NCBI RefSeq assembly: GCF_014697615.1 | Contig: NZ_JACJSD010000004.1 | Coordinates: forward strand, 1-64,000 | Direction of reading: 5' to 3' | DNA: 64,000 nt | Source of the DNA: Nostoc sp. FACHB-280 | GTDB taxonomy: Bacteria; Cyanobacteriota; Cyanobacteriia; Cyanobacteriales; Nostocaceae | Shown here: piece by piece, positions 1 to 64,000 of the stretch | Layout: each line of letters starts with the position of its first letter | Numbering within the stretch: the stretch's first letter is position 1 | Position numbers and translations under genes: made by a program | Notes under the pieces: generated by a model | Told to the model about the DNA's origin: nothing | Seen by the model: the letters and a program-made list of their open reading frames with translations, nothing else | Databases searched by the model: none

Positions 1-136
1 TTGTATGTGTCAGAAAATCAGTTATGTTCATTGGTTTGAAGAGATGATGTTATGTTGACATTTTTCGGCTTTTTAGAATCCGTGTAATTATTTATGTAAA
101 GTTTTATGTCATGATTCAACATTTCTGGTAATGCTG
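1..136. other. Non-coding left edge of window
   Basis: This stretch lies downstream of the minus-strand DUF1349 gene. It is AT-rich and I see no reading frame, strong hairpin or recognised repeat in it. Confidence 0.5.
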
Positions 137-682
137 CTATGGTTGAGTAATTTTGAAATTTTCAAAGACAACTGAAAAACCTTCTCCCTGTGGGGAAGCA
201 CACATTATTCCCACTTGTAGTGTTTCAGTATGGGTAAGATATGCCAGCCGCAGCATTTGATAATTCTCCCCATCTAGAGAATATTGCACTTCTAATATTT
301 CTGAGCGCCGCTGTACCCGCAACCATAAAGCAACTAATTGTTTTGACAAAGGAACTACCGACCAATCTGAATAATCTCTGGTAACTACAGCACTGACATT
401 CTGCACACCTTCAACATACTCAATTCCGCATTTAAGCCAAGTATTTTCGTTTTCTCGAATCATCAATCCGGCTTGGTCATACAAAGCCTGATAATCTCCG
501 ATCATTTTGACCTCAACTGTAAAATTCCCCTTGACTTCCTGATAGTAAAAGTTGCCATTATCACGGATGAAATCATAGTGAGTCTTTTGCCAGAAATCTG
601 TTTTTGCTCCTGCATTTACAGAAATAAATTCTACTTGTTGATTCCAGATGGATGGTTCATTGTACCATTTCATTTGAGTCAT
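137..682 (-). CDS. DUF1349 family protein
   Basis: Soluble 181-residue protein of the DUF1349 family, a concanavalin-A-like jelly roll; some members are annotated as regulation of enolase protein 1. Family features visible here are the block KTDFWQKTHYDFIRDNG near residue 28, AGLMIREN near residue 72, KCGIEYVEG near 84 and the closing strand FSVVFENFKI. There is no signal peptide or membrane segment. It is the last gene of a minus-strand run, starting 6 bases after its neighbour ends, so it is probably co-transcribed with the transporter and sugar kinase upstream. A lectin-like, sugar-binding role would fit this company but is inference. The family call is fairly safe; the function is unknown. 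Confidence 0.8.
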   Translation of the reverse strand: MTQMKWYNEPSIWNQQVEFISVNAGAKTDFWQKTHYDFIRDNGNFYYQEVKGNFTVEVKMIGDYQALYDQAGLMIRENENTWLKCGIEYVEGVQNVSAVVTRDYSDWSVVPLSKQLVALWLRVQRRSEILEVQYSLDGENYQMLRLAYLTHTETLQVGIMCASPQGEGFSVVFENFKITQP

Positions 683-688
683 AAATTT

Positions 689-1432
689 TCAATTACCACT
701 AACAAGTTCAGCTTTTGCTATAGCATTCCGCCAAGCTATTTTAGCAGCTATGCGGTAATCCATCTCTTTAGAATCAACTGGATGATAACTACCATTATTA
801 ACAACAATTTTCATAGAAGTAAGAGCAAAATTAGTTTGATGAAAATAATCGAAGATACCATCGATAATTCCCTCAAAAATTGCTGGTATCCACTCAAAAG
901 GAATAATTTCTTCATCATCAATTTGCCAGACAATCTCAATGTGTGAGTTAGCAATTATAGGCTCAATTTTTAACCATACATGACCATAACTGTCAATACT
1001 AGAAGACTGGCGCACAAATTTACCTTCTCCTATTAATGGTTCAGCAATAGAATAAAGCTTATATTCTCCTTTATCCCATAAATTTAATTCCAGTCTGCCA
1101 TCAAAATTATCCCAAATATTAGCAACCCAATACCAATTCTCAATATAACGGCAAAGGTTATCCCAATCAGAATTACGCACACCTTTATAAAATTTCAATA
1201 AATTATATAAATTTTGAATATCTTCTGAATTTGGTTGTGCTGTTTCTATAAGTTCGAGTAATTTTTTAGCTACTTCTATTGTCTCATTAGTAAATAATTC
1301 CCCAAATTCCTCATATCTTCCTCGTTCTGGATTTTGATGTAATAACTCAATCGTGCGATGCAACCATCTAATATCTTTATTTCTGGCTTCGTAAGTATAG
1401 TATTGAGCTTTACTTAATTTTTTGCCATTCAT
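689..1432 (-). CDS. Orphan EF-G domain IV-like protein
   Basis: 247 residues with no GTPase domain. The C-terminal half reads like domain IV of elongation factor G and ribosome-protection proteins: GKFVRQ (137-142), YGHVWLKIEP (149-158), FEWIPAIFEGI (179-189) and NGSYHPVDSKEMDYRIAA (213-230), each matching a conserved EF-G block in the same order and at similar spacing. The usual Gly-rich loop before YGH (GGRGQ in EF-G) is replaced by SSIDS. Residues 1-130 are Trp/Tyr-rich, mostly helical by composition, and not recognised. In EF-G, domain IV enters the decoding centre, so a ribosome-binding accessory role is possible but is inference. It sits 17 bases after the sugar kinase and 6 bases before DUF1349, in the same probable operon. 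Confidence 0.75.
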   Translation of the reverse strand: MNGKKLSKAQYYTYEARNKDIRWLHRTIELLHQNPERGRYEEFGELFTNETIEVAKKLLELIETAQPNSEDIQNLYNLLKFYKGVRNSDWDNLCRYIENWYWVANIWDNFDGRLELNLWDKGEYKLYSIAEPLIGEGKFVRQSSSIDSYGHVWLKIEPIIANSHIEIVWQIDDEEIIPFEWIPAIFEGIIDGIFDYFHQTNFALTSMKIVVNNGSYHPVDSKEMDYRIAAKIAWRNAIAKAELVSGN

Positions 1433-1449
1433 ATAGCTGAATTCAATTT

Positions 1450-2418
1450 TTAATGGGATATAGATAAACTCTGTAAAGCTAATAACCCAGCACCATAAGC
1501 AGGTTCATATAGAGGAAAAATTACATTTACCTGGGGAAACTGATTAACTATAGCTGTGGTAAATCTTTCATGTATTTGAGATTTACCCCGCCATACACTA
1601 CCTGTTGTCACAATTTCAAAAGCTACGTTAGGACTAAAAATTGCATTAATAACTGTAGATGTAGCCTTTACTAACTCGTGAACAGAATCATCAATTATAT
1701 TATTCGCTAATTCATCACCAGAAGCTGCTGCTAAATCTACAATGGGTGCTAACGATGCGATTTCTTTCACACCCCATCCGCGCCGATATATTATTTCGAT
1801 TAATTCTGCTATATTCTGCAAGCTAAGATGCTGTTGAAAAGCGGGGATTAAACTTGTTGATATTTCCCGCCCATCATAAGATTTTAAGGCTGCTTGCATA
1901 CCAGCAACAGCAATTTTATAGGCGCTACCTTCATCACCCAAAATGTATCCCCAACCGCCTACTCTTTTCGTTTCTCCTTGGTGATTTCGACCAAAAACTA
2001 TGGAACCAGTACCCGCAGCTACCACAATTCCTACATCATGACCGACTCCGCCAACTAAAGCAATTAACGCATCATGACAAATTACAATATTATCTGGTTG
2101 TAAATCCCAAGTAATCGGTAGGAATTGACTGTTTTGTAATTCCTGCACCATACTTTTAACTACTGCAATATCTCCAGCACGTCCAACACCAGCTAAACCT
2201 AAGCAGATGGCTGAAATTTGGATTGTATTTGTGAACTTTAAGGCTTCATTTGCTGCTGTTTGAATAGCAGAATGAATTGATTGGATTGCGGCTGAAACGC
2301 CTATGCTTTGATAATTAGATGCGCCTGCTATACCTCTACCTAGTACTTGATATTTATCATCCATCAAAATACATAAGGTTTTGCTACCCCCACCATCTAT
2401 TCCGATAACATAAGTCAT
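1450..2418 (-). CDS. BadF/BadG/BcrA/BcrD-family sugar kinase (N-acetylglucosamine kinase-like)
   Basis: ASKHA-fold ATPase of 322 residues, the normal size for N-acetylglucosamine/N-acetylmuramate-type kinases of this family. Visible elements are the phosphate-1 loop GIDGGGSKT (6-14), the central LGLAGVGR (73-80), HDA (115-117), the phosphate-2 loop AAGTGSIVFGR (134-144) with GGWGYILGDEGSAY (154-167), and a C-terminal TTGSVW adenosine-site motif. It probably phosphorylates an amino sugar in the cytoplasm. The preceding MFS gene ends 4 bases before its start, which implies co-transcription and suggests uptake plus phosphorylation of a sugar, possibly a cell-wall fragment. The exact substrate cannot be read from the sequence. 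Confidence 0.85.
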   Translation of the reverse strand: MTYVIGIDGGGSKTLCILMDDKYQVLGRGIAGASNYQSIGVSAAIQSIHSAIQTAANEALKFTNTIQISAICLGLAGVGRAGDIAVVKSMVQELQNSQFLPITWDLQPDNIVICHDALIALVGGVGHDVGIVVAAGTGSIVFGRNHQGETKRVGGWGYILGDEGSAYKIAVAGMQAALKSYDGREISTSLIPAFQQHLSLQNIAELIEIIYRRGWGVKEIASLAPIVDLAAASGDELANNIIDDSVHELVKATSTVINAIFSPNVAFEIVTTGSVWRGKSQIHERFTTAIVNQFPQVNVIFPLYEPAYGAGLLALQSLSISH

Positions 2419-2422
2419 GGTG

Positions 2423-3685
2423 TTAATGTGCGATCGCTCTTTTTTGTGCTTCTGCTTTTAAGGGGATGAAAAATAAAACAATCATTCCCGGAATTGTCAG
2501 CAAACACACCAAGCTAAAGAATAATGGATATCCTAATAACGGTTGTAAATAACCACTCACTATTCCGGGTAGCATCATACCTAAAGCCATGATGCCAGTA
2601 GATATAGCAAAATGGGATGTTTTATATTCCCCTTGGGAAACATACATTAAGTAAACACTAAAAGCTGTAAATCCAAAACCATAACCAAACTGCTCTAATG
2701 AAACCAATGGATAAACCAAGCTAATAGAAGGTTTAGTATAAGCCATATATACATAAAATATATCTGGCAAATTTAAGGCTAAAGCCATCGGGAATAAACA
2801 TTTTTTTAAGCCATATTTGGCAATGACCAATCCACCCAAAATACCGCCAGCAATGAGTGAAATTACGCCAAATGTGCCGTATACTAAACCCACCTCAGAT
2901 GTCGATAAACCTAATCCTCCTGCCTCTGGTTTATCTAACAAAAATAAAGAAGCAAACTTGACAAGCATTGCCTCGCCAAATCTGTAAAGTAAGATAAATG
3001 CTAGAATGAACAGAATTTTTTCTTGGGCAAAATAGGAACTAATAATTGTCCAAAATGGGATTTTATCTGTGGCTTGTATTTGCCGTGGTTGATCAGAATC
3101 TGGTAAGGGTAAACTGAAACGGTGAAACAAAGAAAGTATGGCTAAAACTCCCGCCGAAAAACCAATAGCTACAGTCCAACTTAAGGGAATATTCTTGAGA
3201 TAGCCTTCAAGTTGTCCCGCTACAACAACTAACAATCCTGAACCAAAAATCACCGCCATTCGATAAAATAATGAGCGAATGCCTACAAAAAAAGCTTGCT
3301 GTTCGGGGCTTAAAGCTAATAGATAAAAGCCATCTGTAGCAATATCATAAGTTGCAGAAATAAATGCTCCCACTGTTAAGGCTGCGAGGGAGATAAAAAA
3401 GAAATTAGGCAGTTGTAAGCAAAAGGCGACGAAACCCAAGCAACAGAACATTGCGAGTTGGGTGTAGAGTATCCAGTTGCGTTTGCTGGAGTAAGTATCA
3501 ACAATTGGCCCCCAGAACATTTTAATGACCCAAGGGAGATAAAGAAGGCTTGTCCATACGGCTATTTGGGTGTTGTCTACGCCGAGTTTTTTGTAAAAGA
3601 TGACGGAGACGGTGTTGATGATGATGTAAGGTACACCGGAGGCGAAATATAAGGTGGGGATGTAAAGCCAGGGGGAGCGTGACAT
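2423..3685 (-). CDS. MFS transporter, AmpG/PAT-like
   Basis: Integral membrane protein of 420 residues with about 12 hydrophobic segments. The N-terminal block PTLYFASGVPYIIINTVSV and the following LYLPWVIKMFWGPIVD resemble AmpG-type permeases (family motif around P..YF..GLP and LPW..K..WGP..D), which import anhydro-muropeptides in proteobacteria. It is the first gene of the minus-strand run and lies 4 bases upstream of the BadF-family kinase. That pairing suggests import of a GlcNAc- or muropeptide-type compound followed by phosphorylation; the substrate is inference. The upstream gap holds one arm of an inverted repeat that brackets the next gene. Confidence 0.82.
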   Translation of the reverse strand: MSRSPWLYIPTLYFASGVPYIIINTVSVIFYKKLGVDNTQIAVWTSLLYLPWVIKMFWGPIVDTYSSKRNWILYTQLAMFCCLGFVAFCLQLPNFFFISLAALTVGAFISATYDIATDGFYLLALSPEQQAFFVGIRSLFYRMAVIFGSGLLVVVAGQLEGYLKNIPLSWTVAIGFSAGVLAILSLFHRFSLPLPDSDQPRQIQATDKIPFWTIISSYFAQEKILFILAFILLYRFGEAMLVKFASLFLLDKPEAGGLGLSTSEVGLVYGTFGVISLIAGGILGGLVIAKYGLKKCLFPMALALNLPDIFYVYMAYTKPSISLVYPLVSLEQFGYGFGFTAFSVYLMYVSQGEYKTSHFAISTGIMALGMMLPGIVSGYLQPLLGYPLFFSLVCLLTIPGMIVLFFIPLKAEAQKRAIAH

Positions 3686-3699
3686 AGGATAATTTTTTT

Positions 3700-3737
3700 A
3701 AACGAACCGCCAAGACGCAAAGAACGCCAAGACAGAG
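3700..3737. repeat. Left arm of inverted repeat flanking GxxExxY gene
   Basis: Starts AAACGAACCGCCAAGACGCA and continues with a second CGCCAAGA unit. The reverse complement recurs at about 4126-4160 with only a few differences, so the GxxExxY gene is enclosed by arms of about 35 bases. The internal CGCCAAGA unit is itself short-periodic. Confidence 0.8.
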
Positions 3738-3738
3738 A

Positions 3739-4167
3739 TTAAGAAGAAAGGATAATGCGTTTGATGCCGTCTTTGAGAAGAGGAACATTAAAATTTATGA
3801 GGAGACCTAGACGATATTTGGTCATTTTTAGGTAAGAAAGGACTTGTGCCTCGTGAATGGGGGCTAGGTTTTGGACTGCTTTTAATTCCACAATTAGAGA
3901 ATTGGCAACCAAAAAATCTAATCTACCTTTACCTACTTCATGGCCTTTGTAATAAACTGTTACGCTCTTTTCAAACTCATGAGCTATTCCTCTCCTTAAA
4001 AATTCTATAATTAGTGCCTCCTGATACACCTCCTCTAAAAACCCTGGCCCCAAAATCTGATGCACCTCTATCGCTGCTCCAATCACAGCATAAGCTAGTT
4101 TATCTAACTCTTGACTTGGTTCTCTTCTCTTGGCGTTCTTGGCATCTTGGCGGTTCGTTTCCATCAA
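3739..4167 (-). CDS. GxxExxY family protein
   Basis: 142 residues of the GxxExxY family, short proteins with a PD-(D/E)XK nuclease-like core that are common in cyanobacteria. Seen here are VIGAAIEVHQILGPGFLEEVY (family motif G..E..Y), then the hydrophobic core strand VANSLIVELKAV with the Glu-x-Lys pair, and HEAQVLSYLKMT followed by GLLINFN. The function in bacteria is not settled; a nucleic-acid role is inferred from the fold. The first ~18 residues (METNRQDAKNAKRREPSQE) are encoded by the right-hand inverted-repeat arm and are not part of the family, so the ancestral start was probably nearer residue 20. The gene is enclosed by the two repeat arms, which suggests it moved or was shuffled as a cassette. 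Confidence 0.88.
   Translation of the reverse strand: MMETNRQDAKNAKRREPSQELDKLAYAVIGAAIEVHQILGPGFLEEVYQEALIIEFLRRGIAHEFEKSVTVYYKGHEVGKGRLDFLVANSLIVELKAVQNLAPIHEAQVLSYLKMTKYRLGLLINFNVPLLKDGIKRIILSS
4126..4160. repeat. Right arm of inverted repeat, coding for GxxExxY N-terminus
   Basis: Reads CTTGGCGTTCTTGGCATCTT then GGCGGTTCGTTT, the reverse complement of the arm at 3700-3737 with few mismatches. It lies inside the start of the GxxExxY reading frame. Confidence 0.8.
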
Positions 4168-4226
4168 ACCCTCTCCAACCCTGTGGCAAAATTTATTAAA
4201 GTTCTTCCACAGTTAATTTTCCCAGC

Positions 4227-7211
4227 ATGACCGCAACTATCTCGAATCTTCCCAGTCTCTACGATCCCTTTACCACTGAAGCTAAGTGGCAAAAATTCTG
4301 GGAAGAAAACCAAGTTTACAAAGCTGACCCTAATCATGGCGGTGAACCTTATTGTGTTGTGATTCCGCCACCAAATGTCACTGGCAGTCTGCACATGGGT
4401 CACGCTTTTGAAAGTGCGCTAATTGATGTTCTGGTACGCTATCACCGGATGCAAGGACGCAATACCTTGTGGCTACCTGGTACTGACCACGCTAGTATTG
4501 CTGTCCACACAATATTAGAAAGACAACTCAAAAAAGAGGGTAAAACTCGCGCTGAGTTGGGGCGTGAGGAATTTTTGAACCGCGCTTGGCAGTGGAAGGC
4601 GGAGTCTGGGGGAACAATTGTGAATCAGTTGCGCCGCTTGGGTGTGTCGGTGGACTGGTCGCGGGAAAGGTTCACAATGGATGAAGGCTTATCGAAAGCT
4701 GTGGTGGAAGCTTTTGTAAGTCTTTACAATGAAAAATTAATTTATCGTGGCGAATATTTGGTGAATTGGTGTCCGGCTACTCAGTCGGCGGTGTCGGATG
4801 TGGAGGTGGAATCTAAGGAGGTTGATGGTAATCTCTGGCATTTCCGCTATCCGCTAACAGATGGTTCTGGTTATGTGGAAGTGGCGACGACTCGACCAGA
4901 AACGATGCTGGGCGATACTGGGGTGGCGGTGAATCCCAATGATGATAGATATAAGCATTTGATTGGTAAAACTTTAACTCTGCCAATTATGCAGAGGGAA
5001 ATTCCAATTATTGGCGATGAGTTGGTTGATCCCACTTTTGGTACTGGTTGTGTGAAGGTGACACCAGCCCATGATCCCAATGATTTTGAAATGGGTAAGC
5101 GTCACAATCTGCCGTTTATTAATATTTTGAATAAGGACGGTACTCTCAACGCTAATGCTGGGGAGTTTCAAGGACAAGACCGTTTTGTGGCGAGAAAGAA
5201 TGTGGTTTCTCGTTTAGAAACGGATGGGGTTTTGGTGAAGGTAGAAGATTATAAGCATACCGTTCCTTATAGCGATCGCGGTAAAGTCCCCATTGAACCC
5301 CTTCTCTCGACTCAATGGTTTGTCAAAATTCGCCCACTAGCAGACAACGCCCTACAATTCCTCGACCAAAAAGATTCTCCTGAGTTTGTTCCCCAACGCT
5401 GGACAAAGGTTTATCGTGATTGGTTGGTAAGTCTCAGAGATTGGTGTATTTCCCGACAATTGTGGTGGGGACACCAAATTCCCGCTTGGTATGCGGTGAG
5501 TGAAACAGAGGGACAAATTACCGATACTACGCCGTTTGTGGTGGCGAAATCGGCTGATGAAGCATGGGAGAAAGCCAAAGCCCAATTTGGCGACAATGTC
5601 CAGCTACAACAAGACCCAGATGTACTAGATACTTGGTTTTCTTCGGGACTGTGGCCGTTTTCGACTTTGGGCTGGCCGGAACAAACCGCCGATTTAGCTA
5701 AGTACTACCCCACGACTACCTTAGTTACAGGCTTTGACATTATCTTTTTCTGGGTAGCCAGAATGACGATGATGGCTGGTCATTTTACGGGGAAAATGCC
5801 GTTCCAGACAGTTTACATCCACGGTTTGGTAAGGGATGAAAACAATAAGAAAATGTCGAAAACGGCGAATAATGGCATTGACCCGTTGATTTTGATTGAT
5901 AAATACGGCACAGATGCCCTGCGCTACACCTTAGTTAAGGAAGTAGCGGGTGCAGGTCAAGATATTCGCTTAGAATACAACCGCAAAACTGATGAGTCCG
6001 CATCGGTGGAGGCTGCGCGTAACTTTGCGAATAAGTTGTGGAATGCGGCGCGGTTTGTGATGATGAATTTGGATGGACAAACCCCGGCACAATTGGGACA
6101 ACCCGTTGCGAGTGAACTAAGCGATCGCTGGATTCTTTCTCGCTATCATCAAGTTATTAATCAAACTACCAGTTACATCAACAATTACGGTTTAGGGGAA
6201 GCCGCCAAGGGAATTTACGAATTTATTTGGGGCGATTTTTGCGACTGGTATATTGAGTTAGTGAAATCCAGGCTACAACCAGGTGCAGATCCCACATCCC
6301 GCCGCGCCGCCCAACAAATCCTCGCCTACGTGCTGGAAGGGATTTTAAAACTACTGCATCCCTTTATGCCCCACATCACCGAGGAAATTTGGCAAACCCT
6401 CACCCAACAAAACCCAGATTCTCCACAAACTTTGGCTTTACAAGCTTATCCCCAAGTAAATGCCGACTTGATTGATACTGCTTTAGAAGCACAGTTTGAC
6501 CTGCTAATCGGCACTATCCGCACAATTCGCAATTTACGGGCGGAGGCGGATGTTAAGCCAGGGGCAAAAGTCAAGGTGAATTTGCAAACAGGCAATTTGC
6601 AAGAACAACAAATTCTCGTAGCTGGGCAAGCTTATATTCAAGATTTAGCCAAGGTGGAAACCTTAAGCATTGCCGCCGAACAAAAAAGCCAAACTGTCGC
6701 ACCCGCAAAATCTCGTTGGAGTTGGAAAACAATTGGCTTAATATTTGTGGGGCTGATTTTTCTGCGAGTTGGTTTGGCTGTAGCCGACACAGTTAATCGC
6801 ATTCCCTTAGCTGGTACTTTCTTTCAACTTGTGGGTTTAGGTTATAGTATGTGGTTTATTGCCCGCAGTATATTATTTGCCAAACCTAAACCAGTGAATA
6901 CTGTCTCACAAAAGCCCACAGCAGTTGCAGAACCCGCACCAACCTCAGAACAAACTATTGCTGGGGTAGTTGGTACAGTTCAAGTGGTCATTCCTCTGAC
7001 TGGTGTTGTTGATATTGAAACTGTACGTGCCAAATTAGAGAAAAACCTCAGCAAAATCGAAGCTGAAGCCCAGTCTCTCAGAGGTAGATTAAGCAATCCG
7101 AAGTTTGTGGATAAAGCTCCAGCCGACGTGGTACAAGGGGCAAAAGATGCCTTAGCTGAAGCTGAGAAACAAGCCGAAATTTTGCGCGATCGCCTCCAGG
7201 CATTACAGTAA
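4227..7211 (+). CDS. valS: Valyl-tRNA synthetase with CAAD-like membrane insert
   Basis: Class I aminoacyl-tRNA synthetase that charges tRNA-Val with valine. 994 residues, longer than the usual ~880-950. Seen: HMGH at 56-59 (HIGH motif), the CP1 editing domain with [12 protein letters not shown], and KMSKT near residue 541 (the last Ser of the usual KMSKS is Thr). Residues ~827-888 hold two hydrophobic helices, around [18 protein letters not shown] and [17 protein letters not shown], inserted between the anticodon-binding domain and the C-terminal coiled coil (~915-994). This matches the CAAD domain known in several cyanobacterial synthetases, which anchors them to thylakoids. The preceding gene lies on the other strand, so valS has its own promoter. 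Very secure call. Confidence 0.98.
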
Positions 7212-7579
7212 ACATAGCCTGGATTGTCTAGCATTGTGACAATGGGTAATAGCAGAGTCATCACCGAAGAGGACAAGGAGCAGGGAGCGGGGAGCAAGGG
7301 GGAAAATATTTCCCCAATTCCCCCTGTCCCCTGCAACAAGAGCTAGGCCTACACAGCAACATTGGGTTGGTAAACTACTAGGGCGTTCATTTGGGGCAGA
7401 GTACAAGTTCCGTCTCATACTATCTCCCCTGCTCCCTACTCCCTGCTCCCCTGCTTCTTTTGACCCATTGCCCAATGATAATTTTCCATACAAATTCAGT
7501 ATTTTAATTTTGGTGTTTCATATAAATTTTTGTACTTATTTTTTAATTTTTAATTGTAAGCTGGAGCAAAAAGACGATC
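7212..7579. repeat. Low-complexity repeat-rich intergenic region
   Basis: 368 bases between valS and the next gene, dominated by purine-rich GGAGCAGGGAGC-type units near 7270-7310 and their complement CTCCCTGCTCCC-type near 7425-7455, so it can fold into a large imperfect hairpin. Such units recur between genes in Nostoc-type genomes. The last 70 bases are AT-rich and probably hold the promoter of the next gene. Confidence 0.6.
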
Positions 7580-8023
7580 ATGCTATATCTAGCTCAGGTA
7601 CATAAAAACGAATTTTTAGACCAGTACCAGTTGCGTTTGTTAGCACGTCAAGATACTGATAAACTCTGGGTAATTATTCCTGAAGAAGCCTTTATTCTGT
7701 TGGGGAAAGGTAAAACTATGAGTGAAGGCTTACTGGTTTTAGTTGAACTTTCTGCCACGGGTGAAATTGAAAAATTAGAAGAAGCTAGTAATTGGGTAAT
7801 GAATTTAGTCGAGTCTTATCTCACCACTGGCATTACTCCAGAATTATTACAACAAGAAGCAGAACGCGCTGAACAGTGGCGACAATCTCTGACTTTGCAA
7901 AATCAAGATTTGGCACGTCGTTCTCTAGAATTGGAAGCCCGCCGCGAACAAATTCAAGCTTTAGAAGAAAGTCTCAAGCGCGAGAGAAACGGATTTCATA
8001 ACGATGAGGCTACTGGTAGCTGA
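7580..8023 (+). CDS. Conserved hypothetical protein with coiled-coil tail
   Basis: 147 residues, not assigned to a named family. The N-terminal ~70 residues look like an alpha/beta domain (LYLAQVHKNEF, LWVIIPEEAF, LLVLVELS). From ~95 onward the protein is a charged Glu/Gln/Arg-rich helix with heptad-like spacing, predicted to be a coiled coil. There is no signal peptide or membrane segment. The start is ATG preceded by CTGGAGC at a workable distance. It is flanked by intergenic stretches on both sides, so it is probably monocistronic. Function unknown; a cytoplasmic assembly or partner-binding role is all that the coiled coil suggests. Confidence 0.7.
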   Translation: MLYLAQVHKNEFLDQYQLRLLARQDTDKLWVIIPEEAFILLGKGKTMSEGLLVLVELSATGEIEKLEEASNWVMNLVESYLTTGITPELLQQEAERAEQWRQSLTLQNQDLARRSLELEARREQIQALEESLKRERNGFHNDEATGS

Positions 8024-8457
8024 AGAATGCGTCAAAGACACAAAGGGGTGTCAGATTACAAAAGGCGTTTGTTCATTGAATAATTTAATTTTTGAAAGTC
8101 TTTACAATTGCAACCAATTCCCGGCAGCGTGAAGTAAACTGTTATTTTGAATTCTGGCTCCTGAATTCTGCTGGATTAGCTGTATGGGGTAATAACCATT
8201 AACATCTTGTCTAGGAATTGACATAAAATCACAAACGATGAATAATCCTGGGATACAAGGTGCAGTTTTTCAGAGTGATAGCTGAGTACAGCAAACTGTT
8301 TACCGTTCATTACTTACGTATGTAAGATTGTTTTTTAACAAAAAACATACGTGTAGCAATCTCAGGAAAATGAAGTAATATGACAGCTAACTTAGGCTGT
8401 AACTAGCCGCAGTAGACTGTTGATCAACTTGTTCCAAGTAAAGTTATTTTTAGTATT
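8024..8457. other. Intergenic region with inverted repeat
   Basis: No reading frame seen. It holds a TTCTGGCTCCTGAATTCTG-type dispersed repeat near 8150 and an inverted repeat at 8316-8352 (separate entry). The rest is AT-rich and probably contains the promoter of the gene at 8458. Confidence 0.5.
8316..8352. repeat. Inverted repeat / hairpin ACGTATGT...ACATACGT
   Basis: Outer arms ACGTATGT (8316-8323) and ACATACGT (8345-8352), with inner GTTTTTT and AAAAAAC able to pair around a 3-base loop. It lies 105 bases upstream of the next start, so it could be an operator or an AT-rich terminator; I cannot choose between them. Confidence 0.45.
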
Positions 8458-8868
8458 ATGAACGCCTTCCAACCATCAAGACAGCCGTTACAACCTATAC
8501 AGCAGCCTCGAACTATTCCTCGACCAAAACGGCATCTTCGTCAACGTTCTCATCAAATCATGGCGATTGAAACCACAGTCAAGATCGGGGTGAATTTGGC
8601 AATTTTGGGAGCCACTGCATCCGCCATAACTCAACTTCTGCCTTATCATTGGTCACAGCAAGAAAGATTACGTGAAGTTCGCACTGAAGTCAAAATTATG
8701 GAAGGACGAGTGAGTACTTTACAGGCAGAATTTGTCCGCAACTTTGATCCCCGCCAAACTAAAGCGATCGCTGAACAACAAGGATATAGATTTGCACCTA
8801 ATCAGCGTCCAATTGTGTTGATGAATCAAGACGGCAAAGAAATTGATGTCATCCATTCTTTACCCTAA
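8458..8868 (+). CDS. Conserved cyanobacterial single-pass membrane protein
   Basis: 136 residues. The N-terminal ~40 residues are Pro/Gln/Arg-rich and probably disordered. One hydrophobic segment follows at ~43-62 (IGVNLAILGATASAITQLL). Next comes a charged helix (QERLREVRTEVKIMEGRVSTL) of coiled-coil type, and a C-terminal region ending with PIVLMNQDGKEIDVIHSLP. A basic N-terminus, one membrane helix and then a coiled coil resembles the layout of the FtsL/FtsB division proteins. I see no diagnostic motif, so this is only a structural analogy. I recall similar proteins as conserved unknowns in cyanobacteria (slr1601-like). Probably monocistronic. Confidence 0.7.
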   Translation: MNAFQPSRQPLQPIQQPRTIPRPKRHLRQRSHQIMAIETTVKIGVNLAILGATASAITQLLPYHWSQQERLREVRTEVKIMEGRVSTLQAEFVRNFDPRQTKAIAEQQGYRFAPNQRPIVLMNQDGKEIDVIHSLP

Positions 8869-9278
8869 GCAAAATTTTGCTGGATTTGAGGAATTGGGAT
8901 GATTGCCGTTCTTTGGAAGTATTCAGAATCCAGAAGTCAAAATTCCCAGAGAGTTTGATAACTAGCACTATTAGACTATGAAAATTTCTATCTAGATTCT
9001 GAATTCTGACACTAAGTTAAAGCACGAGTGTGACCAATGGATTGCCTAAAAGCTTACCAGTAAACTCTTTTTTAATCCAAAATGGTGTGACTTTTGCCAT
9101 TAGTTTTATCAATATTTGCCTATATAGATGTATAACATCAAAAATATCTAGACTGCTAATAGCTAATTTTGGCAAATTGATTAAGTGAATATCTATTAGC
9201 TATTAGCAATACAGGGTCGTCATCCTAAATATTTGATTGCTGAAAATCACAGTCAGCTAAAAAATACTCTTTCTACTT
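8869..9278. other. Intergenic region between convergent genes
   Basis: No gene seen. It has AGTCAAAATTCCC / CAGAATCCAG-type short repeats near 8925-9010 and a perfect 12-base inverted repeat, GCTAATAGCTAA (9155-9166) with TTAGCTATTAGC (9196-9207), separated by 29 bases. The latter may serve as a transcription stop for one or both flanking genes, which converge on it. Confidence 0.5.
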
Positions 9279-9992
9279 CTACTGTTGCGACAGTAGTTCA
9301 TTTAACCAAGTTTCGATTTGTAAGCGCAAACGATAACCTGAAACATCAACGCTATTCTGGCTTGTAGATAGTTGCGCTATCGCACGACGATAATCAGCGA
9401 TCGCACAGTTCCAATCACCCCACAGATGATAAGTCCGACCGCGTTCTGCCCAAATATGCGCTTCTAACTGACCAAACAGTAATGCAATCTCCAAATTCTC
9501 AATTGCTTCTTCATATTGTCCCAAGTCGCGGAAGGTAATACCCCGGTTAATCCAAGCTCGCACATAACGGGGATTCAAATCAATTGCTTGGTCGTAATCA
9601 GCCAAAGCTGCGGCTAATTCTCCACAAGCTGCATAGTAATTGGCACGATTATTGTAAGCACTAGCCAAATTGGGATTTAAATCTAAAGCTGTGTTGTAAT
9701 CACAAAAAGCCTTTTGCTTTTCACCACTTTGAAAATAAATTAACCCACGATTGTTGTAATCAGCAGCGTTGTGGGGGTAACGACAAATTAATTCATTTAA
9801 TAAAGTGATCGCTTGATGATAATTTCCTTGTTTCGCTGATTTCAAAGCACAAGCGCGTAAATAACTTTCTTTAACAGCAGATTGTCCACTACCATTAGCC
9901 TCATGACTTGGCAAACCAAATGTATTATTTACAACATATTGACAACTGTTATTTTGCTGATCGCCAGAAGTTAGAAATGAGTGACCATTCAT
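9279..9992 (-). CDS. Tetratricopeptide repeat protein
   Basis: 237 residues with about four consecutive TPR units from residue ~45 to ~215. Examples are YNNRGLIYFQSGEKQKAFCDY, YNNRANYYAACGELAAALADY and WINRGITFRDLGQYEEAIENL, each with the W/Y-N-R-G...A...Y-A consensus. TPR units form helical hairpins that bind other proteins. The N-terminal ~40 residues are Asn/Gly/Ser-rich and look disordered; there is no signal peptide. The gene stands alone, with about 480 bases of intergenic DNA upstream. The partner and pathway are unknown. Confidence 0.88.
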   Translation of the reverse strand: MNGHSFLTSGDQQNNSCQYVVNNTFGLPSHEANGSGQSAVKESYLRACALKSAKQGNYHQAITLLNELICRYPHNAADYNNRGLIYFQSGEKQKAFCDYNTALDLNPNLASAYNNRANYYAACGELAAALADYDQAIDLNPRYVRAWINRGITFRDLGQYEEAIENLEIALLFGQLEAHIWAERGRTYHLWGDWNCAIADYRRAIAQLSTSQNSVDVSGYRLRLQIETWLNELLSQQ

Positions 9993-10473
9993 AGTTTACC
10001 CGCCTCAGATGCTCGTACTTAGAAATTAATTTAGAGTTTTATCTATGGTGGTAGTTTTGACCCGATTTTATTTATAATGTGCTTTTGATTACTTAGCAAT
10101 AAGTATCTCAGCCACAATAGTAGGTACTACAACCAGTAAAGAACTAGGTCTTACACCTACAATTGATGCACTAACTAAGTAATAGATACTTCACTCGCAA
10201 GTAGAATTCCAGAAAAAAATAAATATCAATCTTGACGGGGATTAGAAATGGGTAAGGCAGGAGGCAGAAGGCAGGAGGCAGAAGGCAGTTAACAGGTGTA
10301 GGAACGGAACCCAAAATTCTCAAGACTACTATTCTCTTAACTGAACTGCGTATCAAGCTAAAAGGGTGCAAGGGTGTAGGGTTAGAGGGGTGTATATATA
10401 CAGAACCTTTACACCCCATACCCTTACACCCCTACACCCATTCTTCACAGATAATCTTGGTGCGGAAATCTTA
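9993..10473. repeat. Repeat-rich intergenic region
   Basis: Two repeat blocks stand out. At ~10255-10290 GGCAGGAGGCAGAA recurs in tandem. At ~10363-10393 a G-rich AGGGTGCAAGGGTGTAGGG-type arm is complementary to a C-rich arm at ~10410-10440, so the two can form a long imperfect hairpin. Both are of the dispersed repeat type common in Nostoc-like genomes. A short minus-strand reading frame over this area is made of repeat and is not a gene. Confidence 0.6.
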
Positions 10474-11412
10474 CTATTGATACATTTGCGTTGCCTTCAG
10501 CATGTGGTAGGTAATAATTAACTGAGTTAGTGCCAAGGGATAGCTTTGTAAGGTTTCGCCTGTGGTACCAGCAATTTTGCCAAGTTCGGGATTACTTTCG
10601 CGATCGCATACACTACGTAAATGGGGCATATCCGAACAGATAATATGTTCGAGTTTATTCACCTGCTCTAAATTTGCGTGACCATCTACTTCCAAGACAT
10701 CCACTGGTTTATTCATATCGCGGTCTAGTCCCAAACGAATCGCTGAACCAGCATCACCACTGGTCAAATTAATAATGGGGGTGAAATCAGGATGGGGAAT
10801 TGTGGGACGCAGCACTAACCGCACATTCAGATGACCATTGCTTTCATCCTCATCACCGTTAGGTGGATAAAAACTCACCACTATATCAGACCATTGGCGT
10901 TGAGGACGAATAAATTGTTCTGAGTCTGGTTCGCGTTTTTCTAATTCTGCTAATACTTGTTCGGGAGTGTAGCCGCGTTTTAGGGTATCTCGTTTAACTT
11001 TCCACTTGGCGCGTATCGGTTCGGGAGGCGCAAGGTAAACTTTGACATCATAACAGTCACGGGCAGCACGGGTAGAATAGCCAAGTAAGCCTTCTATAAT
11101 TACAAATTTATTGGGCTTAATGTATAGGGGAGCCTCAAAAGTACCTGTTTTGTGGCTATAAACAGGTTTGAGAATTGGCTGTCCTGTGCGGAGTAAGGAC
11201 AGGTGCTGCTGCATAATATCTAAATGGTTGCAGTCTGGGTGTAAGGCTGTAATGCCAATTTCAGCACGTTGTTTGCGATCGTAACGGTGGTAATCATCTG
11301 TACAAATCAGCGTGACATTTTCTGGCCCTAGTACCTGAGCGATACCTTTAGTTAGTGTTGTTTTTCCCGCAGCACTATCACCCACAATCCCAAGAATTAT
11401 TGGACGGTTCAT
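10474..11412 (-). CDS. Phosphoribulokinase/uridine kinase-family protein (PRK paralogue)
   Basis: Kinase of the PRK/uridine kinase family, 312 residues from the ATG at 11412, which I prefer because GGGGGTGGG precedes it; an in-frame start 7 codons earlier is possible. Seen: P-loop GDSAAGKTT (11-19), CTDDYHRYDRKQRAEIGITAL (PRK signature, with ALxP), KPVYSHKTGTF, and VIIEGLLGYST. Plant and cyanobacterial Calvin-cycle PRK has GDSGCGKST at the P-loop, with a regulatory Cys there that pairs with a second Cys before DDYH. Here the first Cys is Ala while the second is kept, so the classical thioredoxin switch cannot form. The C-terminal half also differs from Calvin-cycle PRK. It may phosphorylate ribulose 5-phosphate without redox control, or another substrate; a second, canonical PRK probably lies elsewhere. 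Confidence 0.82.
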   Translation of the reverse strand: MNRPIILGIVGDSAAGKTTLTKGIAQVLGPENVTLICTDDYHRYDRKQRAEIGITALHPDCNHLDIMQQHLSLLRTGQPILKPVYSHKTGTFEAPLYIKPNKFVIIEGLLGYSTRAARDCYDVKVYLAPPEPIRAKWKVKRDTLKRGYTPEQVLAELEKREPDSEQFIRPQRQWSDIVVSFYPPNGDEDESNGHLNVRLVLRPTIPHPDFTPIINLTSGDAGSAIRLGLDRDMNKPVDVLEVDGHANLEQVNKLEHIICSDMPHLRSVCDRESNPELGKIAGTTGETLQSYPLALTQLIITYHMLKATQMYQ

Positions 11413-11856
11413 ACCCACCCCCGACACGAACAATTAGTAATAAATTTTGCAGACACCGTTGTTCTAGTTTAGAAGGAAATTAGCGCCTAGCTGGTTTCAA
11501 GGTCTTGTCTGCAACATCTCTATACATAAAGATATCTATGTCATTGTTTATTGCCAAGATAATTATGTAAATAAGTTGATACAAATCAAGTTAAATATTA
11601 GGGACTCATATTTGATTTTGGAAAAAACTAGGTACACTTCTACTTTATTTTTCTTGTTACCTGTTACCTGCCTGTCTGAATACTTAATTTTTCCTACCTT
11701 GGGTGCATAGGCAAGCAATTACAAAAATCTCTACGATGACAGAGTAAAGAATTAATATTTGCAGTCAAGAAGTATTAAGGCTTAGTCACATCTAGCTGGC
11801 TGTGCGGTATACCGAAGAAAGACGGTAGTGTTGGGGATCATTACAGGGCAGGGATT
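11413..11856. other. Divergent intergenic region
   Basis: 444 bases between the divergent PRK-like and ATP-grasp genes. AT-rich with no reading frame. It must hold both promoters. I see no convincing operator, riboswitch or terminator. A short CTTGTTACCTGTTACCTGCCTG repeat-like stretch lies near 11652. Confidence 0.45.
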
Positions 11857-13458
11857 ATGGTAACTTTAAATGTTTCAAAGTTGGATCAGGTTGATCAATT
11901 TCGCCGCTTGCAGTCAACTTTGCGCGATCGCTGGAAAACCATTGAGCTATTCGATAATAGTGAAGCAGATATCGTGGTTGTTCCTTCCCTCAGTCTCGAT
12001 CAGAGAGAACTGCAAAAAGTAGAAGGTTGTGAACATTATGAAGAGAGATTGTTATTTTCTTTAATGCGGTTGCGAAATCCTCGTACAAGGCTAATTTATA
12101 TTACTTCAATGCCACTGCATCCGAGTATTATTGATTACTATTTGCAACTGTTACCTGGCATTCCATTTTCTCATGCACGCAATCGCTTACTTTTACTTTC
12201 TACTTATGACTCTTCTCCGCAACCTCTCAGTCAAAAAATTTTAGAACGTCCCCGCTTATTAGATAGGATTCGGCAAGCTTTAAGGCTAGAAAAATCATTT
12301 ATGATTTGCTACAACGCCACAGATTTAGAAGCAGAATTATCTTTAAAATTAAATGTACCTTTATATGCAGCCGCACCAGATTTACAAATTTGGGGGACAA
12401 AAAGTGGCAGTCGGCAAATTTTTGCTGAAAGTCAAGTTCCCCATCCAGATGGTAGTCAAAGAGTTTGGAATACTCAAGAATTAGCAATAGCAGCCAGCGA
12501 TTTATGGGAACGCCAACCAACATTAAAAAGGATGGTAGTCAAACTCAACGAAGGCATTTCTGGAGAAGGTAACGCCCTACTAGATTTAAGACCAATTATG
12601 AATGTAGCACCAGGGCAAGCTACCAGTGAACAAAGAATAGCAGCCATTAGCAGCAGCTTTTCTACCCTGCGCTTTCAAGCTAAACAAGAAACTTGGGCAA
12701 ATTTTTCAGGACGCATAACAGAGTTAGGTGCAATTGTTGAGGCATTTATCGAAGGAGAAATCAAGCGTTCTCCCAGTGTCCAAGGACGCATCACACCCAC
12801 AGGCGAAGTCGAAATCCTCTCCACCCACGACCAAATTCTTGGTGGCCCAGACGGTCAAATTTATCTTGGATGTCGCTTTCCCGCCGATGAAAGCTATCGT
12901 CTACAACTGCAACAACTAGGCTTAAAAGTTGGCAGAAAGCTGGCAGAAAAAGGAGCCTTAGAAAGATTTGGTGTTGATTTTATCACCGTTGACCAAGGCG
13001 ATAAAAATTGGGATATTCAGGCAATTGAAATTAACTTACGCAAAGGTGGTACAACCCATCCTTTTATGACTTTAAAACTATTAACAAATGGTCGCTATGA
13101 TTTGTCCACAGGATTGTTTTATAGTCAGCAAGGTCGTCCTAAATATTACATTGCAACTGATAACTTACAAAAAGACCGCTATCGGGGATTATTACCCAAC
13201 GACTTAATGGATATTATTGCCCATCACCGATTACATTTTGATAGCGGTACAGAAACAGGTACAGTTTTTCATTTGATGGGGTGTCTCTCTCAATTTGGCA
13301 AATTAGGATTAACCAGCATTGGCGATTCTCCCCAACAAGCAGAAGATATTTATAACAAAGTTGTGAATGTATTGGATGAAGAAACCCGCAGCGAAAATCA
13401 AAATTTTCCCCTCTTTTCTGATTACACATTCCCCGCTGCTTGGGATGGGTACAGTTAG
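11857..13458 (+). CDS. PGM1-related ATP-grasp peptide ligase-like protein
   Basis: 533-residue ATP-grasp protein resembling the PGM1/peptide ligase group first described for pheganomycin-type peptide ligation. Seen: an N-terminal Rossmann-like half with ADIVVVPSLSLD and RLIYITSMPLHP, then the ATP-grasp core with RMVVKLNEGISGEGNALLDL (ATP-binding Lys and Gly-rich loop) near 228, GAIVEAFIEGEIKRSPSVQG near 290, and the metal-binding end IQAIEINLRKGGTTHPF (E-I-N) near 388. Such enzymes join a carboxylate to an amine with ATP; the substrate here is unknown. No RiPP precursor or other biosynthetic gene is adjacent, and the downstream Ser/Thr kinase is separated by repeat DNA, so it probably stands alone. 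Confidence 0.8.
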   Translation: MVTLNVSKLDQVDQFRRLQSTLRDRWKTIELFDNSEADIVVVPSLSLDQRELQKVEGCEHYEERLLFSLMRLRNPRTRLIYITSMPLHPSIIDYYLQLLPGIPFSHARNRLLLLSTYDSSPQPLSQKILERPRLLDRIRQALRLEKSFMICYNATDLEAELSLKLNVPLYAAAPDLQIWGTKSGSRQIFAESQVPHPDGSQRVWNTQELAIAASDLWERQPTLKRMVVKLNEGISGEGNALLDLRPIMNVAPGQATSEQRIAAISSSFSTLRFQAKQETWANFSGRITELGAIVEAFIEGEIKRSPSVQGRITPTGEVEILSTHDQILGGPDGQIYLGCRFPADESYRLQLQQLGLKVGRKLAEKGALERFGVDFITVDQGDKNWDIQAIEINLRKGGTTHPFMTLKLLTNGRYDLSTGLFYSQQGRPKYYIATDNLQKDRYRGLLPNDLMDIIAHHRLHFDSGTETGTVFHLMGCLSQFGKLGLTSIGDSPQQAEDIYNKVVNVLDEETRSENQNFPLFSDYTFPAAWDGYS

Positions 13459-13710
13459 GAAGTGTGAACCTCTAGGGGTGTGGGAGGTGTGGGAAGGGTG
13501 GGAGGAGGATGGTGAAGAAATCTTTCGCCCCTCTCACCCCACACTCCCCACCCATACGTGAGAAATTCGGGTGAAGTGTTGTCCTGGTTAAATCCCCTAA
13601 ATTTATTGATAGGGATTCCCTTCTGCCTCCTGCCCGGTTGGTGAGCGAAGTCGAACCACTGCCTCCTTAACATAGGTTAAAATCAACTCAGCGTTTGTAT
13701 TGTAGCGGTT
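13459..13710. repeat. GTGTGGGAG / CTCCCACAC repeat spacer
   Basis: A G-rich GGTGTGGGAGGTGTGGGAAG-type run at ~13478-13512 faces C-rich CCCCTCTCACCCCACACTCC at ~13530-13550 and can form a stem. A block near 13622-13668 (CCTGCCCGGTTGGTGAGCGA, then AGTCGAACCA) belongs to the dispersed repeat family also seen at ~16590-16660. Confidence 0.6.
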
Positions 13711-15453
13711 GTGTCCCATATCCCTCAAAGGGCGGTTCACTGCATAAATCCTGATTGTCAACGTCCTTACCCCCAACCTTGGGGAAACAAATTTTGTAAC
13801 AGCTGTGGCGCATTGCTACAGCTGCTAGACCGCTATGTGCCTATTCAACCACTGGGTTCGGGTGGGTTTGCCCAAATTTATACAGTTTGGGATGAAAAAA
13901 CCCAAACTGAAAAGGTGCTAAAAGTTTTGGTGGAAGATTCACCAAAAGCCCAAGAATTATTTACACAAGAAGCAGCAGTTTTGATTAGTTTGCAGCATCC
14001 TGGTGTTCCAAAGGTGGAAGCTGATGGTTTTTTTCAGGTAAATATCAGCAGTCCAAAACCGCGCCAGTTAGCTTGTTTGGTGATGGAAAAAATCAACGGG
14101 CCGACTCTGGATGAAATTATGAATAACTATCCTCAAGGATGTCCAGAGAATTTGGTACTCAACTGGTTCACCCAAGCTGTGAAAATTTTACAAGAACTAC
14201 ACAAATGCCAAATTATTCACCGCGATATTAAACCTTCTAACTTAATGTTGCGGATACCAGCCTCAACCGCACCGCCAACTCAACCCAGAACAGGGTGGGA
14301 AGAATTAGTATTAATTGATTTTGGTGGTGTTAAGCAAATTAACGCTGCTATGCAGCGTCGAGAGTCGAGTTCAACGCGGTTATTTTCTTCTGGTTACAGT
14401 CCACCAGAACAAGTGACTGGGGGAAATGTGGGGCCTGCGGCTGATTTTTATGCTCTCGGCCGGACAATGATTGAATTACTCACAGGTAAGTATCCGCCAG
14501 AGATGGAAGATTTGCAGACTGGGGAATTGCGCTGGCGGAATCGAGTGAATATTAGCTCACAGTTTGCTGATTTACTGGATGAGATGGTAAAGGAAGATGT
14601 GCGATCGCGTCCATCTAATGCAGCCATTATTCTCAAACGGTTAGCAAAAATTAACAAATCTGTCAAACCAGCGTCATTCTCCCAGCCACCAAACTCAAAT
14701 TCAGCTAGTAACAACTTAACAAGGCTCATTCAAACCATTGAACGAGCTTTTACCGATTTTCTGCAAGCAATTGGTAAAACAGCTTTGTTTCTCGCCAAAG
14801 CCTTGCTGAAAATGATTCAAGCTTGTGTAGCGATTATTTGGGCAATGGTGCTATCTAGTTTAGGAGCTTGTTTCGGCACAATTATCGGTTTTTTTGTAGC
14901 TTACCGCACAATTTTAGGCGATCGCATTGTGCAATTAATCGTAGGTCAGCTACCAGAACTCATTCCCAATTCTCAAACCAACTTTGGCGCAGATATTCTA
15001 GTCTTTGTGAGTGCTGGCTTGGGAACCGCCTGGGGACTCACCCTATCTGGGTGTTTTGGTCAACGACGGCGGTTTTTAGTCGCATCACTCATGGGTATGA
15101 TCAGCTATGGATTTGGTTGGTTATTTTGGGAACTCATTTCTCCCAAACAAAGCAGTGATGGTTTGGTCGTGATGATTGCTGTCTCAATATTTTTACTATC
15201 CCTGAGTTTTGGGTTTCGCAGTCATCACATAGTTTATGCCTTAGTGGCCGCTTTAGGCACAGCAGTGATATTTTCTGGCTTATTTATTTTAGGCTTCCCC
15301 GCCACAGTCTTTCACTTTTCACCCCAGCCACTTTGGTCAGAATTAGGTCTACCCTTGGCATTGTTTGTTTTAGTCGCCATTTTTACAAGCTTTTGGCTAG
15401 GAGTCAGTCACTATCTCATTGTTCCCGGACTGCGTTTTTTGGGATGGCGCTAA
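13711..15453 (+). CDS. Membrane Ser/Thr protein kinase with N-terminal zinc ribbon
   Basis: 580 residues from a GTG start. Order of parts: a four-Cys zinc ribbon (C11, C16, C29, C32); a Hanks-type kinase domain ~40-310 with Gly loop GSGGFAQIY, catalytic HRDIKPSNLML and the DFG-equivalent IDFGG, followed by the activation segment SSGYSPPEQV; then ~6-7 hydrophobic helices from ~340 to the end. The kinase domain is on the cytoplasmic side, by charge distribution. Catalytic residues are intact, so it should be active. Zinc-ribbon kinases of this kind are common in filamentous cyanobacteria, and their signals are mostly unknown. No neighbouring substrate is evident. Confidence 0.92.
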   Translation: MSHIPQRAVHCINPDCQRPYPQPWGNKFCNSCGALLQLLDRYVPIQPLGSGGFAQIYTVWDEKTQTEKVLKVLVEDSPKAQELFTQEAAVLISLQHPGVPKVEADGFFQVNISSPKPRQLACLVMEKINGPTLDEIMNNYPQGCPENLVLNWFTQAVKILQELHKCQIIHRDIKPSNLMLRIPASTAPPTQPRTGWEELVLIDFGGVKQINAAMQRRESSSTRLFSSGYSPPEQVTGGNVGPAADFYALGRTMIELLTGKYPPEMEDLQTGELRWRNRVNISSQFADLLDEMVKEDVRSRPSNAAIILKRLAKINKSVKPASFSQPPNSNSASNNLTRLIQTIERAFTDFLQAIGKTALFLAKALLKMIQACVAIIWAMVLSSLGACFGTIIGFFVAYRTILGDRIVQLIVGQLPELIPNSQTNFGADILVFVSAGLGTAWGLTLSGCFGQRRRFLVASLMGMISYGFGWLFWELISPKQSSDGLVVMIAVSIFLLSLSFGFRSHHIVYALVAALGTAVIFSGLFILGFPATVFHFSPQPLWSELGLPLALFVLVAIFTSFWLGVSHYLIVPGLRFLGWR

Positions 15454-15968
15454 GTTAACGTCCCTGCCGGAAAGGGAACACTTCTCCTACCGGAGACACT
15501 ACGCGAACGGCAAGCTCAGTGCATCATAGGGAACAGGCAACATCAAGTCAGAAGTTAAACCTCAGACAATTTTTGACTTTTAACTTTTGACTTTTAACTT
15601 CTCTCTCACACCCATTCTTCACCGACAACCTTTGTGCGTAAGACCTACATAGATATACCGAATTATCACTAAGTGACTCAACACAGTATAAATGCTCAAA
15701 TTAATATCCCCCCAGCTACTGTTCTTCTAGCTGGGGGGATCGAATATGTGATAGTCTATAGAGAGTTCTGTATAGTTCCTTACGAATCAATCTTAAAGCC
15801 TAAATTTGGTTTTGTGTAGTCCCAAAATCAGAATTTATACTATTTTTATAGCTTCTTCATCACCACTTCATTGCTAGGATTTGCTGAGTTAACGGTATAT
15901 GTGTATATGTTAAGTATGACAGTAACTCTACGTTGAACTTATCACCCATACAAATATCCGTAAAACTT
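15454..15968. other. Repeat-rich intergenic region
   Basis: No gene seen. It contains a dispersed repeat (~15478-15530: CTTCTCCTACCGGAGACACT, then ACGCGAACGGCAAG), a tandem TTTGACTTTTAACTTTTGAC stretch at ~15570-15600, and a strong hairpin at 15708-15738 listed separately. The promoter of the pentapeptide gene presumably lies in the last 150 bases. Confidence 0.55.
15708..15738. terminator. Strong hairpin CCCCCCAGCT / AGCTGGGGGG
   Basis: Perfect 10-base stem (15708-15717 with 15729-15738) around an 11-base loop, with no long T run on either side. It is 255 bases past the kinase stop. It could be a terminator-like or processed RNA hairpin; the lack of a U tract lowers confidence. Confidence 0.5.
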
Positions 15969-16556
15969 ATGAAACTCCAGATTGCTGGCTTTGTTGCTCT
16001 AATAGTTTGCACGGGGTTAACCGAAAAAGCCTTGGGGCTGAATCAACAAGACCTAGAACAGTTCAGAAAATCGGGTGCTTGTCCTCGTTGCGATTTGAGT
16101 GGTGCTGATCTGAATCAAGCTAATTTGGCTGGTGTCAACTTGCGTGGGGCTATTTTAAAGGGAGCAAATTTATCGCAAGCGAATCTCGCAAATGCAGATT
16201 TAACCGATGCAAATCTCGAAGGTGCAGTTCTGAAATCTGCCAATCTCACAGGAGCATCTTTTACAGGTGCTAATTTAACTTCAGCATCTTTAGAAAGTGC
16301 CGATTTGTCTTTTACAGGTTTTCTGGGTGCTAATTTAACAGCAGCAAACTTGTTAGGTTCTAAATTATACTTTACAAATTTTCGCGGAGCGAACTTTCGA
16401 CTGACTACTTTACCTGTGGGTAATGTAACTTCTGATAAACCTTACTGGTGGTCATCAGAGCGTGTCATTCCCAAGCAATGTAATAAATTTAAAGCAGGCA
16501 CGACACAAGGTACAACTTGTTATACCCAGTCTGAGGAAGTGGAAAGTAAGAAATAA
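15969..16556 (+). CDS. Secreted pentapeptide-repeat protein
   Basis: 195 residues from the ATG at 15969; an upstream TTG is in frame, but only the ATG gives a clean signal peptide (MKLQIAGFVALIVCTGLTEKALG). After cleavage comes a Cys pair (CPRC) and then about 20 pentapeptide repeats of the A(D/N)LXX type, such as ADLNQANLAGVNLRGAILKG, from ~45 to ~155, which fold as a right-handed quadrilateral beta helix. The C-terminal ~40 residues carry a second Cys pair (C...C) and an acidic end. Probably periplasmic or thylakoid-lumenal. Function unknown, as for most such proteins in cyanobacteria. Confidence 0.88.
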   Translation: MKLQIAGFVALIVCTGLTEKALGLNQQDLEQFRKSGACPRCDLSGADLNQANLAGVNLRGAILKGANLSQANLANADLTDANLEGAVLKSANLTGASFTGANLTSASLESADLSFTGFLGANLTAANLLGSKLYFTNFRGANFRLTTLPVGNVTSDKPYWWSSERVIPKQCNKFKAGTTQGTTCYTQSEEVESKK

Positions 16557-16785
16557 AAAGTGATGGTTCGGCTACTTCGACTCCTTTCGACTTCTCCTGA
16601 CGGAGACGCTGCGCGAACGCTCAAGGCAAGTCGCTCAGTACAAGTTCGCTCACCAACCGGGAGTTGGGAGTAGGGAGGGTTTAAACTCTCGTCAACTGTT
16701 TCCTGTTCCCTGTTCCCTTTGATAAAGAACATTTTGTTCAGTAGCACTTCTTTATCATGGGAACAAAGCTCGTAACTAAAATTGA
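16557..16785. repeat. Dispersed repeat copy (GGAGACGCTGCGCGAACG type)
   Basis: At ~16565-16665 a chain of motifs (GGTTCGGCTACTTCGACTCC, GACGGAGACGCTGCGCGAAC, GTCGCTCAGTACAAGTTCGC) is closely related to the copy at 15478-15530, to parts at 13622-13668, and to sequence inside the Cu-ATPase gene near 41050-41095. It is likely a small non-autonomous repeat. Confidence 0.65.
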
Positions 16786-16788
16786 TTG

Positions 16789-17964
16789 ATGCTAACCCGT
16801 ATTAAAGACATAGCCACAAAACTAGCACCCCGTTTAGTTGAAATTCGCCGTCATCTTCACTCCCATCCAGAACTCAGTGGTCAAGAGTATCAAACAGCTG
16901 CTTTTGTAGCTGGGGTTCTGTCTTCTAGTGGGCTGCATGTCCAAGAAGGTGTGGGAAAAACAGGTGTGATTGGAGAAGTGCGGAGTACAGGAACCGATGA
17001 GCGTTTATTGGCGATTCGGACTGATATGGATGCTTTACCTATCCAGGAACGTACAGGTTTAGATTATGCTTCTCGTACAGATGGGGTGATGCACGCTTGT
17101 GGTCACGATGTGCATACGACTGTCGGGTTAGGTACGGCAATGATATTGTCCCAAATCGCTGATGAATTGGGCGGGAAGGTGCGATTTTTATTTCAAGCCG
17201 CCGAGGAAATTGCCCAGGGTGCGAACTGGATGGTGCAAGATCAGGCGATGCAGGATGTTTCCGCTATTTTAGGCGTTCATGTTTTTCCTTCTATCCCCGC
17301 AGGTTCGATTGGGATACGTTATGGAGCATTGACAGCCGCAGCTGATGATTTAGAAATTACGATTATTGGTGAGTCTGGACACGGCGCACGTCCCCATGAA
17401 GCAACTGACGCGATTTGGATTGCTTCACAAGTGATTACAGCTTTGCAACAAGCCATCAGCCGGACTCAGAATCCTTTGCGCCCTGTAGTGTTGAGTATAG
17501 GGAAAATTCAGGGTGGTAGAGCGCCCAATGTGATTGCTGATCAAGTGCAGTTGTGGGGAACGGTGCGATCGCTCCATCCCGAAACCCGCGCCCATCTACC
17601 CCATTGGATTGAAAATATTGTGGCGAATATTTGTGATGCTTACGGCGCAAAATATCAAGTTAATTATCGTCAAGGTGTCCCCAGCGTCCAAAATGATTAT
17701 TCTTTAACCCAGTTGTTACAATCAGCCGCAGAAGAAGCTTGGAGTAGCGATCGCGTCCAAGTTTTACCCGAACCTTCTCTTGGCGCAGAAGATTTTTCTG
17801 TTTATTTAGAACACGCCCCTGGTTCCATGTTTCGCTTGGGTGTCGGTTTCAAAGATAGAATCATCAATTACCCATTACACCATCCCGAATTTGAAATCGA
17901 TGAGTCGGCGATTGTCACAGGTGTGGTAACTATGGCCTATGCCGCTTATAAATATTGGCTATAA
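16789..17964 (+). CDS. M20-family amidohydrolase (N-acyl-amino acid / hippurate hydrolase type)
   Basis: 391 residues from the ATG at 16789; a TTG codon directly before it could also serve. M20D peptidase-like zinc hydrolase that removes acyl groups from amino acids or cleaves related amides, cytoplasmic. Seen: RRHLHSHPELSGQEY near 20, the metal-ligand segment HACGHDVHTTVGLG near 103, FQAAEEIAQGANWM near 138 (catalytic Glu-Glu pair), the dimerisation-domain start GESGHGARPHEATDAI near 195, and the final His in PLHHPEFEIDE. All expected zinc ligands are present. Downstream is a long non-coding stretch, so it is probably transcribed alone. The natural substrate cannot be told from sequence. Confidence 0.92.
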   Translation: MLTRIKDIATKLAPRLVEIRRHLHSHPELSGQEYQTAAFVAGVLSSSGLHVQEGVGKTGVIGEVRSTGTDERLLAIRTDMDALPIQERTGLDYASRTDGVMHACGHDVHTTVGLGTAMILSQIADELGGKVRFLFQAAEEIAQGANWMVQDQAMQDVSAILGVHVFPSIPAGSIGIRYGALTAAADDLEITIIGESGHGARPHEATDAIWIASQVITALQQAISRTQNPLRPVVLSIGKIQGGRAPNVIADQVQLWGTVRSLHPETRAHLPHWIENIVANICDAYGAKYQVNYRQGVPSVQNDYSLTQLLQSAAEEAWSSDRVQVLPEPSLGAEDFSVYLEHAPGSMFRLGVGFKDRIINYPLHHPEFEIDESAIVTGVVTMAYAAYKYWL

Positions 17965-18594
17965 CAGCAAATAGAGAACAGGATTGCAGCAGTTAGAGGA
18001 TATAAACTCATCTAAAAAATATCAATAGCTTTCAAACCTGTTCTCTACTAATGATATAAATTTTGCAGAAAATTGAGTATTTTTTCTCAATTTCTTGTAC
18101 TTATTTAGTTAATAAATCTAACTATAGTCAGGTGTTTATACCTCTTTTGAGGTATTGACATCTTAATTTTTATAGCAATTTATCTTGCAGATTCTTAAAA
18201 AAGGTTATAAATTATTAATTTGTAGGGGAAACTCAAAATTGTAATTTCCAAAACCCAATTATCATACGTAATTATACTGAAAATAATTGAAGCTTTAAAT
18301 AGCTTACAAGATATATTTTGATTGATATAACTGGTTCTACATAGAAAAAGAACGTAATTAATCTCAGACTATATCTTGTCTCCAGATTTTCAGGAGTATT
18401 TTCCCAAGCAATTCATAAAAATTATCATTGAATTGCTGTAAATTAATCAGCATTTAAATTCCTACAAAACTGTTAATTATAATCAGCAAAAATCAACTTT
18501 AAGAAGATAACATTTCTGTCGTTTCTTAAAGGCTCTTTGTTATGATGATGGCAGAAATTCAGCAATTCAGGAGCATTTACCACCAAAACACACC
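17965..18594. other. AT-rich intergenic region upstream of invertase
   Basis: 630 bases, very AT-rich, with no reading frame, recognisable RNA or long repeat. A small TACCTC/GAGGTA inverted repeat lies near 18138. It most likely holds the invertase promoter. I found no clear NtcA-type GTA-N8-TAC site. Confidence 0.45.
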
Positions 18595-20061
18595 ATGTAT
18601 GGAGTTTCTTTGACAATGCAAATAGAGAATTTAGTAACAGATGAAATTACAGAAAAAGCAGCATGGGAAGCACTAGAAAAATCTATTCTCTATTATCGAG
18701 GGCGACCGATTGGTACAGTCGCAGCTTATGATAATTCTGTAGAAGCACTCAATTATGACCAGTGTTTTATTCGAGATTTTGTCTCTTCAGCATTAATTTT
18801 TCTCGCTAAAGGTAGAACAGATATTGTGCGTAACTTTTTAGAAGAAACTTTAAAGTTACAACCAAAAGAAAGGCAATTAGATGCTTATAAGCCAGGGAGA
18901 GGATTAATTCCAGCCAGCTTTAAAGTTGTGGTCGAGAATGGCGAAGAATATTTAGAAGCAGATTTTGGGGAACATGCGATCGCCAGAGTCACACCTGTTG
19001 ATTCTTGTCTGTGGTGGATTATTTTGTTACGCGCTTATGTTGTAGCGACCAAAGATTTTTCTATAGCTTATCAGCCAGAATTCCAAAATGGCATTCGGTT
19101 GATTATGGAAATTTGTTTGGCTAATCGTTTTGATATGTACCCAACACTATTAGTTCCAGACGGTGCTTGTATGATTGACCGTCGGATGGGTATATATGGA
19201 CATCCTCTCGAAATACAAGTTTTATTCTACACAGCACTCAGAGCAGCGCGGGAGTTATTAATTTGCCAAGGTAATCAAGATATTGTGATGGCAATTGATA
19301 ATCGTTTACCACTTTTATGCGGACATATTCGTCAGCATTATTGGATAGATATTAATCGCTTAAATGCCATTTATCGCTTCAAAAGTGAAGAATATGGCAA
19401 AGCAGCGGTGAATCTATTTAACATTTATGTAGACTCGATTCCCTATTACGAATTAGATAAATGGCTACCCAAAAAAGGTGGTTATCTGGCTGGGAATGTC
19501 GGGCCATCTCAGTTAGATACACGCTTTTTCACTTTGGGTAACTTGATGGCGATTATTTCTGACTTAGCCACAGAAGAACAGTCACAAGCAATTATGACTT
19601 TGATTGATGAAAGATGGGACGATTTAGTAGGCGATATGCCGATGAAAATCTGTTTCCCAGCGATAGAAGATGAAGAGTACAGAATTGTAACTGGATGTGA
19701 CCCGAAAAACATACCTTGGTCTTATCATAATGCTGGTAGCTGGCCTGTGTTGATGTGGATGTTAACAGCAGCAGCCATGAAAACTAATAGAACCAGTTTG
19801 GCAAAAAAAGCGATCGCCATTGCAGAAGCCCGCATTGGTGAAGATGAATGGCCAGAATACTACGATGGTAAAAAAGGCCGATTAATTGGAAAACAAGCGA
19901 GAAAGTACCAAACCTGGACAATTGCAGGTTTCTTATTAGCAAAAGAATTAGTTAAAGATGCTTCTCATTTACCGCTAGTAAGTTTCGATAAGTTACCACC
20001 AGATTTAGTATCAAGAGCATGTGAGTTTGAAATTCTCAGTGTAGATCCTCTTAGCTCCTGA
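18595..20061 (+). CDS. Alkaline/neutral invertase (GH100)
   Basis: Cytoplasmic enzyme that hydrolyses sucrose to glucose and fructose. 488 residues, typical of cyanobacterial GH100 enzymes and shorter than plant ones. Seen: [15 protein letters not shown] near 45 (with a catalytic Asp of the (alpha/alpha)6 barrel), [31 protein letters not shown] near 130, [19 protein letters not shown] near 180, [20 protein letters not shown], and near the end [16 protein letters not shown] (GH100 motif with the catalytic Glu counterpart region). Start could be ATG 18595 or ATG 18616; AGGAG lies ~20 bases before the first. In heterocyst formers such enzymes break down sucrose delivered to nitrogen-fixing cells. 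Whether this is the InvA or InvB type cannot be decided here. Confidence 0.93.
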
Positions 20062-20080
20062 TATTGAGTAACAAAGAATT

Positions 20081-20116
20081 CAGTCGTCAGCATTCAATTC
20101 TGAATTCTGGCGACTG
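20081..20116. terminator. Hairpin after invertase
   Basis: CAGTCGTCAG (20081-20090) pairs with CTGGCGACTG (20107-20116) with one mismatch, 20 bases past the invertase stop. There is no marked U tract, so this is a possible factor-dependent end or a repeat. Confidence 0.4.
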
Positions 20117-20166
20117 AGCTATATATTCTGTTTTTATCAGGACTCACGCAAAAATTCCCAAAAAGC

Positions 20167-20475
20167 TTACTCTAGCCCTTCACCTTCACCGGGAACTATT
20201 TTTTGAGCAGTGCCATTCAGGATTTCTGCCCACATTTCATCAAAGGTGATACCCCGCTTTTTCGCTAAATATTCCACCCTTTCTCGAATTAACTTGTCTC
20301 GCTCCTGAAGTTTGGCACATAAAAGAGATTGTGCCTGGGCAACCTTAGTTCGACCATTTACCCATGAATCGACAGTGAGTAAATCATTGTAATACTCACC
20401 AAGCGCCGGAATCGCTAACCTTTCATCCTTTCTGGGCATTTCATCCTTTCTGGGGTTTGATTCTACTGCATTCAT
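20167..20475 (-). CDS. Small conserved hypothetical protein
   Basis: 102 residues, charged, no membrane segment. A central helical region (LLCAKLQERDKLIRERVEYL) with coiled-coil character is followed by AKKRGITFDEMWAEILNGTA. The first 17 residues contain a small internal duplication (NPRKDEMPRKDER), reflecting a tandem repeat TTTCATCCTTTCTGGG in the DNA near 20424-20456, so the true start could be the second Met (residue 13). It converges on the invertase gene. No family recognised; the compact C-terminal helix could be DNA- or protein-binding, which is a guess. Confidence 0.6.
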   Translation of the reverse strand: MNAVESNPRKDEMPRKDERLAIPALGEYYNDLLTVDSWVNGRTKVAQAQSLLCAKLQERDKLIRERVEYLAKKRGITFDEMWAEILNGTAQKIVPGEGEGLE

Positions 20476-20650
20476 ATTGCTACCTAAGCGATTCTATTGT
20501 TCCAGATTTGCCCCAGAGTTGGCACAAAAAAGGATGACTAAATTAATTTTCCCAAAATTGACCCAAATACGTCACAATTACGCCCACATTTGATAGGATG
20601 CAAAAGTACATAAAAAGCGGCTTCAGTTGATGAACCAAAGCCATTAAAAT

Positions 20651-21118
20651 ATGCTTAAATTCAAGTCAAAAATTATTGCCATAGAAACAAGTTTGGTTCT
20701 GTGTGGGACTGCTTTACCCAATCGCCCAGTTAACGCGAATCCTGCGGTACTTGCACCCGCCGCTTTTTGTGCAGGCACGGCTGGGGTAGGATGTGTACTG
20801 GTTGGAGTTGCTATTGTAGGTGGCAGTGCTTACTATATCTGGCGTTCTAGGGATGGGAAGCATTATGCAGCAGACGCAAATGGAAAGATCAACAATTCTG
20901 AAAGATTAGTTGGTACAGCCAAACCTTTGCAGAGTAGAGCTATATCTGGGATTGAGGCAGCAAAACTAGGAGATGCTCACTGGGCTAATACTGTTACTGA
21001 CTGTTATAAGATTGCCAAAAAGATAGGTAAAACACTAAAAAGACAACACCCAGCCGTTGGTGGTGGATACTGGTGTATTTTTCCTGGAGAACAAACAAGT
21101 TTTGGAGACAACAGATGA
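20651..21118 (+). CDS. Hypothetical exported/membrane protein, first of an overlapping pair
   Basis: 155 residues. An N-terminal signal-like segment (KSKIIAIETSLVLCGTALP) is followed by a second hydrophobic stretch rich in Gly/Ala/Val (~40-66), then RSRDGKHYAADANGK and a C-terminal domain with two Cys (TDCYKIA and GGYWCIFP) and WANTVTD. No family recognised. The stop overlaps the start of the next gene as ATGA (21115-21118), so the two are translationally coupled. An exported protein with a small C-terminal domain coupled to a cytoplasmic partner recalls effector/immunity pairs, but nothing in the sequence proves that. Confidence 0.65.
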   Translation: MLKFKSKIIAIETSLVLCGTALPNRPVNANPAVLAPAAFCAGTAGVGCVLVGVAIVGGSAYYIWRSRDGKHYAADANGKINNSERLVGTAKPLQSRAISGIEAAKLGDAHWANTVTDCYKIAKKIGKTLKRQHPAVGGGYWCIFPGEQTSFGDNR

Positions 21119-21504
21119 ATTTACAAGAATTAGAACAGTTTAACGAGTTGAGAGGCGACACGCTTTTAACATCCATTCTGACTTTTCCTAGTTTTAATGC
21201 ACCAGGATATGAACTTACGGGTGGAATGGAAATTTGTGGTGGAGTCGATGATGCAATTGCTGAGATTGAGACTATTGTGTGGACTGCTGGTTACAAAAAC
21301 AATCCTGAACACGAATGGAAACTGGTTAGCTATGAGGTGTTTGTACCTCAAAAAATGGTTTTAGTTGGTAATGGAAATATGCCCTCGTGTGAAACTGCAC
21401 CAGTGCATAGTGCTGTCATCTACTGCTATTACAGTCCGATAAAACCAGAAGTAATTAACCAGTTGATTCAACAAAATCAACCTTGGGTTATAGGTAATGA
21501 ATAA
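21115..21504 (+). CDS. Hypothetical soluble protein coupled to upstream exported protein
   Basis: 129 residues from the ATG at 21115, chosen because of the ATGA overlap with the preceding stop and TTTGGAGA just before it; a longer frame starts at 21073 but would overlap more. Acidic and soluble, with YELTGGMEICGGVDDAIAEI, HEWKLVSYEVFVPQKMV and a hydrophobic strand HSAVIYCYYSP. No family recognised. Translation coupling says that it works with the exported protein before it. It could be an immunity-like or chaperone-like partner, which is inference only. Confidence 0.65.
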   Translation: MNLQELEQFNELRGDTLLTSILTFPSFNAPGYELTGGMEICGGVDDAIAEIETIVWTAGYKNNPEHEWKLVSYEVFVPQKMVLVGNGNMPSCETAPVHSAVIYCYYSPIKPEVINQLIQQNQPWVIGNE

Positions 21505-21535
21505 TACTTAAAATCAATGATAGGGTGCTAGTACA

Positions 21536-21872
21536 TTGATTCAAGTGATACGTGAACGTGCTACGAAACAGCAGATTGACGAAATGCTCAAAACCTGGGG
21601 AGTATTTATCAAAATAGTAGTGGATATCGAGCGTGAAATTTTGGCTGGTGGTGCAGAGCGTCACTATGAATGTGAGCAAGAATTGTTGAAAGATGGTAGT
21701 AAACAAAAAAAATCTTTGGGGTGCAGATTGGTGTCCTTTCACCCAAGAAATGGTGTTTGAATCGATTATTAACATTCGCCCCAGCCAAAACAATCGTACT
21801 ATGATCATTGAATCCCCTGATATTAGAGAGCGAGTTACTCAGATTACCCTGCGATTACTAGGAGGATTATGA
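21536..21872 (+). pseudogene. DUF5674 gene with +1 frameshift at an A8 run
   Basis: The first frame (TTG start at 21536, ends at 21760) encodes IQVIRERATKQQIDEML, VDIEREILAGGAERHYECE and LLKDGSKQ, the N-terminal two thirds of a DUF5674 protein. After an A8 run (21705-21712) the frame becomes unlike the family. Removing one A restores LWGADWCPFTQEMVFESIIN, then IRPSQNNRTMIIESPDIRER to a TGA at 21870-21872, i.e. a full family-length product of ~111 residues. The restored stop overlaps the next start as ATGA (21869-21872). It is either a recent inactivation, a sequencing error in the homopolymer, or expression by slippage at A8. Function of DUF5674 is unknown. Confidence 0.8.
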
Positions 21873-22228
21873 TACCGAACTGGAGCGCAATTGAAGCAAG
21901 TTTTTTAAATCAACCCCATCCACAGCAGTTGGGAGAACTGGCAGCTTCTTTGGCACGTCTCAAATCCTGGTGTCAAAAGAATGCCAGCCGTGAATTAGTG
22001 CCAGTGTTACTTTCGGAAAACTTACTATACGTGAATTTGTTACAACAAAAAAGCCAGAGCAATCATACTGAATTAACCCAACTCCAAAACTTGCTAGAAG
22101 ACTGGCAGCAAAATTGGGTAAATATTTACGATAATCCCACCAAAACTGCATCCTTGGCTGCGGCTGCGGCTACTTGGTCAGAACGAGTGTTGAAGATGTC
22201 GGGGTTATTATCTACAGCAGTTATGTAG
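21869..22228 (+). CDS. Conserved hypothetical helical protein
   Basis: 119 residues, predicted all-helical and soluble: SLARLKSWCQKNASRELVPV, TELTQLQNLLEDWQQNW and a C-terminal Ala-rich helix. No family recognised beyond similarity in feel to other small cyanobacterial proteins. The start is well supported: AGGAGG (21860-21865) lies just upstream and the ATG overlaps the stop of the frame-restored DUF5674 gene (ATGA), so the two were built as one coupled unit. It converges on arfB. Confidence 0.65.
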   Translation: MIPNWSAIEASFLNQPHPQQLGELAASLARLKSWCQKNASRELVPVLLSENLLYVNLLQQKSQSNHTELTQLQNLLEDWQQNWVNIYDNPTKTASLAAAAATWSERVLKMSGLLSTAVM

Positions 22229-22314
22229 CTGGGCTGCGATCGCTGGATATCTGCAATTTCTTAGAGGAAAAAGGAGCGATCGCCTTCAGCACTTTTCTCT
22301 GGTAGCATCAGATT

Positions 22315-22728
22315 TTAATCAATTACCTGCCTTCTCATTGACTTAATTTGACTACGCTTAGTTTTACTGTCAAGACGTTTTTTTTGAGAACTACGAGTTG
22401 GTTTGGTGGGTTTGCGGATTTCGGGTAGTACAACTGCGCTGAGTATGAGTTGCTTGAGTCGTTGCAAAGCTTCTTCCCGATTTTGTTCTTGGCTACGGTG
22501 TTCTTGAGCTTTGATGACAATAACCCCATCCTGGGTGATGCGTCGGTCGTTGAGCTTGAGAAGTTGCTGTTTATAGAAAGCGGGTAGTGATGAAGCTTCA
22601 ATGTCAAAGCGTAAATGAATGGCTGTAGCAACTTTGTTGACGTTTTGACCCCCGGCTCCTTGAGAACGAATCGCGCTAATTTCGAGTTCGCTATCGGGGA
22701 TGATGATTTTATTCTTAATTTGCAGCAT
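22315..22728 (-). CDS. arfB: Alternative ribosome-rescue factor ArfB (peptidyl-tRNA hydrolase YaeJ)
   Basis: Rescues ribosomes stalled on mRNA lacking a stop codon by hydrolysing peptidyl-tRNA. 137 residues from the Met at 22728, chosen because it aligns with E. coli ArfB (I...IPD.ELE...AI). Seen: IRSQGAGGQNVNKVATAIHL with the catalytic GGQ at 26-28, and the long basic C-terminal tail (KPTKPTRSSQKKRLDSKTKR) that enters the empty mRNA channel and distinguishes ArfB from RF1/RF2. It stands alone and converges on the gene at 21869. Very secure. Confidence 0.95.
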   Translation of the reverse strand: MLQIKNKIIIPDSELEISAIRSQGAGGQNVNKVATAIHLRFDIEASSLPAFYKQQLLKLNDRRITQDGVIVIKAQEHRSQEQNREEALQRLKQLILSAVVLPEIRKPTKPTRSSQKKRLDSKTKRSQIKSMRRQVID

Positions 22729-22883
22729 AACTTTACTATACGCCCGAAGCCACAAAGAAAGCAGGGTAGTTAAACTTTATGAGTCTACTGTTTTCTGGAA
22801 TTCGTAATTTAGGCGGTGTAGTCCTTATTAGTCAAGCAACTTATAAATAACTTCTATAAATAACTAGGGGAAAATTACCCCAT

Positions 22884-22912
22884 CAAAAGCCCAGTCATAC
22901 CGACTGGGCTTT
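22884..22912. terminator. Intrinsic-type terminator hairpin in divergent region
   Basis: AAAAGCCCAGTC (22884-22895), loop ATACC, GACTGGGCTTTT (22901-22912): a perfect 12-base stem with A and T runs outside, so it works on either strand. It lies between the divergent arfB and rsmB starts, where no protein gene needs it, so it may end a small RNA. Confidence 0.75.
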
Positions 22913-22950
22913 TGGTTTAAGGCTATGTTTGCGGAACTAATTGGTTTATT

Positions 22951-22980
22951 CCCGGATTTCTCACTTGCGAGAAATCCGGG
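22951..22980. repeat. Perfect 12-base inverted repeat upstream of rsmB
   Basis: CCCGGATTTCTC (22951-22962), loop ACTTGC, GAGAAATCCGGG (22969-22980). It is 85 bases before the rsmB start and has no adjacent T run. It could be a dispersed palindrome or a leader RNA element. Confidence 0.6.
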
Positions 22981-23064
22981 ATCAAGAAGGGTAATTCTAC
23001 TTGTGTGTACCATGCTGATAGAATAATACAGCCCTGCCAAGTCAACGGGGGTAGATGAAAACTT

Positions 23065-24414
23065 ATGACTAACCCCCGCCAAATAGCTTTTGTGGCTTTG
23101 CGAGATGTTCACAAAGGGGCTTATGCTGATGTTGCCTTAGATAGAGTGTTGCGAAAATTTAAATTGCCAGATAGCGATCGCCGTCTAGCGACAGAATTAG
23201 TTTATGGCAGTGTCCGCAGATTACGCACTCTTGATGCTTTAATTGACCAACTCGCCACGAAAAAAGCTCATCAACAACCACCAGAACTGCGTACCATTCT
23301 GCATCTTGGTTTTTATCAACTCCGCTACCAAGAACGCATTCCTCCTTCAGCAGCAGTAAATACAACGGTGGAACTTGCTAAGGAAAATGGTTTTTCGGGA
23401 CTCACGGGTTTTGTGAATGGTTTGTTACGCCAGTACATCCGTCTTGCCGAAAAATCCCCCGAACCTTTGCAGTTACCAGATAACCCCGTAGAACGTTTGG
23501 GGATTTTGCATAGTTTACCCGACTGGATAATTCAAGTTTGGTTAGACCAAATTGGTGTTGCAGAAACCGAAAAACTCTGTGAATGGATGAACCAAACACC
23601 GACAATCGATTTACGCATCAACCCACTCCGCACTAATTTAGAACAAGTAGCCACAGCCTTAGAATCGGCGGGAGTTTTAGCTCAAAAAATCCCCAATTTA
23701 CCCCAAGCTTTAAGGTTAATTAGCAGTACCGGGGCGATACAAAATTTACCAGGGTTTACTGAAGGTTGGTGGGTTGTGCAGGATGCAAGCGCCCAACTGG
23801 TGAGCCATTTACTTGACCCTCAACCGGATGAGGTGGTAATTGATACTTGTGCCGCCCCTGGAGGGAAAACAACTCACATTGCAGAGTTGATGCAGGATCA
23901 AGGTAAAATTTGGGCTTGCGATCGCACTGATTCCCGATTGCGAAAACTCCAAGAAAATGCGCGGCGGCTCAATTTGCAATCAATTGAAATTTGTACTGGC
24001 GACAGTCGTAACTTGCCGCAATTTTATAATATTGGCGATCGCCTGTTGTTAGATGCCCCATGTTCTGGTTTAGGAACTTTACACCGCCACGCCGATGCAC
24101 GTTGGCGACAAACACCAGAATCTATCCAAGAACTTTCACAGCTACAAAAGCAATTACTGTCCCACACATCAAATTTTGTCAAAAACGGTGGCGTGCTGGT
24201 TTATGCAACTTGTACACTGCATCCAGCCGAAAATGAAGCGGTAATTTCGGAATTTTTAGCAGAAAATCCGCAATGGCAAATTGAGCCTCTCGCACCCAGT
24301 TCACCCTACTCTATTTATTCCACACCCCAAGGCTGGCTGAAAGTCTGGCCGCACCGTTGGGATATGGACGGCTTTTTTATGGTGCGCTTAAGAAAAACTA
24401 ATGATTCAGGGTGA
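23065..24414 (+). CDS. rsmB: 16S rRNA m5C967 methyltransferase RsmB
   Basis: Methylates C967 of 16S rRNA with S-adenosylmethionine. 449 residues, normal for the family. N-terminal ~140 residues form the NusB-like RNA-binding domain (ELVYGSVRRLRTLDALIDQL). The C-terminal Rossmann methyltransferase has SAM motif DTCAAPGGKTTHIAEL near 265, LLDAPCSGLGTLHRH near 330 with the release Cys, and the catalytic Cys in VYATCTLHPAENE near 383. All catalytic residues are present. Upstream is a hairpin-rich divergent region; the next gene follows by 57 bases with its own AGGAGG, so the two may be co-transcribed. Confidence 0.96.
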   Translation: MTNPRQIAFVALRDVHKGAYADVALDRVLRKFKLPDSDRRLATELVYGSVRRLRTLDALIDQLATKKAHQQPPELRTILHLGFYQLRYQERIPPSAAVNTTVELAKENGFSGLTGFVNGLLRQYIRLAEKSPEPLQLPDNPVERLGILHSLPDWIIQVWLDQIGVAETEKLCEWMNQTPTIDLRINPLRTNLEQVATALESAGVLAQKIPNLPQALRLISSTGAIQNLPGFTEGWWVVQDASAQLVSHLLDPQPDEVVIDTCAAPGGKTTHIAELMQDQGKIWACDRTDSRLRKLQENARRLNLQSIEICTGDSRNLPQFYNIGDRLLLDAPCSGLGTLHRHADARWRQTPESIQELSQLQKQLLSHTSNFVKNGGVLVYATCTLHPAENEAVISEFLAENPQWQIEPLAPSSPYSIYSTPQGWLKVWPHRWDMDGFFMVRLRKTNDSG

Positions 24415-24471
24415 TTACTGCCAGGGATTGTACCATTTGATGGAAGCCCCAATCTCCCACAGGAGGCAGCA

Positions 24472-24894
24472 ATGGTTACTGATTCCAATGTAAAGAACTT
24501 AGTTAAAATCTTGATTGGAGCAGCTTGGATTGATGGGATAATTCAACCAGAGGAACGACAGTATCTCCGCGAAATTGCTCAAGCTAAAGGTTTGGCTACC
24601 GATCCAGAAATTAAGCCTTGGTTGTACGAATTAGTACCCGTGCAACCCAAAGAATGTTACGCTTGGGTGAAAGAATATTTAGGCGATCGCCCAAGCTTGG
24701 AAGATTGCGAAAGTTTGATTGAAGCTATTAGCGGCTTAATTTATAGCGATGGCGAAGTCGCAACCGAAGAAGCCCGACTCCTGACACAAATTCAGGACTT
24801 AGCTGAACAAGATTCTAACCAACAACCAGTTCATAATGCGTTGCTTAAACAAATTCAAACGCTTTATCGTCGTTGGGTCGAGGTACAGAATTAA
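24472..24894 (+). CDS. TerB-like (tellurite resistance-type) protein
   Basis: 140 residues, cytoplasmic helical protein of the TerB family. Seen: two related halves, ILIGAAWIDGIIQPEERQYL near 10 and ISGLIYSDGEVATEEARLL near 85, each with the acidic D-G-x(2)-x-x-E-E pattern that binds metal in TerB proteins. The start has AGGAGG (24461-24466) at good distance. It follows rsmB by 57 bases. In cyanobacteria TerB proteins are widespread and generally not tied to tellurite; a stress or metal-related role is possible but not shown. Confidence 0.85.
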   Translation: MVTDSNVKNLVKILIGAAWIDGIIQPEERQYLREIAQAKGLATDPEIKPWLYELVPVQPKECYAWVKEYLGDRPSLEDCESLIEAISGLIYSDGEVATEEARLLTQIQDLAEQDSNQQPVHNALLKQIQTLYRRWVEVQN

Positions 24895-24998
24895 TGGTGT
24901 AATGTCTATAGTCAAGAGTCCAAAGGCAAAAGTCAAAAGTCCAGATTTTGCAATCTAAAACTTTGATCATTGACCATTGACTGTTGACTATTGACCAA
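24895..24998. repeat. Short heptamer-type tandem repeats (TTGACYATTGAC)
   Basis: GTCAAGAGTCCAAAGGCAAA-type units at ~24907-24945 and TTGACCATTGACTGTTGACT at ~24967-24995 form short tandem repeats typical of heterocystous cyanobacteria. They sit between two convergent genes. Confidence 0.65.
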
Positions 24999-25226
24999 TT
25001 ATGCTTTTGGTTCACCAATACCGGGAGTTTCTTCTTTTTCTACTTTGGGTACAAAGTCGGGGCGTTCTTTACTTTCCCAACCAACTGGGCGTTTAGAGTT
25101 GTACCAAGCAATAGAACCAATGGTGACAGCAGCAATAAACCCAACTACATAAACCAATGTAAAAGCAAAGGGGAAATGACCTCCGCCTGTTGCTACTGAA
25201 TCTGCTGCCTGCATTAATATAAGCAT
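24999..25226 (-). CDS. Small single-pass thylakoid-type protein, possibly PSII assembly factor Psb35
   Basis: 75 residues with one membrane helix (~17-40, FAFTLVYVVGFIAAVTIGSI), then the conserved-looking AWYNSKRPVGWESKERPDFV and an acidic Pro-rich tail. As I recall, this layout and the NSKRP-GWE segment match the small cyanobacterial protein Psb35 (Ssl2148 of Synechocystis), which stabilises the CP47 assembly module of photosystem II. I cannot verify this by alignment. It is not an HLIP: it lacks the chlorophyll-binding ExxNxR motif. No neighbour is photosynthetic. Confidence 0.55.
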   Translation of the reverse strand: MLILMQAADSVATGGGHFPFAFTLVYVVGFIAAVTIGSIAWYNSKRPVGWESKERPDFVPKVEKEETPGIGEPKA

Positions 25227-25534
25227 GAGTATATGTTCCTTTTTTACGCAACACTACTTAAGACACTATAAAACTAGAGTATCACTTACATCCTCCCCAA
25301 GTTTGAAATAGTGGGTCTTTCAGCAGATACAGAAGACGTAAAACCTTCACAGTGTAAGGGTTACAAAAAATTATCGATAAAAAATTCTGTATATATAGCA
25401 GAGGACAGGTGAGAGGTAACAGGTGACAGGTGACAGTGTTAAACGCTTTATATTCAAATTTGTAGAGACGTTGTATACAACGTCTCTACTGGGGTTGAGA
25501 ATAGGAAAATTATTTCTGAAAGCAACTTTATGCT
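25227..25534. repeat. Intergenic region with perfect 28-base palindrome
   Basis: At 25462-25489 GTAGAGACGTTGTA is followed directly by its exact reverse complement TACAACGTCTCTAC. Such palindromes are widely dispersed in cyanobacterial genomes. Just before it is a tandem GGTAACAGGTGACAGGTGAC stretch (~25410-25436). The part next to 25226 probably carries the promoter of the small membrane protein. Confidence 0.75.
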
Positions 25535-26380
25535 TTATGTATGAAATAAGACAGTAAATAACGGGATAAACGCTAAGATAAAGCCTTGCCAAGACTGCCA
25601 GTTCATCGCTAATTTGGGTTCTGGTGGTGCAAGTAAAGCATCAATTCTTTGTTCCAAGCGATCGCCTAAACTACTACCCAAAGCCGCACAGCACACCGCA
25701 GATTCCGGTAACACAGAAGTTTGGCTGACAACTAACACTAACGATTCTGCTAACAGCAGTGGATCAACTTGGGAAGCAGCGTAACTATCCGCACGTAGTT
25801 CGCGCAACACTAATAATTCTTGCCACAACGCATCTGTATTCGGTAGCCAAGTGGTGCAAGCACGCACCCACCCCAGCCAGAAAAACCAAAATGTATCGCG
25901 GTAATAATGATGTCCTTGCTCATGGGCTAAGACACTTTCGACATGAGCAGGTGAAAGATTCTGGAGTAATCCTTGGCTAACTACTAGTTCTGGTTGCCAA
26001 AAACCAATTTGACCAGCAAACAATGTTGGTGTATTGATTAGCCTAGCTGATTTACCATCAAGATTAATCAAGGGAGCATGACGGGCAGATTCTACAGATT
26101 GCCAACCTTGGATAGTGAGTTTTATGCACAAAAAAGCAAAATAGCCGAGAATGACAAACGCTAAATCGTAGCTCAACCAGCCTGTGTAGACTCCGCCCAT
26201 TTTACCTTGCGGCCCCATACACAGCAGGGCGATCGCAGTCATAAATATCAACAAAGGCGGAAACAAAAAGATAAATAAAGCTTTCCGCCAGCGTAGATTC
26301 CAATTACCCGGACTATTCACCCAAGAACATCTTAATATCCAAGAAACTGCTACAGCCGTCAAAATCATGATTAGGTGCAT
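25535..26380 (-). CDS. M56-family (BlaR1-type) membrane metalloprotease, possible PetP
   Basis: 281-residue integral membrane protease. Four or so hydrophobic segments (e.g. ~3-20, 34-55, 70-90 and the C-terminus) surround a zinc-protease domain with HEQGH at 153-157 (HExxH) and the downstream Glu in LRELRADSYA. Unlike BlaR1 there is no C-terminal penicillin-sensor domain. The BlaI-type repressor gene overlaps it by one base upstream. In Synechocystis a pair of this kind, PetR/PetP, controls the plastocyanin/cytochrome c6 switch: PetP degrades the repressor when copper is present. Orthology is likely from gene order and type but not proven here. Confidence 0.88.
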   Translation of the reverse strand: MHLIMILTAVAVSWILRCSWVNSPGNWNLRWRKALFIFLFPPLLIFMTAIALLCMGPQGKMGGVYTGWLSYDLAFVILGYFAFLCIKLTIQGWQSVESARHAPLINLDGKSARLINTPTLFAGQIGFWQPELVVSQGLLQNLSPAHVESVLAHEQGHHYYRDTFWFFWLGWVRACTTWLPNTDALWQELLVLRELRADSYAASQVDPLLLAESLVLVVSQTSVLPESAVCCAALGSSLGDRLEQRIDALLAPPEPKLAMNWQSWQGFILAFIPLFTVLFHT

Positions 26381-26799
26381 TATTGTTCCTCCCTGGCTTG
26401 GCGTGCAGCTTGAATCCGCTTGGCTATTGCTTCTATCTGTGCTTGGGCTGTTTCATCCAGACTATCAGCAAAGGCCGCAATCACATCGGGATTACCCACT
26501 GCGAGAAAGCGTTGTAGTTGATCATGAGCTTTAATCACCTGCGCCTGTTGTTTACTCAGCAATGGTCGCCAATAAAAAGCTCTTCCTTGTTTATCGCAGG
26601 CCAGCCAGCCTTTTTCGGTGAGCCGACGCAGCACTGTGGTGACAGAAGTATAAGCCAATTCTCGGTTAGGATCAGCCAAAATGCGATCGTGTACATCTTT
26701 AACTGTCGCGGAACCAAGTTCCCAGACAATATTTAAAATTTCTGCTTCCAAAGGGCCTACAGACAGTTGTTTTGGACGGTAATCGGGTAAAGGTGCCAT
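26380..26799 (-). CDS. BlaI/MecI/CopY-family repressor, possible PetR
   Basis: 139-residue winged-helix repressor. Seen: LGPLEAEILN-type start (VGPLEAEILNIVWELGSATV), the recognition helix region RELAYTSVTTVLRRLTEKGW at ~47-66 (family signature AYTTVxTxLxRL) and the wing with FYWRPLLSK. The C-terminal helices mediate dimerisation and carry the cleavage region of the family. Together with the one-base-overlapping M56 protease downstream it forms a sense-and-cleave module. By analogy with Synechocystis PetR it may repress petE or petJ according to copper; targets are not in this window. I see no perfect TACA-N-TGTA operator upstream. Confidence 0.9.
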   Translation of the reverse strand: MAPLPDYRPKQLSVGPLEAEILNIVWELGSATVKDVHDRILADPNRELAYTSVTTVLRRLTEKGWLACDKQGRAFYWRPLLSKQQAQVIKAHDQLQRFLAVGNPDVIAAFADSLDETAQAQIEAIAKRIQAARQAREEQ

Positions 26800-27000
26800 G
26801 TCGATTTTAGATCCTAGAGTTTACATTGGCAGATTTGATGCAAAATTCCCCTCTTGATTGACCAAGGTAGAGTTATTATAAATCCCTTGTTTTTTAGATA
26901 CCTGATTCCATTAAATCAATCAAGCGATCGCACCTCTGAAAATACCATCGCAAATCTTCATAATCATTGTCCTTCAATACCACTCAAAGGATCTGCAATT

Positions 27001-27636
27001 ATGTATGCCCTCGTCTCAATTGACAAAATTCAATTACCTGCTGGTTCTGTGGTGCGCCTACCTGCTACTTGGCAAGAGTATCAGCGCCTTTGTGAACAAC
27101 GGGGAGATGGCTCAATTCCCCGCATTAAATATCGTGATGGAGAAGTATTACTAATGTCACCTTTGCCTGTACATGGACGAGATGCTCATTTGATTGCCAA
27201 TATTGTTGTCACACTTTTAGATCATGATGGCAGGGAATATGATGCGTTTACCCCTGTGACAATGACGCTACCCGAAGAAAGCGGTATTGAGCCTGACTAT
27301 TGTTTTTACATTGATAATTGGCAAGCTGTTTCCGGTAAAAAACGAATTGACTGGCGACAAGATCCCCCGCCTGATTTGGTAATTGAAATTGATGTCACTA
27401 GTTATTCCGATGTGGAAGATTATCTGCCTTATCGTGTGCCAGAAATTTGGCTATTTAAAAAACAGCAGTTATTAATTTACCAATTACAGGGAAGTATTTA
27501 CCAACTGCAAACCCAGAGTCGCTATTTTCCAGGGTTGGATATGCACAGTGTGATTGCTCAGTGTGTACAAATTGCTTATCAACGTAACACTAGTGCGGCT
27601 ATTCGCCATCTTAAACAACAGTTAAATAACAGTTAA
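27001..27636 (+). CDS. Uma2 family (DUF820) putative endonuclease
   Basis: 211 residues from the ATG at 27001, chosen because CAAAGGATC precedes it and the family begins here; an earlier in-frame start exists at 26854 but codes for unrelated residues. PD-(D/E)XK-fold family, expanded in cyanobacteria. Seen: TWQEYQRLCE near the start, RIKYRDGEVLLMSPLP near 41, then the core GIEPDYCFYID and PPDLVIEIDVTS near 118 (D...E-I-D metal site) and RVPEIWLF with a conserved W. Function unknown in most cases; it might be a remnant or domesticated nuclease. Probably transcribed alone. Confidence 0.9.
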   Translation: MYALVSIDKIQLPAGSVVRLPATWQEYQRLCEQRGDGSIPRIKYRDGEVLLMSPLPVHGRDAHLIANIVVTLLDHDGREYDAFTPVTMTLPEESGIEPDYCFYIDNWQAVSGKKRIDWRQDPPPDLVIEIDVTSYSDVEDYLPYRVPEIWLFKKQQLLIYQLQGSIYQLQTQSRYFPGLDMHSVIAQCVQIAYQRNTSAAIRHLKQQLNNS

Positions 27637-27775
27637 AGTCAAGGATATTTGCCCTCATTGGCCAATGTCTTGCCATAACCCCGAAAAATTCCTATTGCTT
27701 AAATTGTCATTATGGCTGTTAACACAAATTAGAATGTATGTCGATAATAATATTTAGAGCAGGTGTATCCAGCGC

Positions 27776-28513
27776 GTGAAGTTATTCTTATACCACACTC
27801 CGGAATTAACTCCTAAAGATGAAATTCCAGACTGCGCGATCGCAGTTGATGTCTTGCGAGCCACTAGTACAATTGCCACAGTCTTAGCGGCTGGCGGTGA
27901 AGCAGTACAAGTCTTTAGTGATTTAGAAAAGCTCATTGAAGTTAGCGAACAATGGCCAGTAGAGAAACGCTTAAGAGCCGGAGAACGTGGCGGAGCTAAA
28001 GTCACTGGCTTTGAACTCGGTAACTCTCCCCTAGACTGCACACCAGAGCTAGTGCATGGTCGCCGCTTGTTTATCAGTACTACTAACGGTACTCGTGCTT
28101 TACAACGAATCCAAAACTCTCCATCTGTACTAGCAGCCGCTTTAATTAACCGCGCTGCTATAGTAGATTTTCTGTTAGAAAAACAGCCCGAAACAGTCTG
28201 GATTGTTGGTTCGGGTTGGGAAGGAAGTTTTGCTTTAGAAGATACAGTTTGTGCAGGCGCGATCGCTCATAGCATTCTCGAAAAAACTCAGGTGTCTCCA
28301 GATCAATTAGCCGGTAATGATGAATTGATTGGTGCGATCGCTCTTTATACTCAGTGGCAAGATAACTTGTTGGGATTATTTCATCATGCTAGTCACGGCA
28401 AACGATTATTACGCCTTGAATGTCATGAAGACCTGAAATATTGCTCCCAAACTGATATTTTGGATGTTTTACCAATGCAACAGGAAATAGGAGTTTTAAA
28501 AAGCAACAATTAA
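27776..28513 (+). CDS. comB: 2-phosphosulfolactate phosphatase family protein (ComB)
   Basis: 245 residues from a GTG start. ComB removes phosphate from 2-phosphosulfolactate in coenzyme M synthesis in methanogens; cyanobacterial homologues are common, but these organisms do not make coenzyme M, so the substrate is uncertain. Seen: [21 protein letters not shown] at ~21-41 (family signature D-V-x-R-A-T/S-T), [19 protein letters not shown] near 71, TTNGTRAL near 103 and [20 protein letters not shown] near 143. No comA or other sulfolactate gene is adjacent. Confidence 0.88.
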
Positions 28514-29279
28514 GCATTACTCAAACATCATCCAAAACATTCCCAAGTTCTTTCTGCTGGTTATCTTAGTATTATTTGGGATTTTTTTAGATGCAAATGT
28601 AACAAATTTATCTTCGCTTATCGATCTGGAAGCTTAATCTTTACGCAACGCTTGTTCTGTTTGTATTAATTAATGATTAAAAATATCCCTGGTATTTGTA
28701 CCAGGGATATTTTATCAAATTATTTAATATAATATTTATTTTCCATTGAAAAAACTTAACTAAGTTATTTAATGCCTAACTCCCTACCGAAACATAAATA
28801 GACGTATCAGATATTCTGAGGGATTAAAGACTCATCAGTAAATAATTTTGCTCTTTCAAACCTTAATTTTGCAATTATATCTTTATTTATGGCTGATTTT
28901 GCCATTTTAAATTTACAACACAGCCAGAAGAGGGTGTATTTTTTTGCTGAATTACTAAATAACTTGTGATGACATCATATTTGGCTGATAGTTGACTTGG
29001 ATGGTAATATTCTCAATAAGAAATTTATTACTTGGCCTCAATACCAGGAAAACAAAAAAGTTATGAGCAGGTTATACACTAAGACTCATAGCAATGCAAA
29101 TAAGCTTGTTTATCTTTTCTGAAGATAGCTAATGAAAGCGGACAAAAGCTTTTCTTAACTACTTTCAAACAGATAAAAAATCTCTGTCTAATTACGCCGA
29201 AACGCATAGTCAAGACAAGAGAATGTTCTAAATAAATGAAAATTTTCGTAGTTTTATCTAATACAACCAGACTGATAGC
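28514..29279. other. Long AT-rich gene-free stretch
   Basis: 766 bases with no convincing reading frame on either strand. The one clear element is the perfect hairpin at 28681-28712. The rest is very AT-rich with several T-runs. The promoter of the small gene at 29280 is probably within the last ~100 bases. Confidence 0.5.
28681..28712. terminator. Strong terminator hairpin
   Basis: AAATATCCCTGGTA (28681-28694), loop TTTG, TACCAGGGATATTT (28699-28712): a perfect 14-base stem ending in A/T runs, so functional on both strands. It is 168 bases past comB, long for its own terminator, so it may end a read-through transcript or a small RNA. Confidence 0.75.
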
Positions 29280-29432
29280 ATGAATAAAAAATGGGCGGTC
29301 AAGCGAATAACCATCAACCTGGCATTAAACGAAGCGAAGAACTTGGAAAAGTATTGTGACCAGACAGGAAGACCAGCAACAGATGTCATCAGAGAACTGA
29401 TTCGCGGATTAGCTACTACGCGGTCTGAGTAG
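29280..29432 (+). CDS. Small ribbon-helix-helix-like protein (RHH paralogue 1)
   Basis: 50 residues: MNKKWAVKRITINLALNEAK, then NLEKYCDQTGRPATDVIREL and IRGLATTRSE. The layout is a short beta strand (RITINL) followed by two helices separated by a GRPATDV turn, that of CopG/Arc-type DNA-binding proteins. It is clearly related to the minus-strand gene at 29513-29698: RITINL/QITVDL, LEKYC-QTG and VI-ELIRGL are shared. The two genes converge. As RHH proteins act as dimers, the pair could form homo- or heterodimers. No toxin partner lies immediately next to it. Confidence 0.7.
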   Translation: MNKKWAVKRITINLALNEAKNLEKYCDQTGRPATDVIRELIRGLATTRSE

Positions 29433-29512
29433 GATTCAAGCTTGGTCTGTGTTTAAAACCATTGTATTGATAATTTTTTCAACTCTAACTTTCTAGAGTT
29501 GTAATGAAACAC

Positions 29513-29698
29513 TTAGCTCACTGGTAAGCCTCGAATGAGTTCCTCAATCACATTCGAGATTGCTTGGCCTGTCTGCCCACAATATTTCTCTAGCGTTTGA
29601 GCTTCGTCTGGAGTCAAGTCCACAGTTATTTGCTTGACTACTTGTTTTTTACTGGGAGTTGGAAAACTAGAAAATCCAAGCGCAGCTGTTCTATCCAT
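29513..29698 (-). CDS. Small ribbon-helix-helix-like protein (RHH paralogue 2)
   Basis: 61 residues. A variable N-terminus (DRTAALGFSSFPTPSKKQVV) precedes the same fold as paralogue 1: QITVDLTPDEAQTLEKYCGQ, then TGQAISNVIEELIRGLPVS. Beta strand first, then two helices, as in CopG-type antitoxins and regulators. It faces paralogue 1 with 80 bases between the two stops. Its promoter region lies next to that of the candidate diiron gene at 30005, so it might regulate that gene; this is inference. Confidence 0.7.
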   Translation of the reverse strand: MDRTAALGFSSFPTPSKKQVVKQITVDLTPDEAQTLEKYCGQTGQAISNVIEELIRGLPVS

Positions 29699-30004
29699 TA
29701 TTTTTTAATGTGTATGAAGGCTAATTAAGATATTGCCAAGACTGAAACATCTTGACCAGTGAAAATCAAGATTTTGAGCTTAAAGTTAAGCTTTGACTTA
29801 TCTTAATTTTTAAGAAATTGACTTTAGAACTGAAGAAATCAGCCTTTTTGATAACCCACTTTGATCAGTGAGTTAAAACCACATATCCTCAAAAGTCTCA
29901 TCATTGGGGCGTTAAAGTCTTGTCATAGTCAAGCAATCCACATCTTTCGCAGTAGCATAAGTAGCCGTCAAGATACTGGTAGATAGGAGATTATACAACG
30001 AACC
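29699..30004. promoter_or_regulatory. Divergent promoter region
   Basis: 306 bases between the divergent RHH gene and the candidate diiron gene. AT-rich; short repeats of AAGATATTGCC / CTTGACTTATCTT kind. No reading frame. Promoters for both genes are expected here, and if the RHH protein autoregulates, its operator too. GATAGGAGATTATAC just before 30005 supplies a ribosome-binding site. Confidence 0.45.
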
Positions 30005-30841
30005 ATGCCTAATAAATTTCTAAGTGATTCGGAATTGGCATTTATTGAGCCTGATAAAGTAGAGATTAAGACAGACGACATTAATTTGGTAGAGCAACAG
30101 CCATCGATGGGTAGTAGTGATTCCTTCACTCCAGAAATAATTGATGCAGATACCTTAAATCAAACCCAAAAGCTTTTAGATCGTGCAATAGTATCTGCTT
30201 GGCACGCCGTCAAGTCAGAGCGACGACCACCTGCTTTAACTCCTACACGTTGGGTATGGCGACTTGCGGGCTTTTACCATTTGTGTCATTCAACACCAGA
30301 AATCATGGAAAAAGCGCGATCGCGTTTTGCAACAACCAATCGCCAGAGTTTGGCACAGTGGGCAGAACAAAAAGCCAGAGAAGAAGCAGGTCACGACATA
30401 CTTGCACTGCGAGATATTCGCTCAATGGGGTATCAAGCTGAAGCTGTTGTAAAAGCCTTTTATCCGCCTGCGGCTAAAGCATTGATGGATTACTTTGCTC
30501 AAAGCGCCGAGGATTCAGATCCAATTGATTGTGTAGGCTATTCCTATACAGCCGAACGCCTGGGTACATGTATAGGAGAAGCTTACATCCAGAAAGTAGA
30601 AGCATTACTACCACCAGGTATCAAAGCCACACGTTGTTTACGTGTACATAGTGCCATTAGCACCACAGAGGTACAGCACGTTAAGGAAACGGTGGCGATG
30701 ATTGCAGGGCTAACTCATCAAGAACGCGATCTTGTGGCACAAGCTTGTTATCAAGCTGCATTATTGCGTTTTAGCCCACCGCCAGAAGCTTACATAACAG
30801 ATGAGGAGATTGAAAATGTCTTAAAGCCACTAAAACTGTAA
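30005..30841 (+). CDS. Candidate diiron protein, heme-oxygenase-like/ferritin-like
   Basis: 278 residues, helical and soluble. The first ~50 residues are acidic and disordered. The rest carries the residues expected of a diiron helical-bundle enzyme: E127-x2-H130 (REEAGHDILAL), E184 (YTAERLG) and E222-x2-H225 (TEVQHVKE). Two ExxH motifs plus an intermediate Glu are typical of ferritin-like and of heme-oxygenase-like diiron oxidases, and helix-rich TRWVWRLAGFYHLCH at 81-95 fits too. I cannot tell which superfamily it is. Strong AGGAG upstream. A 73-residue acidic peptide follows 114 bases downstream on the same strand, which makes a peptide-modifying role worth testing. Confidence 0.65.
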   Translation: MPNKFLSDSELAFIEPDKVEIKTDDINLVEQQPSMGSSDSFTPEIIDADTLNQTQKLLDRAIVSAWHAVKSERRPPALTPTRWVWRLAGFYHLCHSTPEIMEKARSRFATTNRQSLAQWAEQKAREEAGHDILALRDIRSMGYQAEAVVKAFYPPAAKALMDYFAQSAEDSDPIDCVGYSYTAERLGTCIGEAYIQKVEALLPPGIKATRCLRVHSAISTTEVQHVKETVAMIAGLTHQERDLVAQACYQAALLRFSPPPEAYITDEEIENVLKPLKL

Positions 30842-30955
30842 ATAAGCACAGGTCAATCTGAGTAATCAACTGCTAACTTCTTAAAAAGCAAAACTGAAAT
30901 TTCGTCAGCAATTTTTAACAACATAGAATTCGGTGCAATTACCAAGGAGAAGACC

Positions 30956-31177
30956 ATGAAAACGGCAACATCCCCAATCAAAACTCTCAAACAACCATCT
31001 TCTACCCAAGATGATTCACTACTCCAGCACCAAACTTTAAATATTAAAAATTCTAATATTAATATCAACGAAAATAATTTAGGAATATTAGATGACACAG
31101 ACATGGAATTAGAAAAAATCATGTTTGAAGAATTCGCACATGGTTTGCCCAGCGATATTCCTATGGCTGATTGGTAG
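30956..31177 (+). CDS. Small acidic peptide, possible substrate of the diiron protein
   Basis: 73 residues with an excellent ribosome-binding site (CCAAGGAGAAGACC before ATG). N-terminal third is Lys/Thr/Ser-rich, the middle Asn/Ile-rich (NIKNSNININENNLGI), and the C-terminal part acidic and helical (DTDMELEKIMFEEFAHGL) ending PSDIPMADW. No Cys, no signal peptide, no membrane segment. It resembles a leader-core peptide in size and composition, but no family is recognised. It follows the candidate diiron gene and precedes, convergently, the STAND gene. It could equally be a small regulator. Confidence 0.6.
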   Translation: MKTATSPIKTLKQPSSTQDDSLLQHQTLNIKNSNININENNLGILDDTDMELEKIMFEEFAHGLPSDIPMADW

Positions 31178-31290
31178 TGTGTGGAATTGTGAGTTGAGGT
31201 TGTCAATAGTTAATAATTCACAAAATGCTGATTTTTGACAACCATAGCCTTGATTAAATATTTTAGTTACGTGAGTTTTAGTTGTTTGAG

Positions 31291-34200
31291 CTACACAACT
31301 GCCCCTAATCTTTTTAGAGTAGCAATCGTCGCAGCCGTTAAACCTGTAATTCCTCTAATATTCATTCCCTCATAAAATTTTTTAGCTTTCAAAGTTTTTA
31401 CACAATCGCTTGTATTGATGTCCCACAGGCGAATTGTTTCATCAGCACCACTACTGGCAAGAATTCTATTATTTGGACTAAAAGCGAGAGACCAAATCCA
31501 AGCTGAATGTCCATGTAATGTTGTTTGACATTCACCCGTGTCAACATCCCATAATTTAATTGTGTAATTGGGACTGCTACTAGCTAAAATCTTGCCATCT
31601 CGACTAAAAATAACTGCCTTCACTAGACCATTTTCACAAACCATGAAGGTGTGCAAACAAGTACCTGTACGAACCTTCCACAGTCGGACTGTTCCATCAT
31701 AACCAGCACTGGCCAGCAGTTCGCCATTCGGACTGAAGGCGATCGACCAAACCCAATTTGTATGACCTTCTAATGTTTGTTTGCACTCACCTGTGTTAAC
31801 ATCCCATAACTTAACTGTCTGATCCCAAGCACCACTAGCTAGTAGATTACCTTGAGGACTGAAGGCAACTGATTGAACAGCAGCACGATGCCCCACGAAA
31901 GTTTGTAAAGCCTGTCCAGTATTTACATCCCACAACCTCACGGTTTGGTCATTACTGCCACTGGCTAACATTTGACCATCTGGACTAAAAGCTATTGACC
32001 AAACTACAGCAGGGTGTCCCAAAAGAGTTTGCAGAACTTGACAGGTATTAACATCCCACAACTTAACTGTGTGATCATCGCTGCCACTAGCCAAAGTCTG
32101 ACCACTGGGACAAAAAGCCACTGAGCGAACGACAGCATGATGTCCCTGAAGAGTTTGCAACGCTTGACCAGTATTGACATCCCACAACCTCACCATTTGG
32201 TCATCACTGCCACTAGCCAACATTTGACCGTCCGGACTGTAAGCAACTGACAGAACTTGACTGGTGTATCCACTGAGAGTTTTCAGACATTGAGCAGTGC
32301 TAACGTCCCATAGCTTCATCATTTGGTCATCACTACCACTAGCCAAAAGGTCGCCTTGGGGACTAAAGACCACAGAAAATACTAAAGTTGAATGTCCTTG
32401 GAGAATTTTCAGGCATTGACCAGTATGAAAATCCCATAATCTGACTGTGTGATCAAGGCTACCACTAGCGATAAGATTGCCTTGGGGATGAATGGCTACT
32501 GACCAGACGGCAGCATGATGCCCTTGTAAGGTTTTAATACATTCACCAGTATTAATGTCCCATAACTTCACTGTCTGGTCATCACTGCTACTGGCAATTG
32601 TCTGTCCATTAGGACTGAGAGTCAGAGAACGTATACCATCACGATGTCCCCGCAAAATCTTGATACATTCACCAGTGTTGACATCCCACAACCGAATTGT
32701 GTCGTCATCACTACCACTCACAAGTTTCTGTCCATCCAGAGTAAAAATTACACAAATGATCCAACTTGTATGTCCATGAAATGTTTGCCGACATTCACCA
32801 GTACTCACATTCCACAGTTTGATAGTGCGATCATTACTACCAGTTACTAGTGTTTTCCCATCTGGGCTAAAAGTAACTGCCCAAACTTCGTGTTCATGTT
32901 CTTGTAAAGTTTTCAAGCATTGACCAGTATTAGCATTCCACAACTTTACTGTGTGATCACTACTACTGCTGGCTAAGATGCTGCCATCAGGACTAAAAGC
33001 TAGTGATGGTACCCAGTTAGTGTGACCTTGAAAGGTGAGAACTTGATTGCAATCTGTAACTTGGTATAGGCGGATTTCACCATTGGTATCACCCATTGCT
33101 AAAAGTTTGCCATTGGGGCTAAAAGCGATGGATAAAACGCCACCAAAGGTTTCAGCAAAAACAGACTTCTTTAAATCAGCGTTTTGAAAATTGACATTAT
33201 GTAGTTTTACATTCCGCAAGTCTGCTTGCCAGAGCGTTAATTGAGAGAAATCAAAACCAGTTAAATCTGTCTGTAATTTACACAGCAAATTGAGAATGTT
33301 TCCACCTGTATAACCTGGTTCCTGTGGTGATTCTTCTCGGAGTCTGGCTAAAATTTGAGTTAATTGGTTTTCAATACTTTTTTTGCTTCTTAATGCCGTC
33401 AGTAAAGCATCAATGACTGGTTTGAGAACCAGGCGAATTTGAGTTTCTCGGATGTAGTCTTTTGCACTGGCTTTGATTAAAGCATGGCATCTCAAAAGTT
33501 GAATATGATCAGTGACAATTTCTTCGCAAACTTGTTCTATTAACACCTGAGTCACATATTCCATAACCACAGGTTGTAAGGTAAAAGTGGCTGTGCTTTT
33601 TTCTACTAGCGATCGCCTCACCAAGGATTCTACAGCCTCTAGCAATTTTTGTGGTGGCACTGGTGAGACAATATCTTCTCGCAAGTCTGAGAGTGTCACT
33701 GGTTCACGATTAATTGCTAACCAGTACATAATCTCTTTTTCTAAATCTGACAACCGATCAAATTGCTGGTCTAAAATATCTCGAATATCGCCAAAAACCA
33801 CTGTATTTTGTTGTAAAAACTCGCTGATATTACCAGCAAACACATCTTCAATGGTTGTAGCGACTATTTTCAAAGCCAAGGGATTACCACCATAGGATTC
33901 AATCATGGCTTTCCATTCTTCTTCGGCGGCCGATAACCCTTTGACTTTTAAAATTTCCTGTCCTTCAACTACCTTCAAACCACTAAGTTGTAAGGAACGG
34001 ACTGGTAAGGCTTCACCTTCTAATAATGCGATTTCTTGGGGTTTTTCCCGACTGGTTAAGATTAAACAACTTTGGTGAGTAGCTTCTCCTAAACGTTTAA
34101 ACAACTCACCATAACCTTCATATCCTTCTCGATATTTGCCGGCTCGGCTCCCATAACGTAATATTGATTCGGCATTGTCCAGAATTACTAGACAGCGATG

Positions 34201-34809
34201 ATTTCGCAGATAATCAATTAATCTGGAAATGCGATCGCTTAAACTTTCTGGTAAATTCGCTTCTGTTTCTTGCTCATCCGATAAAAATTGCAGTAATTGA
34301 TTGATGATAGCTTTTACAGGTGGAGCTTCACGGAGCGATCGCCAAATTACATATTCAAAATCTTCCTGAATCTGTTGCGCTAATTTTACAGCCAGCGCCG
34401 TTTTACCAATACCACCCATACCTAACAAGGCGATAAATTGGCAATGTTCATCTAAAATCCATTGTTCTAAGGCCGCCAGTTCTTCTTTCCGCCCATAAAA
34501 AACTGGTAAAAAACTCGCATCTCCCCAATCTAACCGAGTATTGGAGCTTAAATAATCACTTTCATTGATTTTGATATTAAAAACTAAAAATAGCTTTTCC
34601 AGAGTTTTTTTATCAACTCCACCTTCTCGATTTAGTACTTTGGATATCGTACTAGGATGCAAACCTGAAAGTGCGCTGATATCTTCTAATGTATAGCTAT
34701 TGCCAAAATTTTCTTGTGCTTCTGACTTACGTTTTGCCTCCTGAAGTTTTTGTAAACCTCTAGTAGTAAGTGCAACACCACGCTTACGTCTCCAATTCTG
34801 TAAAACCAT
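31291..34809 (-). CDS. STAND NTPase with N-terminal HTH and 14 WD40 repeats
   Basis: 1172 residues. Order: a helix-turn-helix-like N-terminus ([20 protein letters not shown] at 40-59) resembling LacI/Cro-type recognition; NB-ARC/NACHT-like NTPase with P-loop GMGGIGKTA (130-138), [13 protein letters not shown] Walker B and [11 protein letters not shown]; a short pentapeptide-like link ([20 protein letters not shown]); then 14 WD40 repeats from ~562 to ~1150, enough for two seven-bladed propellers. The repeats are near identical ([19 protein letters not shown]). A short tail ends [24 protein letters not shown] proteins sense a ligand with the repeats and oligomerise; in bacteria many serve in defence or signalling. 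No effector such as a nuclease or TIR domain is fused; the HTH suggests a transcriptional output. Confidence 0.92.
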
Positions 34810-35346
34810 GTATTAAAACTGTATTAACTATCACGTATCCTTGATATTTTTAGCTTTTTAAAAAAGAATGGTACTAAAAAGTCAGCACTCAGGAGTCACA
34901 ATTTAAACGTAATTCAGAATGATTCATCGATTGGCCTAGAATAATTTTACTTAATCTGGCAACATTCTGACTGACTCCTGGATTCTGAATCCTGAATTCT
35001 TACGAATGTTATAATTTCAATTTATACACAAAATCTTGGCTTGAGAATCTCAGAATATGCCAGTTTTATGATATTGAATAAAACGCCCTGAGCTAAAAAT
35101 AGTGGCAAATTATTCTGAATGTATCAAAACACAATTCAAAAGCTATGGTTTATGCGGAATGATGTTATACACACAACTAGGTAAATTAAACGTAATTTCG
35201 GCTGTATCTTAGCATATACTATGGCAATACTCACTACGAGAATCTGGAGTATTACTTTTAATTCTGACTCAGTTAGTATCAATAGCAAAAATCCCCTGGT
35301 TGATTCCCAAGGGATTTTTGAGTGTCAAATTATTAGATGAGGAATA
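34810..35346. other. Intergenic region between STAND gene and clpC
   Basis: 537 bases without a gene. It contains AGTCAGCACTCAGGAGTCA and GACTCCTGGATTCTGAATCC short repeats (~34878-34998), an AT-rich middle, and the clpC terminator hairpin at 35287-35319 given separately. The STAND promoter lies in the left part. Confidence 0.5.
35287..35319 (-). terminator. Intrinsic terminator of clpC
   Basis: On the minus strand the stem AAAATCCCTTGGG pairs with CCAGGGGATTTT around a short loop and is followed by TTTTTGC. It is 28 bases past the clpC stop, which fits a rho-independent terminator. Confidence 0.8.
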
Positions 35347-37788
35347 TTAGCGAGCGTTTGCCAAAAGTAACTCCCGTGTATCTGATTTACGGACTTTCAC
35401 TTGGCCGTCATCATCAACATCGACAATCGCTGTGTCGCCATTACTGATTTCGCCAGCTAGTAGTGCTTCAGCCAAAGAATCTTCTAACAGGCGCATAATT
35501 GCCCTGCGTAAAGGTCTAGCACCATAGCTGGGGTTATAACCTTCATTAACAACCAATTCTTTAAATGCTTCTGTCACTTGCAAAGTGATACCTTTTTCTG
35601 TCAAGCGATTAGCAACTTCGCGCAGCATAATCTCAGCAATTTGCTTGACTTCATCTTTACCCAGTTGAGTGAAGACAATAATTTCATCAACTCGGTTGAG
35701 GAATTCTGGACGGAAGTAAGTTTTGAGTTCCTCATTGACTAAGTTACGAATGCGGTGATAGCTGGCTTCGGCTTGATTATCAAATTCAAAACCTAAACCA
35801 CCGCCACCTTTTTCAATCACCTTAGAACCGATGTTAGAAGTCAGAATGATCAAAGTGTTCTTGAAGTCAACTTTCCGACCTTTGGCATCAGTTAGATGAC
35901 CGTCATCTAAGATTTGCAGCAGCATGTTGAAGACATCGGGGTGCGCTTTTTCGATTTCGTCAAACAGCAGCACTGTGTAAGGTTTGCGCCGCACAGCTTC
36001 GGTCAGTTGTCCACCTTCATCGTAGCCGACGTAACCTGGAGGCGAACCAATTAGCTTAGATACGGTATGGCTTTCCATAAATTCGGACATATCTAAGCGA
36101 ATCATTGCTTCTTCTGCACCGAAGAAGTACGATGCTAAGGCTTTGGCTAATTCTGTTTTACCAACGCCTGTGGGGCCGGAGAAGATAAAGCTGGCAATGG
36201 GACGGTTGGGATTTTTTAACCCGACTCTAGCCCGACGGATAGCGCGAGATACAGAGGTAACTGCTTGTTCTTGACCGATTAAGCGTTGATGCAGGGTGTC
36301 TTCCAGGTGTAACAGCAATTCTGACTCAGATTCGGTGAGTTTGTTAACTGGGACACCAGTCCAAGAGGCGACGATTTGAGCAATGTCTTCTTCGTCAACA
36401 ATGGGCTGAGGAATATTTTGTTCTTGGTGAATTTGCGCTTCCAGTTCTAATTCTTGGTCGCGCAGTTCGCCGGCTTTGTCAAAGTCTTGAACTCTGACGG
36501 CTTCATGTTTTGCTTTGGTGACACTGGTTAGTTGACGCTTGAGTTCTTTGTTGGCGGAAATTTGGGAGTTCCGTAACCGGACACGGGAACCAGCTTCGTC
36601 AATTAAGTCTATGGCTTTATCGGGCAAGAAGCGATCGCTAATATAACGATCTGACAACTGCGCTGCTGCTAACACAGCCGCATCGGAAATTTCGACTTTG
36701 TGATGTTGTTCGTAAGCACCGCGCAAACCGTAAAGAATTTGGATGGTTTCTTCCACAGAAGGTTCACCGACCAAAATCGGTTGGAAACGGCGTTCTAAAG
36801 CGGCATCGCGTTCGATGTGCTTGCGATATTCATCCAGGGTGGTTGCGCCGATACATTGGAGTTCACCGCGTGCTAAAGCTGGTTTGAGAATGTTGGCTGC
36901 ATCTAAGCCGCCTTCTGTGCCACCAGCACCCACAAGGGTATGAATTTCATCAATTACTAGGACGATGTTACCGACAGAGCGGATTTCGTCCATGATTTTC
37001 TTCAGGCGTTCTTCAAAATCACCACGGAAGCGAGTTCCTGCGACCAATAAGCCCATATCAAGGCTAATGACTTGTTTATTCAACAACAAATCAGGAACAT
37101 CTTGGTTAACAATACGTTGTGCTAAACCTTCTGCGATCGCAGTTTTGCCAACTCCTGGTTCACCAATCAACACAGGATTATTTTTCGTGCGGCGACCGAG
37201 AATTTGAATGGCACGCTCAATTTCTTTTTCCCGACCAACTACAGGGTCTAGCTTGCCTTCTTGGGCGAGTTTGCTGAGATTTCTGCCGAACTCTTCTAAG
37301 GTGAGTGCTTGTTGGTTGCGGCGGGGACTACTACCACCTACAGCCACATTGGGGTCTTCACCCAAACGACGTAAGACAGTAGTGCGGATGAGTCTGAGTT
37401 CAACCCCCAGATTTTGCAATACTTTCGCCGCCACACCTTCACCAGCTTCTGTTAAACCCAAAAGTAAGTGTTCAGTGTTGATGTAGTTATGTCCTAGACT
37501 ATGAGCTTCTTTAAACGATTGCTCGAAGAGGTTTTTGACTTTTGGTGTAAAAGGAATTTCTGGCGGTACAAAGCCAGAACCTCTACCAATAATTTTTTCA
37601 ACTTCCCGTCGTGCTTCTTTGAGGGTAACGCCCAACTCACTCAGCACTTTGGCAGCAACTCCCGTTCCTTCTCCGATTAAACCCAGGAGAATTTGTTCAG
37701 TTCCTACGAAGTTGTGTCCCAGACGACGTGCTTCCTCCTGAGCTAACATAATGACTTTAATGGCTTCGGAAGTGAAGTGTTCAAACAT
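35347..37788 (-). CDS. clpC: ClpC, HSP100 ATP-dependent unfoldase of the Clp protease
   Basis: 813 residues from [20 protein letters not shown] at 37788, the start conserved in plant and cyanobacterial ClpC; an in-frame ATG 17 codons earlier is unlikely. Two Clp-N repeats ([36 protein letters not shown]), first AAA+ module with [16 protein letters not shown]-like coiled-coil middle ([19 protein letters not shown]), second AAA+ with [15 protein letters not shown], and the ClpP-binding loop [17 protein letters not shown] region. It unfolds proteins for ClpP/ClpR in the cytoplasm and is essential in cyanobacteria. Monocistronic, with a terminator right after it. Very secure. Confidence 0.97.
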
Positions 37789-38018
37789 AGCGGGTTCTTG
37801 CTCCCTTGCTGCTTGGACTGGGGGTGATTTGAGGTTCACCCTCGTTAAAACTTTTAGTATTTTCTTAAAGACAATGTATCTTTATTTATGATTGACTGGC
37901 AGTGGTGAGAGCCGTAAGCGTAAAGGTGTGTTTGCCCTCATCTTTTATTATCTGGCGTTGGGTGGAATCTCAACTCTAGACTCAGAATGAATTAAGAATC
38001 TGACTAAAGGTATAAACT

Positions 38019-38315
38019 ATGGCAGAACAGCACGGAAGTAAAGACCAACAACATCCACTTTACAACCGCGATCGCCCCCTTATTGATATTTTACTCGCTC
38101 AAGAAGCAACAGACTACCATTTGGCAGAATTAGCCCGTTTACGCATCCGTTATCAAGGCTTCCCTGGCGCACGGGACATTCAAAAAGACCTAGATAAAGT
38201 TTTGCAACAGTGGGGGTTAACCGAATCAGAACTTTTCGCTAAAACCCGCCAAATCCACGACGTAGGGGGGATTTACAAAAGTCGCGGTAAGAAAGAAGAA
38301 CAAGATTGGAATTAG
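38019..38315 (+). CDS. DUF3288 family protein
   Basis: 98 residues of DUF3288, a short cyanobacterial family of unknown function. Seen: QQHPLYNRDRPLIDILLAQE, LAELARLRIRYQGFPGARDI and QKDLDKVLQQWGLTESELF, then RQIHDVGGIYKSR. Soluble, helical, charged tail. It is divergent from clpC with about 230 bases between; whether the two are functionally linked is unknown. Confidence 0.88.
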   Translation: MAEQHGSKDQQHPLYNRDRPLIDILLAQEATDYHLAELARLRIRYQGFPGARDIQKDLDKVLQQWGLTESELFAKTRQIHDVGGIYKSRGKKEEQDWN

Positions 38316-38453
38316 TCTTTGGCGTACCAATTGCCGAGTAAGTTCATTAACTGTCACGGTTATGATGACACCTGCCGTTTCCTTGCCGAAAATTCTCGTA
38401 TGGTTTCCGCAAAGAAGTATTATCAAGAAAAATTATGTACCTAGTTGGGTGTG

Positions 38454-38630
38454 ATGCCTACTAACAGTCAGTTGGAGTGCCTGTATCGAATTTGTTACCA
38501 TTTAACATATAGAATGTTGCAGCCGATTCATCTGGTTTGTATCGATGGTCGAACCCAGAATTTGTATGTCTTGGCAGGGCAAAACGAAGAAATCGAGTTT
38601 GAAGTTACTCCGAATGGGGAGGTGCTGTGA
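38454..38630 (+). CDS. DUF6888 family small protein
   Basis: 58 residues from the ATG at 38454; a GTG three codons upstream is in frame. Sequence pattern PTNSQLECLYRICYHLTYRM, then LQPIHLVCIDGRTQNLYVLA and an acidic end EIEFEVTPNGEVL. It matches the small cyanobacterial DUF6888 family as I recall it, usually found directly before a DUF6887 gene. Its TGA shares one base with the ATG of that gene (TGATG at 38628-38632), so the two are translationally coupled. A toxin-antitoxin-like role has been guessed for such pairs; nothing here proves it. Confidence 0.75.
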   Translation: MPTNSQLECLYRICYHLTYRMLQPIHLVCIDGRTQNLYVLAGQNEEIEFEVTPNGEVL

Positions 38631-38848
38631 TGAGTTCAGTTGATTATGCAGCGATGTCCTATCAAGAATTAAGGCGTTATTTTCTGACTCATCGAGATGA
38701 CGATGCTGCGTTCCAAGCTTATTTGGCAAGGCGTAGAGAACGTTCACGTCCTGTGATCACAACAATCAACGACCCAGACTTTGACAGCAAAATTCAAGCG
38801 GCTATCCGTCAGCAAATGGCAGAATATCAAAGTGGTAAGTCAACCTAA
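38630..38848 (+). CDS. DUF6887 family small protein
   Basis: 72 residues from the ATG at 38630. SSVDYAAMSYQELRRYFLTH, then DAAFQAYLARRRERSRPVIT and a C-terminal helix KIQAAIRQQMAEYQ. Matches DUF6887, a small family associated with DUF6888 in cyanobacteria. Basic middle and helical ends could bind nucleic acid or the partner. It is coupled to the preceding gene by a one-base overlap. Function unknown. Confidence 0.78.
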   Translation: MSSVDYAAMSYQELRRYFLTHRDDDAAFQAYLARRRERSRPVITTINDPDFDSKIQAAIRQQMAEYQSGKST

Positions 38849-39109
38849 CCACTAACCCAATCGCCATCTTTCAGAACTTGCTTAAATATCGCAGCCTAAT
38901 TACTTATAAAAGTAAGTTTGTCAAACAAACCCGCACTCAACAAAGCGGAACTCCTACCTGCTGCCTTACTTGATAAAGTATGGGTAGGTGCATCCATCTG
39001 TGGATAACATCACCCCGCACTCATAAAAATTCTGCCAATAACCCCTTGACTCTCCAGTTGACTAGATACTTCAAGATGAAGATAGTCGTTAGCTATTGGG
39101 GTGAGTCAA
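38849..39109. promoter_or_regulatory. Leader of the Cu-ATPase gene
   Basis: 261 bases without a reading frame of note. It presumably holds the promoter of the P-type ATPase. I see no clear CopY, CueR or CsoR operator; GGTGCATCCATCTGTGGATA near 38985 is a weak imperfect dyad. Confidence 0.35.
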
Positions 39110-41503
39110 ATGGAAAATGCCACATTGAAGCTGCGCGGTATGAGTTGCGCCTCCTGTGCCAAAAATATTGAAGATGCTATTAGTGCTGTTCCTGGTGTGA
39201 ATGAATGTAGTGTGAATTTTGGGGCAGAACAGGCAACAGTTAATTATGATTCCAGAAAAACAAATTTACTAGCCATCCAAAATGCGGTGGATGCAGCTGG
39301 TTATTCTGCCTATCCTTTGCAAGAAGAGAATTTGCTGGTGGGTGAAGACGACGAAGAAAAAAGACATCGCCAGCAAGCATCCCGTGATTTGCAGCAAAAG
39401 GTGATAGTGGGGGGAATAATTAGCAGTTTACTGGTGCTTGGCTCATTGCCGATGATGACAGGATTGCACTTACCTTTTATTCCTGGATGGTTGCATAATC
39501 CTTGGCTGCAATTAGTCCTCACCACTCCTGTACAGTTTTGGTGCGGTAAAAGTTTTTATGTAAATGCTGGGAAAGCGTTCAAGCGTCATACTGCCACAAT
39601 GGATACTTTAATTGTGTTGGGTACGAGTGCAGCATATTTTTATTCTCTATTCGCTACAATATTTCCCGGCTTTTTCATAGCTCAGGGATTGATGGCAGAT
39701 GTATATTACGAAACTGCGGCGATTGTGATTACCTTAATTTTATTAGGGCGGCTGTTTGAAAATCGCGCCAAAGGGCAAACTTCCGAAGCCATCCGTAAGT
39801 TGATAGGTTTACAGGCGAAAACTGCGCGGTTGATCCGCAACGGACGAGAAATAGATGTACCGATCGCACAAGTACAAATTGGTGATGTGGTGCTGGTGCG
39901 TCCTGGAGAGAAAATTCCGGTTGATGGCGAAGTAATTGATGGGACATCCACAGTTGATGAAGCGATGGTGACTGGCGAAAGTATTCCTGTGAAAAAGCAA
40001 CCAGGAGATGAAGTTATTGGCGCAACCATCAATAAAACTGGTAGTTTCCAATTTCGGGCGACAAGAGTAGGAAAAGATACGGTATTGGCGCAAATTGTCC
40101 AATTAGTACAACAGGCGCAAGGCTCAAAAGCACCCATTCAAAGGTTAGCAGACCAAGTTACAGGCTGGTTTGTACCTGCGGTAATTGCGATCGCCATCCT
40201 CACTTTTATTATCTGGTTCAACATCACTGGTAATATCTCCTTGGCGTTGATTACCACAGTCGGAGTGTTAATTATTGCTTGTCCTTGCGCCTTGGGTTTA
40301 GCTACACCAACCTCAGTTATGGTGGGTACAGGGAAAGGTGCAGAAAACGGCATTTTAATTAAAGGTGCAGAAAGTTTAGAACTCGCCCACCAAATTCAAA
40401 CAATTGTCTTAGATAAAACTGGCACTATTACCCAAGGTAAGCCTACAGTTACAGATTTTGTCACAGTTAACGGTACGGCTAATGGTAACGAAATTCAGTT
40501 AATACAACTAGCCGCCTCTGTAGAACGCAATTCTGAACACCCATTAGCCGAAGCAGTGGTGAGATATGCTCAATCTCAGGATGTCAGCCTCATAGATGTT
40601 CGAGATTTTGCCGCGATCGCTGGTAGTGGTGTGCAGGGTATAGTTGCAAATCGTCTGGTGCAAATCGGTACACAACGCTGGATGGAAGAGTTAGATATTA
40701 ACACCGCAGACTTGCAACCAAATCAAGAACGCTTAGAATACTTAGGTAAAACGGCGGTTTTGTTAGCAGTAGATGGTGAAATCCAAGGATTGATGGGAAT
40801 TGCTGATGCGATTAAACCGACTTCTCCCCAAGCTGTGCGAGCTTTGCAAAAAATGGGTTTAGAAGTTGTGATGCTCACAGGTGATAATCGCCACACCGCC
40901 GAAAGTATTGCGCGTGAAGTTGGGATTACCAGAGTATTAGCTGAAGTGCGTCCTGAGCAGAAGGTAGAAGCAATTAAGTTGTTGCAAGGAGAGGGTAGAA
41001 GGGAGACGAGGGGGACAAGGAAGACAAGGGAGAATTACTCAGCACTCACACTTCGACTACTTCGGCTGCGCTCAGTACAAGTTCGCTCAGTGTACGGCAC
41101 TCAGCACTCAGCACTCAAAACTCAGCACTCAATTGTAGCGATGGTTGGTGATGGGATTAATGATGCACCGGCTTTGGCGCAAGCGGATGTGGGAATTGCG
41201 ATTGGTACAGGTACAGATGTAGCGATCGCAGCTAGTGATATCACCCTAATCTCTGGTGATTTGCAAGGTATAGTCACAGCAATTCAACTCAGCCGCGCCA
41301 CAATGCGTAATATTCGCCAAAATTTATTTTTTGCGTTTATCTACAACGTTGCTGGTATTCCCATCGCGGCTGGAATTCTGTTCCCGATATTTGGGTGGTT
41401 GCTCAACCCAATCATTGCAGGTGCAGCAATGGCTTTTAGTTCAGTTTCTGTAGTCACTAATGCGCTACGTTTGCGTAACTTTCGAGCCAAAGTGATTGGC
41501 TAA
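39110..41503 (+). CDS. Copper-type P1B ATPase with in-frame repeat insertion
   Basis: Pumps Cu+ across a membrane with ATP. 797 residues from ATG 39110. N-terminal HMA domain with GMSCASCA (metal site CxxC), eight membrane helices, TGES in the actuator domain, [10 protein letters not shown] in helix 6 (CPC, Cu+ type), DKTGT near 434 (phosphorylated Asp), SEHPLAEAV and [20 protein letters not shown]. Between LLQ (~627) and VAMVGDG (~677) lies a ~46-residue extra stretch ([19 protein letters not shown]... [10 protein letters not shown]), absent from normal members, encoded by dispersed-repeat DNA. This position is a surface turn of the P domain, so the enzyme may still fold. It could be plasma-membrane (CtaA-like) or thylakoid (PacS-like). 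Confidence 0.93.
40988..41135 (+). repeat. Dispersed repeat inserted in the Cu-ATPase frame
   Basis: About 145 bases: AGGGAGACGAGGGGGACAAG-type purine units, then CACACTTCGACTACTTCGGC, TGCGCTCAGTACAAGTTCGC, then tandem CACTCAGCACTCAGCACTCA. The middle part matches the repeats between genes at ~16565-16665. No stop codon in the coding frame, so the gene stays open. Confidence 0.75.
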
Positions 41504-41588
41504 GGTACTTTCTATTCAACAAGTATGCCATTCTTCAGGGATGAAGGAGACAAGGAAGATATTTGCATTACTTCAAGGGGAAGTAAGT

Positions 41589-41849
41589 ATGTGGAATAGT
41601 AAAGCAATTATTGGTAGTATTGCCAGTTGCGGATTGATGTTGAGTTTGGCGGGTGGTGTAGCGAAAACTCAAATCCCCAACCCAAAAGAATCACCAAACA
41701 CTCAGTTTCGCCGCATTGAGCAACCACTGTTAATGAAAGGTGCAGTTACCGCAGGTGGTTTGGCATTAATGGGTTTAGAAATCTGGTGGTTTCTGTTGAG
41801 TAAGCCTAAGTTATCGAGCGATCGCGTTCACAGCAAACTAACTAAGTGA
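41589..41849 (+). CDS. Small membrane protein downstream of Cu-ATPase
   Basis: 86 residues from ATG 41589, which follows AAGGGGAAG; earlier in-frame starts would place non-hydrophobic residues before the signal. N-terminal helix (AIIGSIASCGLMLSLAGGVA), a Pro/Asn-rich link and a second helix (MKGAVTAGGLALMGLEIWWF), ending in a basic tail. It starts 85 bases after the ATPase stop, so the two may be co-transcribed. It has no Met- or Cys-rich copper motif, and I do not recognise a family. Confidence 0.65.
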   Translation: MWNSKAIIGSIASCGLMLSLAGGVAKTQIPNPKESPNTQFRRIEQPLLMKGAVTAGGLALMGLEIWWFLLSKPKLSSDRVHSKLTK

Positions 41850-41942
41850 TTAAACTAAATTAGTGTGAGTCTTTTTTTATTTCCTCGTGAAATATTTCGT
41901 ATCTTTGGGAATACTAAACTTGTTATTTCAAGGTTGGGTGTT

Positions 41943-44900
41943 ATGTTGAGTATTCCCGGATATCAGCTAAATGAAGAAATTTATCATGGTTCGAGAACTA
42001 TAGTTTACCGAGCTATCCGAGAGGTTGACTCCATATCCGTAGTCATCAAATTACTTAAAAATCCTTATCCCAGCTTTAGCGAACTAGTACAATTTCGCAA
42101 TCAATACACGATTACCAAAAATCTCAACTATCCCGAAATCATTCAAACCTATAGCCTAGAACTTTACAAAAATGGCTATGTGTTAGTGATGGAAGACTTT
42201 GGGGGAATTTCTCTATATGATTATTTTGTCAATCATCATTATTTTGGATGTTTAGAAGAATTTTTAGAAATAGCGATCGCTTTGTGTAATGCCTTAGAGA
42301 TACTGTACCGCGATCGCATTATTCACAAAGATATTAAACCAGCTAATATTCTGATAAATCCTATAACAAAACAAGTTAAATTAATTGACTTTAGTATTGC
42401 CTCTTTGCTCCCACGGGAAACTCAAAATATAGTCAGTCCAAATGTTGTTGAAGGAACATTAGCTTATATTTCTCCCGAAGAAACTGGGCGGATGAATCGA
42501 GGTTTAGATTATCGCACAGATTTCTATTCTTTGGGTGTAACTTTTTACGAATTACTTACAGGAGAATTACCTTTTAAATCAGGTGTACCAATGGAATTGG
42601 TACACTGTCATATTGCCAAAACAGCACCTTCTGTCCATGAAATTAATCCAAACATACCCTTGGTTATTGCAGAAATTGTTAACAAACTAATGGCTAAAAA
42701 TGCCGAAGACCGCTATCAAAGTGCATGGGGTCTCAAGCATGATTTAACACAATGTTTACATCAACTCAAAAAAACAGGAGAAATTAAAAGTTTCGCCATT
42801 GCCCAAAGGGATGTCTGTGATAGATTTATTATTCCTGATAAACTATATGGACGAGAAAGCGAAGTAGAAATTCTCCTACAAGCATTTGAAAGAGTCAGCC
42901 TTGGTGCTACAGAAATTATCTTAGTAGCGGGCTTTTCTGGTATTGGGAAGACTGCCGTTGTCAATGAAGTTCATAAACCTATTGTGCGACAACGAGGCTA
43001 TTTCATCAAAGGCAAATTTGATCAATTTAACCGCAATATTCCTTTCTTTGCTTTCGTACAAGCATTCCGAGATTTAATGAGGCAGTTACTTTGTGAATCA
43101 GATGCTCAATTACAAGCATGGAAAACAAAAATTATAGAAGTATTAGGAGAAAATGCCCAGGTTATTATTGATGTAATACCCGAACTAGAATACCTCATAG
43201 GTAAGCAATCTCCTGTACCAGAGCTATCGGGAACAGCCGCAAAAAATCGCTTTAATTTATTATTTCAGAAATTCTTACAAGTTTTCACCACACCAGAGCA
43301 TCCCTTGGTAATATTTTTGGATGATTTGCAGTGGGCAGATTCAACATCATTAAAGTTGATGCAATTGCTCATGGAAGAATCCCAGCAAGGATATTTACTT
43401 TTGATTGGTGCTTACCGGGATAATGAAGTGTCTCCAGCTCACCCATTGATGTTGTCACTGGATGAAGTGAGCAAAGCCAAAGCCACAGTCAATACTATAA
43501 CTTTACAGCCTTTATCTATACTCAGTTTAAATCAGTTAGTGGCGGATACTCTTGCTTGTGCGATCGCCTTAGCGCAACCTTTGACAGCATTAGTGTATCA
43601 AAAAACTTATGGTAATCCCTTTTTTAGCACCCAATTTCTCAAAGTATTGCATCAGGAAAATTTAATTACCTTCAATCTGCAAGCTGGTTATTGGCAATGT
43701 AACATTACCCAAGTACGGGAATTAGCATTGACAGATGATGTAGTTGAATTTCTAGCAATGCAGTTGCAGAAACTTGCACCAGCAACACAAACAGTATTAC
43801 AACTTGCAGCTTGTATTGGCAACCAATTTGACTTAGCAACCTTAGCAATTATTTCCCAACAAACAGAAATAGAAACCGCAGTTTCACTGTGGAGTGCTTT
43901 ACAAGAAGGACTAGTTTTACCCCAAAGTGAAGTTTATAAGTTTTATCAAGATATCGAAGTAGAATGCAATTTCACAATTAATCATCAACAATTACCCACA
44001 TACAAATTTCTGCATGATCGAGTTCAGCAAGCTGCCTATTCTCTAATTCCTAATGAACAAAAACAAGTAACCCATCTAACAATCGGGCAGCTTCTACTAA
44101 AAAATATATCTGACATTGAATTAGAAGAGAAAATTTTTGATGTAGTGAATCAATTAAATATTGGTTCGTCACTCATTACCAATATCAACGAAAGTCAACA
44201 ACTAGCTAGATTAAATTTTCAAGCAGGTACAAAAGCTAAAAATGCCACTGCTTATCTATCTGCCAGTGAATATTTCACTACAGGTTTAAATTTATTATCA
44301 GATTGTAGTTGGCAACAAGATTATGAACTCACATTAGCACTACATCAATCTCTCACCGAAGCACTTTGTCTTTGTGGTGAATTTGAGAAAATGGAAGGTT
44401 ATGCAGCAGTTGTTTTACAACAAGCAGAAACAGTCCTGGAACAAATACCCATTCATAATACTAAAATTCAAGCCTGTATGGCACAGGCACAACATCAAAA
44501 TGCCTTGCAAATTGCCTTAGCTGTTCTCCACTCTATAGGAGTAAAACTGCCTCAACAAGTTAACCAAACAGATATTGATTATGAACTAGAACAAACACAA
44601 TTGCTATTAAAAGATAAAGTTGCGATCGATTTGCTTGATTTGCCAGAAATGACAGATGCAAATATCTTGGCAGCAATGCAAATTTTATCTAGTATTATGT
44701 CAACGGCTTATCAAGCATCACCACCATTATTTAGAGTGATTGTTTTAAAACAAGTTCAGTTATCACTGCTTTATGGCAATGCACCAGAATCTACCTATGC
44801 TTATGCTAGTTATGGACTCCTACTCTGCGGTGTCTTGAAGCAAATTGATGCTGGCTATGAGTTTGGCGAGATAGCATTACAGTTAGTAGAACGTCTCAAT

Positions 44901-47339
44901 GCCTCTAAACTGAAATCTAAAACTTTATTTGCAGTTAATTGTTTTATTCGACATTGGAAAGCACCTGTAAAAGATACTTTAAATCCATTATTGCAAGCCT
45001 ATACAAGTGGTTTAGAAACTGGTGATATTGAATATGCGGCTATGTCTGCCTATGTGTTTGGCAGATATGCCTATTTAAGTGGTCATGAGTTAAAAGAATT
45101 AGCTGATGCTATGGGAAATTATGGCTCAGTTATGCACCAGTTCAAACAGACTACTTATTTAAACTTTAATAGTATATATTATCAATCTGTTTTAAACTTA
45201 TTAGGACTGGCAGATAATCCTTGTTGTTTAATTGGTGAAATTTATGATGAGGTAAAAATGTTACCTCTGCATCGGGCTGCCAATCAAATCAGTATGATTT
45301 GTCAGCTTCACTTTTGTAAAATGATTTTGTGTTATTTTTTTAATGATCATCATCAAGCGTTAGATAATGCAGCAGTTGTTAAGGAATATTTGGCAAGTGT
45401 TACGGGATTAGTCATAGTACCAACTTTTTATTTTTATGAATCTTTAATTTACTTATCTTTGCATCGTCATTACTCTTTACCAGAACAAGAAATCATCATT
45501 GAGCGCGTTAGAGAAAATCATCAACATCTCCAAAAATGGGCAGAGAGCGCACCCATGAATTACGCTCACAAATGTTATTTAGTAGAAGCAGAATTAAATC
45601 GAGTTTTGGGCGAAAAAATTGCCGCAATGGAGCTATATGATTGTGCTATTTCTAGAGCTAAAGCCAACACATACATTCAAGAAGAAGCTTTAGCTAACGA
45701 GTTGGCTGCTAAATTTTTCTTAGAATGGGAGAAAGAAAAATTCGCCACCTTTTATATGCAGGAAGCATATTATTGTTATGCTCGTTGGGGTGCAAAAGCC
45801 AAAATCGATGACTTAGAAATATGTTATCCTCACCTACTACAACCCATTCTGCAACAACAAAAACTTTCCTTCAACCCCTTAGAAACAATCACATCCCGCG
45901 GGACTTCTGCATCTATTCATACTTCTACAACAGGTAGCACAAATATCTCTGACGCTCTAGATTTTACCTCTGTTCTTAAAGCTGCTCAAAATATTTCTAG
46001 CAGTATTCAGTTAGATGAACTTATTGCCAGCCTTACCCAAATTATCCTAGAAAACTCTGGTGCTAAAAAATCTGTATTAATACTTGCGGAATCAGATACT
46101 TTAAAAGTTCGAGCAATCACTTTTATTGATCAGAAAAATCATTCTCAAAATCAAATACAGACTATCCTTGAATCACAGTCAATTGCTGTTTGTAAAACTA
46201 TACCTAAACGAATTATCAATTATGTCAAAAATACTCACGAAACTGTTGTGATTAATAACTGCCAAACAGATATTCCGGGAGTGATGGATCAATATCTGCT
46301 AGATCATCAACCAAAAAGTATATTATGTACACCAATTATTAATCAAGGCAATTTAATTGGGATTTTATATTTAGAAAATAAACTCACAAGTAGCGTATTT
46401 ACTAACGAACGGCTACAAGTGATTAATTTACTTTCTTCCCAAGCTGCGATCGCATTAGAAAATGCCAGACTATATCAGCAATCTCAACAAGCATTACAAG
46501 ATTTACAACAGGCGCAATTACAAATTATCCAAAGTGAAAAAATGTCTGCATTAGGTAACTTAGTAGCTGGGATAGGTCATGAAATGAATAATCCTTTGGG
46601 TTTTATTTCTGCGACTCTACAACAAGCTAAACCAAACTTTGCTGATGTAAAAGAACATTTAGAACTTTATCAAGAAATTATCGATAATCCTGGTAATGAA
46701 ATCCAAAATCATGCTGAGGAAATTGACTTGGATTTTCTTTTAGAAGACTTACCAAAAATGATAGATGCAATGGTGTTAGCGTGCGATAGATTGAAAAATA
46801 TCAGTACCAGTCTTCGCACCTTCTCCCGCGCTGATCAAGATTACAAAGTCAAGTTTAATCTGCATGAAGGAATTGATAGTACGATTTTAATTCTCAAACA
46901 TCGCCTGAAAGCAAATGAACAACGTCCCGCAATTGAAGTTACTACTAACTATGGCAATTTGCCACAAATTTCTTGTTTTCCTGGGCAATTAAATCAAGTA
47001 TTTATGAATATCCTGGCTAATGCCATTGATGCTTTAGATGAATCAAACTCCGGGCGGGGTTTTGCCGAAATTCAAGCTAATCCTAACCAAATTACTATTA
47101 CAACATCAACTGTAGATCAATATGTAAACATCTCAATTGCTGATAATGGTAAAGGAATAAATGAAGCTGTCAAACAAAAGATTTTTGACCATTTATTTAC
47201 TACTAAAGCTGTAGGTAAGGGTACAGGCTTAGGATTAGCTATAGTAAGACAAATTGTTGTGGAAAAACATGGAGGATTGATTGATGTAAATTCTCAGCTA
47301 GGCGAAGGTACTGAGTTTATTATTCAGTTACCTTTATAG
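41943..47339 (+). CDS. Giant hybrid Ser/Thr kinase - AAA - GAF - histidine kinase (HstK type)
   Basis: 1798 residues from ATG 41943 (MLSIPGYQLNEEIYHGSRTI is the family start). Order: Ser/Thr kinase ~1-290 with HKDIKPANIL and DFS in place of DFG; AAA-type ATPase from ~325 with GFSGIGKTA and VIFLDDLQWAD; long helical/TPR-like central region ~650-1330; GAF ~1340-1510; histidine kinase with GHEMNNPLGFISA (phospho-His near 1546), NILANAIDALDES and the G boxes GTGLGLAIVRQI. Such hybrids are special to filamentous cyanobacteria and a few others and lack a linked response regulator. DFS is usual in this family. The signal sensed is unknown; none of the neighbours clarifies it. Confidence 0.93.
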   Translation: MLSIPGYQLNEEIYHGSRTIVYRAIREVDSISVVIKLLKNPYPSFSELVQFRNQYTITKNLNYPEIIQTYSLELYKNGYVLVMEDFGGISLYDYFVNHHYFGCLEEFLEIAIALCNALEILYRDRIIHKDIKPANILINPITKQVKLIDFSIASLLPRETQNIVSPNVVEGTLAYISPEETGRMNRGLDYRTDFYSLGVTFYELLTGELPFKSGVPMELVHCHIAKTAPSVHEINPNIPLVIAEIVNKLMAKNAEDRYQSAWGLKHDLTQCLHQLKKTGEIKSFAIAQRDVCDRFIIPDKLYGRESEVEILLQAFERVSLGATEIILVAGFSGIGKTAVVNEVHKPIVRQRGYFIKGKFDQFNRNIPFFAFVQAFRDLMRQLLCESDAQLQAWKTKIIEVLGENAQVIIDVIPELEYLIGKQSPVPELSGTAAKNRFNLLFQKFLQVFTTPEHPLVIFLDDLQWADSTSLKLMQLLMEESQQGYLLLIGAYRDNEVSPAHPLMLSLDEVSKAKATVNTITLQPLSILSLNQLVADTLACAIALAQPLTALVYQKTYGNPFFSTQFLKVLHQENLITFNLQAGYWQCNITQVRELALTDDVVEFLAMQLQKLAPATQTVLQLAACIGNQFDLATLAIISQQTEIETAVSLWSALQEGLVLPQSEVYKFYQDIEVECNFTINHQQLPTYKFLHDRVQQAAYSLIPNEQKQVTHLTIGQLLLKNISDIELEEKIFDVVNQLNIGSSLITNINESQQLARLNFQAGTKAKNATAYLSASEYFTTGLNLLSDCSWQQDYELTLALHQSLTEALCLCGEFEKMEGYAAVVLQQAETVLEQIPIHNTKIQACMAQAQHQNALQIALAVLHSIGVKLPQQVNQTDIDYELEQTQLLLKDKVAIDLLDLPEMTDANILAAMQILSSIMSTAYQASPPLFRVIVLKQVQLSLLYGNAPESTYAYASYGLLLCGVLKQIDAGYEFGEIALQLVERLNASKLKSKTLFAVNCFIRHWKAPVKDTLNPLLQAYTSGLETGDIEYAAMSAYVFGRYAYLSGHELKELADAMGNYGSVMHQFKQTTYLNFNSIYYQSVLNLLGLADNPCCLIGEIYDEVKMLPLHRAANQISMICQLHFCKMILCYFFNDHHQALDNAAVVKEYLASVTGLVIVPTFYFYESLIYLSLHRHYSLPEQEIIIERVRENHQHLQKWAESAPMNYAHKCYLVEAELNRVLGEKIAAMELYDCAISRAKANTYIQEEALANELAAKFFLEWEKEKFATFYMQEAYYCYARWGAKAKIDDLEICYPHLLQPILQQQKLSFNPLETITSRGTSASIHTSTTGSTNISDALDFTSVLKAAQNISSSIQLDELIASLTQIILENSGAKKSVLILAESDTLKVRAITFIDQKNHSQNQIQTILESQSIAVCKTIPKRIINYVKNTHETVVINNCQTDIPGVMDQYLLDHQPKSILCTPIINQGNLIGILYLENKLTSSVFTNERLQVINLLSSQAAIALENARLYQQSQQALQDLQQAQLQIIQSEKMSALGNLVAGIGHEMNNPLGFISATLQQAKPNFADVKEHLELYQEIIDNPGNEIQNHAEEIDLDFLLEDLPKMIDAMVLACDRLKNISTSLRTFSRADQDYKVKFNLHEGIDSTILILKHRLKANEQRPAIEVTTNYGNLPQISCFPGQLNQVFMNILANAIDALDESNSGRGFAEIQANPNQITITTSTVDQYVNISIADNGKGINEAVKQKIFDHLFTTKAVGKGTGLGLAIVRQIVVEKHGGLIDVNSQLGEGTEFIIQLPL

Positions 47340-47390
47340 GAACCCATAGAAATCAGGTGCGTTAATGAAATGTAAAGCACTCTACTGGAC

Positions 47391-47615
47391 TCACTGGTAG
47401 CCCATTTCTTCCATTTTCTTACGCAAGCTCAAAGGTCTCATGTCTACCCATACCTCTTTAATGTATTCCAAACACTCTGCCTTAAGACCTGTTTTACCCG
47501 CATCTCTCCAGCCTAAAGGATTTTCTCTATCAGCTGGCCAAATAGAATATTGTTCTTCATGATTAACTACAACTTTGTAAATTGTTGTATCTTCAGTCTC
47601 CCTATCTATAGTCAT
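47391..47615 (-). CDS. MbtH-family protein (NRPS adenylation-domain partner)
   Basis: 74 residues of the MbtH family, chaperone-like partners of adenylation domains in nonribosomal peptide synthetases. Seen: [21 protein letters not shown], then [18 protein letters not shown] and [15 protein letters not shown]: the conserved N-E-QYS-WP, GW, G-L and VW-DMRP-SLR residues are all present, including the family's three key Trp. No NRPS gene is in the window, so this is an orphan copy that must serve a cluster elsewhere. The adjacent hybrid kinase converges on it with no evident link. Confidence 0.93.
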
Positions 47616-47876
47616 AAGTGTTTTCTTTTTTTGTTTTTTTATAATAACTGGTTACTACATATTCTGACTTTTCTAACAGGAATACAAGGACAGTTAAGAC
47701 ACTTAAGAAATTTAATTGTTAAGAAAAATTGCAATTACTAAATAAATTTTCATAGTAAAGACCTGTATTCTGACATATTTTTTGGATGAATGAGACGCTG
47801 GCGTTAGTGTTTTTTGAAGGATTCTAGTGATTACCTTGTTATCCTAATTGGACAATTTCACAACCACACTTGTCTA

Positions 47877-48215
47877 TCAAGCCACGGCAAAACCTGTATG
47901 TTGCCGGATTTTTGGATGGCGAAAACCAAGTACGATATCTTCTCTAGATATACCTTCTGCCATTAAATCAGTTGCAACACCTTCTTCTGTGTCATCATGT
48001 TGAATCCAGACTTTATTACCAATCAAACTAATATGAATGGGAGTTGCATGGAGATATTTATCACCATTCCAACCCATGTCTAGAGCTAAATACTGCCCTC
48101 GTTCATCATCAAATACAACTTGACAGGTGTAACTATCAGGCAGAGTAGCACGATAGTCTGCATGGTTTTGGAGGACAGACTTAATAATGCTTTGGTATTT
48201 TAGTCGGGTATCCAT
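47877..48215 (-). CDS. xisI: XisI-family protein (fdxN element excision controlling factor)
   Basis: 112 residues from MDTRLKYQSIIKSVL at 48215; a longer frame adds a hydrophobic stretch that is not in the family. Seen: TCQVVFDDERGQYLALDMGW, HISLIGNKVWIQHDDTEEGV, and GISREDIVLGFRHPKIRQHT with the tail GFAVA; DDTEEGVA-L-GI...IVLGF is the XisI hallmark. XisI with XisH was described as controlling excision of the fdxN element in Anabaena; both families are now known to be widespread and often unlinked to any element. XisH, which normally precedes it, is absent here. Confidence 0.92.
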   Translation of the reverse strand: MDTRLKYQSIIKSVLQNHADYRATLPDSYTCQVVFDDERGQYLALDMGWNGDKYLHATPIHISLIGNKVWIQHDDTEEGVATDLMAEGISREDIVLGFRHPKIRQHTGFAVA

Positions 48216-48318
48216 TGCACAAAAGATAATAATGATAATGGATAACAAATGATAGCTGAAAAACAAAACAGGTGCATTACATTTAATTAATACAAACTAA
48301 GCTATTCATTCGGTAAGA

Positions 48319-48444
48319 TTAAGCTTTCGCTTTATCGTCATTATCTACAGCTTGCATTTTTCGCATAATTGCAGCTTGAATCTTGGCATCAATGGCACTA
48401 TATGAAATAACTTTAGCCAATAGATAAGTTTGGCTTGATTGCAT
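48319..48444 (-). CDS. Possible 41-residue small protein upstream of xisI
   Basis: Short frame MQSSQTYLLAKVISYSAIDA, then KIQAAIMRKMQAVDNDDKAKA. It has amphipathic helical character and lies where xisH would be expected, but it does not resemble XisH. No clear ribosome-binding site. Listed as tentative; chance open frame is quite possible. Confidence 0.3.
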   Translation of the reverse strand: MQSSQTYLLAKVISYSAIDAKIQAAIMRKMQAVDNDDKAKA

Positions 48445-48550
48445 AATTCAATACTCAAAATTACTGAGTGAGCGTACATCTAACTACAAAGATTTCTTAA
48501 TATTATTATGTAATTCTACCAAACTGTAATAAATGTAGTGTAATTTGTAG

Positions 48551-48556
48551 TATAAT
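48551..48556 (+). promoter_or_regulatory. TATAAT -10 box upstream of HEPN-like gene
   Basis: Perfect TATAAT 40 bases before the GTG start at 48596, in the context TGTAGTATAATATAAC. No matching -35 hexamer at 17 bases, so a sigma-70 promoter without a strong -35 is suggested. Confidence 0.45.
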
Positions 48557-48595
48557 ATAACAATAGCAATATAAATTTTTGGTTTAAGTGCAGCA

Positions 48596-49516
48596 GTGGC
48601 AGAAGAAATTGATTTGATGAAGCTTGTTATTGAAGTAGATGATGAACTAATCAAAGAAAGTGTAGAACCCTTTCAACGTCCTTTAGCTGCTTATATGAGA
48701 ATTGCACAGCGTCTGAAACCAGGTAGCAGTTGTATTCTTGAAAGCGATCCACTTTTTAACGCAGTTAATTATATATATGGCGAGTTATACCGTCCATCAG
48801 ATATTCATATGCCGCCTATGCATATAGGAGCATTCATGTTCCGAGACGTGTTCTTTCCTCTACGAATTCCACTAATTTTTGGCTCACCAGTAATCAACCC
48901 AGTTGATTTTCTCATTGATGTACCTGACATACAAAAACGATGGTTGTTGACAGACCAACAATCTGGCTTGGCTTTTTTTGATCAAGTTATTGACCTAATG
49001 GATTTTGTGTATGGACTTGATGATCTTGAAAAAATAGGACAAGTACCTAATAAAACGGTGGAATATTGGTGTCTAGCAAAACAGCAACTGGAGGCAGCAG
49101 CAGCAACAGTATTAGGTTCATTCAACAAATATGCTGTAATTCAGAATTGTTGCATTTCGACAGAACTGCTATTGAAAGGAACGCTGATTGCTAAAGGAAT
49201 CGACGAAAAGACTCTAGCAAGCAAGCAAAAGGGTTACGGACATGACCTTGAGAAATTGGTAGATAAAACTGCCCAACAGTTGCCTAATTTTGACCGAGAA
49301 ACCGTACTATTTGTCGTTAAACAGCTTCCAGACTATGTTGAGAGTCGGTATGAAGCCAAAAACTTATCACGCTTAGATATTGGAAACTTTTTGATGAATA
49401 CCCAATTCGTTGGTGGTGAAATTTTACGTCAGTTTTCTGATCGCAACCTTCGTTTAAAATTTACAGCTACGCCAGATGATACTTGGAATTTAACTCATCG
49501 GGCATTTCCAAAATAA
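48596..49516 (+). CDS. Hypothetical protein with HEPN-like C-terminal half
   Basis: 306 residues from a GTG start. The N-terminal ~150 residues (with MRIAQRLKPGSSCILESDPL, PPMHIGAFMFRDVFFPLRIP) are not recognised. From ~160 helical segments include NCCISTELLLKGTLIAKGID and YGHDLEKLVDKTAQQLP, reminiscent of HEPN domains (E-LLLKA-L..KG ... GHDL..L), with candidate metal-free RNase residues not clearly present (the usual R-x4-6-H is only weakly matched). No adjacent antitoxin (MNT) gene. Could be a stand-alone HEPN; confidence moderate on the fold and low on activity. It converges on nifJ. Confidence 0.55.
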   Translation: MAEEIDLMKLVIEVDDELIKESVEPFQRPLAAYMRIAQRLKPGSSCILESDPLFNAVNYIYGELYRPSDIHMPPMHIGAFMFRDVFFPLRIPLIFGSPVINPVDFLIDVPDIQKRWLLTDQQSGLAFFDQVIDLMDFVYGLDDLEKIGQVPNKTVEYWCLAKQQLEAAAATVLGSFNKYAVIQNCCISTELLLKGTLIAKGIDEKTLASKQKGYGHDLEKLVDKTAQQLPNFDRETVLFVVKQLPDYVESRYEAKNLSRLDIGNFLMNTQFVGGEILRQFSDRNLRLKFTATPDDTWNLTHRAFPK

Positions 49517-49550
49517 ACAAAAGCTGAAAATGCTCACCCTACATATAGTT

Positions 49551-52500
49551 TTAGATATTGCGTTCTGCTAAATATTGATACATTTGCCAACGCGCATCGA
49601 CTTCGGCTTGTGCTTGTTCTAACAATTGCTTGGCAATTTCTGGTTTACTCTTGGTGAGCATTTTGAAGCGATTTTCTTGATACATTGATGCTTCTACAGA
49701 TTGCGTCGGAGGGCGCATATCTAATTGCAAGGGGTTCTTACCTTGTTCTTTTAATAGGGGATTGTGGCGATACAATAACCAACGTCCTGATTCTATCAAA
49801 GCTTTTTGGTGATTCATTCCCGTGGTCATGTTGATGCCGTGGGCGATGCAATGGCTGTAGGCAATAATTAATGATGGGCCGTCGTATGCTTCTGCTTCTA
49901 AGAAGGCTTTGAGGGTGTGGTCATCCTTTGCACCTAAAGCTACACTCGCTACGTAGACATTACCGTAGTTCATCGCCATTAAGCCTAAGTCTTTTTTGGG
50001 TGCAGGCTTACCACTGGCGGCAAATTTGGCTACGGCTGCTTTGGGGGTGGCTTTGGAAGATTGACCGCCAGTATTAGAATATACTTCTGTATCCATCACC
50101 AAAATATTGACATTGCGACCACTGGCTAACACATGGTCAATACCGCCAAAGTCTATATCATACGCCCAACCATCACCGCCGATAATCCAGACGCTTTTTT
50201 TGACGAGGTAATCTGCAATAGATTTTAAATTGATAATTTTAGATTTTAAATTCGCGTCGATCGCAGAAGTTAAAATGTGATCTAATTTGTCTTTTAATAA
50301 TGAAACTCTTTCTCGTTGTTCCCAAATGTCGGCTTCGTTTTTTTGTTCAGCATTGAGGATAGATTGAACAAGATTGTCGCCTACTTCACTGCTGATTTGT
50401 TGTAATAATTCGGCGGCAAATTCGGCTTGTTTATCTATAGATAGGCGATAACCAAAACCAAACTCGGCGTTATCTTCAAATAAACTATTCGACCAAGCGG
50501 GGCCGCGTCCGTCGGCGTTGGTTGTCCAAGGTGTGGTGGGTAAATTGCCGCCGTAGATGGAGGAACAGCCGGTAGCGTTGGCAATAACTGAGCGATCGCC
50601 AAACAATTGGGTTAATAATTTTAAATAGGGTGTCTCACCACAACCAGCGCAAGCACCAGAAAATTCAAATAAGGGTTCTTGTAATTGTTGTTGACGAATT
50701 TGGTTTAATTTTAAATTTCTCCGGTCGGGGTTGGGTAAGTTTAAAAAGAAATTCCAGTTTTCTCTTTCTTGTTCTCTTAAAGGTAGTTGCTGCGCCATAT
50801 TAATGGCTTTTTTCGTCGGTTCAGATTTACTTTTCGCCGGACAAATATTTACACAAATAGCGCAACCTGTACAATCTTCGGGAGCAACTTGAATAGTAAA
50901 TTTTTGATGATTAAAATCCTTATCTTTGGCATTCACCGACTTAAAGGCGGACGGTGCATTAGCTAATTCACTTTCTTGATATACTTTGCCACGGATGGCA
51001 CTGTGCGGACAAACCATCACACATTTACTGCATTGTACGCAGACATCCGGTTCCCAAACGGGGATTTCTTGGGCGACGTTGCGTTTTTCCCATTTGGCTG
51101 TACCTGTGGGGAAGGTTCCGTCTGCTGGTAAGGCGCTGACAGGTAAATCATCGCCTTGCCAAACCATGATTTTACCGAGGACTTCTTGGATAAATTCGGG
51201 CGCACTCACAGGTAAGGAATTGGTCGAGAATAATTCCTCATCTAGCCATTTACCTTGTTCGGCGGTGGGGATATTGACTTGATGCAGATTATCTAAGGTC
51301 ATATCAACCGCTTGCATATTCATGCGGACGATATCTGCACCTTTTTTACTGTATGTCTTTTCGATCGCCTGTTTAATTTTGGCGATCGCATCCTCTTGTG
51401 GCAATACCCCAGCTAAGGCAAAGAAGCACACCTGCATAATTGTATTGATGCGTCCCCCCATGCCACTTTCTCGGGCGACTTGATTGGCATTGATGACATA
51501 CAATTTCAGCTGTTTATCTAAAATTTGCTGTCGGACTTTCACAGGGAGATTTTGCCAAACTGTCTCTTTATCAAAAGGACTGTTTAACAAAATTGTCGCG
51601 CCAGTTGCCGCCCCTTGCAGTACATCGACCTTTTCTAGAAATACCCAGTGGTGACAGCCAATAAAGTTAGCTTTGTCTATCAGGTAGGTAGACCGTATCG
51701 GTTGCGGTCCAAACCGCAGGTGAGATACGGTCATGGAACCGGATTTTTTCGAGTCGTAGACAAAGTAACCTTGGGCGTAGTTATCGGTTCCCTCACCAAT
51801 AATTTTGATGGAGTTTTTATTCGCCCCCACCGTCCCATCGGAACCCAAGCCGTAGAACATTGCCCGGACAACGCTATCGGGTTCGATGGAAAAGTTGGGG
51901 TCAAAGGAAAGGGAAGTGTGGGTCACATCATCGTGAATACCCACAGTGAAATGATTTTTTGGTCTTGGTTGAGATAAGTTGTCGAAGACGGCCTTCACCA
52001 TTGCGGGAGTAAATTCCTTGGAGGAAAGGCCGTAACGACCACAGATAATCATCGGTGGGACTTGATCTCGACCACTACCACGGGCAGCGACAATTTCTGA
52101 GGGAACTTTGTCTCTGCCACTACCACGGGCAGCGACAATTTCCGAGGGAACTTTGTCTCTACCACTACCGCGTTCAGCATAGATTTCGTGGATAGCTGCG
52201 ACCACATCGAGATATAGTGGTTCGCCGGTGCTACCTGCTTCTTTTGTGCGGTCTAAAACCGCGATCGCTTGTACAGTTTCTGGTAACATTTGCACAAACC
52301 TTTGGATATCAAAGGGACGGTAGAGGCGTACTTTCACCACGCCGACTTTTTCCCCACGGGCGTTGAGATAATCAACTGTTTCATGGACAGTTTCACAACC
52401 AGAACCCATGATGACAATTACCCGTTCCGCATCTTCAGCACCGTGATATTCAAAAATGCGGTAATATCTACCTGTGCGATCGCCAAATTGATCCATGATA

Positions 52501-53234
52501 TCTTGGACAATCTCTGGACAGGCGTTGTAGTAAGGATTTGCGCCTTCCCGCGACTGGAAGTAAACATCAGGGTTTTGGGCAGTACCCCGCAACACAGGGC
52601 GGTCTGGGGTTAAAGCACGGGCGCGGTGTTCTAAAATTAATTCGTCAGGAATGAGCGATTTAATATCGTCATCCGCCAATAATTTCACCTTCTGCACTTC
52701 ATGAGAGGTGCGGAACCCATCAAAAAAGTGCATAAACGAAACTCTTGATTTGAGAGTAGCTGCATGGGCGATGAGGGCTAAGTCGTGACTTTCTTGCACT
52801 GAAGCGGAACACAACAAGGCAAAGCCAGTCGCCCGCGCCGCCATCACATCACTATGATCGCCGAAAATGGATAAAGCATGAGTAGCCAATGAGCGTGCAG
52901 CCACATGAACAACTGTGCTAGTGAGTTCCCCCGCAATTTTGTAGAGGTTAGGAATCATTAACAATAGCCCTTGAGATGCCGTAAATGTGGTACTCAGAGA
53001 ACCTGTTTGCAATGCCCCATGAACTGCACCAGCCGCACCACCTTCACTTTGCATCTGCACAACGCTGGGAACCGTACCCCAAAGATTGGGACGACCTTCT
53101 GCTGACCAAGCATCCGCCCATTCACCCATCGCGGAAGAGGGAGTAATAGGATAAATAGCAATTACTTCATTTAATTTGTAAGCAACACGGGCAACAGCTT
53201 CATTCCCGTCGATGGTTGCAAAGGTTTGACTCAT
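49551..53234 (-). CDS. nifJ: Pyruvate:ferredoxin (flavodoxin) oxidoreductase NifJ
   Basis: Oxidises pyruvate to acetyl-CoA and reduces ferredoxin or flavodoxin. 1227 residues, about 30 longer than usual. Domain order as in the single-chain enzyme: ITPSSAMGEWADAW (pyruvate/TPP, ~32), GSGCETVHETVDYL (domain II), the gamma domain, two 4Fe-4S sites CVQCSKCVMVCP and CTGCAICVNICP, and TPP domain FSGACAGCGETPYLKLL with proximal cluster Cys. All cluster ligands present. At ~349-391 the short unit RGSGRDKVPSEIVAA is repeated in tandem twice plus a partial third, an in-frame DNA repeat. In heterocystous strains it supplies electrons to nitrogenase, especially under iron limitation. Gene ends 35 bases from the convergent neighbour. 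Confidence 0.96.
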   Translation of the reverse strand: MSQTFATIDGNEAVARVAYKLNEVIAIYPITPSSAMGEWADAWSAEGRPNLWGTVPSVVQMQSEGGAAGAVHGALQTGSLSTTFTASQGLLLMIPNLYKIAGELTSTVVHVAARSLATHALSIFGDHSDVMAARATGFALLCSASVQESHDLALIAHAATLKSRVSFMHFFDGFRTSHEVQKVKLLADDDIKSLIPDELILEHRARALTPDRPVLRGTAQNPDVYFQSREGANPYYNACPEIVQDIMDQFGDRTGRYYRIFEYHGAEDAERVIVIMGSGCETVHETVDYLNARGEKVGVVKVRLYRPFDIQRFVQMLPETVQAIAVLDRTKEAGSTGEPLYLDVVAAIHEIYAERGSGRDKVPSEIVAARGSGRDKVPSEIVAARGSGRDQVPPMIICGRYGLSSKEFTPAMVKAVFDNLSQPRPKNHFTVGIHDDVTHTSLSFDPNFSIEPDSVVRAMFYGLGSDGTVGANKNSIKIIGEGTDNYAQGYFVYDSKKSGSMTVSHLRFGPQPIRSTYLIDKANFIGCHHWVFLEKVDVLQGAATGATILLNSPFDKETVWQNLPVKVRQQILDKQLKLYVINANQVARESGMGGRINTIMQVCFFALAGVLPQEDAIAKIKQAIEKTYSKKGADIVRMNMQAVDMTLDNLHQVNIPTAEQGKWLDEELFSTNSLPVSAPEFIQEVLGKIMVWQGDDLPVSALPADGTFPTGTAKWEKRNVAQEIPVWEPDVCVQCSKCVMVCPHSAIRGKVYQESELANAPSAFKSVNAKDKDFNHQKFTIQVAPEDCTGCAICVNICPAKSKSEPTKKAINMAQQLPLREQERENWNFFLNLPNPDRRNLKLNQIRQQQLQEPLFEFSGACAGCGETPYLKLLTQLFGDRSVIANATGCSSIYGGNLPTTPWTTNADGRGPAWSNSLFEDNAEFGFGYRLSIDKQAEFAAELLQQISSEVGDNLVQSILNAEQKNEADIWEQRERVSLLKDKLDHILTSAIDANLKSKIINLKSIADYLVKKSVWIIGGDGWAYDIDFGGIDHVLASGRNVNILVMDTEVYSNTGGQSSKATPKAAVAKFAASGKPAPKKDLGLMAMNYGNVYVASVALGAKDDHTLKAFLEAEAYDGPSLIIAYSHCIAHGINMTTGMNHQKALIESGRWLLYRHNPLLKEQGKNPLQLDMRPPTQSVEASMYQENRFKMLTKSKPEIAKQLLEQAQAEVDARWQMYQYLAERNI
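52078..52185 (-). repeat. 45-base in-frame tandem repeat in nifJ
   Basis: On the plus strand the unit CGGGCAGCGACAATTTCTGA, then GGGAACTTTGTCTCTGCCACTACCA, occurs twice with a couple of differences, followed by a third partial copy; the period is 45 bases so the frame is preserved. It encodes the repeated RGSGRDKVPSEIVAA. Confidence 0.88.
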
Positions 53235-53713
53235 AATTGTAGTCCTAGCCTTTAAACGGCACTATCAGACAGCGTTGTGGTACTAATTAGAAATAGTTAA
53301 AGCCTGGAAGTTGGTGGTTGGTGTTAGCTGCATCCAACTGGAAAATCCAATATGTGTAGGTAGGATTATCCCTGGTTAGGATAATATTTGATTGACCACT
53401 TGCGGGCTTTGGAGTTGACTCTAAATAGTGATTGTATGCTCTTAGTATCTCATCCGAAATACTTTATTTAATAATATCTATTAACGATGTACTCAAGGGC
53501 AGAAACAATCTCTCTTCAAGACTTTTGAATAGATGCTTTTGATTTGTGGGGGTAGAGGTGCGGGAACTGATTTGAGTTTTCAAAACAGTTTTATTTGCCT
53601 GATTAATATATTCTAAAATTTTAGCGGCTGATATTTAAAAGCACAAATTTAATTTGAAAAATATGCCAATAGTCATAATTTAAATATGTCTATGGTCATA
53701 AATAAATCATGAA
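53235..53713. promoter_or_regulatory. Intergenic region upstream of nifJ
   Basis: 479 bases, AT-rich, separating nifJ from the upstream operon's end on the same strand. No reading frame. The part near 53240-53450 must hold the nifJ promoter. I see no convincing NtcA or Fur box; GGATTATCCCTGGTTAGGAT at ~53365 contains a GGAT/ATCC dyad. Confidence 0.4.
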
Positions 53714-54151
53714 TTATTTTGGGTTAATATTTTTAGTTTGGGGCTGGGGTGGTATTGAAGATGGGCGTGGTGTCTGATGATTGCGTAAAAACAATAAAGG
53801 AATACTCAGTAAACCTAAAATCATCACCACTGCGGTGAGTATCCACACAGGTAAACGATTGGGTTGATAATCTCCCCGTTCAATTTGCCAGAAAACCTGA
53901 TTATATCGCCACGCGGCTAGGGCGATCGCACTTACTCCCACAATTACTAAAGCAACTCCTAAATTTTCCGAGTTAAATAAAGGATGAACCACGGGTTCTT
54001 GTTGGGTAATTGCTGTATTTAATTGGCGTAAAAATAGACCAAACCTGGCAATAGCAAAACCAAAACCAATCAAAGCAATAGAAGTTCTCAACCAAGCGAG
54101 AAAAGTTCTTTCATTGGCTTGATGTTCTCTCTGGCGGTCTATTTTGTTCAT
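53714..54151 (-). CDS. DUF202-family small membrane protein
   Basis: 145 residues of the DUF202 (YidH-like) family. Seen: REHQANERTFLAWLRTSIAL (family signature NE.T.LAW.RT..AL), GFGFAIARFGLFLRQ, then two further hydrophobic helices (VALVIVGVSAIALAAWRY; VWILTAVVMILGLLSIPLLF). Three membrane segments in all; C-terminal tail Pro-rich. It is the last gene of the operon, 12 bases after the DUF2063-like gene. DUF202 proteins have no assigned activity; in this operon a role as membrane partner for the Cys-tail proteins or the modifying enzyme is inference. Confidence 0.87.
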   Translation of the reverse strand: MNKIDRQREHQANERTFLAWLRTSIALIGFGFAIARFGLFLRQLNTAITQQEPVVHPLFNSENLGVALVIVGVSAIALAAWRYNQVFWQIERGDYQPNRLPVWILTAVVMILGLLSIPLLFLRNHQTPRPSSIPPQPQTKNINPK

Positions 54152-54163
54152 GAGTAAACTAAT

Positions 54164-54208
54164 CTACAACTCCTGATACTCTCCGCGCCTCCGCGTCTCT
54201 GCGTGAGA
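54164..54208. repeat. Intergenic repeat GCGCCTCCGCGTCTCTGCG encoding the tail
   Basis: TCTCCGCGCCTCCGCGTCTC then TGCGTGAGA is a widespread cyanobacterial repeat unit. It supplies the last codons of the DUF2063-like gene, so the protein's end has been replaced or extended. Confidence 0.7.
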
Positions 54209-54754
54209 TAATATTATATGACGTAAGTGCGATCGCCCCGACCAACGCCACCAGATTGCCAATGTTGGTTTTGCAGTAAAATCACGATGGATAGCGTAAC
54301 GCAACCAACAAAATTTTAAATAAACTCCAGGTTCATAAGTTAACAGCCAAGTTTGTTCATACCTCACTAAATCACCTATCCAAGCAGGTTCTAAGTTTTC
54401 ATTTTGCGCCACCTTAATCATAAAGTTAGCAAAAGCGATCGCATCATCCCGATGTTTTTTAATTCCCGTGGGTAAATAGGTTTCCGCATATCGCCAAAAC
54501 AAAGTATTAAAATCTTTCCCTAACGCCTTAGCAGTGCGGGGTAACAGTTCCCGTATTTCCCCTAACCGCTTCCACTTGAGAGAATTGGCAAATATATTGA
54601 CTTCCTGTGATGACACTTCCGCTAACTGCTGCACTTCATCATCACTCAAACCAAACTCCACACCCACCGCTTGCGGGTTGGCAAAAAAACGCCCTCGAAA
54701 TTCAGTATTGGTGTAAAGCTGGGCTAAAACTTGCTGGGTTTGTGCTAACCCCAT
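54164..54754 (-). CDS. DUF2063/HvfC-BufC-like partner protein of the MNIO oxidase
   Basis: 196 residues. N-terminal ~95 residues (LAQTQQVLAQLYTNTEFRGR; FFANPQAVGVEFGLSDDEVQ) have the helical DUF2063 pattern that recognises the substrate peptide for MNIO enzymes; the rest (~100-180) forms a second helical part. Good ribosome-binding site (TTAGGAG). A DUF692 gene precedes it, 188 bases upstream, as in bufferin and methanobactin-type clusters. The last ~14 residues (SHAETRRRGEYQEL) are encoded by a common intergenic repeat (see 54164-54208) and are not part of the family. Family call fairly firm from neighbour and pattern. Confidence 0.72.
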   Translation of the reverse strand: MGLAQTQQVLAQLYTNTEFRGRFFANPQAVGVEFGLSDDEVQQLAEVSSQEVNIFANSLKWKRLGEIRELLPRTAKALGKDFNTLFWRYAETYLPTGIKKHRDDAIAFANFMIKVAQNENLEPAWIGDLVRYEQTWLLTYEPGVYLKFCWLRYAIHRDFTAKPTLAIWWRWSGRSHLRHIILSHAETRRRGEYQEL

Positions 54755-54774
54755 CTTTGATAACTCCTAAGCTG

Positions 54775-54942
54775 TTAAATTCATATCTTTCTTGCACCAA
54801 GCGACTGAAGTCGCGGCTACATGAACAAAACCCGCACTTCGACAAGCTCAGTGACCACCTGCGCGGGTTCAAAACCCTTGATTTTCCTTTAGTCCGCGTA
54901 GGCGGACTTCGTTCTTATAGCCGCGAATTCCATTCGTCGGGG
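54775..54942. repeat. Palindromic dispersed repeats inside the MNIO operon
   Basis: Between the DUF692 and DUF2063-like genes: AAGCGACTGAAGTCGCGGCT, ACCCGCACTTCGACAAGCTC with later GCGCGGGTT, TAGTCCGCGTAGGCGGACTT hairpin, and TAGCCGCGAATTCCATTCG. These are typical dispersed palindromic units of cyanobacteria. They make a structured 170-base spacer in an otherwise tight operon. Confidence 0.7.
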
Positions 54943-55776
54943 CTAGTGCAAGATATGTGTGTTCATAATCTTTCGTGCTGTCTGCAATTCTTGGGCTATT
55001 TCTGTAAACGGAGGTAAATTTTCATCCCGTTCTAACACTATCCCTTTCACGGAAATGTGGGCGACAACTTCCGCCATTATTTGCCAAACTTCCGCAGGGG
55101 TTGACTGGGAATGACTATCAATTAATACACCATCGTGCCAATGTCCGCCGACGAAATGCAACTGTACAACACGTTCCCAAGGCAAATCATTGAGAAAATC
55201 TTGGATATCATAACCATAATTCACCGCATTAGTATGTAAATTGGTCACATCCAACAGCAACCCACAGTCAGCACGTTCTACCACTTCTGTCAAAAACTGC
55301 GCTTCGCTCATCTCTGCACCAGGAAGTTTTACCATATAGGTAATATTTTCCAGAATTAACGGCACATCAACAAAGCGTCGCACTTCGGCAATATTGCGAC
55401 AGAGTATATCTACCGCCTCTTTGGTGTAAGGTAAGGGTGACAAATGCCCAATATCCACACCGCCAGCTTTGGTAAAACAAATATGTTCACTCCACCAAGG
55501 CGGGTTAAGTTGTTTAATTAATGTTGCAAGTTTGCGTAAATAATTTGTGTCTAAACCTTCTGCACTACCCAGCGACAAATTAATGGCGTGGGGAACTATC
55601 GGGAAATGTGCAGCCAGTATTTCCAACTCTTGTTGTTTTTGTACTGGTGCATCAAGATAATGTTCTGCCACAATTTCCAGAAAGTCCACTTGCTGACGGT
55701 TGAGAAATAAATCACTTTTGAATGGTTCTCGAAAACCCAACCCGACACCCAAACTAGGAAGTTGAGATAACATCAT
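54943..55776 (-). CDS. DUF692 family multinuclear non-heme iron oxidase (MNIO)
   Basis: 277 residues, TIM-barrel fold. Members modify Cys in ribosomal peptides (MbnB, ChrH, TglH, BufB) to oxazolone, thiooxazole or other products using iron and O2. Seen: GVGLGFREP start, PHAINLSLGS (His) near 57, WWSEHICF near 94, LENITY near 141, LLDVTNLHTNAVNYG (Asp, Asn, His) near 172, QLHFVGGHW near 203 (H-x-x-G-G-H) and VLERDENLPPF near 248: the usual metal-ligand set is present. It starts 3 bases after the third TIGR04222 gene, and its ribosome-binding site GGTGGAGAC is made of the last Gly-Gly-Asp codons of that gene, so it is translationally tied to a Cys tail. Confidence 0.94.
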   Translation of the reverse strand: MMLSQLPSLGVGLGFREPFKSDLFLNRQQVDFLEIVAEHYLDAPVQKQQELEILAAHFPIVPHAINLSLGSAEGLDTNYLRKLATLIKQLNPPWWSEHICFTKAGGVDIGHLSPLPYTKEAVDILCRNIAEVRRFVDVPLILENITYMVKLPGAEMSEAQFLTEVVERADCGLLLDVTNLHTNAVNYGYDIQDFLNDLPWERVVQLHFVGGHWHDGVLIDSHSQSTPAEVWQIMAEVVAHISVKGIVLERDENLPPFTEIAQELQTARKIMNTHILH

Positions 55777-55779
55777 TTT

Positions 55780-56826
55780 TTAGTCTCCACCACAACCGCC
55801 ACAACCACCACAACCACCGCCGCAGGAACCGCTACAACCGCCACTACAGCCACCACCGCCACAGCCACCAGAACTACTATTTTGCCCATAGGCGGTATTT
55901 ATCACAGGTACAAAAATATTTTGATATCTGTCGTAGCGGCTTCCGGTGAGTAATTCAAAGCCATAAAGTGCGACAGCCAATTTGTATTCCAACTCCGACG
56001 GAATGCCAATTTCTACTTTTTGTTTTAACTGCGCGAAGGTTGTTTCGGGGATATCAGCTTGAATTTTCGGTTTTAATTGTCCAAATGTGACTTCGAGTTG
56101 TTTGAGATAATTTTTCCCCAAAGTGCTAAGACGAGGTATTTGAGAGAGACTGTGGAGAAAATAAACCGAAAATATTCCCACAATGATGAGATAAGCGACA
56201 TTATGGGAGTCATCTAATAACGCTACTACCAATTTAAAGCCACCTAACATCAGAATGATAGAAATCCCGATAAAGCTAACTAACTCTTTTCGGACTTGCA
56301 TTTGTTCAGAAGTTAGCAGTTGTTTATTTTGTAATTGTTGTTGATAAACTGTGCAGTGTGGCTGTAATTGTTTGGCTAATAACCATCCAGATGTTCTTGG
56401 TGTTGTCGGTGTAGCAAACCAATCAAATGCCTCACGTTGTATGGTTGTTAGCAGAGATACATCAGGATGATTTTTTGCTTGCTGGATAGATTCTTCCGTG
56501 ATTTGTAAATAACCGCGTTGTGACAAGTCCATCACTGCTACCTTTGCTACTCCCATTTCTTCAGAACGCAAGTAAGCAATTTCGTAAGGATCTGGTTCAG
56601 AGGGAATAAGAGGTAAAGGTTGATTTCTCGTAGGATCTTGCATAAACCAGCGACCAACTAACGCCGTGATGATGACAATAGCACCATAAAACCGCAGAAA
56701 ATCAACGTTATTCATGTCTGTGATGATTTTTGAGATCGCCACCACCAAACACATTACCAGTAAGATAATCAGTAACTTGAGTATGAGCGATTTTATAACT
56801 GTGCTGGGTACAGGTTTAGTTAACAT
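55780..56826 (-). CDS. TIGR04222-type membrane protein with 7-Cys Gly-rich tail (paralogue 3)
   Basis: 348 residues. Hydrophobic helices at ~12-32 and ~38-58, then PLPLIPSEPDPYEIAYLRSE at ~73-92 (shared by all three paralogues), a soluble part with QRGYLQITEE, then two more helices near 187-230, a linker, and the tail GGCGGGGCSGGCSGSCGGGC plus GGCGGCGGD with 7 Cys at 3-5 residue spacing. I recall TIGR04222 as a family of membrane proteins with low-complexity Gly/Cys ends. By neighbour, the tail is the likely substrate of the MNIO enzyme directly downstream; that is inference. Third gene of the operon, 46 bases after paralogue 2. Confidence 0.85.
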   Translation of the reverse strand: MLTKPVPSTVIKSLILKLLIILLVMCLVVAISKIITDMNNVDFLRFYGAIVIITALVGRWFMQDPTRNQPLPLIPSEPDPYEIAYLRSEEMGVAKVAVMDLSQRGYLQITEESIQQAKNHPDVSLLTTIQREAFDWFATPTTPRTSGWLLAKQLQPHCTVYQQQLQNKQLLTSEQMQVRKELVSFIGISIILMLGGFKLVVALLDDSHNVAYLIIVGIFSVYFLHSLSQIPRLSTLGKNYLKQLEVTFGQLKPKIQADIPETTFAQLKQKVEIGIPSELEYKLAVALYGFELLTGSRYDRYQNIFVPVINTAYGQNSSSGGCGGGGCSGGCSGSCGGGCGGCGGCGGD

Positions 56827-56872
56827 TCTCTACATCTCAATTTTTCAGACAGCCTGTTGTATGACATTCTCT

Positions 56873-57826
56873 CTAACCGCCACAACCGCCACCACAGCCG
56901 CCGCAACCACCACCACCACAAGAACTACCGCAGGAACTCCCACTACTGCATGAACTACTACTACAAGAACTACCGCCAGAACCACTACTACATGAACTAC
57001 TAGACGAACTACTGCGGCTACTTGTCGTAGAATAAGCCGGCGGAAAAAACGCTTTATAGTAAGCATCGTAAGCAGTTCCCGCCAAAGACTCAACACCAAA
57101 TAGTGCTAATACCAGTAAGTTGTTATTGACGATAGAAGTTTCGCGCAGTTTGTTGAAAGTGGTTTGAAGTTGTTGCAGATACCTTGTTCCGAGATGACTT
57201 AGGGGCGGATGGGGCTGACTCACAAACCACAGCAGATAAATAATGGATAATACGCCCATAATTATCAAAAAACCAACGTTGTAGCGTCCCTTACCCAAGG
57301 CTATCAGCAGCTTATAGCAACCGAAACTGAAAATCAGCATTGCCCCCATTAAGCCAAATTGAACGTTACGTATTTGCCATTTACCTGCATACAGTAATTT
57401 CTCATCATCCAACTGTTCTTGATAAGCAATGCAGAATGGTTGTACACACTCGGTAGCTAACCACAGAGATGTTTTAGCTGTAGCAGGTTCAGAAATTTTC
57501 TCAAAAACTTGCCGTTCGACTGGTTGTAAATTTGATATGTCAGGATGATCTGATGTTTTACTGAGAGTCTGTTCACTAACTTGCAAATAACCCTGCTGAA
57601 TCAAGTTGAATAATACTAAATGGGCAATTCCGGTTGCTTGAGAACGCAAGTAAGCGATTTTGTAAGGATCTGGTTCAGCCGGAATTAAGGGTAAAGGCTG
57701 ATTTTTTGTTGGATCTTGGACTAAACGCTCACACAATAACAAAGTTGCGATGATAACAACACCATACAATAGCAGAAAGTTCGGCCCATACATATCTGCA
57801 ACGAAATTGTGCAGTAATGTATCCAT
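56873..57826 (-). CDS. TIGR04222-type membrane protein with 8-Cys Ser/Gly tail (paralogue 2)
   Basis: 317 residues. One N-terminal hydrophobic helix (~14-30), [20 protein letters not shown] at ~43-62, IQQGYLQVSEQ, two helices near 160-210, LGTRYLQQLQTTFNKLRE, then a Ser-rich start (SSRSSSSSSSCSSGSGGSSC) of the tail, ending CGGGGCGGCGGGCGG. The tail has 8 Cys, unevenly spaced. AAGGAG precedes the start. It lies 105 bases after paralogue 1. The same remarks on role apply; tail composition here is shifted to Ser, as if an intermediate between the other two. Confidence 0.85.
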   Translation of the reverse strand: MDTLLHNFVADMYGPNFLLLYGVVIIATLLLCERLVQDPTKNQPLPLIPAEPDPYKIAYLRSQATGIAHLVLFNLIQQGYLQVSEQTLSKTSDHPDISNLQPVERQVFEKISEPATAKTSLWLATECVQPFCIAYQEQLDDEKLLYAGKWQIRNVQFGLMGAMLIFSFGCYKLLIALGKGRYNVGFLIIMGVLSIIYLLWFVSQPHPPLSHLGTRYLQQLQTTFNKLRETSIVNNNLLVLALFGVESLAGTAYDAYYKAFFPPAYSTTSSRSSSSSSSCSSGSGGSSCSSSSCSSGSSCGSSCGGGGCGGCGGGCGG

Positions 57827-57931
57827 TACTTTTACTCCTTGTTAGGAACAATTAATTGTCAAAATTTTGGTAGCGGTTGTTTAATTCATCTCGCTTTTTC
57901 AACTCTGCACAGTATTATATCATACTCAGTT

Positions 57932-59098
57932 TTAGCCACCACCGCAGCCACCGCCACCACCGCAAGAACTTCCACCGCCACAGGAACTTCCGCCACCACA
58001 GGAACTTCCACTACTGCAAGAACTTCCGCCACCACAGGAACTTCCACTACTGCAAGAACTCCCCCCACCGCAAGAACTTCCGCCGCCACAGGAACTTCCG
58101 CCACCACAAGAACTTCCGCCACCACAAGAACTCCCACTACTGCAAGAACTTCCGCCACCGCAAGAACTTCCGCCACCGCAAGAACTTCCACCGCCACTAC
58201 TATCTATGCTTGTGCTGGTATATTGTCCCGATGATGAAGTGAAATACTGAGCAAAATTAGCGTATTCAGTTCCATATAAAACGCCTGTACCAAAAATAGC
58301 CACAGGCAACAATATATTAAATTCTGTACCATCAGGATAATCTGATACAGGTTGAGAAATTTTGCTTTTGAGTTGTGTAAAACTTTGCTGGAGTTGGTTT
58401 ATATAAGCTGTTCCAAGTTGAGTTAGGCGTGGTGGATAACAGATAAATTGAATGATGACGAATGAGATTATTCCCATCATGAAGAGAAACCCAACATTGG
58501 TATATCCTTTAAACAAAGCTACGCCAAGTTTATAACCACCTAAACCGACAATAATTAAACTCCCTAGTTTATTGATTCTTCCTGCGGTTTCGATTAGTGT
58601 TGGGGGTGATAGAAGTTGCTCGTTAAGTAGTGATTGTTCGTAGACTTTGCAGTAGTAACTAATTTTAGTTGGAAGAGAGGAAAGCAAGATTTGACTAGCT
58701 GTTTGGGGAACTGAAAAATGCTCAAATACTTCACGCTCAATTGTAGATAAATTATCAGAGTTAGGTTGAGTAGGCGATCGCTCTATCGTACCGCGTTCAA
58801 TTTGCAAGTAACCATCCTGAAGCAAGTTAAATATAGCCAAGCTTATAACTTCATTTTCTCCACCACGTAAATATGCAATCTTATAAGGATCTGGATGAGT
58901 GGGAATTAATGGTAAAGGTAACTTTGCTGTTGTGTCGCTTTGTACACTCCAATAGGCGGCAAACATAGTTACAGCAATGAGACAACCATACAACACCAAA
59001 AAGTTCGGCCCATACATATTCGCAATGGGGTTACTCAATGGGTTAGGAACGGTCACTATCAGCAACATCGCTATAATTGCCAGTAATAACTTATCCAT
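57932..59098 (-). CDS. TIGR04222-type membrane protein with 14-Cys period-6 tail (paralogue 1)
   Basis: 388 residues, first gene of the operon. N-terminal helices ~4-18 and ~28-52, [20 protein letters not shown] at ~66-85, [11 protein letters not shown], helices near 185-235, then a region [18 protein letters not shown], and the tail from ~300. The tail consists of units GGGSSC (11 copies or so) and SSGSSC (3), with a final GGGGGC GGG: 14 Cys spaced exactly 6 apart. The start follows AGGAGTT. No signal peptide apart from the first helix. The strict period implies repeat expansion of an 18-base unit and possibly a regular surface for modification or metal binding. Confidence 0.87.
57935..58190 (-). 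repeat. 18-base coding tandem repeat of the Cys tail
   Basis: On the plus strand units like CCGCCACCACAGGAACTT and CCACTACTGCAAGAACTT follow each other 13-14 times. Codon choice varies between copies (TGC/TGT for Cys, TCT/TCC for Ser), so the array is not brand new although its length is likely to change. Confidence 0.88.
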
Positions 59099-59199
59099 TG
59101 CTAAAATTCAACTCCTGATACTTTCAGAATTGAGTCTATTCAGCAACCGCTACAATTTCCGACAAGCTTTTTACGTAAAATTTTAGAAAAGTTTAATTT

Positions 59200-59991
59200 T
59201 TACTCGCCACTTTTAATTCTCAATTTTGTCCCACATCTTTTACAAAAAGTCGCATCTAAATCATGAAAAGCTAACCCACAACCGGAACATACCGTTTCTA
59301 CCTGATTAGCATTTTTTACCAACCGCTTAATTAAATCTCCCACTTGCCAAGGAATTAAGGTGACACCTGTTAAAATCATCAAGACTGTCAACAACCTTCC
59401 TGCTTCCGAAATTGGTGTGACATCCCCAAACCCGACAGTCGTCATCGTGACAACAGAAAAATAAAACGCATCCAAAAATGTAGTGTAAACTTGCGGATTG
59501 ACTGGATGTTCAACTTGATAAATTAACCCAGAATAAATAAAAATAATTGCAAATAATGTAAACAATATCCGCACGAAGATTAAACTATCTTCGCTGCTGA
59601 CACTGGCAAACAAAAATTTCTGATCAATAAACCTAATTAATCTTAAAATCCGAAACCATCTCAGCAGGCGAATAAAACTGATATCTACTGCACCAAGAAA
59701 AAATGGCAATATCGCCATTAAATCTAAAATTGCATAAAAACTAAAAATATATTTCAGCTTGTTTTCGGCACTCCAGAGGCGAATTATATACTCTACTGCA
59801 AAAATTACCAAAATAGCAGTATCAATAAAATCAAGCTGTAATCTAATATTATAAGGAATATTATAAGTTTGGGCAACAAAAATGCCTGACGAAATTAGCA
59901 CTAAAGCTGCAATTGTCAGATTAATCAATTTTCCAGTAGGTGTTTCCAAGTCTGTTAAGTAAAATTCTGTTTTTTCTCTACTTATTAACAT
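59200..59991 (-). CDS. Voltage-gated-type potassium channel with C-terminal zinc ribbon
   Basis: 263 residues with six hydrophobic helices and a pore loop. Seen: helix S4-like RLLRWFRILRLIRFID with repeated Arg/Lys (~108-123), VVTMTTVGFGDVTP selectivity filter (~178-192; TVGFGD), then the S6 helix. After it, residues ~235-260 hold CSGCGLAFHDLDATFCKRCG, a four-Cys zinc ribbon that replaces the usual RCK or cyclic-nucleotide domain. Probably a K+ channel in the plasma membrane; gating by voltage is suggested by the charged S4. It lies 101 bases upstream of the Cys-tail operon on the same strand, so read-through is possible. Confidence 0.9.
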   Translation of the reverse strand: MLISREKTEFYLTDLETPTGKLINLTIAALVLISSGIFVAQTYNIPYNIRLQLDFIDTAILVIFAVEYIIRLWSAENKLKYIFSFYAILDLMAILPFFLGAVDISFIRLLRWFRILRLIRFIDQKFLFASVSSEDSLIFVRILFTLFAIIFIYSGLIYQVEHPVNPQVYTTFLDAFYFSVVTMTTVGFGDVTPISEAGRLLTVLMILTGVTLIPWQVGDLIKRLVKNANQVETVCSGCGLAFHDLDATFCKRCGTKLRIKSGE

Positions 59992-60075
59992 ATTTTTTCG
60001 ACCTTTAAAAATTTCACTGAATTTTAATCTCTGTGGAATATGATTGAGTCTGATTTTTGACTATTAATAACAACA

Positions 60076-60507
60076 ATGAACCAAGAATATTTTATGCGTT
60101 TAGCTCTGGAAGCTGCCAAAAAAGGTGATTGGCCTTATGGTGCGGTAATTGTCAAGGATGACGAAGTTGCTGCGGTAGCATATAATACGGTGCAAACAGA
60201 TAGTGACCCATCTGCACATGCAGAAATAAATGTGATTCGCAAATTAACAACTAAACTCAAAAAACCTTCTTTAGAAGGTTACAGCATATATACAACTTGT
60301 GAACCTTGTCCGATGTGTGCAACAGCTTGTGTGTGGACAGGTATATCAGAAATTATCTATGGTGTTTCGATTCAAGATTTAATCTCGATAAACCAGTCAC
60401 AGATTCATATTTTTTGCGAAGAAATCATAGCCAAGTCCTTTAGAAATATCAAGGTGACAAAAGGTGTTTTAAAAGATGAATGTTTGGCTTTATTTATACA
60501 AAATTAA
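60076..60507 (+). CDS. Nucleoside/guanine deaminase-family protein
   Basis: 143 residues of the cytidine/deoxycytidylate deaminase superfamily. Zinc site: HAEINVIRKL near 54 (H-A-E) and CEPCPMCATACVW near 76 (P-C-x2-C), ligands complete. The sequence WPYGAVIVKDDEVAAVAYNT and size are closest to guanine deaminase/nucleoside deaminase of the GuaD type rather than tRNA-A34 deaminase TadA, though the two are hard to separate by eye. Cytoplasmic. It is divergent from the channel gene; next gene follows by 25 bases. Confidence 0.88.
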   Translation: MNQEYFMRLALEAAKKGDWPYGAVIVKDDEVAAVAYNTVQTDSDPSAHAEINVIRKLTTKLKKPSLEGYSIYTTCEPCPMCATACVWTGISEIIYGVSIQDLISINQSQIHIFCEEIIAKSFRNIKVTKGVLKDECLALFIQN

Positions 60508-60532
60508 TTATTTTAATAGTGTCAGGTGCTAA

Positions 60533-60850
60533 ATGTCGAAAATAATTGGTTTAGACGGATTAACGGTAGCAGAAGTCAATCAAGAGTTAGCCAATGGTGC
60601 TAAGTTTATTGTTTTTCTTTATTGCTTTTCGATAGTCATTTTGACTTTTAAACGTAGTTCTAATATCTATTTTATTAAATCTGATGATAAGACTCTGAAA
60701 AAAAGCTTAAAATTCACTTTAATTTCTCTATTTTTCGGCTGGTGGGGTATACCTTGGGGTATTATCTATACAATTCAATCTCTGTTGACAAATTTTCGAG
60801 GTGGTAAAGATGTCACGCCACAAGTAATGTCGGCGTTACGACAACCATGA
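60533..60850 (+). CDS. Small two-helix membrane protein
   Basis: 105 residues. Two hydrophobic helices, FIVFLYCFSIVILTF (~28-42) and FTLISLFFGWWGIPWGIIYT (~63-82), separated by a Lys-rich loop; conserved-looking FFGWWGIPWG motif. Cytoplasmic ends charged. Follows the deaminase gene by 25 bases, so probably co-transcribed. I do not recognise a named family; similar GWWGIPWG proteins are found in many bacteria as unknowns. Confidence 0.7.
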   Translation: MSKIIGLDGLTVAEVNQELANGAKFIVFLYCFSIVILTFKRSSNIYFIKSDDKTLKKSLKFTLISLFFGWWGIPWGIIYTIQSLLTNFRGGKDVTPQVMSALRQP

Positions 60851-60870
60851 TTTTGAGATGAATTGATATG

Positions 60871-61533
60871 TTAATCAGACTCATTTAAATAAGATAGAAA
60901 GGTATTAGCGATGATAGCAGCCTGAGTGCGATCGCGCAAACTCAAGCGATTTAAAATATTCGTGACGTGATTTTTTACCGTCCCTTCCGAAATATATAAT
61001 TCTTGGGCAATTTCGCGGTTACTCGCACCTGTCGCAATTAACTTTAAAACCTCTTTTTCTCTGGGCGTGAGTTCAGTTAAACTCGGTGGAATAGGTTCTG
61101 ATGGTGTTGAGATACCATGCGGAAACTGATTTAAGAGTTTCTGCACAATTCCTGGCCCCAATTGAGTATAACCTTTGTAAACAGCGCGAATTGCCACTGC
61201 TAATTCTTCTGAGGGTGTATCTTTGAGTAAATAACCCATTGCACCATATTGTAATGCAGCCGAAACATATTCATCATTATCAAAAGTTGTCAGTACTAAA
61301 ATTTTGATATTTTCATAATGTTGATGAATTTCTTTGGTAGCTGCAACTCCATCCATAATGGGCATTCTAATATCCATTAATACCACATCTGGTTGCAATT
61401 TTGCGGCTAATTCCACAGCGATTTTACCATTTTCCGCTTCGCCAACAATTTCTAAATCTGCTTCCAATTTCAATAATTCTTTTAGCCCTTGGCGGATTAA
61501 GTTTTGGTCATCTACTAATAATACTTTAATCAT
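60871..61533 (-). CDS. NarL/LuxR-type response regulator
   Basis: 220 residues. Receiver domain with DDQ near 8, phosphorylated Asp54 (VVLMDIRMP), TTFD near 84 and Lys in LLKDTPSEE near 104; then a LuxR-type helix-turn-helix [20 protein letters not shown] near 153 and [13 protein letters not shown] near 187. DNA-binding transcription factor activated by phosphorylation. Start overlaps the stop of the kinase by four bases (ATGA), so they form one two-component unit. Target genes are likely near, e.g. the Spy-like gene on the other side of the kinase. Confidence 0.94.
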
Positions 61534-62744
61534 GGCATTAAACTCAATAAAGGAATATCAACGGTAATTTGACAGCCAAAATTAGGACTAGTATGAATAT
61601 TAAATTCCCCTCCTAATGCTAAAGTGCGATCGCGCATACTTTGTAAGCCAAAACCAGTGGTATTTTGCTGAATATCAAACCCTCTGCCATTATCTTGCAC
61701 CATCAACCGTAAACTATTTTTATTACTAGTGAGGGCGATGATGACTTCTGTTGCTTGTGCATGTTTAGAAATATTGGTCAATGATTCTTGAATAATCCGA
61801 TACAAGGCAATATTAATATCTGATGGCGGAGGATAATCTAAATTAATAAAACAACGTGGACTGATATTATTAGCACGGTGAAAATCTTCTAAAAGTACAG
61901 ATATTGCCTGTTCTAAAGTTTTTTCTTGCAAAGGATTAGCCCGCATCGTCGAAACTGACTGACGCACATCTTTTAAAGCTTTAGAACCTAATTCTTTGGC
62001 TCTAGCTAAAAATGTTTGGGCTTTTTCTGGGTTAGCATTCCATAATTTTAAAGCTGTTTCTAATTGTAAATTTAAAGCAGTTAAAGAATGTCCTAAAGAA
62101 TCATGAATTTCTCGCGCGATGCGGGTGCGTTCTTCTAAAGTGGCTTGATTTTCAATTCGCAAAGCATATTGGCGGAGTTTATCATTAGCGATCGCTAGTT
62201 TTTCTCGACTCTGCCGTTCAGCTAAAACTGTATTCATTAATAATAAAACGAAAACCAAACTTAAACCAAATAATAATGCTGTGTTGAATGTAATAAAACG
62301 AAATCTCTCTTGGGCTTGTGGCGGTAAAGACTTGGGTAAACGAGAATTTAAGGTAATTAAAAATAAGCTAAAAGATAAACCCGTTACAACTAAACGCCCT
62401 GGTAATTGAAAAATTAAACAACTACGGGTGACTAAAATTAAATAAATAAATGGAAACAACCGCGCCACTCTACCACCAAACATCCCCGTAATAAATAACA
62501 ATAAAATTTCAATACTCGTGTAAATTATTTTATTTATCGGTTTATCTGTGGGTATTCTTAAACCCATCACACCAAAGATAATTAAACAACCAATAGTCAG
62601 TTCAGGAAATTGATTGGCATAATTAGCAAAGCGTGGTGAAGGGTCAGGAAAGGTAGATGATGAAATAGCAAGAGTAAGCAATATCCATTCTAAATACAGT
62701 AAAAACCGAAAGGGATGATTGTGAATTTGAATAGGTTCATTCAT
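61530..62744 (-). CDS. NarL-family (HisKA_3) sensor histidine kinase
   Basis: 404 residues. Five or six hydrophobic segments in the first ~190 residues (membrane-embedded sensor, no large periplasmic loop), then a coiled-coil linker, the HisKA_3 box [20 protein letters not shown] near 208 with phospho-His, and an ATPase domain with [14 protein letters not shown] (N box) and DNGRGFDI / [10 protein letters not shown] (G boxes). Short membrane-embedded sensors of this LiaS/DesK-like build tend to sense membrane state or envelope stress. Coupled with the overlapping regulator gene; divergent from the Spy-like gene. Confidence 0.93.
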
Positions 62745-62964
62745 AGCAATATCAGATTTATAGCGTTAGTAGAAAAGGGCGAGATTATACTTAATCCCGC
62801 CTGTTGTTGTCACTTGAAATTACTAGTTATTGTTACTCAAATCACAGAAAAATAAAGCATGACTAAAGTCATGGGTGTAACCATGACTTTCTCCTCATGT
62901 GATTAGCAAGAGTAAATTCCTATGATGATGGCATCCTCAAACGGAACAGAAAACAAGCTACAAA
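62745..62964. promoter_or_regulatory. Divergent promoter region with hairpin
   Basis: 220 bases between the kinase and the Spy-like gene. Contains AAAGTCATGG (62865-62874), loop GTGTAA, CCATGACTTT (62881-62890), a perfect 10-base dyad. It could be an operator for the NarL-type regulator or a leader hairpin. Confidence 0.5.
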
Positions 62965-63486
62965 ATGAAACTCAAATCATTATCATTCATTGCTGGTGCG
63001 ATCGCTCTAACTCTGACCACAACTTCCTTAGCTGTAAAAGCTCAAGCCTTCTCCCATTCTCCTCTGTTAGTAGCCCAAGCAGAAGGACAAGGCCGTTGGC
63101 AAGGTAAAAAAGGCCCTTGGGCAGAATTAGGTTTAACTGACGCACAAAAGAGCCAAATTGAGCAAATTCAACGCAACACCCGCACTCAAATTGAAAACGT
63201 TTTCACCCCAGAACAAAAGGCAAAAATCAAAGCAGCAATAGAAGCACGCCGCGCCGAAAGACAAGCAAACCAAGGTCAACCAGGACAGCGTGCTGGCCGC
63301 AGAGGTGGTAAGGATTTTGCTGATTTGAACTTAACCGAAGCGCAAAAAACCCAAATCCGGCAAATACGTGAATCTTCTAAACAACAAATTGAAGCAGTTT
63401 TAACTCCCGAACAAAGAACAAAACTTCAGCAATTACGCCAAGAAGGTAAAGAACGTCGTCAACAACGCCGTCAACCCAATAGCTAA
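62965..63486 (+). CDS. Spy/CpxP-family (LTXXQ) periplasmic protein
   Basis: 173 residues. Signal peptide (KLKSLSFIAGAIALTLTTTS, cleavage near AQAFS). Two LTxxQ motifs: LGLTDAQKSQIEQIQRNTR near 51 and LNLTEAQKTQIRQIRESSK near 118, each followed by VLTPEQ/VFTPEQ. Helical, basic, Gln/Arg-rich, as in Spy and CpxP, which are envelope stress chaperones and adaptor inhibitors of CpxA. The gene is divergent from a two-component pair with a dyad between, the same type of arrangement as CpxP/CpxRA, so regulation by that system is plausible. Length and tail are typical of cyanobacterial members. Confidence 0.9.
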   Translation: MKLKSLSFIAGAIALTLTTTSLAVKAQAFSHSPLLVAQAEGQGRWQGKKGPWAELGLTDAQKSQIEQIQRNTRTQIENVFTPEQKAKIKAAIEARRAERQANQGQPGQRAGRRGGKDFADLNLTEAQKTQIRQIRESSKQQIEAVLTPEQRTKLQQLRQEGKERRQQRRQPNS

Positions 63487-63546
63487 TTCTGGCAAATCAG
63501 CCTTGAAATTGAGAGCCACAACAATAACTACTTACAAGGTTATTTT

Positions 63547-63846
63547 ATGAACCGCTTTACCTATGCTGTTATATGTGCTGTTGCTGTTTTCTTGCCTACC
63601 GTAGCATCTGCTGGCGAAATTCATGCGCGGGAAGTTCATCAGCAGCAGCGCATCTATCACGGTGTTAAAAATGGCTCAATCAACAGAGCAGAATTACGGC
63701 AATTAGAACGGCGAGAAGCATCCCTAGAAGCTGCCAGAAGACGGGATATTCGTAGTGACGGACACCTAACTCCTCAAGAAAGAAGACAACTCAACCGCCG
63801 CCAAAATCGTCTCTCTCGTACCATCTACCGCGATAAGCACGACTAG
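63547..63846 (+). CDS. Small exported basic protein, helical
   Basis: 99 residues. Clear signal peptide (RFTYAVICAVAVFLPTVASA, cleavage after ASA). Mature part is Arg/Gln/Glu-rich helical (EVHQQQRIYHGVKNGSINRA, RREASLEAARRRDIRS, LTPQERRQLNRRQNRLSRTI). It contains GSINRAELRQLERREASLEA and DGHLTPQERRQLNRRQNRLS, two related helix starts with a calcium-loop-like DGHLT. Not in a family I can name, but similar proteins often accompany Spy-like genes. It follows the Spy-like gene by 60 bases and is probably co-transcribed. Confidence 0.75.
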   Translation: MNRFTYAVICAVAVFLPTVASAGEIHAREVHQQQRIYHGVKNGSINRAELRQLERREASLEAARRRDIRSDGHLTPQERRQLNRRQNRLSRTIYRDKHD

Positions 63847-64000
63847 TACAACAAGGCAAAAGGAAAAAAGCAAAAGGCAAAAGAAAGAATAGCCATACCA
63901 AAAGCCTTTTTGCAATTCCTGATAGTCTGTTTACTTCCGCCGCACTGTACTAGTTATTTAGCCAGGGTGGGTGTTATTTCCCCACCCCCATTAATACTTT
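63847..64000. other. Right window edge: A-rich repeat and stem
   Basis: GGCAAAAGGAAAAAAGCAAA-type tandem repeat at ~63855-63887. A stem GGGTGGG (63965-63971) with CCCACCC (63981-63987) follows, which may be a transcription stop. No gene seen up to the edge. Confidence 0.4.

Follow-up and report, generated by a model that had tools for sequence, protein, structure and literature searches.

The best-studied related MNIOs make a thiooxazole ring on Cys, for which PMC13097082, PMC13419390 and PMC12452194 give a mass change of about -4 Da per Cys and a UV chromophore near 302-305 nm. Bufferins and captophorins (BufABC, HvfABC, FonABC) are described in PMC13097082 and PMC13419390 as arising mostly from small peptide precursors that have a Sec signal peptide together with Lys-Cys, Cys-Lys or DUF2282 sequences, whilst for the TglHI pair PMC10880893 names the iron ligands of TglH and describes the first helices of its partner TglI as docking the MNIO. 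A link between Cys-tailed TIGR04222 membrane proteins (hereafter T proteins) and MNIO genes was published as a hypothesis by Antoine et al. (2025; PMC12452194), in which these proteins were proposed as substrates, their tails were placed in the periplasm from predicted topology, and 'PME-type 2' partners were predicted in at least 10% of TIGR04222-MNIO clusters; the clusters described there are mostly from Actinomycetota, and many are seemingly devoid of a partner gene. The basic pairing is consequently not new. The terms cyano, NHLP, Os1348 and DUF202 have no occurrences in the main text of that paper.

The window considered here is the whole 64,000-nucleotide stretch of Nostoc sp. FACHB-280 DNA that was analysed. 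Within it, the original prediction had placed a row of six minus-strand genes between 53714 and 59098, and a listing of open reading frames confirmed all six at those coordinates and on that strand, i.e. three TIGR04222 genes followed by MNIO, partner and DUF202 genes. The relevant features, in window coordinates, were as follows:

59200..59991, minus strand: Ion_trans-family K+-channel-like protein, 101 bp upstream of the row, whose C-terminus weakly matches a zinc ribbon
57932..59098, minus strand: T1, TIGR04222 membrane protein of 388 aa (TIGR04222 profile), with an extra N-terminal hydrophobic helix
57935..58210, minus strand: T1 tail, residues 297-388, with repeats and 14 Cys
56873..57826, minus strand: T2, TIGR04222 membrane protein of 317 aa, with three predicted TM helices (mean pLDDT 85.4)
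56876..57022, minus strand: T2 tail, residues 269-317, with 8 Cys and the C-terminal end CGGCGGGCGG
55780..56826, minus strand: T3, TIGR04222 membrane protein of 348 aa (TIGR04222 profile), with an extra N-terminal hydrophobic helix
55783..55890, minus strand: T3 tail, residues 313-348, with 7 Cys and the C-terminal end CGGCGGCGGD
54943..55776, minus strand: MNIO of 277 aa (PF05114, E = 1.3e-91), with 9/9 iron ligands
54740..54960, no strand assigned: stretch containing an interspersed repeat that lies between the partner gene and the MNIO gene (53 genome matches, itself counted)
54164..54754, minus strand: partner of 196 aa, a DUF2063 relative without the Pfam signature
54614..54751, minus strand: leader-like (NHLP/Os1348) part of the partner N-terminus, roughly residues 2-47 (NF038399)
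53714..54151, minus strand: DUF202 membrane protein (PF02656, E = 2e-20), 12 bp downstream of the partner

A search of the organism's own genome at E ≤ 0.001 returned a single MNIO gene and three TIGR04222 genes, all of them at this locus, which argues that their pairing is not due to chance.

The MNIO scored 306.9 bits against PF05114 (Pfam cut-off 25), and the earlier statement that its metal ligands are intact was borne out by our own reading of an alignment with TglH, in which all nine iron ligands align to MNIO residues H63, H98, E143, D176, N179, H207, D220, H222 and E249; these nine residues are invariant across 10 aligned MNIOs. The best NCBIfam match was BufB (NF050167), at 247.8 bits and thus below the cut-off of 310. 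The final residues of the protein are unlike those of its relatives, and the interspersed repeat adjoins them.

All three T proteins exceeded the NCBIfam TIGR04222 cut-off of 43 bits (scores of 74, 93 and 84 bits), and every one of the 61 T proteins in an aligned set matched the same profile at E ≤ 0.001. T1, T2 and T3 are old paralogues, with T1 forming a group of its own in the T tree. Of 488 tail Cys cases in their relatives, 477 have Gly or Ser directly before the Cys, and in the structure model of T2 the tail is of low confidence and without secondary structure. A fold search of the T model against the PDB gave no match at E ≤ 0.001, the best having E = 0.38, with low TM-scores. A Sericytochromatia MAG (L144) carries a form that is without the central domain, yet keeps the TM segments and Cys tail beside an MNIO and partner.

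The description of the partner as DUF2063-like held at the level of profile comparison, where 50 partners compared by hhalign with 6 aligned partners of DUF2063 type gave 97.2% and E = 3.2e-11 in one pairwise comparison, but not at the level of the Pfam DUF2063 signature, for which the window partner gave no match at E ≤ 0.1. Being remotely DUF2063-like, without the signature and encoded after the MNIO, it has the character of a PME-type 2 partner. The model is helical up to residue 139 and then has three strands in an RRE-like layout; Foldseek returned no match at E ≤ 0.001, and among the best 50 of 189 matches MbnC had the highest TM-score (0.40/0.43, E = 1.3), with 3dee and 8hi7 (NGO1945 / TglI folds) absent from those 50. 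Residues 7-59 matched NF038399 with E = 3.1e-8 and 33.6 bits, below the cut-off of 40, and an equivalent NHLP-type leader likeness was present at the N-terminus of 39 of 50 module partners vs 0 of 6 classical partners. When 373 genomes of the phylum were searched with NF038399, nothing rose above the family cut-off; the four best matches were partners of the T-MNIO-partner module, further weak matches came from stand-alone open frames of 82-92 aa, and one module partner (G074) was missed at E ≤ 0.001. The possibility that the partner is itself the modified precursor was rejected because a single Cys is present in the window partner.

In 71 of 76 loci holding an MNIO of the same lineage as that of the window, a Cys-tailed ORF lay upstream on the same strand, a linkage partly due to the choice of queries, since the loci were gathered with MNIOs that were themselves T-linked. 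The count was again 71/76 when the filter did not demand an upstream position; 65 of the 71 ORFs were no more than 300 bp from the MNIO match, several phyla were represented, and 41 of these 71 loci were non-cyanobacterial. The partner cluster was likewise present in 71/76 loci. An association of this kind in other genomes, the absence of which the original prediction had named beforehand as its refutation, is hence widespread, and lends good support to the idea, already in print, that an MNIO and partner act on Cys tails. Of the five loci without the Cys-tailed ORF, two are from genomes with an unlinked Cys-tailed T protein (L119 and L149), and one has such a protein on another small contig (L151). 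Locus L174 has MNIO and partner with no T match in the genome. MNIO linkage, when mapped onto the T tree, required 3 label changes, compared with 13.2 on average for shuffled labels; five MNIO-linked T rows sat among unlinked ones.

The median T-to-MNIO gap was 28 bp (measured in 65/76 loci) and the median MNIO-to-partner gap was -10 bp, that is an overlap (66/76 loci), leaving little room for a short precursor between them. The earlier observation that no short precursor is seen therefore stands for these gaps and for the clustered ORFs of at least 60 aa, shorter ones being possible elsewhere; among the listed locus ORFs of at least 60 aa, none was a small precursor bearing a DUF2282, EGKCG or Cys-Lys sequence.

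It is fairly probable, in our judgement, that T, MNIO and partner constitute a three-gene maturation module in which the enzyme pair oxidises tail Cys while T stays as a membrane-tethered product with its tail in the cytoplasm. We infer the modification of the tail, its chemistry, and any metal or role, along the following lines. The multi-iron, O2-using MNIO would bind the partner, the RRE-like C-terminal fold of which would recruit T proteins, and the pair would then oxidise the Cys of the disordered Gly/Ser/Cys tail, T being the product itself rather than a cleaved carrier. TM1 would run out-to-in, the central soluble domain would be cytoplasmic, and a TM hairpin would follow, so placing the tail in the cytoplasm beside the enzyme. 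By analogy with the best-studied related MNIOs, the tail Cys are probably turned into thiooxazole-like rings; given this likely chemistry, T would end up carrying a dense, tethered array of sulfur heterocycles on the inner face of the membrane, which might be suited to a redox task or to binding a soft metal such as Cu(I). A more elaborate version, which we hold only tentatively, envisages a RiPP-type oxidase acting on integral membrane proteins, at tails that face the cytosol, to give a permanently anchored heterocycle array, with the leader-like segment of the partner priming the enzyme in trans; T substrates would then need no leader because the NHLP-type segment had moved onto the partner. 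The leader-like look may, however, reflect a docking surface alone, as the first helices of TglI dock its MNIO (PMC10880893).

The location of the tail was addressed using 61 T sequences. The K/R count after TM1 exceeded that of the N-tail in 59 of these and the count after TM3 exceeded that of the hairpin in 55, the hairpin itself carrying 1.95 K/R on average, and the T2 model contains TM-length helices at residues 14-35, 148-179 and 185-203 with merely short helices (236-243 and 245-248) ahead of the tail. Charge bias and model together favour three TM helices and a cytoplasmic tail, a prediction in disagreement with the periplasmic placement in PMC12452194 and one that lends no support to the 'surface- or thylakoid-bound' polymer originally proposed. 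A tail modified by the MNIO but finally periplasmic (or in the thylakoid lumen), like bufferins, would accord with that published topology and with a fourth hydrophobic stretch that exceeds a plain hydropathy cut in 26/61 T proteins, making a fourth TM helix and an outside tail possible. We nonetheless regard such an outcome as unlikely: it runs against the charge bias in 59/61 and 55/61 sequences, the fourth stretch is modelled as short broken helices, the extra N-terminal helix of T1- and T3-type proteins would hold TM1 out-to-in, and the long T forms, by our own reading, have, ahead of TM1, both an additional N-terminal domain and another hydrophobic stretch.

Cys tails also occur without an MNIO. 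None of eight long Cys-tailed T proteins (seven cyanobacterial, one planctomycete) had an adjacent MNIO, though a contig end is close by for two of them (L075 and L078). No MNIO match at all was obtained in six of the seven cyanobacterial genomes concerned, nor in the genomes with the short Cys-tailed T proteins G053 and G399. Four long T proteins were scanned, and two gave GRDP-like matches (E = 0.058 and 0.18), below cut-off. Such proteins offer a natural control for the role of the tail without the oxidase, and are what would be expected if tails were unmodified, binding metal or forming disulfides, while the MNIO acted on some unlinked peptide. This explanation appears rather improbable in view of the upstream Cys-tailed ORF in 71/76 loci of several phyla, often tightly spaced, of the unlinked T proteins still held by the L119 and L149 genomes, and of the finding that no other ORF cluster of at least 60 aa was common to more than 21/76 loci. 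The idea that the tail stems from slippage-prone repeat DNA and has little function, to which the 18-bp tandem array of T1 (14.3 copies, 80% match) might point, is very improbable indeed, as synonymous Cys codons (TGT and TGC) are mixed and tail Cys are near-invariant across 61 aligned T proteins from several phyla, loosely as such low-complexity tails align.

Other neighbours of the module were considered as potential members. The DUF202 gene is present in the row as predicted, but core membership was rejected, since it occurs in only 5/76 loci (four Nostoc, one Fortiea) and is read as a lineage-specific neighbour; it was also found in one further genome of the same genus. The K+ channel gene, which adjoins 21/76 loci, all cyanobacterial, and often shares a stretch of DNA with genes for a histidine kinase and a response regulator (names given from the look of the sequences), is read as synteny. 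Shared synteny is also our reading of ten further recurrent neighbours, which include peptide deformylase, aldehyde dehydrogenase, UPF0102, haem-binding and CAP proteins, four of the ten giving no or merely weak matches. No protease family was found among these ten, nor any metal-transport family, and the copper role suggested at the outset accordingly gained no genomic support from them.

If the preferred reading of a membrane-tethered, modified product is true, RiPP chemistry would reach beyond small peptides that are secreted or cleaved, to the decoration of resident membrane proteins, in a form that filamentous cyanobacteria share with bacteria from several other phyla. The module is a compact, expressible three-gene system, with three candidate substrates beside one MNIO in a single-MNIO genome.

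Comparison with TglHI and MbnBC indicates that the MNIO shares the iron ligands of TglH and that the partner model has the same layout as TglI, with an N-terminal domain made of helices and an RRE-type domain of three strands (PMC10880893); the substrates of those systems, however, are small leader peptides, and no Foldseek E-value for the partner was significant. Bufferins and captophorins (PMC13097082, PMC13419390) resemble the present system in deploying an MNIO and a DUF2063-type partner on repeated Cys, but here the Cys are on multi-pass membrane proteins and are flanked by Gly/Ser, whereas EGKCG peptides, which have been shown to carry thiooxazoles, have Lys before Cys, a difference that tells against the preferred reading. 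Cys-tailed TIGR04222 proteins adjoin MNIO genes both here and in the clusters described in PMC12452194; relative to those, the present loci have a partner in 71/76 cases, with a leader-like N-terminus, the tail is predicted to be cytoplasmic, and three old paralogues stand beside one MNIO. What is new here is a lineage with the module in several phyla, its unusual partner and the likely cytoplasmic tail.

The six minus-strand genes from which the original prediction had proposed a membrane-anchored modified-peptide system were confirmed at the locus, and include the one MNIO and all three TIGR04222 genes detected in this genome of a Nostoc-type cyanobacterium (E ≤ 0.001), the nearest relatives of T2 on the TIGR04222 tree being Nostoc proteins.

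53714-59098, minus strand: the six genes, including those for three Cys-tailed TIGR04222 membrane proteins (T1, T2 and T3), the DUF692 multi-iron oxidase (MNIO, PF05114) and its DUF2063-like partner
54740-54960: interspersed repeat between the MNIO and partner genes, with 53 matches in the genome including itself
59200-59991: potassium-channel-like protein directly upstream of T1, with a weak C-terminal zinc-ribbon match

Alignment of the window MNIO, read by eye against the iron-ligand list published for TglH (PMC10880893), indicated that nine of nine ligand residues are retained, and the top NCBIfam match was the bufferin maturase BufB, at a score under the family cut-off. The MNIO and partner genes overlap by ~10 bp in most of the relatives measured; the altered last residues of the window MNIO coincide with the interspersed repeat.

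The system is real and widespread, and is largely anticipated in print. TIGR04222 proteins were present in 22, and MNIOs in 28, of 386 genomes of the phylum. Within the window family, nine genomes carried the short Cys-tailed form, MNIO and partner genes adjoining it in each, while G191, G278 and G334, also with TIGR04222, held other forms and no MNIO match. The other MNIOs of the phylum belong to different lineages, with DUF2063 matches in six of eight scanned proteins encoded beside them. Ten aligned MNIOs of the window lineage, used to scan a genome collection, yielded 76 loci. Upstream of the MNIO, a co-oriented Cys-tailed reading frame was present in 68 of them with a first filter and in 71 with a slightly looser one (≤300 bp from the MNIO match in 65 under the latter), a linkage partly due to query choice because the query MNIOs were themselves TIGR04222-linked. 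Cyanobacteriota supplied 30 of these 71, the other sources being Acidobacteriota, Planctomycetota, and Myxococcota or Deltaproteobacteria, together with single MAGs labelled Armatimonadetes, Bacteroidetes, Akkermansia and Sericytochromatia. As to the five misses, the Cys-tailed protein was encoded elsewhere in the genome, unlinked (L119, L149), or on a different small contig (L151), both genes were cut (L171), or the genome gave no TIGR04222 match (L174). At L171 (6324-7294, a Mojavia MAG), a tail-less TIGR04222 protein is followed by just the final 76 residues of an MNIO, reflecting either a deletion or an assembly fault. The partner cluster was found in 71 of the 76 loci, the clustering having missed a partner-like reading frame in at least L140 and L143. 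The potassium-channel-like neighbour occurred in 21, all cyanobacterial, and three Acidobacteriota loci (L138, L143, L151) encode a conserved ~280-residue protein between the TIGR04222 protein and MNIO or just before the latter.

The core idea is already known as a hypothesis, because a 2025 survey (PMC12452194) proposes subsets of TIGR04222 proteins as MNIO substrates; it assigns to TIGR04222 40% of the >1,000 Cys proteins that lack a signal and whose genes precede those of MNIOs. A search of titles and abstract openings found, among the matches listed, no experiments on any TIGR04222 protein.

A counter-case was provided by long TIGR04222 proteins (459–550 residues), which have a Cys tail and an additional domain at the N-terminus but no adjoining MNIO, at seven cyanobacterial loci and one planctomycete locus (L071, L073, L075–L079, L184). 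CGGC lies within the last 14 residues of all seven cyanobacterial proteins, the planctomycete tail ending differently; the extra domain, with a motif around VDQVWHLHL in the cyanobacterial proteins, showed nothing stronger than a weak GRDP-like match. Two of these loci, L075 and L078, are close to the end of a contig, yet genome G253 has no MNIO match and G360 has its MNIO matches on other contigs. An MNIO adjoined the short Cys-tailed form in 14 of 16 genomes versus none of eight for the long form (Fisher p = 6e-5, a rough guide as the rows are related). Fragmentary, tail-less, differently ended or sub-threshold matches were left out of this count (G118, G191, G237, G278, G334, G406, G409, G443, G474, G495, G497, G530, G535), as were two further G053 matches and L183, a second Uabimicrobium paralogue (G393) encoded elsewhere in the chromosome and lacking a Cys tail. 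On a tree built by a quick method, MNIO linkage could be explained by 3 changes, compared with an average of 13.2 after shuffling, and five of the linked rows sat among unlinked ones. Ser preceded Cys in 220 of 488 cases in MNIO-linked tails versus 6 of 35 in the seven long tails. Taken together, these sequence comparisons indicate that the MNIO is tied to some branches of the TIGR04222 family and not to every Cys tail.

Related MNIOs convert repeated Cys into copper-binding 5-thiooxazoles with a change of −4 Da each, and HvfB activity requires its partner (PMC13097082, PMC13419390). By analogy, the window MNIO would act on the TIGR04222 tails as its relatives do on Cys peptides, oxidising the tail cysteines by what homology suggests is thiooxazole-type chemistry, and the product would remain in the membrane. 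That the bound metal is copper is guesswork; a scan of ten recurrent neighbours revealed no metal-transport family. At L144 (35-643, on a contig shared with L093, from a Sericytochromatia MAG) the TIGR04222 protein beside MNIO and partner lacks the central soluble domain, and because it is thus reduced to membrane segments plus Cys tail, this one MAG points to tail and anchor as the essential part.

This lineage is distinct, its partner is leader-like, and its disputed topology can be put to the test. In the 61 TIGR04222 proteins considered (58 of 67 from a motif filter plus the three of the window), mean Lys/Arg counts were 0.15 in the N-tail, 2.44 after the first predicted membrane helix (TM1), 1.95 in the TM2–TM3 hairpin and 4.16 after TM3. 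In the T2 model (mean pLDDT 85.4), helices of transmembrane length span residues 14–35, 148–179 and 185–203, followed by a further helix at 211–230, two short ones at 236–243 and 245–248, and an unstructured tail of low confidence. The tails are termed periplasmic in PMC12452194, and may lie outside as stated there, a fourth hydrophobic stretch passing the hydropathy cut in 26 of the 61; the charge bias and the T2 model favour an N-out, C-in arrangement with the tail on the cytoplasmic side.

A Pfam DUF2063 search with the window partner gave no match; it nonetheless aligns with DUF2063-type partners that are themselves Pfam DUF2063 matches. The N-terminus matched the NHLP-type model NF038399 in 39 of 50 partners (that of the window plus 49 of 69 found) versus none of six DUF2063 partners (E ≤ 0.01), the window partner itself scoring 33.6 bits, under the cut-off of 40; planctomycete partners, judged by eye, mostly lack this segment. 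A profile of the partners also picked up nitrile hydratase alpha, over its positions 8–35 (E = 0.0063). In the partner model (mean pLDDT 92.1), helices extend to residue 139 and are followed by three strands. Among the best 50 of 189 Foldseek rows, MbnC gave the top TM-score, with a poor E-value, and the layout described for TglI in PMC10880893, a helical part plus three strands, fits the partner model.
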